DNA of 28,958 nucleotides, taken from positions 1-28,958 of the IMG/VR virus record IMGVR_UViG_3300008117_000622. One strand, given 5' to 3'. Under the pieces are notes generated by a model. That model was not told where the DNA came from and ran no database searches. It saw nothing but the letters and a program-made list of their open reading frames with translations. Position 1 is the stretch's first letter, and each line of letters starts with the position of its first letter. Shown piece after piece: positions 1 to 28,958 of the stretch. The translations under genes were made by a program, and so were the position numbers. Source of the DNA: a virus.

Positions 1-111
1 CAAATTGATTTTCAAAATTTATACAAAGACAGCAAAAACTCTTTTTATTATGTAGTTTATTCTGTCGAAGAGGCTATAAATATTCTTATCAAACATAATG
101 TAATTATATAA
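1..111 (+). CDS. C-terminal end of an unknown protein (partial)
   Basis: An open frame runs from the first base of the window to a TAA at 109-111 and gives 36 residues ending in NVII. The next gene starts one base later, the tight packing expected of a co-directional upstream gene. The peptide is rich in Asn, Lys, Ile and Tyr like its neighbours and has no motif I recognise. Only the tail is visible, so no function can be offered. It could be chance open frame, but the spacing to the ATG at 113 argues that it is real. Confidence 0.5.
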   Translation, partial: QIDFQNLYKDSKNSFYYVVYSVEEAINILIKHNVII

Positions 112-112
112 T

Positions 113-760
113 ATGGCAACTTACCTTACCGATGCAATTAAACAAGAAATAGCTCAGCATTTAAAAAATAATTGGCAAATAATAGATATAACAAATCGCT
201 ACAATATCTGCCCTGCAACAATTAGAAAAATTAACAAAATGTATAATTGTAACAGAATTATACCTGCCGACGAAAACATTGGCTATTTAAGAAAGAAAGA
301 AAAAGAAAACAACAATATTAACATAATGCCCAAAATAATTAATGAACGCATTAATAAAAATATTGATAAGCATAATGTTGAACTGGATTTAGAAGCTTTT
401 AAATATTTTAAAGAACAAACCAAAGAATATTTTAACCCAATGTTATGCGATAAAATAATTGCCAAAGATAAAAGACCATATGAAATTCAATATCATAATA
501 CTCACGGTTTTGTTAATGTATCTTATATTTATCAAGATGTTAACGAAACCTTTAAATACAAATTTATTAATGATTTTTATAAAAACAAATTAACAAAAGA
601 AAATTTAAAAGAATTGATTGCAAAGAAAAATATTTTTGAGGCTATTATTGATAAAGATAATAATAAATGTGTCTTTGATTTAGATTTGTTTTTAAATAAT
701 GCTGTATATAAAGAAGCAGTTAATTTATCTAATATTACAAAAGTAGCACCGAAAATATGA
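113..760 (+). CDS. Helix-turn-helix protein of unknown function
   Basis: The 215-aa protein has a helix-turn-helix-like segment at about residues 8-45 (helix, turn at NICPAT, second helix IRKINKMY), followed by a Lys/Asn-rich linker (about 58-90) and a C-terminal domain I do not recognise. The N-terminus suggests DNA binding, as in small phage regulators or recombinase-type HTH modules; that is inference. It opens the visible rightward cluster, starts one base after the preceding stop and ends in an ATGA overlap with the next gene, so the genes are probably co-translated. Its last residues, TKVAPKI, are the same as the last residues of the next gene because both are encoded by a near-identical 26-bp repeat. 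I see no obvious ribosome binding site before its ATG. Confidence 0.6.
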   Translation: MATYLTDAIKQEIAQHLKNNWQIIDITNRYNICPATIRKINKMYNCNRIIPADENIGYLRKKEKENNNINIMPKIINERINKNIDKHNVELDLEAFKYFKEQTKEYFNPMLCDKIIAKDKRPYEIQYHNTHGFVNVSYIYQDVNETFKYKFINDFYKNKLTKENLKELIAKKNIFEAIIDKDNNKCVFDLDLFLNNAVYKEAVNLSNITKVAPKI

Positions 761-762
761 TA
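737..762 (+). repeat. 26-bp direct repeat at a gene junction, copy 1
   Basis: This segment matches 940-965 at 24 of 26 positions (differences at 745 and 748). It encodes the C-terminus TKVAPKI of one gene and carries the ATGA stop-start overlap that begins the next. Confidence 0.85.
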
Positions 763-963
763 AATGATAACCCAAAGCCAAACAAAGTAGATATGTGTGG
801 AATTCAAAAGAAAGGAATTGGAGGTGATTTTAGTAATGAAGATTTTAAATTTATTGCATTCTTTTTTTTTATTGTTTTTGTTGTTGTAGCGGTTATGCAA
901 CCTAAACAAAAAAATAATACTCACACAATTGATTGCAAAACAAAAGTTGCCCCGAAAATATGA
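757..963 (+). CDS. Small single-pass membrane protein
   Basis: The 68-aa protein has one strongly hydrophobic segment at residues 31-47 (FIAFFFFIVFVVVAV), a polar N-terminus and a short Asn/Lys-rich tail ending TKVAPKI. It starts in an ATGA overlap with the HTH gene and ends in an ATGA overlap with the GNAT gene. An alternative start deserves attention: GGAGGTGAT at 820-828 lies ahead of an ATG at 836 in the +1 register. That frame encodes 17 mostly hydrophobic residues and ends at TAG 887-889, but a nine-T run at 862-870 would let a -1 slip rejoin this frame and make a 42-aa membrane peptide. I cannot tell from sequence which start is used. Function is unknown. Confidence 0.5.
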   Translation: MINDNPKPNKVDMCGIQKKGIGGDFSNEDFKFIAFFFFIVFVVVAVMQPKQKNNTHTIDCKTKVAPKI

Positions 964-965
964 TA
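940..965 (+). repeat. 26-bp direct repeat at a gene junction, copy 2
   Basis: This is the second copy of the repeat at 737-762, exactly 203 bp downstream. Again it encodes TKVAPKI and supplies the ATGA overlap, here leading into the GNAT gene. Confidence 0.85.
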
Positions 966-1262
966 CAAACAATTGATGAGTATAAAATAATCGAGAATGG
1001 GGAGGTTGTTGGCGAGATTGCTTTATGGCAATATAGCAATCAAAAATTTCCCCAGATTGAATATAAAGTAAAACTAGAGCATCAAAATAAAGGCATTATG
1101 ACAAGGCACTTGCCAATTTATCTTGATAGAATAAAGGGTTTTGGCAAGGTTTTAGCGGTGGTTATGGAGGATAACTTAATAAGTATCAAACTATTATTAG
1201 CTAACGGCTTTAAAGAGCTTGGAAAGATTAACAACAAAAGGATTTTTATTTGTGAATTATAA
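960..1262 (+). CDS. Small GNAT-family acetyltransferase-like protein
   Basis: The 100-aa product fits a minimal GNAT fold. Residues about 9-25 form the early strands (ENGEVVGEIALW). A motif-A-like stretch, VKLEHQNKGIMTRHLP, carries a QxxGxx version of the acetyl-CoA pyrophosphate loop. A motif-B-like end, SIKLLLANGFKELGKI, is the usual NxxSxxLxxxxGF pattern of the family. I chose the ATG at 960, which overlaps the preceding stop as ATGA; an alternative codon at 933 would add nine residues with no support. The gene overlaps the methyltransferase start by 11 nt, so the two are probably made together. The substrate is unknown. Protein acetylation is the family default. A role in DNA modification, as for the GNAT-fold Mom protein of phage Mu, is speculation from the neighbour. 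Confidence 0.72.
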   Translation: MIQTIDEYKIIENGEVVGEIALWQYSNQKFPQIEYKVKLEHQNKGIMTRHLPIYLDRIKGFGKVLAVVMEDNLISIKLLLANGFKELGKINNKRIFICEL

Positions 1263-2154
1263 AACTTGGCAAGATGGCAGAATAAAACTATACAACGGCG
1301 ATTGCTTGGAGCTTATGGAGAATATGCAAGACAAGGTTAACTTGGTTTTGATCGATCCGCCGTATGGTTTATTAGATCATAAAATAGAAACTAATATTGA
1401 TATAGAGTTATTTTTAAAATTATGTAAAAAAATATTAAATGACAATGACTTTTTAATTTACTTCGGTCAACAACCAATGATAACTGACTGGAATTATATT
1501 GCTAACAAGCTTTTTAATTATAAAAATGAAGTTATTTGGTATAAAAGAGGTATTTCGTGTCCTTTTACCGAAATGAAAAGAGTTTTTGAGAATATTATGA
1601 TTTATTGTAGTGGCAAGAAAAAATATAATGATGTAAAAATAAGATACACTGATATTTTAGAAAATATGTGCGAGTTTATATCTTTAAAAAGTTTTAAAAA
1701 AAATATTAATCTATTAGAAAATTTATGCAAAGAAGATAGAATTTTTGAGTTAAAAGATTTTTTTAATGGCAAGGTTTTATTTCAAAAAAATAAAAGTTCC
1801 GAAAATGGTAAAATATATAATATAAAACAAAAACCTTCAAGAGAAATCGCTACTTTTAAATTTATTAGAGATGGATTTGGTTTAAGAAATTTATTATCTT
1901 TTAATTCAAAAAATAATGATGGAAAGTTATACAATCATCCGACAATTAAGCCATTAGAATTAATACAATATCTTATATTAATTTGTTCGCAACCTAACGA
2001 TCTTGTTTTTGATGGTTTTAGTGGTAGTGGCACAACCGCCATATCTTGTATCAAAACTAATCGCAGATTTATCGGTTGCGAACTTGACAAAGAATATTTT
2101 AATTTAGCTTGCAATAGAATTGATGCAGAATTAAAACAAGGTAATTTATTTTAA
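1252..2154 (+). CDS. DNA N6-adenine/N4-cytosine methyltransferase, beta class
   Basis: The protein (about 300 aa) shows the permuted motif order of beta-class amino-methyltransferases. Catalytic motif IV DPPYG is near residues 35-39, a long variable middle (about 105-225) is the likely target-recognition region, motif X HPTIKP is near 229-234, and the SAM-binding motif I FDGFSGSGTT is near 253-262, followed by an acidic GCELD. DPPY favours adenine-N6 as target, though N4-cytosine enzymes of this fold exist. I chose the GTG at 1252 because AAGGA (1238-1242) sits nine bases upstream; a TTG at 1219 would add 11 residues. The start overlaps the GNAT gene. No restriction endonuclease is next to it, so it is best read as an orphan phage methyltransferase for self-protection or regulation. 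Confidence 0.9.
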   Translation: MNYKTWQDGRIKLYNGDCLELMENMQDKVNLVLIDPPYGLLDHKIETNIDIELFLKLCKKILNDNDFLIYFGQQPMITDWNYIANKLFNYKNEVIWYKRGISCPFTEMKRVFENIMIYCSGKKKYNDVKIRYTDILENMCEFISLKSFKKNINLLENLCKEDRIFELKDFFNGKVLFQKNKSSENGKIYNIKQKPSREIATFKFIRDGFGLRNLLSFNSKNNDGKLYNHPTIKPLELIQYLILICSQPNDLVFDGFSGSGTTAISCIKTNRRFIGCELDKEYFNLACNRIDAELKQGNLF

Positions 2155-2273
2155 TGTTTTTTGATTTTTTGGTATTGAGAAACTATTTTGGAATGAAAAA
2201 TAAAAAACTATAAAAACTAGCTAAAAAATTAGTTAAAAAATCCTTCGGCAGTCAATAAAATCAATGCCTCGTT

Positions 2274-2299
2274 CCATTTTGTTAATGTCAACAAAATGG
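2274..2299. promoter_or_regulatory. Perfect 10-bp inverted repeat
   Basis: CCATTTTGTT (2274-2283) and AACAAAATGG (2290-2299) are perfect inverted arms around a 6-nt centre. There is no T-run on either side, so it is a poor terminator and a better candidate for a dimeric protein-binding site or cruciform. It lies 21 bp before the first repeat cluster. Confidence 0.6.
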
Positions 2300-2313
2300 G
2301 AGTAATTAAAATA

Positions 2314-2358
2314 AATAAACAAAAGATAAACGAAAGATAAACGAAAAGATAAACGAAA
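2314..2358 (+). repeat. GATAAAC repeat cluster 1
   Basis: Three GATAAAC motifs start at 2325, 2336 and 2348 (spacings 11 and 12 bp), preceded by a degenerate AATAAAC at 2314. The units vary slightly (aaaa, gaaa, gaaaa linkers), so this looks like an older, diverged half of the array at 2394-2437. Confidence 0.8.
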
Positions 2359-2393
2359 CTGCCACCGAGCCAGTAAAATCAAGGATCTAAAAA

Positions 2394-2437
2394 GATAAAC
2401 AAAAGATAAACAAAAGATAAACAAAAGATAAACAAAA
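2394..2437 (+). repeat. GATAAAC iteron-like array, four perfect 11-bp units
   Basis: Four identical GATAAACAAAA units start at 2394, 2405, 2416 and 2427. The 11-bp period is close to one helical turn, so a bound protein would stack on one face of the DNA. The array ends three bases before a TTGACA -35 element. Such arrays are known as iterons at replication origins or as operator arrays; which applies here is not decided by the sequence. Confidence 0.9.
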
Positions 2438-2440
2438 CTA

Positions 2441-2469
2441 TTGACAAGTTAAAAATAATGCATCATAAT
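2441..2469 (+). promoter_or_regulatory. Sigma70-like promoter next to the repeat array
   Basis: TTGACA (2441-2446, consensus -35), a 17-bp spacer and CATAAT (2464-2469, five of six matches to -10) point rightward. Transcription would start near 2476. AT-rich DNA yields chance promoters, but a perfect -35 with ideal spacing right after four direct repeats is notable. Confidence 0.65.
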
Positions 2470-2475
2470 TATCTT

Positions 2476-2547
2476 GTTCAAAAGCAATTCTTGTTTTTGA
2501 GTTTGCATCATTGCAAGGGGTGGCAATAGTTACCCCTTGTTTATTTT
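2476..2547 (+). ncRNA. Candidate small RNA, about 70 nt
   Basis: Between the promoter at 2441-2469 and the terminator at 2514-2547 there is room for a short transcript with no useful open frame. It can fold a 5' hairpin TCAAAA/TTTTGA (2478-2483 with 2495-2500), a hairpin TTGCA/TGCAA (2503-2507 with 2512-2516), and the terminator stem. The second and third hairpins share bases 2514-2516 and would compete. The transcript ends inside the stop codon of the convergent nuclease gene, so read-through would be antisense to that mRNA. No known RNA family is recognised. Confidence 0.4.
2514..2547 (+). terminator. Rho-independent terminator, rightward
   Basis: CAAGGGGT (2514-2521) pairs with ACCCCTTG (2532-2539) around a 10-nt loop and is followed by TTTATTTT (2540-2547). 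On the opposite strand the hairpin has no T-run, so it works for rightward transcripts, shielding the lysis genes from the left cluster. Confidence 0.75.
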
Positions 2548-2977
2548 ACTTGCACCAGTCTTTTGTTTTAGTTCCACCATCATAATAAACAGCCAAGCCG
2601 TTTCTAACAAGCTCATCTGCAAGGTTTAAGCCGTTTTTATCTACATTGACTAAATATCTGCCGTATTTATCTAATTCTAAATAAACAATCTCAACACCGC
2701 CCTTAACAAAGTTAGAAACAAATTCTTTTGCTTTTAAGCCAAGTTCAATCTCTTTTTTACATTTTGCAGCTTGTTTAAAACTTTCAGGAGCATCAATACC
2801 TGCTATTCTATGATTTTTTTGCAATAAATCAGCAGGAGGTTTTGGGTTAATTATAACAATAGTATCGCCGTCTATCACTCTATCAATTGTTGTAGCATAA
2901 CTATTGATAGAAACAAAAAGACAAATAATAAATAAAATTGTTGCGAAAATAAAAAATAGTATATCTTTTTTTTGCAT
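2546..2977 (-). CDS. Secreted staphylococcal-nuclease-like thermonuclease
   Basis: The 143-aa protein starts with a positively charged N-terminus, a hydrophobic stretch (residues 6-24) and NSYA, a plausible signal-peptidase site after Ala28. A SNase domain follows. The catalytic residues are all present: DGDT (36-39), RIAGIDAPE (Arg57, Asp62, Glu65) and DKYGR with Arg107. So it should be an active Ca-dependent nuclease exported to the periplasm or held by an uncleaved anchor. It is the last gene of the leftward operon, one base after the membrane-protein gene. Degradation of host or competing DNA around lysis is a reasonable role, but is inferred. Length is typical for a compact SNase. Confidence 0.85.
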   Translation of the reverse strand: MQKKDILFFIFATILFIICLFVSINSYATTIDRVIDGDTIVIINPKPPADLLQKNHRIAGIDAPESFKQAAKCKKEIELGLKAKEFVSNFVKGGVEIVYLELDKYGRYLVNVDKNGLNLADELVRNGLAVYYDGGTKTKDWCK

Positions 2978-2978
2978 A

Positions 2979-3356
2979 TTAAAAAATTTTTTTAATGTTT
3001 GGTTTCTTTTTATGATTTTTAAGTATAATTAACATTGTAATTAACCAGCCTATAAACCATATTATAGTTGCTTGAAAAATTTTTGAGTTTAGGTAGGCAA
3101 TATTATTAACAGCATTAAAACCAAATTTACTTAACAAATCTAATGTAATATAACTATTAACAAAAAATTTTGCTACCATCAAAAAATAACCAGTAATGCC
3201 ATAAAAAAAGATTGCACCTAAAACTTTTGTAAAAGTCTCATTTTTATCAAGTTTTAGCCAATCCCAGTTGTTTTTACCAGTTTTATTAGTAAAGATAGGT
3301 AATTTATTAAAAACCGCCCTAAATAGCTTAAAATACAAATTTAATATAAACTTCAT
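2979..3356 (-). CDS. Two-TM membrane protein, lysis region
   Basis: The 125-aa protein has two hydrophobic segments (about 44-66 and 93-112), a basic amphipathic N-terminus and a Lys-rich C-terminus (KNHKKKPNIKKIF). By the positive-inside rule both ends would be cytoplasmic. I recognise no family. It overlaps the DUF5675 gene by 4 nt (ATGA) and sits one base from the nuclease gene. A second holin, an antiholin or a membrane partner of the nuclease are possible; the 90-aa protein at 5559-5831 looks more like the main holin. Function unassigned. Confidence 0.6.
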   Translation of the reverse strand: MKFILNLYFKLFRAVFNKLPIFTNKTGKNNWDWLKLDKNETFTKVLGAIFFYGITGYFLMVAKFFVNSYITLDLLSKFGFNAVNNIAYLNSKIFQATIIWFIGWLITMLIILKNHKKKPNIKKIF

Positions 3357-3865
3357 AAAACTAAATTTTTGTTTTTGATTAATAATTTTTGCTTTACTAA
3401 TTCTTGCTCGCTGTCAATAATTGTCAAAGTAAATTTGTTGCCACCGATAAATTTATTTAATGCTTCTAAACTTTCAGCACTATTTAAACCAGTAAAAATT
3501 TTATTTTTATCGTTAATAATCCAATCTACTGGGGCAATGCATCCGTGTAATTGTTGCATCCAGTTTGCCTGATGTATTCTTATGCCATCTCTGCCCTCTA
3601 CATTTAAAACTAAAAATAAATCGGTTTGAAACTTCGGCGAAAATGTTTTTTTTACTTGGTAAGTTCCAATAGGTATGCAACAACTTTCATTAATTGGAGT
3701 TTTTTTATCATCTCTTTTGTTGCTATTACCTTTATAAAAGAGTGGTCTTTCAATTGTATAGCATATTGGCTCAAAATTTACTTTATCTAGCTCTGGTGTG
3801 GTTAAAATGCCAAGAGTGGCTCCATCACCATTTTTAGTGTAATATCTTTTAAGTAAAAGTTGCAT
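3353..3865 (-). CDS. DUF5675-like protein, possible cell-wall enzyme
   Basis: The 170-aa protein matches the pattern I associate with DUF5675: GILTTPELD near the start, ICYTIERP, SCCIPIGTYQV, then GRDGIRIHQANW and LHGCI. The His-x-x-Asn followed about a dozen residues later by Gly-Cys recalls the HxN...GC core of L,D-transpeptidase-like folds, so a peptidoglycan role is possible but unproven. No signal peptide or membrane segment is seen. It lies in the lysis cluster one base after the lipoprotein gene and overlaps the next gene by 4 nt, as expected of lysis-cassette members. Confidence 0.7.
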   Translation of the reverse strand: MQLLLKRYYTKNGDGATLGILTTPELDKVNFEPICYTIERPLFYKGNSNKRDDKKTPINESCCIPIGTYQVKKTFSPKFQTDLFLVLNVEGRDGIRIHQANWMQQLHGCIAPVDWIINDKNKIFTGLNSAESLEALNKFIGGNKFTLTIIDSEQELVKQKLLIKNKNLVL

Positions 3866-3866
3866 T

Positions 3867-4139
3867 TTATTTTAATTTAAATTGGTTAAAACATTTTTCT
3901 TTTGCCTCCTCGTCTGGCAAACAACCGCATTTTTTAACTGCCATTATTAAAACAAGGTGAGTAAATACTGGCTGGCTCAATACTTCATTTTGCTTTACAA
4001 TCTCTTTTATATCTAAACTAGGTATAATATCGCAACAATTTTGATTACTAGTCTGCAAAGTTAAAGTCTTCAATTTGTTGCAAGAGGCGAGACCGCTCAT
4101 TAATATCATAAGTAGACACATTACTTTTAATTTTTTCAT
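3867..4139 (-). CDS. Small lipoprotein, candidate o-spanin
   Basis: The 90-aa protein starts MKKLKVMCLL, followed by a hydrophobic core and a clear lipobox LASC with the lipidated Cys at residue 20; the residue after it (Asn) does not forbid outer-membrane sorting. The mature part has several Cys (QNCCD, KKCGCLP, EKCF). Its first 92 nt lie inside the 3' end of the upstream membrane-protein gene in another frame, the classic Rz/Rz1 layout. That makes an outer-membrane spanin the leading guess. Against it, the mature part is not proline-rich like lambda Rz1. It indicates a Gram-negative host. Confidence 0.72.
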   Translation of the reverse strand: MKKLKVMCLLMILMSGLASCNKLKTLTLQTSNQNCCDIIPSLDIKEIVKQNEVLSQPVFTHLVLIMAVKKCGCLPDEEAKEKCFNQFKLK

Positions 4140-4968
4140 ATTTTATAATAGTTTTAATTGTTTTTGTTTGATTGTCTAAATTCGCAGAAGTTATTATATT
4201 TTCACAAATTAATTTCTCGTCTTCTCTTGCTTTAATAACAGCATTTTTAGTTTGCTGTTTCATAAAAGCAATTGTTAGAATATATATCGCAATAATTAAT
4301 GTAGATGCAATTTTAATCATAAAATATTGTTTTAATTTATCTAAATAAAAAGTTGCATTTTCACAATATTTATTGCTCCAACTTGTCATTGAGATGGCAT
4401 AAATAACTTTTTTTTCAGTATTTATTACACCGCTTAACCATAAAGTATGTATATTATCAAAATTAGGCGATTGTTTTAATATTTCGTAAATTGTCAAATA
4501 TCTTTCAATATTAAAAGTTGCCAAATTTAATTCTTTTGTTTCATTTTCAATAGCAATATCTTTTAATAATTTATATGTTTCAAAATCTACATTATAATCG
4601 CTTCTATATTTTTCTTGCAAGGTTAAATCTAATAAACATTCTGCACTATAATTTTTATCGCAAGCCCAAAACTCTTTAAATTTACCATAATAATTGCTAG
4701 TGGTTTCGCTACTAATAACACTTACAGCAATTGCATTTTTATCACCGCATTTTCTTAAAATATTTTGTATCTCTTTTTTAATTCTCTCGTCTTGTATCGC
4801 ATCAACATAAATAGAATTATCGTAATGTTTTTTTATTATAAAAAAACCACTAATTGCAATTGTAATTGCTAGTAAAATAACAATTAACAATATTTTGTTA
4901 AAAGATTTTATTAGTTTAAAAAAACCATTAATAGCATTGATTTTAGATAAAATATCAAACAAGAACAT
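4048..4968 (-). CDS. Two-TM protein with periplasmic domain, i-spanin-like tail
   Basis: The 306-aa protein has a basic N-terminus, TM1 at about 26-45, a roughly 170-residue domain with four Cys (74, 103, 111, 202) that is probably periplasmic and disulfide-bonded, TM2 at about 217-236, and a charged helical tail (237-306) ending ERSRLLQQIEDFNFAD. TM2 plus tail looks like a short Rz-type i-spanin, and the lipoprotein gene nested in its 3' end supports that. The simple topology (N-in, TM1 out, TM2 in) would put the tail in the cytoplasm, which a spanin cannot have. It may instead be a sensor-type lysis regulator. The gene overlaps the preceding one by 14 nt. Family not recognised. Confidence 0.65.
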   Translation of the reverse strand: MFLFDILSKINAINGFFKLIKSFNKILLIVILLAITIAISGFFIIKKHYDNSIYVDAIQDERIKKEIQNILRKCGDKNAIAVSVISSETTSNYYGKFKEFWACDKNYSAECLLDLTLQEKYRSDYNVDFETYKLLKDIAIENETKELNLATFNIERYLTIYEILKQSPNFDNIHTLWLSGVINTEKKVIYAISMTSWSNKYCENATFYLDKLKQYFMIKIASTLIIAIYILTIAFMKQQTKNAVIKAREDEKLICENIITSANLDNQTKTIKTIIKYEKIKSNVSTYDINERSRLLQQIEDFNFAD

Positions 4969-5569
4969 TAAAAATAGGTAATTTAGTTATTTCGAGAGGG
5001 CTCGGATTAAAATCTTTTAAATTATAAACTCCCATTTTTTTTAAGTTCCAGCGAATATGCAAAGCACAATGTCTTTTTTGTTGTGAGTTTTGTATTTTTA
5101 ATATTTTTGCTTTTAACCAGTTTGGTAATAATTGTTCCCAATACTCCATACCAAGTGGCAAAGATAAAAAAGCATATTTTTTACCAACTTGACTTTTAGC
5201 ATCGGCAACACCATTTTCTATTTGTTGTGCCGTAAGCGGTTGTTTAAGGCTTAACAAGGCAATTTTATCTTGTTTTAAAAAGTAATCATCAAAAGTCCAA
5301 AATACATTTTCTTTTTCTATACTTTGCCAATGATATATAACGACATCCCTATATTGTCCGCCCTGAAAATTTTGTTCGCTTACTTTAAAACTAATTTTAT
5401 TTACATCTCTTTTAACTTCATAACAAATTGCCACATGTTGCGGAGCTTCTTTATCGCCTTTTTCTTTTGAAAAAAACGGAATCAATTGTAAATACCAAGC
5501 TTTACGATAAAAAGCCAAACAATCACCATCTTTTAAATTATTGTAAATAATTTTTAAATTAGTTTTCAT
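4955..5569 (-). CDS. Permuted papain-like (NlpC/P60-type) protein A
   Basis: From the ATG at 5569 the product is 204 aa. It opens LKDGDCLAFYR, then QHVAICYE (His45), a Glu at 65 (KVSEQ) and, far downstream, HCALHIRWNL (Cys168), followed by SPLEITKLPIF. A His before the Cys, separated by more than 100 residues, is the circularly permuted NlpC/P60 or YiiX-like arrangement. No signal peptide or TM is seen. I chose 5569 rather than the TTG-type start at 5608 because it lets the fold begin at the LKDGD motif and leaves only an 11-nt overlap with the holin-like gene. Endolysin-type peptidase is inferred from context; members can also be amidases or acyltransferases. Confidence 0.72.
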   Translation of the reverse strand: MKTNLKIIYNNLKDGDCLAFYRKAWYLQLIPFFSKEKGDKEAPQHVAICYEVKRDVNKISFKVSEQNFQGGQYRDVVIYHWQSIEKENVFWTFDDYFLKQDKIALLSLKQPLTAQQIENGVADAKSQVGKKYAFLSLPLGMEYWEQLLPNWLKAKILKIQNSQQKRHCALHIRWNLKKMGVYNLKDFNPSPLEITKLPIFNVLV

Positions 5570-5831
5570 TTTTATTGTTTTTAAAATTTTTTTCAAAAAT
5601 AGTTGCACCTACTAAACCACCGCCAGTATAAAGCAAAGAACTTAACAAACTAACTAACTGATCGTCTAAACTTTTGTCAAAATGTAGTTTCATAAATACA
5701 GAATAGGCGATTAAAAAACCAGCCTCGGTTATCATTAAAAAACCAATTAATCTTTTACTCGAAACAGTGCCTTTCGGGCTTAAAAAAGTTAATTTAAAAA
5801 GATTGTAAAATTTTAATAAAAACTTTTCCAT
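5559..5831 (-). CDS. Holin-like two-TM protein
   Basis: The 90-aa protein has a basic N-terminus, TM1 at about 28-46 (LIGFLMITEAGFLIAYSVF), a short acidic loop (DKSLDDQ) and TM2 at about 59-79 (LVSLLSSLLYTGGGLVGATIF), then a charged tail (EKNFKNNKNEN). Size, two TMs with a Gly-rich second segment, and charged C-terminus fit small class II holins. It lies between two papain-like enzyme genes, touching one and overlapping the other by 11 nt, which is where a holin is expected. Similar short phage membrane proteins of unknown role exist, so holin is a good but unproven call. Confidence 0.68.
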   Translation of the reverse strand: MEKFLLKFYNLFKLTFLSPKGTVSSKRLIGFLMITEAGFLIAYSVFMKLHFDKSLDDQLVSLLSSLLYTGGGLVGATIFEKNFKNNKNEN

Positions 5832-6401
5832 TTATAAAATAATTAAATTACTATAAAGTTTTTTATTATCAATTAAAATCTTTTTTAATTCGTTAGGTGA
5901 GATTGTATCTGTATTAATATCGGCTAATTCGCCAAGATATGGTTGTGTTTGCAATGTTTTTAAAATAAATTTACTGCAAAATGTTTCTTTACTAATTGAT
6001 TTTTTTTTAGTTAAATATAAACCTAATTTATTTAAAATTTTAATATTATCTATTGCAGAAAAAAAAGCTCGCATTTGTGAGTATTTAGGTTTTAAAGCAA
6101 GTTGATTATTAATATCTTCTTGAAATTTTAAAATGCTTGTTTGATAAAAAGGTCTTGCAAAAGCCGTTAAAACTTTGTCTTTTTTTTCTAGCAACTCTTC
6201 TCGGTGAATTTTCCAATCTACTTCAATTAAACCATTTTTAGAATTTACTTCATAATATTTGCTATTAATAATAATACCACAATGCTCCCAAAAGCCATTG
6301 GTTGCTTTTTGTATGATACCACGAATAGGAGTTGTAAATAACCGATAAAAACTATCCCTAGTGCTATAAAATACAATAGTTCCAGTTACTAAATTTTCCA
6401 T
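5832..6401 (-). CDS. Permuted papain-like (NlpC/P60-type) protein B
   Basis: The 189-aa protein shows VTGTIVFYSTRD, then WEHCGIII with His40, YYEV with Glu51, and a late FCSKFI with Cys142, the His-Glu-Cys order of circularly permuted NlpC/P60 proteins. It looks like a distant paralogue of the 204-aa protein two genes downstream. No signal peptide is visible, so it would need the holin to reach peptidoglycan. It follows the fibre chaperone gene by eight bases and is the first gene of the lysis block. A peptidoglycan hydrolase is likely; other activities of this clan cannot be excluded. Confidence 0.72.
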   Translation of the reverse strand: MENLVTGTIVFYSTRDSFYRLFTTPIRGIIQKATNGFWEHCGIIINSKYYEVNSKNGLIEVDWKIHREELLEKKDKVLTAFARPFYQTSILKFQEDINNQLALKPKYSQMRAFFSAIDNIKILNKLGLYLTKKKSISKETFCSKFILKTLQTQPYLGELADINTDTISPNELKKILIDNKKLYSNLIIL

Positions 6402-6409
6402 ATTAAAAA

Positions 6410-7006
6410 TTAAAAAATAGGGTTAATAGATTTTACTTCCTCAATAGTTTTGCACTCATTAAGTTGTTGTAAATATTTTGCTAAAACTTTTGACAAATTA
6501 TTTGTTCTTTGTGCCAAATGTCCTAAAATTGATAGTGCTAAATTTTTATCTAAACAAATAACTATATTTTCATCAGTTATAACATTATTTACAACTTTTT
6601 TTGTAGGGTAATGAAACTCAGTAGTAAAATTATTATCTTGCAAGATTATTGTAATTAATAAAATAGTGCAAGGATTAATTATTGAACCTCCAGTTTTCAT
6701 TACTTTAAAAACAAAATCAACAATTACATTACTTTTTTTACCATCAATAATTAAATAAGCACTATGTATTGCAGGTTTTAAATTTTCTTGATGATGTTGT
6801 GCTATAATTTCACCTTCTTTGTATTTTTTATAATATTCAAGTAATGCAAAATAAGGTTGTATTTTACCATTAAGATTTACCATAATTTCATTGCTATTTA
6901 TAGCATTTTGATACTCTTCTTCTGTAATAATTATAAACGGTTCTTCACTTTCAAAATTAAGCGGTTTGTAATCAATTATAATATCTTCTTTGTAAAATGC
7001 TTTCAT
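6410..7006 (-). CDS. Tail fibre assembly / DUF4376-like protein
   Basis: The 198-aa protein sits directly after the giant fibre gene (stop and ATG overlap as TAATG) with a good ribosome site GAGG five bases before the ATG. Its N-terminus (FIIITEEEYQNAINS, then LNGKIQPY) resembles the start of fibre-assembly proteins. The C-terminal LAQRTNNLSKVLAKYLQQL and CKTIEEVKSI resemble the DUF4376 end, where an amphipathic helix is followed by A-x-T-x-x-E-L/V. The middle carries a hydrophobic stretch around 110-122 (TILLITIILQ). It probably folds, trimerises or tips the large fibre. Confidence 0.6.
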   Translation of the reverse strand: MKAFYKEDIIIDYKPLNFESEEPFIIITEEEYQNAINSNEIMVNLNGKIQPYFALLEYYKKYKEGEIIAQHHQENLKPAIHSAYLIIDGKKSNVIVDFVFKVMKTGGSIINPCTILLITIILQDNNFTTEFHYPTKKVVNNVITDENIVICLDKNLALSILGHLAQRTNNLSKVLAKYLQQLNECKTIEEVKSINPIF

Positions 7007-10000
7007 TATATCCTCACTGTTTTAAAAGTATTAGCGGCGGTTTTTTGTGTTCTAAAAGTTGCCGAAGTATTAGCTGCAATGGTAGTGTTACCAATGTAAG
7101 TATTACCAGTATTGCCAGCCATAGTTATTGTGAAGCCAGTTGCTATATTAACAATAGCCCAAGTAAAACTTGCAAAAGTTTCTAAACTTGACATTACACC
7201 AGCATCTGTATTTGTGCCAGTAGGTAAAGTAAATGTAATATTAGCAGTGGGGGTGCTTTCAATTACAAGTGTTAAAATCTGTGCTATTGTTAAAGTAGAG
7301 GTTGTGCTTAATACAGTAAATGCAGCATTACCTTCGTATAAATTTGCTCTGGTTTGCAGTCCATTATTTCTAATTCTAGCAATACTTGTAGTTCCTGCAA
7401 AAAAATTATGCTGTGCTCCTGTTGATGCCACACTATACCACAAAGTGTTACTAGAAATACCAATAGCATAATCTGACGTTGATCCTCCGATGGCCGGGAA
7501 CAAAACTATTTTTGTGCCTACACTTCTTGTATTAAAACTTGGCACATCGGTTCCATTTGGATTAAAATCAATTCTATTTCCAGTTGTTCCGTTTAAATAA
7601 ATTTGACCAAGTCCAGTAGCGGTATTATTTGCTCTAGTCGTGGTAATCTGTCCAGTGCCAAAAAAACCCCCTGAGCCAGTTAATTGAGATGCCAGTGTTG
7701 AGCCACCATATATTGAAACATTTGCGGTTGAATTTGGCACTGATAGCCACATATCGTTTCCATTAGAGCCTATTGCCATATCTACAGTGACAGCACTTAT
7801 AGTTGGGCGGAGCACTAACTTTGTCCCCACCGTTCGTGTTGTTGTCGCTGGTGCACCCGTGCCAACATCAAACCATTCAATCCTACTACCTAAATCGCCA
7901 CTCATAAGAATAGCAGCTTGCTGATTTGTAGCATCCCAAAATTTAGATGCGGCAATCCTGTCTAATCCTGTAATTTTATAAAAAATAGCATCTATGTAAT
8001 TAGTCAAAATTTCGTCTAAATACAAAATGTAAGCATTCCCAGTTGGAATTGTTGCACCGAAATTTGTGCCTGAATGAGACCACGATCCGCCACTAATATT
8101 TACTGTATAACAGCCAATACCAGAGGCAACACCTGTTAAGGCAACAACATAAATATCGTATTCCGTGTTACTTACCTGCACCACCCGTGTATTGCCTATA
8201 TCTAATGCCCCACCTTTCCCTAAAATAAGACCTCGCCCCCAAGCATAAAAATTACCCAAACTGCCTATTGTGAAGTCCACACCATCACTGGTATTTAAGT
8301 AAAAAATATACTCGGATGCTCGTTTAGCATCGGTAAGCGCAGAATTGTTATAAAGAATTTTAAGTGTTAATTTTTCCCTAGTTTGTGTGGTTGTCCAGCG
8401 ACCTACATAAATATAAGTGTCTGTTCCGCCAGTGTTGGCTGGTAAAGTGTTGGTATAAAACTTCGCATTACCTGCGGCTAAAAGAGCAGAGGTGGTTGCA
8501 GTTGTAGAATTTCCAAATAAAGAAGCTGTAATAGTTCCAGCACTAAAATTACCGCTTGCATCTCTACTTACTATTGCATTGGCTGTATTTAAATCTGTCG
8601 CAGTTGTTGCAGAGTTTGAAACTTTATTAGCAGTTGTTATTGTATTTAATTTTGTATCGGCAATAGAGCCAGCTAGCATTGTATTTGTAACCGTTGCGGT
8701 ATCGCTAGTAGTGATAATAGTTCCATTAACATTTGGCAAAGAATAAGTTCTAGTTGTTGCTGTTCCTATATTAGATAGTTGAAATTGTGCTTTTTTAGTA
8801 TTATCTAAATTATCTTGAAAAAATGTTGTATTGTTAGTAAAAGTTTTATTTGTTAATGTTTGAGCTCCCGTTAATGTAACTCCATCAGTTATACCATAAC
8901 CGCTAATAGTTGTTGGTTTGCTTGCAATACTACTAAATAAAGGTGCTATTGTAACGGCTGTTCCTACACCTGTAACTCTACCTTTTGCATCAATTGTTAA
9001 TGGGTTTATTGTGGTTGCACTTTGATATGTTCCAGCAACAACACCACTATTAGCAAGAGTTGTTGTAATTGCAGTTGTGCCCGAACCAGTTATATCGCCA
9101 CTTAATGTAATACTTTGATTGCCAGTTAAATAAGTTGAATTATCATAACTTATAGTAGTGCCACTAATTTTAACAAAACCAGTTCCGTTTAATGCAGGTT
9201 GACCACCCAAACCAGCAAGTGTATAGTTAGGTATATTTAAAACATTAGAAGCAAAATTAGATGCACCACTATTGCCAGTCGTTGTTAAACTAATTGCATT
9301 TTGTTTATTATTAAAAGTGTTCCAATCTGTATTAGATAAAGCACCGCTTAATGTAGAGCTTGCTGTTTGAATACCTATTGATACAGCGGAGCTACCATTA
9401 AAAGAAGTGCCAGTTAAAGGGCTACTAATAGTTAAAGCATTTGGTGTATTAGCTGTAATTGTAATATCCGCACTTCCATTAAATGAAACTCCATTGATAT
9501 TTCTAGCGGTTTGTAATGTTGTAGCAGTTGTAGAATTACCGCTTAATGCACCAGTTATTGTTCCAGCACTAAAATTACCGCTTGCATCTCTTAAAACAAT
9601 ACTATTAATTGTATTTGTTGAAACAGCACTTGTTGCAGAGTTTGCAACTTTGCCTGCGGTAGTAATTGTATTTAATTTACTATCAGCAATAGAGCCAGCT
9701 AACATTGTATTACTAACACTACCTACATCTCCACTTCCAATTAAATTGCCACTTGTAGTAGGTAAAGTAAATGTAGTAGTGCCAGCAACGGCAGGGGCTT
9801 GTAATGTAGCTCCACCACTTGTTGCTCCTACATATTGAATACTGCTAATTCCAGTTAATGCTTGATTGCCACTTGCTCTATTTAATACAATAGCAGTTGT
9901 GCCAATATAAACAGTTGATGCACCTAAAACATTGCTAGGTATAGTGCCAGTTAGTTTATTAGCATTTAAACTAGTAATCCAAGTAGGGTTAGCATAAGCA

Positions 10001-10509
10001 CCACTTAATAAAACATATCTAGCATCTAAATCAGTGCTTGTAAAACTTGTAACATGTCCAAAATCATCTACATTGGCAGATTGTAAAACATTGCCACCAC
10101 TATTAACAACATTAGCTTGTGTTGATGTATCACTATGCGATATTGTGCGGTTTGCAGATAAATCGCCGCCACCAGCTAAGCCACTTCCAGTTGTAATTGT
10201 TGTTAGTTTATCGACTTTATTATTTAAAGTGTTAACAATATCACTTGTGCTATCAAGTAAGTTCCAGTTAGTTCCGTCGCTTTTATAAAGACCAGCTTGC
10301 TTATAATTTACAAGCCATACTCCACTTGATTGTTCTACTAGCCATATTTTGTCAGTATGTTGATTAGCAAGTGGTAAATTTGCAAAAGTTAAAACTTTGC
10401 CTTCAATCTCATTAGCACTATTTGCAATTTCGGTTACAATATTGGTTACAATATCAATAACTTCTCGTTTGCTTGCATATTCTTGTTCGTAATAACCGCT
10501 TGTTTTCAT
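7006..10509 (-). CDS. Giant repeat-rich tail fibre protein
   Basis: The 1167-aa protein is the longest in the window. The N-terminal about 85 residues include a short helix and a KSDGTNWNLLD motif that probably attaches to the baseplate or collar. A very long Ser/Thr/Asn/Gly-rich beta shaft follows with recurring NTMLAGSIAD, RDASGNFSAGTIT and GNSTTATT motifs. A second region holds two copies of an about 80-residue unit (TRxVGTKxVL, then D-x-A-I-G), and the C-terminus ends in a beta-rich tip. It overlaps the upstream gene by 4 nt. Such low-complexity shaft plus variable tip is typical of host-recognition fibres. The central C-terminal part (about 7800-8300) is visibly richer in G+C than the rest. 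Confidence 0.9.
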   Translation of the reverse strand: MKTSGYYEQEYASKREVIDIVTNIVTEIANSANEIEGKVLTFANLPLANQHTDKIWLVEQSSGVWLVNYKQAGLYKSDGTNWNLLDSTSDIVNTLNNKVDKLTTITTGSGLAGGGDLSANRTISHSDTSTQANVVNSGGNVLQSANVDDFGHVTSFTSTDLDARYVLLSGAYANPTWITSLNANKLTGTIPSNVLGASTVYIGTTAIVLNRASGNQALTGISSIQYVGATSGGATLQAPAVAGTTTFTLPTTSGNLIGSGDVGSVSNTMLAGSIADSKLNTITTAGKVANSATSAVSTNTINSIVLRDASGNFSAGTITGALSGNSTTATTLQTARNINGVSFNGSADITITANTPNALTISSPLTGTSFNGSSAVSIGIQTASSTLSGALSNTDWNTFNNKQNAISLTTTGNSGASNFASNVLNIPNYTLAGLGGQPALNGTGFVKISGTTISYDNSTYLTGNQSITLSGDITGSGTTAITTTLANSGVVAGTYQSATTINPLTIDAKGRVTGVGTAVTIAPLFSSIASKPTTISGYGITDGVTLTGAQTLTNKTFTNNTTFFQDNLDNTKKAQFQLSNIGTATTRTYSLPNVNGTIITTSDTATVTNTMLAGSIADTKLNTITTANKVSNSATTATDLNTANAIVSRDASGNFSAGTITASLFGNSTTATTSALLAAGNAKFYTNTLPANTGGTDTYIYVGRWTTTQTREKLTLKILYNNSALTDAKRASEYIFYLNTSDGVDFTIGSLGNFYAWGRGLILGKGGALDIGNTRVVQVSNTEYDIYVVALTGVASGIGCYTVNISGGSWSHSGTNFGATIPTGNAYILYLDEILTNYIDAIFYKITGLDRIAASKFWDATNQQAAILMSGDLGSRIEWFDVGTGAPATTTRTVGTKLVLRPTISAVTVDMAIGSNGNDMWLSVPNSTANVSIYGGSTLASQLTGSGGFFGTGQITTTRANNTATGLGQIYLNGTTGNRIDFNPNGTDVPSFNTRSVGTKIVLFPAIGGSTSDYAIGISSNTLWYSVASTGAQHNFFAGTTSIARIRNNGLQTRANLYEGNAAFTVLSTTSTLTIAQILTLVIESTPTANITFTLPTGTNTDAGVMSSLETFASFTWAIVNIATGFTITMAGNTGNTYIGNTTIAANTSATFRTQKTAANTFKTVRI
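8495..8694 (-). repeat. Fibre-gene direct repeat, copy 2
   Basis: This 200-bp segment aligns without gaps to 9521-9720, at a fixed offset of 1026 bp (342 codons). It includes an identical stretch of over 30 bases (8534-8565 with 9560-9591) encoding the RDASGNFSAGTIT motif. Confidence 0.85.
9521..9720 (-). repeat. Fibre-gene direct repeat, copy 1
   Basis: This is the partner of 8495-8694. Because the offset is a multiple of three, recombination between the copies would delete 342 codons in frame and give a shorter but intact fibre. Confidence 0.85.
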
Positions 10510-11090
10510 AGTGCTTCAATAATTATCGGTATATTTGTTAAAGAATTTGGGCTGTTGTATATCTTAAAAGTAGCTGTTTGATAATTAATAAAGTTTAAAT
10601 ATGTTTCGTGCAGGCTTCTAATACCATTAGTTCCGTTATTATAAAAATCACTATCACCAATAAGTCCATTACTTTTTGTAGCAAAAACTTCTATCAATGC
10701 ACCATTAAAATTTTCAATTGCAGAATTTATCAATTTAAAATTATATTTTTTAGTATTACTTACATTAACAGTCCAGCTTTCATTAGCAGTAATAATAACA
10801 GGAGTTCCACTAACAACTTGTAAATTTACATTATCATAAACTACCGACAAAATAACAGTTGCTTCAAGAATAGTATTACTAACAGCTTCAAAAATTTTAG
10901 TGCCATTAAAAATATCAAGATTAGCTCCATCATTAACAACGGCAAGCCCAGTAATATTTATTTTACAATAAGTATCAAGTGCAATAAGATGGTTACCTTC
11001 TATTTGTAAAGTTAAAACATTACCTTCGGTTTTATATCTTACCACCGCTCCATTAATAACTCTATTATTTGTAAGTGTTGTAGATAACAT
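10506..11090 (-). CDS. Beta-rich fibre-associated protein of unknown function
   Basis: The 194-aa protein is rich in Asn, Thr, Val and Ile in alternating patterns (NVLTLQIEGNHLIAL, INITGLAVVNDGANLDIF), suggesting an all-beta fold, with no Cys cluster or TM. It overlaps the giant fibre start by 4 nt (ATGA) and follows the DUF4376 gene, so it belongs to the fibre module. It may be an adaptor between baseplate and the large fibre or a small fibre in its own right. The C-terminus (FINYQTATFKIYNSP) has no motif I recognise. Confidence 0.6.
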   Translation of the reverse strand: MLSTTLTNNRVINGAVVRYKTEGNVLTLQIEGNHLIALDTYCKINITGLAVVNDGANLDIFNGTKIFEAVSNTILEATVILSVVYDNVNLQVVSGTPVIITANESWTVNVSNTKKYNFKLINSAIENFNGALIEVFATKSNGLIGDSDFYNNGTNGIRSLHETYLNFINYQTATFKIYNSPNSLTNIPIIIEAL

Positions 11091-11092
11091 AT

Positions 11093-11533
11093 TTAATAAT
11101 TTACAATAATTTTTTTAATATCATCAATGGTTTTAGCATTTTCTACTGCTTTGTTCTGTTGAGCTTCGGTAAAATAAATTTTACCTCTTTGATTTTTTAT
11201 TGCATTTGCTAATTCTATCATTTGCTGTTTGGTCATATTAATTGGGTTTCCGTCAATATCTAACCATATAGTATTTTCATCTAACAAAATAGAGCCCATA
11301 ATATTGCTACTAGCTATTTCACTTGCGACAAAATATTTATTCATATAAAAAACAGGCTCATATAACTTTATGTCTTTTACTTGTTTTATTTCGGCAAGTT
11401 TTAATGTTTTGGCTTTTTCAAAATAATATTCTTTTTGCTCTTCTGTATTTGCTACTTTTGCTTCATAATCGGCAAAAATTATATCACTTTCAAAAAATAC
11501 TTTTTTATTGTCTATAATATTATAATAAATCAT
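11093..11533 (-). CDS. DUF4376-like fibre partner protein
   Basis: From the ATG at 11533 the product is 146 aa. The start is fixed by AGGAG five bases upstream; a longer open frame (to 11587) only overlaps the preceding gene. The sequence follows the DUF4376 pattern: EKAKTLKLAEIKQVKD, then SSNIMGSILLDENTIWLDIDG with the W-x-D-x-D-G signature, MTKQQMIELANAIKNQRG and ENAKTIDDIKKI at the end. Proteins of this type sit beside phage fibre genes and are taken to be fibre chaperones or tip components. The gene starts one base after the preceding stop. Confidence 0.75.
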   Translation of the reverse strand: MIYYNIIDNKKVFFESDIIFADYEAKVANTEEQKEYYFEKAKTLKLAEIKQVKDIKLYEPVFYMNKYFVASEIASSNIMGSILLDENTIWLDIDGNPINMTKQQMIELANAIKNQRGKIYFTEAQQNKAVENAKTIDDIKKIIVNY

Positions 11534-11534
11534 T

Positions 11535-12155
11535 TTAACTCCTAATTTTAATTGCTTTAATAATCCCAGTTTGGTTTGAAACTCCACCTACTATATTAAA
11601 ATTTTTCCAATAAATTCTGCCGTCATTAGTATAAGCGAGACCATTATTTATTGCTGTAAAGCCGTTATTTGTGCCGACAACAAGACAATCGTTTGAGATA
11701 GTCCCGTCTTGCTCATTACCATAGACGGCAAAATCAGAAAAACCTGTTGTAGTTAATGATATTGATAGCTTAACATCAAATTCCAAAAACTCTGTTGTAT
11801 TTATAATTAAAGCATTGCCACTTCCAGCAGTTGAGCTAACAAATACTATTTGTTGACTTGCGCCTAAGACAAGTTTTTTATCGTTTGCATCCCATCTTGA
11901 AAATGCAATTATATTAGATGAATTTGTGCGAATAAGAGCATAATCCATTATACCTAAGTTTGTGTAACCACTAGGAACGGTAGGTGATGTTGCAGATACA
12001 CTAAACAAAATATCATAGGCACCGCTTGTATTATTTTGAATAACAAAAGTTCTATAAAAAGTGTTAGCTACTCTTGCCCCAGTATCTAATCCATTATTTG
12101 TATCACCAGCAGTCCAGCTACCAGTAGATTGTATTTTTTTCCTTATAGTTGGCAA
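11535..12155 (-). CDS. Tail fibre tip-like protein
   Basis: The 206-aa protein looks like the C-terminal half of a phage fibre: GLDTGARVANTFYRTFVIQN, LFSVSATSPTVPSGYTNLG and ALIRTNSSNI form the pattern common in receptor-binding fibre tips. The listed start is a TTG at 12155; the frame stays open further upstream (NSSGIQIY precedes it). The gene overlaps the previous fibre gene by 13 nt and lies in its -1 frame. It may be a separately translated tip, a second half reached by frameshift, or the result of a mutation that split one fibre gene. The start is therefore uncertain. Confidence 0.65.
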   Translation of the reverse strand: MPTIRKKIQSTGSWTAGDTNNGLDTGARVANTFYRTFVIQNNTSGAYDILFSVSATSPTVPSGYTNLGIMDYALIRTNSSNIIAFSRWDANDKKLVLGASQQIVFVSSTAGSGNALIINTTEFLEFDVKLSISLTTTGFSDFAVYGNEQDGTISNDCLVVGTNNGFTAINNGLAYTNDGRIYWKNFNIVGGVSNQTGIIKAIKIRS

Positions 12156-12643
12156 ATATATTTGAATTCCTGAGGAATTGTGGCAGGATTGACATTTTCT
12201 ACTTTAATAAAGTTAGTGCCATCATATCTAAAAGCAACATCCCTAGTAGTTAAAATATCACCAGTTACAACATCGGTTCCATCGGCTTTTTTAAGATTTT
12301 TGACACCAGCACTATTGACATTGATTGTTGAAGCTCCACTATTGGCATTGCCAGCACGAAAGCGAATAATCATTCCGTTAAAATAACCTTCGCCAGCTCC
12401 ACTTGAAACTGGTGACTTAAAAGGCGAAACTGGTGTCAATACATAAGCATTGGCAGTCCCTGAATCGGTAAAGAATTGACCGCCACTTGAATATCTTGCA
12501 GAACCAATACCAAGTTGTTCTAAATTAGAAGTAGATGGAGTTTGACCAGAGCTAATAACAAAATTATCAACATCGGCAAGCTGGTTCCATTCGCTAGCTC
12601 CTACTGTGTTGCCATCAATTTTTGATGTATTAAAATCAGACAT
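12143..12643 (-). CDS. Tail fibre N-terminal-type protein
   Basis: The 166-aa protein begins with FNTSKIDGNTVGASEWNQLA, an N-terminus typical of short baseplate-attached fibres. It continues with NFVISSGQTPSTSNLEQLG and a beta unit (RFRAGNANSGASTINVNSAG, then GDILTTRDVAFRYDGTNF) also seen in phage fibre shafts. It ends at ICQL just after that unit, without a receptor-binding tip; the tip-like domain is the next gene. It follows the gp48-like baseplate gene, the normal fibre position in Mu- and P2-like tails. Confidence 0.75.
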   Translation of the reverse strand: MSDFNTSKIDGNTVGASEWNQLADVDNFVISSGQTPSTSNLEQLGIGSARYSSGGQFFTDSGTANAYVLTPVSPFKSPVSSGAGEGYFNGMIIRFRAGNANSGASTINVNSAGVKNLKKADGTDVVTGDILTTRDVAFRYDGTNFIKVENVNPATIPQEFKYICQL

Positions 12644-12660
12644 AGTGTTTTAAATTAGAA

Positions 12661-13266
12661 TTATAAAGCATTAGAATACCTAAAAAATAATTGAGTATTT
12701 GCTGGTTTAAGTTTATTAAACAAACAATCTAAAATTGCTGGTTGTTGAGATGTTAAAGTAAAAGGAAATGTTAAAGCAAAACCACTCGGCTTTATAGAGC
12801 TTGGTAATGTAATAACAATTGTAAATGGTGCAGAGGCTTCGCTAATTAACAAAAAAGGCAATGTTAATGGGAATGTTGATGTTGACACTCCGTTAGATAC
12901 TTCAATATTATAACCAAGAATAGATGCAACATTTTTAAATTGTTTTTCGGTTGTTGCATTGATACCAGCAAGTTTTAGCAAAACATTTAACCTTCTTTGT
13001 TCTATCGTTGAAGCTACTGGGATGCAATCATCAGGAATACCTACGAACTGTTCCCACTCTTGAATTAATGCTGTTGTTTTTTGCGGATTATACTCGTCGG
13101 CAACTTCATTTATTTTACTTCTAAAATTTAACCACTCACTAGCCAAACCTAGCAAAATTTTTCTTAATGTTGAGTCGTCCCTATTTTTAGCTTCGTGCAG
13201 GTTATCGTCTCTTAAATATTGTGCTAAAATATCGGCTTGCTGTGTTTGACTTCTTTCTTTTAACAT
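12661..13266 (-). CDS. Baseplate protein, Mu gp48-like (YmfQ/DUF2313)
   Basis: The 201-aa protein carries the signature of the Mu gp48/YmfQ family: TTALIQEWEQFVGIPDDCIP followed by TIEQRRLNVLLKLAG, then a beta-rich C-terminus. These proteins complete the baseplate wedge with baseplate J and link the fibres. Its ATG overlaps the stop of the baseplate J gene (TAATG), and the fibre gene follows 17 bases later. Order J, gp48-like, fibre is that of phage Mu and P2 (J, I, H), which supports the call strongly. Confidence 0.85.
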   Translation of the reverse strand: MLKERSQTQQADILAQYLRDDNLHEAKNRDDSTLRKILLGLASEWLNFRSKINEVADEYNPQKTTALIQEWEQFVGIPDDCIPVASTIEQRRLNVLLKLAGINATTEKQFKNVASILGYNIEVSNGVSTSTFPLTLPFLLISEASAPFTIVITLPSSIKPSGFALTFPFTLTSQQPAILDCLFNKLKPANTQLFFRYSNAL

Positions 13267-14609
13267 TATGGATAAGTTATAGTTCCTAGGGTTGCTAATT
13301 GTGAATCGCTAACTGCTGTTGTGCTTGATGGTGCCGATAATGTAAAAGTTGGCGAGTTGCCGTCTTCATCAATAACACCATAAATCAAAGCATTAATTTC
13401 GTTTAATGCAATATCACCACCGACATTGATTGAGGGGCTTTTAAAATAATCGGTAAGAGTTGTTGTGATTGCAGTTTTCATAGTCGCAGTATTAGGGCTT
13501 AATGTTGCGAATGTTATTGCAATTGGCACGGCAGTTGGTGCCGATACCACAACATAATTATCAGGAGTGTTTGCAGGTTTAATTCCGTTATCAACATCAA
13601 TAATTGCATTTTTAACAGCATTTACTTGTGAGGCTGTTGGGATTATGTTTGTATCATTATCACGAGTAAAGTAAATAGTTACATAACCAGCAGATGGTGT
13701 TGCAGTTTGAACCCAAACCCTAGTAATACCAGCAACTTTTTCTTTTATAAAAACTGGTAGCCCAGAAGCTGTAAAAGGTGCGGTAAAGTTCGCACATCTT
13801 TCATTTAAGCGAGTTCTTAATTGGTCGTCAGTTTCGGCATCTAAACCAAGTGTTAAACCATCATAACTTAAATAGCAACTATCATTAACATCGACTATTG
13901 GGCTTATTAAAGTTAATTGAGAACCGCCAGCAGAGTTGCCATTTACCCCATAATCAAGGGCTTTTATATAAACGAATGCAGTTGTAAAGCTTGCAGTTAT
14001 TGTGCCAGTGGCAGGGCTTGCAGGTGTTCCGCTTATTGTGTAGGTAAATTGAGTGTTTGAAACAACATTAATTGTTGCAGTGATATTGTAGTCGCTTTGA
14101 GAAGCTCCAGCGATGGTAACAGATACACCAGTTGCTAAATTATGATTAGCGGTGGTTGTTGCTGTTGCAGTGCTTCCGCTTCTAGTTAATGTTGTTATGC
14201 CTATTGTTTGAGCTGATATTGTTGCACTTGCTTGTGTTTCATATTGTGTGCCATCGGCTTTTTGAATTGCAGTTGCATTAGGAATTGTTGTTGAAGCAGT
14301 CCCAGTAAAAACAGCATAACCTTCGGCTTTCACTGGATCCTTTCTAGTAATACCAAACCAAGAAGCCCATAATTCTAAATACTCGCCAGTTGCAGTTTGT
14401 GGGAATAATTGTTTTAAAACTTCTTTTACATTATCGTTATTCTCATCAAAACCAGCCGACATTGACTTAACCAAGCCAAGAGCAAAAGAATTTCTAATAT
14501 TAGGATCTATTTGCTTTGATGTATCGAGCTGTCCTGCATTTACGGCAAGAATTAAGGCATTTGTAAGTCTTTCTTGAATTTGTGATATTGTTGAGAACTC
14601 AATTGCCAT
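13266..14609 (-). CDS. Baseplate J-like protein, Mu gp47-like
   Basis: The 447-aa protein has the baseplate-J layout: an N-terminal helical part with SAGFDENNDNVKEVLKQLFP and ATGEYLELWASWFGITRK, a middle GGSQLTLISPIVDVNDSC, and the conserved DDQLRTRLNERC followed by a C-terminal wedge domain (GYVTIYFTRDND, ending ITYP). Inserted at about residues 140-206 is an extra beta module (LTRSGSTATATTTANHNL, then TQFTYTISG) not needed for the J fold and also found in the 355-aa protein at 22021. It is a wedge component, between gp46-like and gp48-like genes. Confidence 0.9.
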   Translation of the reverse strand: MAIEFSTISQIQERLTNALILAVNAGQLDTSKQIDPNIRNSFALGLVKSMSAGFDENNDNVKEVLKQLFPQTATGEYLELWASWFGITRKDPVKAEGYAVFTGTASTTIPNATAIQKADGTQYETQASATISAQTIGITTLTRSGSTATATTTANHNLATGVSVTIAGASQSDYNITATINVVSNTQFTYTISGTPASPATGTITASFTTAFVYIKALDYGVNGNSAGGSQLTLISPIVDVNDSCYLSYDGLTLGLDAETDDQLRTRLNERCANFTAPFTASGLPVFIKEKVAGITRVWVQTATPSAGYVTIYFTRDNDTNIIPTASQVNAVKNAIIDVDNGIKPANTPDNYVVVSAPTAVPIAITFATLSPNTATMKTAITTTLTDYFKSPSINVGGDIALNEINALIYGVIDEDGNSPTFTLSAPSSTTAVSDSQLATLGTITYP

Positions 14610-14999
14610 TTATAAATTTAAAAAAAGATTATAATATTTACTGTTGACTTGCAATTTATTTATTAAATCTACTTCAATACTAACTTTTGTATCTTGTTTA
14701 GTAGCTTTAACATTTGTTTTACTAATTATGCTATCGTCAATCATCCATTTTAAGCCATCTTTTACTGATGTTTCAATCATTGTTAGATTAGATTGAGTTT
14801 CATAGCCAGCAACACGATTAAAAGCATTGGTAAAATGCCCTCTTCTTAATGTTGGCTCGCTTACTTTATCGCTTCTTCTTTCACAAAAAACAGACATATA
14901 AAGGGCAGTGTCTAGGCTGTCGGTTTTGGCAATATCGCCGTTTTCAATATCTAGATCCCAATAATCTTTTTTTTGTGTGAGGTTAAAATCTATTGCCAT
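14610..14999 (-). CDS. Baseplate protein, Mu gp46-like (GP46 family)
   Basis: The 129-aa protein has the W-D-L-D-I-E-N-G-D start, ALYMSVFCERRSD and the RRGHFTNAF segment in place of the family's RRGWWGD, then a C-terminal beta strand pair. This is the Mu gp46 / gp25-like wedge protein. It abuts baseplate J with no gap. Upstream, where the spike gene normally lies in the same direction, the spike gene is present but inverted; the two genes start back to back, about 64 bp apart, and the spike promoter's -35 overlaps this gene's start codon. Confidence 0.82.
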   Translation of the reverse strand: MAIDFNLTQKKDYWDLDIENGDIAKTDSLDTALYMSVFCERRSDKVSEPTLRRGHFTNAFNRVAGYETQSNLTMIETSVKDGLKWMIDDSIISKTNVKATKQDTKVSIEVDLINKLQVNSKYYNLFLNL

Positions 15000-15021
15000 T
15001 TTTATTTTAAAAGTTTATACT
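14993..15021 (+). promoter_or_regulatory. Sigma70-like promoter for the inverted spike gene
   Basis: TTGCCA (14993-14998, five of six to -35), 17-bp spacer and TATACT (15016-15021, five of six to -10) point toward the spike gene, giving a leader of roughly 36 nt. A dyad CTATT-AA-AATAG (15038-15049) lies in the leader and could be an operator. On the other strand only weak promoter-like boxes are seen. Confidence 0.6.
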
Positions 15022-15063
15022 ACTAAGATAAAATATTCTATTAAAATAGCATTAACAAAAACT

Positions 15064-15543
15064 ATGATTATTAAAGGCTATATCACAAAAACTGATGGCA
15101 CTTATGCTACGGTTGTTTCAATGTATAACGAAGTCTACGACGATGTATTGTTGCTATATCCTTACGGCTCACAATCAAAAGTTAAGCCGACAGATACGGC
15201 ACTTGTTTTATTGTTCGGTTGCAATGGCAGTAAAACAAATTTATTTGGCATACCTTACGAAGTGGCTACACAATCAATTCTCGAAGATGGTGATAGCGAA
15301 GTAAAAAATAGAGTTTCTAACAACGGCTTCAAAGCAGGAAGTAGCAAAAATACTATTGTAGGCGATACTGACTGCGACAAATCTTTTAATGCTTTATCTT
15401 ACAAAGTAAATAATATTAAAGTTGTTGGCAGTCAACAAGCAACAATTAACAATCCTGCTGGCGGAACAATAGTAGATGCAGAATCAAGAACTGCAATTGC
15501 AAGTATCATTACAGCTTTAAAAAATCACGGATTAATTGCTTAA
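15064..15543 (+). CDS. Baseplate spike/puncturing protein, Mu gp45-like, on the opposite strand
   Basis: The protein is 159 aa from the ATG at 15064. It has an N-terminal OB-fold-like part (GYITKTDGTYATVVSM, LLLYPYGSQSKVKPTDTALV, LLFGCNGSKTNLFGIPYE), a polar shaft (DGDSEVKNRVSNNGFKAG) and a C-terminus GGTIVDAESRTAIASII followed by LKNHGLIA that is typical of small V/gp45-type spikes. Position between gp44-like and gp46-like genes is exactly that of Mu gp45. Every flanking late gene is leftward, but this one is rightward, with its own promoter-like sequence and no clear ribosome site. Its stop overlaps the stop of the gp44-like gene. A longer frame from 14977 would run through the promoter and is unlikely. 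Confidence 0.85.
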   Translation: MIIKGYITKTDGTYATVVSMYNEVYDDVLLLYPYGSQSKVKPTDTALVLLFGCNGSKTNLFGIPYEVATQSILEDGDSEVKNRVSNNGFKAGSSKNTIVGDTDCDKSFNALSYKVNNIKVVGSQQATINNPAGGTIVDAESRTAIASIITALKNHGLIA

Positions 15544-16616
15544 TAAACAATCAAGTCGTCGGCAAAACTATTACCTCTATTATTTATTTTGCCTACACTA
15601 AACGAACCTTGCTCTACAATATCAAGATTAGTAAATGAACCTTGTAAGTTTTGATTAAATGTAACACCTTGTATTAAAAAAGTTCCCTGCACTTCCATAT
15701 CATAATCAATTATATCAACAAGAGTATTCGGTTGCCACAATGTATTATTGCTAGAATAAAAGCCAAGAGTAGTGCAAGTGTATCTTGAACCCTTGGCTCT
15801 TCTAACTTGTATATTCCACTCGGCTAGGGCTTTTAATGATTTGCTTTCGCTTGCAGTATCCATTGTAAGTATTTTTCTTCTTGTTGTTCTAATTTGTGGG
15901 TCAGTTGCCTTGCCTTTTTGTGAAATACCTATCTTGCTGTGAGTTTTATTATTGCCTTGTGAATACACCTCAACAACATTAAACCTGTCTATTGTTGTTA
16001 ATTTTAACCTTGATGATAAAATGTTTGTGTCGGCTGTATAATTGTTAATTAACATATTTTTAACAACATCATTATCTTCACGAATAATGGTAAGATTGCC
16101 GTTTTTATCTATTTTAAGCAATACTTGTAATTTTTTGGCATACTTATCTAAAAAATCAAAAATAGACTGCCCCTGCTCCGTCTTTATCGTTTCGTTTGCT
16201 TCTAAATTTAAGATACCAACTTTATTAATTACTTCTATTGAGAAGCCGTTATCTTTTAAAACAAGATTAATAAGTCTTTCAAAATTTCTTTGATTATAAG
16301 ATTTTTGTATAATGTCTGAGTCAATTATATCACCGCCAACATCTCGCCCTGATGCTGTTTTAGAATGTGAGCTTGGCGAAACTTCTTTGTCTAGCTCTTC
16401 AATAAAGCCAGTTATTAGCAATGTTTTATCAATAAAAACCTTTGCTTTTTGACCTAGCTTAATATCGTTAATAATCTTGCCTTGTTTGTTTTCTTTTACC
16501 GTTGTTGTAAATGAAAAAGAAGAGGAGAAGTTTTCTATTGCTGAATTAACGGCAATATCTGTAAAGCCTTCATATCTAACTCCGTCAACTTCAAGATAAA
16601 TATTATTGTTAAACAT
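15540..16616 (-). CDS. Baseplate hub protein, Mu gp44/P-like (gpD-type)
   Basis: The 358-aa protein fits the Mu gpP / late-control-D hub family: a beta-rich N-terminus (IYLEVDGVRYEGFTDIAVN, SSSFSFTTTV), TLLITGFIEELDKEV, SGRDVGGDIIDSD (the conserved GRD..D..D core), a LysM-like middle (GQSIFDFLDKYAKKLQVLL), DRFNVVEVYSQG and a C-terminal VDIIDYDMEVQGTFLIQGV. It forms the hub that holds the spike. It overlaps the gp43-like gene by 8 nt, and its stop codon overlaps the stop of the inverted spike gene. Confidence 0.88.
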   Translation of the reverse strand: MFNNNIYLEVDGVRYEGFTDIAVNSAIENFSSSFSFTTTVKENKQGKIINDIKLGQKAKVFIDKTLLITGFIEELDKEVSPSSHSKTASGRDVGGDIIDSDIIQKSYNQRNFERLINLVLKDNGFSIEVINKVGILNLEANETIKTEQGQSIFDFLDKYAKKLQVLLKIDKNGNLTIIREDNDVVKNMLINNYTADTNILSSRLKLTTIDRFNVVEVYSQGNNKTHSKIGISQKGKATDPQIRTTRRKILTMDTASESKSLKALAEWNIQVRRAKGSRYTCTTLGFYSSNNTLWQPNTLVDIIDYDMEVQGTFLIQGVTFNQNLQGSFTNLDIVEQGSFSVGKINNRGNSFADDLIVY

Positions 16617-17802
16617 TTGTTAAAATCTTTATGTTGCCTTGTATTTGCGAAGTATCGCCAAAATTATTTAACAATCTTATTGTTTCTTTTAATTCTAGCG
16701 AACCATATAATTTAAAAATAAGATTGTTTAAACTAATCGGATTAATAATATTATAACTAGCAACATTCGGCAAGCTAATTGCTAACTCAGAAAATATATT
16801 AGTAGCTTCAATTTTCATTTGTAGTAAAGCATCTCTTAAATTTTTATCAATAGTATCTGGCAATTGGTTAAAACCATTTTCTAAATCGGCAATTACTTGG
16901 TTTAATTCTTGTAAATTATTATATTCTATATTAACCGAGGCATCGTAGGCAGTGGCCAGCACAGCAACATTAACAAAATTATTTAATTGATCTTGATTTG
17001 TTTTAATATCTTTTTGAATTTGTGAGTTACCTACAATAGCTTGATCGCTTTCATTAAAGCCGAATAGTTTTTTAGTTGTATTAAATAAATCTTTTGAGTT
17101 TTTAAAGGCAACCCCTAGATTATCAAAAGCAGTTCGTAAGTTTGAGGCTAAAACTGCTGGAGCCTGCACTAGTTTATTAGCACTATTAACAATTTGGTTT
17201 AATGATGTTATTGCATCGGCGAAGCTATCGCCAGCACCTTGAATTTGTTTAGCAATATTGTTTATTTTGTTTGCAGTTCTTTTTAATGTTTTAACTCCTG
17301 AATCAAATTTTGCCTTGGCATTTTTTACCGACTTCCAGCCATTATCAAAAGCTTTTTCATTATCGCCAAGAATGTCTGATTTTAATTGTGCTAAAAAACC
17401 TTTGGTGGCAGTTATTTTAGTAGGTAAAACATTTTGAGAAGCTACTTCAAAATTTATTGTAAATTTAGTTATACCTAATTCTTTAACACTCTCGGCGAAT
17501 GTATAGCCAACCACGACAACTTCTAAGTCGCCAAAAGAAGGGTGAACTAATGTGCCAACTCCTGCTTTGTCTAATTCTTTAATTAAATCGTCTCTTTCAC
17601 TATAACTTACATTATCATCGGTATAAACATTTAATGTAAATTTTTTTTCAAGACCGCCTAGATCCTCAACATATCTTTCGGTTTTGTTTGGGTATTCGTG
17701 GGTTTGTGTTTTTCTACCACCGCTTCCACTTGATTCTTGATAAAAGAAAAAAGCATCTCGAAATTGTCCGTCTGGTAATCTTGCTGTATTAAATATCGTC
17801 AT
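16609..17802 (-). CDS. Mu gp43/N-like protein with DNA_circ_N domain
   Basis: The 397-aa protein opens with the DNA-circulation N-terminal pattern: LPDGQFRDAFFFYQESSGSG, GRKTQTHEYPNKTERYVEDLG, and YSERDDLIKELDKAGVGTLV followed by HPSFGDLEVVVVGY. The rest is helical with many Asn/Lys residues and is poorly conserved in general. In Mu-type tails this protein (gp43, N) links tape measure and baseplate hub. The ATG overlaps the tape-measure stop (TAATG), which places it exactly as in Mu. The family name is historical; a DNA-circularising role is not implied. Confidence 0.87.
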   Translation of the reverse strand: MTIFNTARLPDGQFRDAFFFYQESSGSGGRKTQTHEYPNKTERYVEDLGGLEKKFTLNVYTDDNVSYSERDDLIKELDKAGVGTLVHPSFGDLEVVVVGYTFAESVKELGITKFTINFEVASQNVLPTKITATKGFLAQLKSDILGDNEKAFDNGWKSVKNAKAKFDSGVKTLKRTANKINNIAKQIQGAGDSFADAITSLNQIVNSANKLVQAPAVLASNLRTAFDNLGVAFKNSKDLFNTTKKLFGFNESDQAIVGNSQIQKDIKTNQDQLNNFVNVAVLATAYDASVNIEYNNLQELNQVIADLENGFNQLPDTIDKNLRDALLQMKIEATNIFSELAISLPNVASYNIINPISLNNLIFKLYGSLELKETIRLLNNFGDTSQIQGNIKILTNV

Positions 17803-19223
17803 TAGAACCCCGCAAAAACTGAATTGACACCAACTGGTAAGAAGTTGTTAGGGCGAGGAGTAAAACCTGCACTAGAACCTTGTGGCAAGCCTTTAATATT
17901 AACATCTAATTGACCGCCTGCTGTCAATTGTTGTGGTTTATTAATTTGTGCTGGCTGGTTCATTTTTGGAGCTACCATTTCCGACAAATTATCAAGACCA
18001 ATTTTTGGTGCTACTATTTTTGACAATTTATCAAGCCCAATAAAATCTAAAACAATAGAAGTATCGGCTCTAAACTGATTAATCAATCCCATTACCATTT
18101 TTAGTTTTTCGGCAACATAATCAAAAGCACTTGCAAATGTATTTACAAGAAAATCTTTAATTATTATCAAGTCGTCTTTTAATAAAAGGAAAGTAGCAAT
18201 TAAACCAGCAACTGCAACACTTATTAAACCTATTGGACTTATAAGAAATAAAAGGGCAACGGCAAATCCTTTAACTGCAAAAACAAGAGAGGCAAAAATA
18301 ATTACAAGTGGTGGAAGTATAGCAACTAATCCAGCAACAATTAAAATAAACTTTTGTGTTTGAGGGGTTAATTGCTGGAAGTATTGAATACCTTTAATTA
18401 AAACACCTAAAAATTGAGTTGCATATGGTAATATTGCAATTCCTAATTGAATAGACAAATCTTTATAGGCAGAGCCTGCAATTCTCATTTGGTTTGCAAA
18501 ACCAGTTTGAGTTCGCAAAAAATCTCCGTGTGAGTTTGCAGTCATTTTTACAACATAACTATATCGTTGCAAGACTTTTTCTGCCTGAGTTAAATCGCTC
18601 ATTTTTTTTGCTATACCTTGTATTTTTAAAAACTGATTAAGATTTTCTTCTGTCATAACAACACCAAGTCTTTTTAAGCTCTCCGTTTCACCAGTAAAAA
18701 TACCAGCAAGGGCAGTTTGCACTTCGCTAATATTTAAGTTTTTAAATGATGCTAAATCACCAGCTAAGCCTACTAAACTTGTTGACAATGTAGATGCTTT
18801 TTCTTGTGAAAGTCCCATTGATGTTGACATATCGCCGAATAAAGCCGCCATATCAAGGGCAGTGCCTTTATCAATACCAAAGTTTTTACCTGCTAATAAT
18901 GAAAATTCTTTCACAGTTTGTGAGGCTTCACCAAATGCAACATCTACCTTGTTTATTGATTCGCTATAATCCGATGCATCTTTTATAAATTTTGTAGCAA
19001 ATAAACTTATTGGCAAAGTTGCTTTTAAAAACATATCTTTACCAAATTGCATACTTTTAGTGCCAATTTTATCCAATTTATCTTTTAATTTATCAAGAGA
19101 GTTAGCCATTGATTGTGCCACTCTTTTTGTTGTAGTTGATACAGCTTCTAAACTTGATTGTATTTTTTTTAATTGAGGAGTTATGTTATCAATTAGATCG
19201 TATATATATGAAACTTTAAACAT
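17802..19223 (-). CDS. Tail tape measure protein
   Basis: The 473-aa protein has a helical N-terminus with heptad-like repeats (LKKIQSSLEAVSTTTKRVAQ), the tape-measure core pattern SQTVKEFSLLAGKNFG, LSTSLVGLAGDLASF and TALAGIFTGETESLKRLGVV, and a strongly hydrophobic region (about 290-350) that probably helps cross the inner membrane. At roughly 1.5 angstrom per residue it would span about 70 nm, a short tail; this is an estimate. A tandem 13-residue repeat (IGLDKLSKIVAPK, IGLDNLSEMVAPK) precedes the Pro/Gly-rich C-terminus. It overlaps the frameshifted chaperone end by 8 nt. Confidence 0.9.
   Translation of the reverse strand: MFKVSYIYDLIDNITPQLKKIQSSLEAVSTTTKRVAQSMANSLDKLKDKLDKIGTKSMQFGKDMFLKATLPISLFATKFIKDASDYSESINKVDVAFGEASQTVKEFSLLAGKNFGIDKGTALDMAALFGDMSTSMGLSQEKASTLSTSLVGLAGDLASFKNLNISEVQTALAGIFTGETESLKRLGVVMTEENLNQFLKIQGIAKKMSDLTQAEKVLQRYSYVVKMTANSHGDFLRTQTGFANQMRIAGSAYKDLSIQLGIAILPYATQFLGVLIKGIQYFQQLTPQTQKFILIVAGLVAILPPLVIIFASLVFAVKGFAVALLFLISPIGLISVAVAGLIATFLLLKDDLIIIKDFLVNTFASAFDYVAEKLKMVMGLINQFRADTSIVLDFIGLDKLSKIVAPKIGLDNLSEMVAPKMNQPAQINKPQQLTAGGQLDVNIKGLPQGSSAGFTPRPNNFLPVGVNSVFAGF
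17962..18039 (-). repeat. Two tandem 39-bp units in the tape measure gene
   Basis: Units at 17962-18000 and 18001-18039 are imperfect copies encoding the two IGLDxLSxxVAPK segments. A 13-codon unit keeps the frame, so unit number could change tail length slightly. Confidence 0.75.
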
Positions 19224-19416
19224 TTTTTTCTAATTGTTTGTTGATTTTTGCGGCTTCTTTTTGAAGTCTTAATATTTTTGTTATTGGCTGTAATTCGAGC
19301 CATTCAAAACTAGCCGAGCCTTTATAAAAATATCCAAGATTACAAATTATTGATTCAATCGAAACCTTGTTGTGAGTAAAGCCTCCTATTTTAAGGTCTT
19401 CATCCACGAAACAATA
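19216..19416 (-). CDS. Tail assembly chaperone, -1 frameshift extension
   Basis: This frame lies -1 relative to the upstream chaperone frame and has no good start of its own (a GTG at 19407 is the best and lacks a ribosome site). It encodes about 66 residues beginning YCFVDEDLKIGGFTHNKVSI and containing YKGSASFEWLELQPITKILR and a Lys/Gln-rich end. Long chaperone isoforms of tail assembly proteins (lambda gpGT, P2 E+E') arise by exactly such a -1 slip and lie just before the tape measure gene. The fusion would be about 210 aa. Confidence 0.72.
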   Translation of the reverse strand, partial: YCFVDEDLKIGGFTHNKVSIESIICNLGYFYKGSASFEWLELQPITKILRLQKEAAKINKQLEKNV

Positions 19417-19847
19417 AAAAAAACCTCTAAATATTTAGCCAATAGCTCCTCAAAATCTTCATCGCTAATTTTTTCAATATCAAGAGAATTAAGAGGTTGT
19501 TTCATCTCTTCGTCTTTAAAAGCAACATTCAATAGTAAGTTTGCAAACAATTTAAAATAGCTAACAATGTCAAAATTAGGGCTTGCATATAAAATAGCCT
19601 TGATAGCCTTGGCATCCAAACCATTTTCATTTTCTATTTGTTCGCTTGCTTGTTGTTTTGATAAAGATTGTGTCATACCAAAAATAGCTTCTATAAACTT
19701 CTTTTTTAGCAACAAGGTTTTATCCTTATCTTTATAAGATGGTGCAGACAAATAGATTTTATCTAGATCAATAAAAGAATTTTTATCACCATCTTTAAAT
19801 TGAACTTTGATAGAATTTTGTAAATCAAAAATAATTTTATCTTTCAT
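19386..19847 (-). CDS. Tail assembly chaperone, short form (Mu gp41-like position)
   Basis: From the ATG at 19847 the protein is 153 aa: beta-like start (DKIIFDLQNSIKVQFKDGD), then mostly helical (KDKTLLLKKKFIEAIFGMTQ, SDEDFEELLAKYLEVFFI), ending at a TAG at 19386-19388. I prefer 19847 because it begins one base after the tube stop; an upstream codon would put 38 nt inside the tube gene. Position between tube and tape measure defines the chaperone slot of contractile tails. The T-rich slip site near its end makes a longer isoform likely. The short form should be the more abundant one. Confidence 0.78.
   Translation of the reverse strand: MKDKIIFDLQNSIKVQFKDGDKNSFIDLDKIYLSAPSYKDKDKTLLLKKKFIEAIFGMTQSLSKQQASEQIENENGLDAKAIKAILYASPNFDIVSYFKLFANLLLNVAFKDEEMKQPLNSLDIEKISDEDFEELLAKYLEVFFIVSWMKTLK
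19416..19423 (-). promoter_or_regulatory. Slippery T8 run for -1 frameshift
   Basis: On the coding strand the reading GTT-TTT-TTT-ATT contains the heptamer T-TTT-TTT (19422 to 19416), an XXXYYYZ-type site. The zero-frame stop lies about 27 nt downstream. I did not identify a firm pseudoknot by eye. Confidence 0.65.
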
Positions 19848-19848
19848 A

Positions 19849-20193
19849 CTAAATTGCAGGATCGCCTTTAAACATATACTCAACAACTTCTAGATCTTCA
19901 ATTTGTGGTAATTTTTCCATTACACAGCCTGAAAAATTTTGATTTCTAAACGAAATTGTGTTGTTGTCGCCATTATTATAAAAGCTTGTAAATAATTCGA
20001 TATTTTCAGGGGTTGCTCTTACTGGGACACTAATAATGCTAATATTAGTCGAAACATCGCTAGTAATTAATTTTGAGCCATTAACTTGGCTAAAAACATT
20101 TCTTGTAATAGAGCCAGCTTCAATTTTAACTTTACCTTCATAAGCTATCGGTGTTCCGTTAATAACTAAATTGCCTTGTTGTAATATTGCCAT
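19849..20193 (-). CDS. Tail tube protein, Mu gpM-like
   Basis: The 114-aa protein is short and beta-rich: QQGNLVINGTPIAYEGKVKI, AGSITRNVFSQVNGSKLIT, NISIISVPVRATPENIELF and a C-terminal NFSGCVMEKLPQIEDLEVVE. The pattern and length fit the Mu-type tube family (Tail_tube), and it lies right after the sheath gene as in Mu (L then M). It forms the inner tube polymerised on the tape measure. Eight bases separate its ATG from the sheath stop. Confidence 0.85.
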   Translation of the reverse strand: MAILQQGNLVINGTPIAYEGKVKIEAGSITRNVFSQVNGSKLITSDVSTNISIISVPVRATPENIELFTSFYNNGDNNTISFRNQNFSGCVMEKLPQIEDLEVVEYMFKGDPAI

Positions 20194-20201
20194 AAATTTA
20201 T

Positions 20202-21758
20202 TTATTCAAAAGTTGGAGTAAAATTAACTATAAATTCTCTTACTTGTGTTATGATATTAGCAATCGATTCTGCTGTTATCTTGCCATCAATTAAGGTTAT
20301 AACTACTGATTGATCTAATGCATCAACAAAAGCTTTTAATTCGCTATCGCCAGCTCTTAACAATACATAATTATTATTATTAGTTTTATAGCCTGATAAT
20401 GCACCATAATATTTTTTCATAAGGTTAATAAAACCTTCTTTATTTATCATAGCCCGCCCAGCTATCAATTCGCCAGTTGTTAATCGTCTACCAATTAAAT
20501 CAGCTTTTAAATTGTTAAATACATATTCTCTAATAATAGTCAATGTATCAAAATAATTGACATATTTAAAAGTTTTATCGACTTGACCTTGTGCATCAGT
20601 TTTATAAGTAGTCATTGCTTCGTTAATAATGATACTTGTATTAGAAGGGTTGTTTCTTAATAAAGTTAAACCGCTATTTGCAAGCTCATCAGCTTCAACA
20701 TCGCTAAAATCATTGCCACTTTCGATAATAGGTAAGCTATAAACAGGAGTTCCAGCATAAGGAACACCACCATAATAATTGCCACCGACTGTTTCACCAT
20801 TAGTTGCGAAACTTGAAACATTCGCACCAACTGACAATCTTAATTCTCTAATACCAGCAAAGATTGATGCAATTACAAGTGGGTTTTCAATAATAGCTCC
20901 ACCTTTTAATTTTGTTGCAGAGATTAGTTTATTAGAAATACCACAAAGTGTTTTTTGGTTTAAGCCATCTGCAAAAGTGTTTAGATTAGCATAAGTATCT
21001 ACTTTACAAAATACACCAAGTCCGTCAAGAATTTTATTATCTACATTAAATCTTGCTTCGGTAAATGTTGATAATGTAGAAGTGCCCCACTCGGCAGGAT
21101 AAACAATAGTTGTAAATCTTTTATCTACAATCGGATCGAATAATGAAGTTAAAACAGGGTTTGTTGCACCACTTGACATTGCGGTTATTGTTGCAGTTAT
21201 GCCAGCAACAGAGCCATCAATAGCAAGAGAGATTGTGTTACCTTGTGTGCCATCATTTACAGCAGTTAATGCAACTGAACCAGTAGTATTTACAGCGGTT
21301 ACAGGCGAATAAGTATTAGCAGTAATTGCAGTCTCTAATTTACCACCAATTACGGTTGCAGTATCGCCAACAGCAACAGCAATTTCGTATTTACCATTAA
21401 TTTTTGAATCAATGTAAATAGTTAATGTGCCTACTGCGGTAGCAGTGCCTGAAAAAGCAATTGAGCCAGTTGCCGCAACACCAGAAGCATTATCGGTTAA
21501 ACCAATTGCAGAAACTTTTGGCTTAATTTTAGAAACCGATAAAGTATCAATTAAAGATCTTCCAGCTTTTGCAATTTGTGATTTTGCACCGAATAAATCG
21601 TTGAATTCTTTTTTACTTAAAATACCTTCTTTAAGCTCACCGCTAGAAGCAGTGCCACTTATCATACAACCTACTAAAAGAATTGAGCGGTCGCCTGCAT
21701 CTTTTGCGGTTAATGCTGATCTAATATTAGATGTTCCTCTTGGAAATGATTGTCCCAT
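20202..21758 (-). CDS. Contractile tail sheath protein, Mu gpL-like
   Basis: The 518-aa protein has the sheath layout: N-terminal SILLVGCMISGTASSG and SKKEFNDLFGAKSQIAKAG, a protruding beta insertion (about 95-195, SIAFSGTATAVGTLTIYIDS, Thr/Ala-rich), FTTIVYPAEWG, then the conserved C-terminal half with NYFDTLTIIREYVFNNLKAD, LTTGELIAGRAMINKEGF and IITQVREFIVNFTPTFE. It wraps the tail tube and contracts. Its ATG overlaps the preceding stop (TAATG) and is preceded by AAAGG at good distance, consistent with high expression. Confidence 0.92.
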   Translation of the reverse strand: MGQSFPRGTSNIRSALTAKDAGDRSILLVGCMISGTASSGELKEGILSKKEFNDLFGAKSQIAKAGRSLIDTLSVSKIKPKVSAIGLTDNASGVAATGSIAFSGTATAVGTLTIYIDSKINGKYEIAVAVGDTATVIGGKLETAITANTYSPVTAVNTTGSVALTAVNDGTQGNTISLAIDGSVAGITATITAMSSGATNPVLTSLFDPIVDKRFTTIVYPAEWGTSTLSTFTEARFNVDNKILDGLGVFCKVDTYANLNTFADGLNQKTLCGISNKLISATKLKGGAIIENPLVIASIFAGIRELRLSVGANVSSFATNGETVGGNYYGGVPYAGTPVYSLPIIESGNDFSDVEADELANSGLTLLRNNPSNTSIIINEAMTTYKTDAQGQVDKTFKYVNYFDTLTIIREYVFNNLKADLIGRRLTTGELIAGRAMINKEGFINLMKKYYGALSGYKTNNNNYVLLRAGDSELKAFVDALDQSVVITLIDGKITAESIANIITQVREFIVNFTPTFE

Positions 21759-21949
21759 TATTTACCTTTTTTTTGAGTTGATATAACTTGATTGATAACC
21801 TCAATGCAGTTATCAATAGCAGAATCTTTTAATCTATTTCGCCAAAATAAATCTGTTGGCACTCCGTCTTCATCGTTAATTTCAATGATGGTATCTTTTA
21901 GTAATTGACCCTGTGGAGTTCTTAAATTTTGGTTTAATTTTATTTGCAT
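21758..21949 (-). CDS. DUF2635-like small protein (Mu gp38 position)
   Basis: From the ATG at 21949 the product is 63 aa: MQIKLNQNLRTPQGQLLKD, then IEINDEDGVPTDLFWRNRLK and DSAIDNCIEVI. The VPxxxFWRxRLxD pattern is that of DUF2635, which in Mu lies between the tail terminator and the sheath, the same place as here. I prefer this start to an upstream one at 22003 because the first 18 residues there do not fit the family. Its exact tail function is unknown. Confidence 0.75.
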   Translation of the reverse strand: MQIKLNQNLRTPQGQLLKDTIIEINDEDGVPTDLFWRNRLKDSAIDNCIEVINQVISTQKKGK

Positions 21950-22020
21950 AACAAAATAATTTTTAATATAGTTATATTGTTTATTTTTGTTAATTTTTTG
22001 CAAGGCAATAAACTATGATT

Positions 22021-23088
22021 TTATCTAGTATTTAAATCATAATCTAAACCTTGCTCTATAAATACACCTTCGACCCTTTGTAGTGGAACTCCCAAATCAT
22101 AATCGGTAGTATCGCCAACTTGAATAAAGCCTTGAATTACAAAATCAAACCTATGTGTATAAGTAGCAGTTATATAATCGTCAGCTTCATCGCCTACATA
22201 CTGGCAAGGTTGCATCTCTTCATCAGTTAGATCACTTTCAAAAATATAATTAGCTAGTGCTTTTAATATTGGTTTTAAATAGCCTTTGGCATTATCGGCA
22301 ATATCGCCACCAAGAATTGATGTTGTTGCTGGTATAACTATATAAATACTAAAACTTTGCTGTGTCGAGTTCCAGTAGTCTTCATTTGTTCTTTTGGCAG
22401 TTGATGAGTCACCGACAACTGTATCGTTTCTATAAGCTTGGTTTTGCCCCATAACAACATAAAGCCAAGTTTCTAAAACTCCGCCTAATCCTGCTGTATA
22501 AAACTCTTGTATTCTTTGAGGTGTTGCAGAATGTGCTATTCTAGTTGCTGTGCTTACTTTTATTGTGCCTTGTGCTGGCGATTGCATTGCACCAGTTGTT
22601 GTATAGCTAAACGAAGTATCTGTTATTTTAGTTATTTGTTTATAGCCATTATATCCGTCGTAATCATCAAGCAATAAAAAACCACCATTGACATTGGTAG
22701 GGTTGCCACTTACTTTAAATGTAAAAATTAATTTACTTGGCACACTTACAAGCTCCCAAGTTCCATTAAATCCAACCGCTCCTGAGATTTCAATGCTAAT
22801 TGGCAAGATTTGTGGAGCGAATAAAGACGGATCGCTTAATTTATGATCTGTCAATGCTGTTGCCGTGGCAATACCATTAGAAAAACTTATTGTGCTTAAT
22901 GCAATAGGTTCTTTTGCACCTTTAATAGTTACATAATAGCCAGTTAGTAAATTGTGATTTGTTGCCGTCGTGCAAGTTATTGTAGAACCTGCCCTTGTTA
23001 ATGATGAGGCATTAATAATACTTGAAAAATCATTTGTATATTTTGGCAAAATATCTTTTAGCCTATTAACAACTTGAATACCTTTCAT
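22021..23088 (-). CDS. Tail terminator candidate with inserted beta modules (Mu gp37 position)
   Basis: The 355-aa protein begins MKGIQVVNRLKDILP and resumes at about residue 190 with RIQEFYTAGLGGVLETWLYV, QSFSIYIVIPATTS, GYLKPILKALANYIFE and a C-terminal YTHRFDFVIQGFIQVGD, which reads like a tail-terminator-type protein of about 200 aa. Residues 29-180 are an insertion of Thr/Ser-rich beta modules: one starting SLTRAGSTITCTTATNHNLL appears to be split by a second similar module (DHKLSD, then ISGAVGFNGTWELV). It sits between the gp10-like neck protein and the DUF2635 gene. Role inferred mostly from position. Confidence 0.6.
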   Translation of the reverse strand: MKGIQVVNRLKDILPKYTNDFSSIINASSLTRAGSTITCTTATNHNLLTGYYVTIKGAKEPIALSTISFSNGIATATALTDHKLSDPSLFAPQILPISIEISGAVGFNGTWELVSVPSKLIFTFKVSGNPTNVNGGFLLLDDYDGYNGYKQITKITDTSFSYTTTGAMQSPAQGTIKVSTATRIAHSATPQRIQEFYTAGLGGVLETWLYVVMGQNQAYRNDTVVGDSSTAKRTNEDYWNSTQQSFSIYIVIPATTSILGGDIADNAKGYLKPILKALANYIFESDLTDEEMQPCQYVGDEADDYITATYTHRFDFVIQGFIQVGDTTDYDLGVPLQRVEGVFIEQGLDYDLNTR

Positions 23089-23561
23089 TTTTTGCCCCCT
23101 AGCACTTGTTTTAATTTAATATCAATATTTCTTTTAATCTTATCTTTATTTTTCATAACAGTTCTTTTAAACGGCTCTCTTGCTTCCATTTTTGATGTTC
23201 CCTCTTCTAAAAATTTTGCATACTCTGGTGCATTTTCGTTTGCCCCAAACTCTAATTCCCTGTTCCCTCGAACAGCAAAATCGACTGACTTTCTAAATTT
23301 ACCAGTTATTACCGCTGGTGTTTCGCTTGGTGCCGAAGCTGTGTGTAGTTTAGGTTTTTTTAATTTACTGCCACCAATTCCTTTATATACTTTATAACCT
23401 TTACCACTTTTTGCTTGTTTCATATCTTTATTTAGATCTACAACCAATTCTTTACCTGATATATAGAAACCTTGGCGAATTGCTTTTGTTAATTCGACTG
23501 GCAGTTCGTAAAGAAACTTTAATGTTTTTTGATTTTGCGAACCTTCTTTTACTTTTATCAT
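23085..23561 (-). CDS. HK97 gp10-like neck/tail completion protein
   Basis: The 158-aa protein has the gp10-family pattern: helical start with ELTKAIRQGFYISGKELVVD, VITGKFRKSVDFAVRG, ENAPEYAKFLEEGTSKMEAR followed by EPFKRTV. The Y-A-x-x-x-E-x-G-T-S core and the P-F that follows are the recognisable part. It joins head and tail. It overlaps neighbours at both ends by 4 nt. Confidence 0.85.
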   Translation of the reverse strand: MIKVKEGSQNQKTLKFLYELPVELTKAIRQGFYISGKELVVDLNKDMKQAKSGKGYKVYKGIGGSKLKKPKLHTASAPSETPAVITGKFRKSVDFAVRGNRELEFGANENAPEYAKFLEEGTSKMEAREPFKRTVMKNKDKIKRNIDIKLKQVLGGKK

Positions 23562-23950
23562 CTTTTATTAGCATTGATTGTTTTATCGCCTTTTTCAATA
23601 CTTCTTAATCTAATAATTTTATCGTCAATATCAATATTATCGGTATTTACAATCTTGTAATAAATATTTTGATACTCAATCCATAATTGTTTATCTAATG
23701 GTATTGATGAGTTGTAGCGAACATAAAAATCAGTGTTAATCCCTTTTTCAATATTAACTCCATCTATAAATTCTCTTGCTGTGTTTGTTTTTACCATCGC
23801 CCAAACTGTTGCTATTGTTGTAAAGCCAACTGTTGCCGAACTGTTAGGGGCATTGTTTGGAATAATTGCAGTGGTTAGAATTTTAATTCTTTTATCAAAA
23901 TCACTAGTGCAAATCTTCTTTACATTTTTCTTTATTGATTGGCATTTCAT
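23558..23950 (-). CDS. Head closure / head-tail adaptor protein (SPP1 gp16-like)
   Basis: The 130-aa protein is beta-barrel-like: FDKRIKILTTAIIPNN, FTTIATVWAMVKTNTAREFI, NIEKGINTDFYVRYNSSI and WIEYQNIYYKIVNTDNID. This is the head-closure Hc1 pattern (W-A-x-V then R-E then the F-x-V-R-Y strand). It lies between the gp6-like connector and gp10-like protein and overlaps both by 4 nt, the conserved HK97-type order. Confidence 0.85.
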   Translation of the reverse strand: MKCQSIKKNVKKICTSDFDKRIKILTTAIIPNNAPNSSATVGFTTIATVWAMVKTNTAREFIDGVNIEKGINTDFYVRYNSSIPLDKQLWIEYQNIYYKIVNTDNIDIDDKIIRLRSIEKGDKTINANKR

Positions 23951-24510
23951 AAAAAGAATTTTTGTGGTATAATGTAGGGGTAGAATAAAGACTTAAAAAG
24001 AGAGTTGTTTTCAATTACACAATCGCCTGAGTTTTCGTAAAGGTAGGCACAAACACTTAAACAAGCTTGCTTGATAGCTTCTGGTCTGTTAGGGTAATCG
24101 GCTTTAAATGTAATTATAACTGCTTGCTTACGATCGTAAGTGCTAGGGAATTGTTTATCTTTTTTTATGTAAATTGATGAATAATACTGGTCGTCAGTAA
24201 AATAATAATCATTAGAACTTAATGTTTGTAGTGTGTTATCAATATCATAATATTGTATTGATGTGATCGATTTTAGTTTGCTTCTTTTAACTTCTATTCC
24301 GTTGCATTGTGGGAATGTATCAAGATATAACTTAAATTCTTTTTCGACAAATTCTCTACCAGTTATATTCTCGCCGATTTGTCTAGATACTTTGATAAAT
24401 GGTGTCAAAATATTATCAAAATCAGTGCCGTCAATTCGCAAAAATGTTTTTATCTCGGCAAGTGTCAAAACTTCTGTTGTGGCATCTGTTAATAATACTA
24501 TGGATTGCAT
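23947..24510 (-). CDS. Phage head-tail connector, HK97 gp6-like
   Basis: The 187-aa protein starts with the gp6-family motif LTLAEIKTFLRIDGTDFDNI and LTPFIKVSRQIGENITGREF, then EFKLYLDTFP, and a late AIKQACLSVCAYLYENSGD. The N-terminal half is helical and the later part beta-rich, as in the phiE125 gp8-type members. It forms the connector ring beneath the portal. Its ATG overlaps the end of the previous gene by 13 nt. Confidence 0.85.
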   Translation of the reverse strand: MQSIVLLTDATTEVLTLAEIKTFLRIDGTDFDNILTPFIKVSRQIGENITGREFVEKEFKLYLDTFPQCNGIEVKRSKLKSITSIQYYDIDNTLQTLSSNDYYFTDDQYYSSIYIKKDKQFPSTYDRKQAVIITFKADYPNRPEAIKQACLSVCAYLYENSGDCVIENNSLFKSLFYPYIIPQKFFL

Positions 24511-24839
24511 ATAATTTTTATTTTTCTTTCACCTGCTTCGGCAGAACTTGAAACTAAACGAATAAAATTAAAAGGGTTATCGTAATTACTTTCAATTTCA
24601 ATAAATTTGTTAGATGCTACTTTAATTTCTTTTGCAGTTCCTGAGCTTGAGCCATATAATTGATAAAAAGTAATGTTATCAAGTGAACCTTCGACAAACA
24701 ATTTAACGCCAGTAAAAGCACTTGGTATTAATACACCAATTAAATGAGTTCCGCCAAGTTCGTAAGCAGTGGAGGTTGTGCTACCATTTGGTATTACTAA
24801 TTCTACAAATTCTCTTGTGTTTTGAAAATTACTCGGCAT
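24498..24839 (-). CDS. Small beta-rich structural protein of unknown function
   Basis: The 113-aa protein is predicted all-beta: REFVELVIPNGSTTSTAYEL, TFYQLYGSSSGTAKEIKVA and FNFIRLVSSSAEAGERKIKI. The composition and position, between decoration-type and connector genes, fit a minor head or fibre-like component of the capsid. It overlaps its upstream neighbour by 11 nt. The family is not recognised by name; similar short proteins are frequent in this slot in marine phages. Confidence 0.6.
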   Translation of the reverse strand: MPSNFQNTREFVELVIPNGSTTSTAYELGGTHLIGVLIPSAFTGVKLFVEGSLDNITFYQLYGSSSGTAKEIKVASNKFIEIESNYDNPFNFIRLVSSSAEAGERKIKIICNP

Positions 24840-25056
24840 TTTTATTTATTTTTTTTGTTTTAAATTGTTTATTTTCTAAATTGTCAATTGCCTTATCTTC
24901 GTATTCGTCAATAGCTAATTCACCCCAGCCCTCTTTTAAAAATACTTCGGCTAATTCGTCGTAAATATCGTAAATCTCACCTTGTAAATACTCAAAACAT
25001 TGAGTGCCAGTTTGATTTTTTGAAGCTACGGTGGTTTTTAAAACTTTAATTTCCAT
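24829..25056 (-). CDS. Small acidic protein of unknown function
   Basis: The 75-aa protein (ATG at 25056) reads MEIKVLKTTVASKNQTG, then YLQGEIYDIYDELAEVFLKE and GWGELAIDEYEDKAIDNLEN, with a Lys-rich end. The pattern is of a short beta start and acidic helix, as in small head-assembly proteins placed after the capsid gene. It is the first gene after the terminator at 25075-25101, so it depends on read-through or a promoter I could not identify. A TTG three codons upstream is less likely as start. Confidence 0.6.
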   Translation of the reverse strand: MEIKVLKTTVASKNQTGTQCFEYLQGEIYDIYDELAEVFLKEGWGELAIDEYEDKAIDNLENKQFKTKKINKNAE

Positions 25057-25074
25057 ATTAAACAATTTAATTAA

Positions 25075-25101
25075 TAAAAAGAGGGGCTTTTACACCCCTC
25101 T
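25075..25101 (-). terminator. Rho-independent terminator after the capsid genes
   Basis: On the leftward strand a 7-bp stem AGAGGGG/CCCCTCT around an 8-nt loop is followed by TTTTTATTAATT. It lies eight bases past the decoration-protein stop, inside the structural operon. Confidence 0.8.
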
Positions 25102-25108
25102 AATTAAT

Positions 25109-25510
25109 TTATGCAACTGGTTTAGATTTTGGGTTTCCAAGAATAACAGAAGCACCAGCAGTTAAGCCAGTTGTTACACCTGTTGAAACAAAAGATAATT
25201 TTTGATATCTTTTAGTTCCAATGTATCCAAATCTTGAACGAGAATGAGCAGTTGAAAGAGCGGCATCAGCCTCTAATCCAACTAAGTCCTCATCGGCAAC
25301 AGATCCGCTATAAGAACCTGAAACATCACTTTCTTGTAAAAGTGGGGTTATAGTTCCGTCGGTTCTTGCACCAGTCATGCATTCATATGTTACTGATTCG
25401 TAACCTTGTGTGTCAACCTCAACACCACTAGTTGTGGTGTTGGTTGTAATTGAAGCAATATTTAAAGCATTTACTATTCTAATATTGTTTTTTAGGTCTC
25501 TACTAGCCAT
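25109..25510 (-). CDS. Probable head decoration protein
   Basis: The 133-aa protein directly follows the major capsid gene: MASRDLKNNIRIVNALNIAS, then GVEVDTQGYESVTYECMTGA, TPLLQESDVSGSYSGSVADE and TAGASVILGNPKSKPVA. It is small, beta-rich and Cys-poor. It has the strongest ribosome site in the head region (AAGGAG, eight bases before ATG) and is followed by a strong terminator, both suggesting a high-copy structural protein. Capsid decoration or stabilisation is the best guess. I recognise it only as a conserved phage hypothetical. Confidence 0.65.
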   Translation of the reverse strand: MASRDLKNNIRIVNALNIASITTNTTTSGVEVDTQGYESVTYECMTGARTDGTITPLLQESDVSGSYSGSVADEDLVGLEADAALSTAHSRSRFGYIGTKRYQKLSFVSTGVTTGLTAGASVILGNPKSKPVA

Positions 25511-25537
25511 ATTATTTTCTCCTTTTTAAATTAATTA

Positions 25538-26719
25538 TTATGCTGAAACTTTAAGCTTTCTCAAGCCTTCAGTTAAAACAACCTGTCCGCCAGTTCTTTT
25601 ATAAACAATAAATCGTCTTTTGCCTATAATTGCCTGAGTGTATGGATCTTCAATTAATTCAAAATTGACATTATCTACAATGTAATAACATTTACGATAA
25701 TCGCCAAGAATAATTGGGAAAGTTCCAGCTCCTACATTCGGCATATCATTAGCCAAAACATAAGGCAAACCAGCGATAGTGTTTGGCATATCACGGCTAC
25801 CAAGGCTAGGAACGAATAAATATTGACCGTATGTATCTTTTAATGTTCTAATATGAGAATTAAGAGTTTTACGGTTTAACATCCAAGTTAAATTATAGCC
25901 TGTTGGGATTTCGCCTTGTATTGCATAAAGAGAATCACCAGTTAAAGCCGTTGCACTTCCTGTGTTAGTTTCGCCAATTCCTGAAGCCGATAATAATCCC
26001 AATGGTTTATTAACACCGTTTCCGCTAATAAAAGCTGCACCTTCTAGTCTTGCCATATCTTCGGCAATATCGCTAGTGATTTCATTTCTCATATTAAAAG
26101 CAGAATCATTCAATAATTCAAAAGAAATATCAGTATAAACCATCAATTTTTCAGCTTTGATAGTGTCTTTTCCGTAAGTTGAATTAGATTGAGTTGAAGT
26201 TTGAGCTTCTCCTACCCATCCACCAGCAACTAAACCAGTTCTTTTTGGAAAACTAATTTCTCCTCCTTTACTGTCACCAATGGTAATAACTCTGGCAACC
26301 GAACGAACTGGTGAAACCTCGGTAATTTTTTTAATGATTTCATTTGCATATTCGGCAGGAGCTAAATAACCGCCTTCAGTATTATCGCCTTGGCGAAGAA
26401 ATTTAACCTCAGGATTGACTGACATTTTTACAGCACCTTTAATTAAAAGCTCTTCAAAAGATTTATACTCTTGAGTTTTGGCTTGCTTCTCATCTCCACC
26501 TAAACCTCTTTTAAGATCGGCTTCAATTGAATTAAGTCTATTTTCTAATTCTTCGGTTCTGTTAGCTTTTTCTTGAATTTCTTTTAATTTAGCTTGATTT
26601 TTTGCTTCTTGCAAATCAAGTAAAGAGTTAATTTTGGCTTCTTGCTCAGGAGATAATCTTTTAGTTTCATCCCTTAGTGCATTTAAAGCCTCCATATGTT
26701 TTTGTTCAAAATCTGACAT
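25538..26719 (-). CDS. Major capsid protein, HK97 fold
   Basis: The 393-aa protein has an N-terminal coiled-coil scaffold-like delta domain (residues about 1-100: ALRDETKRLSPEQEAKINSL, LKEIQEKANRTEELENRLNS) that the adjacent protease would remove. The mature part follows: GGYLAPAEYANEIIKKITEV, SPVRSVARVITIGDSKGGEI, FPKRTGLVAGGWVGEAQTST, RLEGAAFISGNGVNKPLGLL and the P-domain pattern WMLNRKTLNSHIRTLKDTYG. It is a standard HK97-type major capsid protein. The leader is A-rich without a clear ribosome site. Confidence 0.95.
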   Translation of the reverse strand: MSDFEQKHMEALNALRDETKRLSPEQEAKINSLLDLQEAKNQAKLKEIQEKANRTEELENRLNSIEADLKRGLGGDEKQAKTQEYKSFEELLIKGAVKMSVNPEVKFLRQGDNTEGGYLAPAEYANEIIKKITEVSPVRSVARVITIGDSKGGEISFPKRTGLVAGGWVGEAQTSTQSNSTYGKDTIKAEKLMVYTDISFELLNDSAFNMRNEITSDIAEDMARLEGAAFISGNGVNKPLGLLSASGIGETNTGSATALTGDSLYAIQGEIPTGYNLTWMLNRKTLNSHIRTLKDTYGQYLFVPSLGSRDMPNTIAGLPYVLANDMPNVGAGTFPIILGDYRKCYYIVDNVNFELIEDPYTQAIIGKRRFIVYKRTGGQVVLTEGLRKLKVSA

Positions 26720-26724
26720 ATTGT

Positions 26725-27393
26725 TTATTTTTTTAAATTATTTATAAAATTGTTTAAATCTGTAATGATTTTTTGTTTTGTTGCATCAGCATCTCGCTGA
26801 TTATCTTGGCTAGCATCTCGCTGGCTTGAGAATTCTTTTATTTTACTTATTAGTGTTTTAGCTTCCGTGTTTGAAAAGCCGTTATCTTTTAATGTTTGCT
26901 CAATGTCCCTTAATGTTTCAAACGATTTAAAGCCAGTTACTAGGGCTCGTGAGTTCATTGCTTTTGTTACTAACGATACCTCAAACAAATCAATTTCTTT
27001 TAATAATCTAATACCATCTTTTGCCATATCATAATTTTTAGTAAAAAAACCAATTGACATTTCTTTTATAGATCCAACTTTCATTTGTGGAATAATCCGC
27101 CCAGATACCAAAGTATCATCTTTTGGCAAATTGCCTTTAATAAACAATCCCTTATCATCCTCATATAATTGCACCGATACTCCAATAACTTCGCTCATTT
27201 GGTGTTGCCATAAAATAGGCACTTGTGAATTTTTAGCTAACGAATTAGAAAAAGCACCACGAATAACGACATCATCGCCGTGATCTATGTTATTAAAAGT
27301 TGATGCATAACCTTCAAAAGTAAAAATATTATTTTCTTCGGCGGTTGCCTTTACTTCAAACGGAAATGATTTTATTTCTTTTTCTATTTTCAC
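26725..27393 (-). CDS. Prohead protease, peptidase S78 (HK97 gp4-like)
   Basis: The 222-aa protein starts at a GTG. The S78 signature is clear: FEGYASTFNNIDHGDDVVI, RGAF, PILWQHQ with the catalytic His, GLFIKGNLPKDD and KEMSIGF with the catalytic Ser, then EIDLFEVSLVTKAMN. The last about 60 residues are a polar, helical tail. It cleaves the capsid delta domain during maturation. It lies five bases before the capsid ATG. Upstream is the divergent 95-aa gene. Confidence 0.93.
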   Translation of the reverse strand: MKIEKEIKSFPFEVKATAEENNIFTFEGYASTFNNIDHGDDVVIRGAFSNSLAKNSQVPILWQHQMSEVIGVSVQLYEDDKGLFIKGNLPKDDTLVSGRIIPQMKVGSIKEMSIGFFTKNYDMAKDGIRLLKEIDLFEVSLVTKAMNSRALVTGFKSFETLRDIEQTLKDNGFSNTEAKTLISKIKEFSSQRDASQDNQRDADATKQKIITDLNNFINNLKK

Positions 27394-27413
27394 AATTAAA
27401 AAATGTTAATTTG

Positions 27414-27431
27414 TATTGACAATAATATTGT
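27414..27431. promoter_or_regulatory. Overlapping palindromes over a -35 element
   Basis: TATTG-A-CAATA (27414-27424) and ACAATA-A-TATTGT (27419-27431) are perfect odd-centred dyads that overlap each other and the TTGACA of the rightward promoter. They look like an operator for a small dimeric repressor. Confidence 0.55.
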
Positions 27432-27444
27432 ATATCTTTAAATT
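27416..27444 (+). promoter_or_regulatory. Sigma70-like promoter for the 95-aa gene
   Basis: TTGACA (27416-27421), 17-bp spacer, TAAATT (27439-27444, four of six) drive rightward toward the ATG at 27482, with an estimated 30-nt leader. The -35 is a perfect match and lies within a dyad. Confidence 0.5.
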
Positions 27445-27481
27445 TATATTGTTTTATATTTAAAAATCATTATAAAAAACT

Positions 27482-27769
27482 ATGAATATTAACATTAATA
27501 TTAAATTTAACGGCTCTTATTTATTTTTTAGATGGGTTTTGCAACACTATAAAAAGCAATTACCTTATAATGGCGAGGTTAAGCAGTTTGCGATTGAAAA
27601 CAATTACTGCCCTAAGATATGCGACCAGTGGAGGAATTATGGAGTTGGTTATAGAGTTTGGAATTTGCTATATAAAGACTTAATTATTAGTTTTTTGATG
27701 GGTAAAATAGATAATGCAAATATTTATGAGCTTGAAAAAAAATTTTTAGGCTTAAAACAAAAAAAATAA
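27482..27769 (+). CDS. 95-aa protein of unknown function, opposite strand
   Basis: The only rightward gene in the head module, placed between the minor head and protease genes; its stop is one base from the stop of the minor head gene. It encodes a basic, aromatic-rich, probably helical protein (YLFFRWVLQHYKKQLPYNGE, KICDQWRNYGVGYRVWNLLY). Aromatic and helix spacing faintly recall small SAM-like domains (YozE type), but I do not trust this. It has its own promoter with operator-like dyads, suggesting expression out of phase with the late operon: a moron, a superinfection factor or a regulator. No ribosome site is evident. Confidence 0.65.
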   Translation: MNININIKFNGSYLFFRWVLQHYKKQLPYNGEVKQFAIENNYCPKICDQWRNYGVGYRVWNLLYKDLIISFLMGKIDNANIYELEKKFLGLKQKK

Positions 27770-27770
27770 T

Positions 27771-28931
27771 TTACTTATCTTTATATTTTTCCCATATATT
27801 AGTAGACCAAGTCCTTCCTGCATCGGAACCCCATAAGTCCCAAGCAATCCGCCAAGTTGTAGGTTCGCCATCCCTAAACTCGTAATGAGTTGAGCGATAA
27901 TTGCCGTGCCTAGAAAAAAAAGAATACATCCTTTTGACTGTTGTTAAAGTTAAATTCTCTCTATTTTTTAATTGATTAGCTCTTGCAACTCCAACAGCTG
28001 TTCCACCCCTGCCATATTTTTGCCTCCATTCTAAGGCTCTTGCTCCTGCTGTTGCCATCGCTTCGGTAGGTTTGAAAGTTTCAGTTGCTTTTGCTTCAAA
28101 AGATTTTTTGCCAAACTTATTAGAATAATCGGCAATACAACGACAGCCAATTGACTCCTCGGCTGGCAAGTTAGGATCTCTTGGGAATTTTGCACTACTG
28201 CCACCAACTAAAAAATTATCATTAACATTGACTTGTTGAAAATCAGCTTGTGCATGTGTTATTCTAGTTCTTTTATCAAGCAAAGCGACCCAAGTTTTAA
28301 GCACTTCAATTGGCTTGCCGTCAACTTCTAATTGTGCTTCATCAATAAGCTCGCCCTCTTCTTGCCTAGTCCAGCTTTCGGTTAAACCAACAACTTGTGA
28401 GGCGATTAATTGAGTTCTTGCTTCGCTTTTATCAAGTAAGTTTATTTTAATATTTCTTGCAATAATAATCCACTCAGGCAAAGCCTTTTGATTGTTAAAC
28501 TTAATCTCTTCTTGTGATATTGCTAACAATATTTCTTTTGCATTTGTTTCGGTTATATATTTTGCTTGCCTTTCACTTTCATTGGCAATAAAGAATGTAG
28601 CGGACTCTTGGAATTGTGTATTGACTTCTTTTAATTTTTCTTTTACTTTTGGATCTGTAATCTCTTTTGTTTCAAAATCAATGCCAAAGTTTAAGCCTTT
28701 TTGTTGCAAGTCTTCTCGTAAAGTAAAACCAAACTCTTTTATTGTTTTTCGCATTATATCCCTGACCTCTTTTAAAAACTCTGGGTAATAATTATTTGCC
28801 AACTCACTAGAATTTATATTGCCATTTTTACGATAAATACTTTCGGCATCATTTGCCATATTTTTAAATATAGCCTTGATTTTAGGTATAGAATTAGCTT
28901 CTAACTTTCTTTTGCGAACATCAATTTCCAT
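27771..28931 (-). CDS. Minor head protein, Mu gpF/SPP1 gp7-like, with extra C-terminal domain
   Basis: The 386-aa protein has a long helical N-terminus (1-165), then the minor head core: SQVVGLTESWTRQEEGELID, TWVALLDKRTRITHAQAD and the terminal IGCRCIADYS with the usual C-R-C. After that core (from about residue 286) comes an extra domain of about 100 residues: ATAGARALEWRQKYGRGGTA, VGVARANQLKNRENLTLTTV, KRMYSFFSRHGNY, then RIAWDLWGSDAGRTW. I know this element from phage protease or head proteins, especially in marine phages, where it is often at another protein's end. Role inside the capsid is unknown. Confidence 0.88.
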   Translation of the reverse strand: MEIDVRKRKLEANSIPKIKAIFKNMANDAESIYRKNGNINSSELANNYYPEFLKEVRDIMRKTIKEFGFTLREDLQQKGLNFGIDFETKEITDPKVKEKLKEVNTQFQESATFFIANESERQAKYITETNAKEILLAISQEEIKFNNQKALPEWIIIARNIKINLLDKSEARTQLIASQVVGLTESWTRQEEGELIDEAQLEVDGKPIEVLKTWVALLDKRTRITHAQADFQQVNVNDNFLVGGSSAKFPRDPNLPAEESIGCRCIADYSNKFGKKSFEAKATETFKPTEAMATAGARALEWRQKYGRGGTAVGVARANQLKNRENLTLTTVKRMYSFFSRHGNYRSTHYEFRDGEPTTWRIAWDLWGSDAGRTWSTNIWEKYKDK

Positions 28932-28958
28932 AGTATTCTTTTGCTTTTAATTCTATAT
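28921..28958 (-). CDS. C-terminal tip of an upstream gene, possibly portal (partial)
   Basis: On the leftward strand a frame open from the window edge reads IELKAKEYYGN and stops at TGA (28923-28921), overlapping the minor head start by 11 nt. That is the overlap style of this operon, and the gene before a minor head protein is usually portal. Another frame is also open here, so the call is weak. Confidence 0.3.
   Translation of the reverse strand, partial: IELKAKEYYGN

Follow-up and report, generated by a model that had tools for sequence, protein, structure and literature searches.

A perfect 11-bp tandem repeat adjoins a -35 box in a gap of an AT-rich phage genome, and raises the question of whether such an array serves replication, regulator binding or transcription. 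The window analysed here is the entire IMG/VR record IMGVR_UViG_3300008117_000622 (28,958 bases, 31.5% G+C), possibly a fragment. Its short rightward block encodes an HTH-like protein of 215 aa, a GNAT protein and a DNA methyltransferase, and ends at 2154; its leftward block, with its first stop codon at 2546, carries head and tail genes (major head protein, head morphogenesis, and proteins of 518 aa, 447 aa (baseplate-type) and 1167 aa). Array and promoter lie in the convergent gap between these blocks. The original prediction placed them at the single gap between rightward and leftward genes, which is right as to the convergence and slightly overstated as to "single", since a small number of short ORFs inside the leftward block run rightward (e.g., 27482-27769). 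The features of the site are:

1219-2154, plus strand: N6/N4 DNA methyltransferase, last gene of the rightward block (Pfam PF01555, 3e-33)
2314-2358, plus strand: distal cluster of four diverged units, AATAAACAAAA, GATAAACGAAA, GATAAACGAAAA and GATAAACGAAA (about -162 to -118)
2390-2437, plus strand: proximal array of 4.4 exact 11-bp units, with A-tracts at -42 to -39, -53 to -50, -64 to -61, -75 to -72 and -87 to -83
2441-2469, plus strand: sigma-70-type promoter TTGACA-17 bp-CATAAT (11/12), invariant in sister phage G001 and with one spacer change in sister phage G002
2476-2547, plus strand: predicted small RNA of about 70 nt, ATG-free, its start placed from the -10 box
2478-2500, plus strand: predicted 5' hairpin (10 bp, 3-nt loop), from the fold
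2513-2548, plus strand: predicted intrinsic terminator (12-bp stem and 4-nt loop at 2513-2540, then TTATTTTA), overlapping the SNase stop codon (2546-2548)
2546-2977, minus strand: staphylococcal-nuclease-like (SNase) gene, last gene of the leftward block (Pfam PF00565, 4e-12)

A-tract positions are counted from the predicted transcription start.

An exact array and a diverged distal cluster

The array contains four exact GATAAACAAAA units, starting at 2394, 2405, 2416 and 2427 (11-bp period, 2394-2437), and TRF reports an 11-bp unit in 4.4 copies at 100% over 2390-2437. With TTGACA following three bases on, at 2441, the predicted arrangement of identical units and -35 box is confirmed. So is the diverged group of three GATAAAC upstream (starts at 2325, 2336 and 2348), to which a fourth diverged unit, AATAAACAAAA at 2314, can be added. 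The longest exact self-overlap in the window spans 37 bases, at period 11, compared with 15 for the best of 100 dinucleotide shuffles. GATAAAC itself is concentrated at the site (seven of the 11 copies in the window fall in the array and distal cluster), a search of the genomes for further clusters found no second array, and the doubled GATAAACAAAA unit occurs at no other place in the record. In the distal cluster GATAAAC is intact and the A-tract is interrupted (CGAAA).

The interval from the methyltransferase gene to the distal cluster contains a perfect inverted repeat, CCATTTTGTT-AATGTC-AACAAAATGG (2274-2299), which has no T tail on either strand, is absent in G001 and is a possible dimer-binding site.

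A near-consensus promoter and a predicted small RNA

The association of the array with a -35 box proved correct, and the promoter is the key to the site. TTGACA-17-CATAAT is a near-consensus sigma-70 promoter and the best promoter-like match within the first 6 kb; the record holds two 11/12 matches, and the other one is intragenic. What the original prediction overlooked is a conserved, predicted RNA gene beyond this promoter. A terminator starts about 45 bases past it, giving a predicted RNA with the architecture 10-bp hairpin, 12-nt linker, terminator. This element has its own promoter and a Rho-independent terminator, both on the plus strand, as is expected of a small-RNA gene.

Folding separates the strands. 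The plus strand reaches -27.7 kcal/mol (z -5.3; shuffles -13.1 +/- 2.8) and the minus strand -16.5 kcal/mol (z -2.8), the weaker minus-strand fold arising because plus-strand G-U pairs become A-C mismatches. If the element is an RNA, it is therefore read from the plus strand. An Rfam scan of the window gave no match above the gathering threshold, and among phage start regions no base-pairing target of the linker scored above shuffled linkers.

Conservation of the promoter, RNA and array

Searching IMG/VR with the nuclease protein recovered three relatives: G001 (88% amino acid identity), G002 (74%) and G003 (64%). The promoter and RNA are identical to those of the window phage at 106/108 positions in G001 and 107/108 in G002. 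As G001 is about 96% identical to the window phage over most of the neighbourhood, the conservation argument rests mainly on G002, in which the adjacent genes have 70-82% nucleotide identity (41-65% at fourfold sites) and the identity profile peaks at 100% over the RNA, dropping on either side. Similarity is also fairly high (88-92%) over the final 100 bases of the nuclease gene, and a little recombination may add to the local conservation. Structurally, 71 of 73 columns are invariant in the three phages, which is too little variation for covariation.

The array persists, partly degenerate, in both sister phages. G001 has both clusters with some units altered, its distal one being a 4-unit cluster, and G002 has three to four degenerate proximal units and no distal cluster. 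The distance from array to TTGACA is identical in all three phages, and the phase of the A-tracts is common to them as far as -87, despite G/C changes in GATAAAC, with tract extents differing by one to two bases and some runs longer. G003 has the nuclease and a methyltransferase adjacent to each other, but lacks both the array and the RNA.

Outside this family, other viral contigs contain neither the RNA, nor the promoter, nor an array with a promoter, and the RNA and promoter patterns match only the two sister phages. The 22-base hairpin has no match in genome contigs, and similar DNA was not found in phage records. Pairs of array units do occur in other viral contigs, without an adjoining TTGACA, and the five matches outside the family look like chance.

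In G002 an 86-aa gene (34642-34902) lies directly upstream of the array, and positions 2200-2235 of the window resemble its 3' end and are probably a relic of gene loss. G002 (L114, L115) shares the nuclease and RNA arm with the window and has a different structural-gene module, a case of module exchange between phage types. Other G002 genes encode a clamp resembling DnaN (PF02767) and a protein weakly similar to J-domain proteins, and two repeat-bearing stretches on L114 (3538-3698 and 320-762, with 15-nt and 75-nt periods) are probably repeat proteins.

Phased A-tracts and the early promoter class

In E. coli UP elements the proximal A-tract lies at -44 to -41 (PMC5664571). The proximal tract here is AAAA at -42 to -39 in the window phage and G002 and A8 at -46 to -39 in G001, at most two bases from the E. 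coli position. The region of the distal subsite (-57 to -47) has A-tracts at -57 to -55 and -53 to -50, and lacks the T-tract found in the UP consensus. A-tracts placed in phase upstream of a promoter have been shown to activate it (PMC2753651), and repeat tracts beside a -35 box can tune promoter output (PMC4081817).

The same design recurs in the sister phages. Other strong promoters of G001 and G002 lie mostly directly upstream of early genes, and in these early promoters an A-tract ends about 3 bases before TTGACA and the -10 box is mostly TAAAAT. Across eleven sister-phage promoters other than that of the array, the positions matching -44 to -39 are 86% A, compared with 38% further upstream, and a second A-rich peak lies about 11 bp above the first; A-rich intergenic DNA raises these percentages, and the peaks are nonetheless sharply positioned. 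Their arrangement matches that of E. coli UP elements (PMC5664571). Since the A-tract-TTGACA design is common to the early promoters, we read the array promoter as a putative member of the early class in which the upstream tract has been multiplied.

Predicted curvature of the array falls between the 96.6th and 99.99th percentile of the phage's own genome (three phages, two simple wedge models). When the A-rich segment itself is shuffled by mononucleotide, the excess is modest, with 7% and 17% of shuffles reaching it.

On balance we lean towards the array being an extended, phased UP-element or curved-DNA region of a single promoter that would drive a new phage small RNA. The A-tracts, spaced about one helical turn apart, would lie on the RNA polymerase face and act as a multiplied UP element, as intrinsically curved DNA or as both, raising initiation at TTGACA-17-CATAAT. 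Contact with alpha-CTD and curvature are thus candidate mechanisms. Membership in the early-gene class would imply early reading by host sigma-70 polymerase, and the product would be an untranslated, presumably regulatory RNA, about 70 nt long, that begins with a hairpin, ends in a Rho-independent terminator and is encoded tail to tail with the nuclease gene of the late block. Against this reading, the distal T-tract is lacking, the curvature is unexceptional for the base composition, the distal cluster (-162 to -118) lies beyond ordinary alpha-CTD contact, and its GATAAAC is kept where the A-tract is broken, as protein recognition would predict.

If this reading is right, an undescribed small RNA family is gained, as is a practical rule for early promoters (A-tract, 3 nt, TTGACA, 16-17, TAaAAT) in poorly known AT-rich phages, a group in which one relative has been assigned by binning to a Rickettsiales genome. 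Tandem repeats in phage gaps would then not have to be origins and could be multiplied upstream elements of promoters. A bolder extension, which we consider improbable, is a new regulatory RNA family that would be made early and at high level and act on host or late genes, with repeat number serving as a rheostat through slippage, in phages linked to Rickettsiales-like hosts.

Among the other promoters of the sister phages, the leader of G001 promoter 20852 (minus strand) contains an inverted repeat, TTGCCGTTTG...CAAACGGCAA, suggestive of a 5' hairpin that protects the mRNA, and the leader of G002 promoter 1015 (minus strand) starts with the same sequence.

Alternative explanations

The main rival, and a serious one, is a protein operator: cooperative binding to the GATAAAC units, along a single DNA face, by a protein of phage or host origin would switch the small RNA promoter. 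Exact repetition does extend beyond the A-tracts, the distal GATAAAC copies are preserved where the A-tract is broken, the distal cluster is remote from the promoter (in G001 as well), and the family of the 215-aa HTH protein is present in the three array phages and absent from G003. Yet the G and C of the unit differ from phage to phage where its A/T is constant, the genomes offer no second array, and no known family with such a site was identified. The 215-aa HTH protein, which the original prediction put forward as the possible regulator, is disfavoured as the binder because its N-terminal DNA-binding part has diverged strongly between the window phage and G001, whereas their arrays are nearly the same, a comparison that is weak with three phages. 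An operator for some phage regulator keeps a tentative place, and nothing favours this protein as its ligand. Overall we judge operator function possible and the less probable account of the array.

It is unlikely that the array is a neutral tandem duplication of AT-rich sequence that lies by chance upstream of a functional small RNA gene. Strand slippage generates such arrays, exact units are confined to the window phage, and G002 retains only part; against this, the distance to TTGACA and the A-tract phase are constant in three phages, and the nearest tract belongs to the family-wide promoter design.

Alternatively, the leftward late mRNA might have its 3' end in the conserved block, which would supply a terminator and stability hairpins, with a U-rich tail from the array on the minus strand. 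The block does lie directly after the SNase stop codon, and the minus strand of the array reads as TTTTGTTTATC repeats. The minus-strand fold, however, is 11 kcal/mol weaker as G-U pairs turn into A-C mismatches, the hairpin has a T tail on the plus strand only, and the consensus promoter of the family class is conserved on the plus strand, which together make this explanation very unlikely.

Least probable is the originally proposed replication origin, with a phage initiator binding the units as iterons: direct repeats within an AT-rich gap beside a promoter and short RNA loosely recall lambda ori with OOP (PMC12197685), but the unit is just 11 bp long, the neighbours are methyltransferase, GNAT, HTH and nuclease genes rather than an initiator, G002 has lost most units and kept the RNA, and the site is a point of convergence at the maximum, not the minimum, of cumulative GC skew. 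The skew was computed on the 39-kb G002 (maximum at about 34 kb, minimum near 8 kb), and gene direction also produces such a skew. A better candidate origin is offered by the short TTGGGTT direct repeats that lie within the DUF6291 early gene in both G001 and G002 (L113 2380-2436; L114 2554-2617).

Relation to known systems

The array resembles UP elements and phased A-tracts of the E. coli rrnB P1 and IS5-glpFK type in its -42 to -39 tract, one-turn spacing and predicted curvature (PMC5664571, PMC2753651). It differs from UP elements in having five tracts at 11-bp spacing where those have two subsites, in lacking the distal T-tract and in its extra distal cluster; its use of alpha-CTD is putative. 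Helicobacter pylori sabA, with its UP-like elements and repeat-length rheostat, likewise has a repetitive A/T tract beside the -35 box that sets output (PMC4081817), but that is a mononucleotide T-tract, whereas the array has an 11-bp unit, for which length variation is hypothetical. Lambda OOP, P22 sar and VpdS are phage small RNAs with their own promoter, tail to tail with another gene (PMC12197685); unlike them, the predicted RNA has no Rfam match and overlaps the opposite gene by the stop codon only. Iteron origins (lambda ori, plasmid iterons) share direct repeats and AT-rich DNA with the site, but its unit is short, no initiator adjoins it and its skew position is wrong.

Host lead and other genome features

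A 17.8-kb contig of the MAG Rickettsiales bacterium JTM.66 encodes a relative of the 447-aa baseplate-type protein that is 84% identical to it, and the portion of that contig examined is phage sequence. A Rickettsiales host for the window phage is a lead, not a result, and a binning error is possible. The p125 family is absent from this MAG. A search of 344 genomes of its order with covariance model R1 gave low-scoring matches in 14 genomes; those inspected are ordinary terminators or partial matches, and none has the array.

Elsewhere in the window, a 306-aa ORF (4048-4968) looks like two genes fused into one, the counterparts in G001 and G002 being separate (223 aa and a second small gene). 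A gene-junction repeat, AAAAGT(T/C)GC(T/C)CCGAAAATATGAT, occurs at 942-963 of the window, at 12099 and 12302 (minus strand) in G001 and at 35620 (minus strand) in G002, overlapping stop/start codons and yielding TKVAPKI C-termini. Akin to these, a 39-bp tandem repeat in a tape-measure-like gene (17962-18041) encodes VAPKI/VAPKM peptides.
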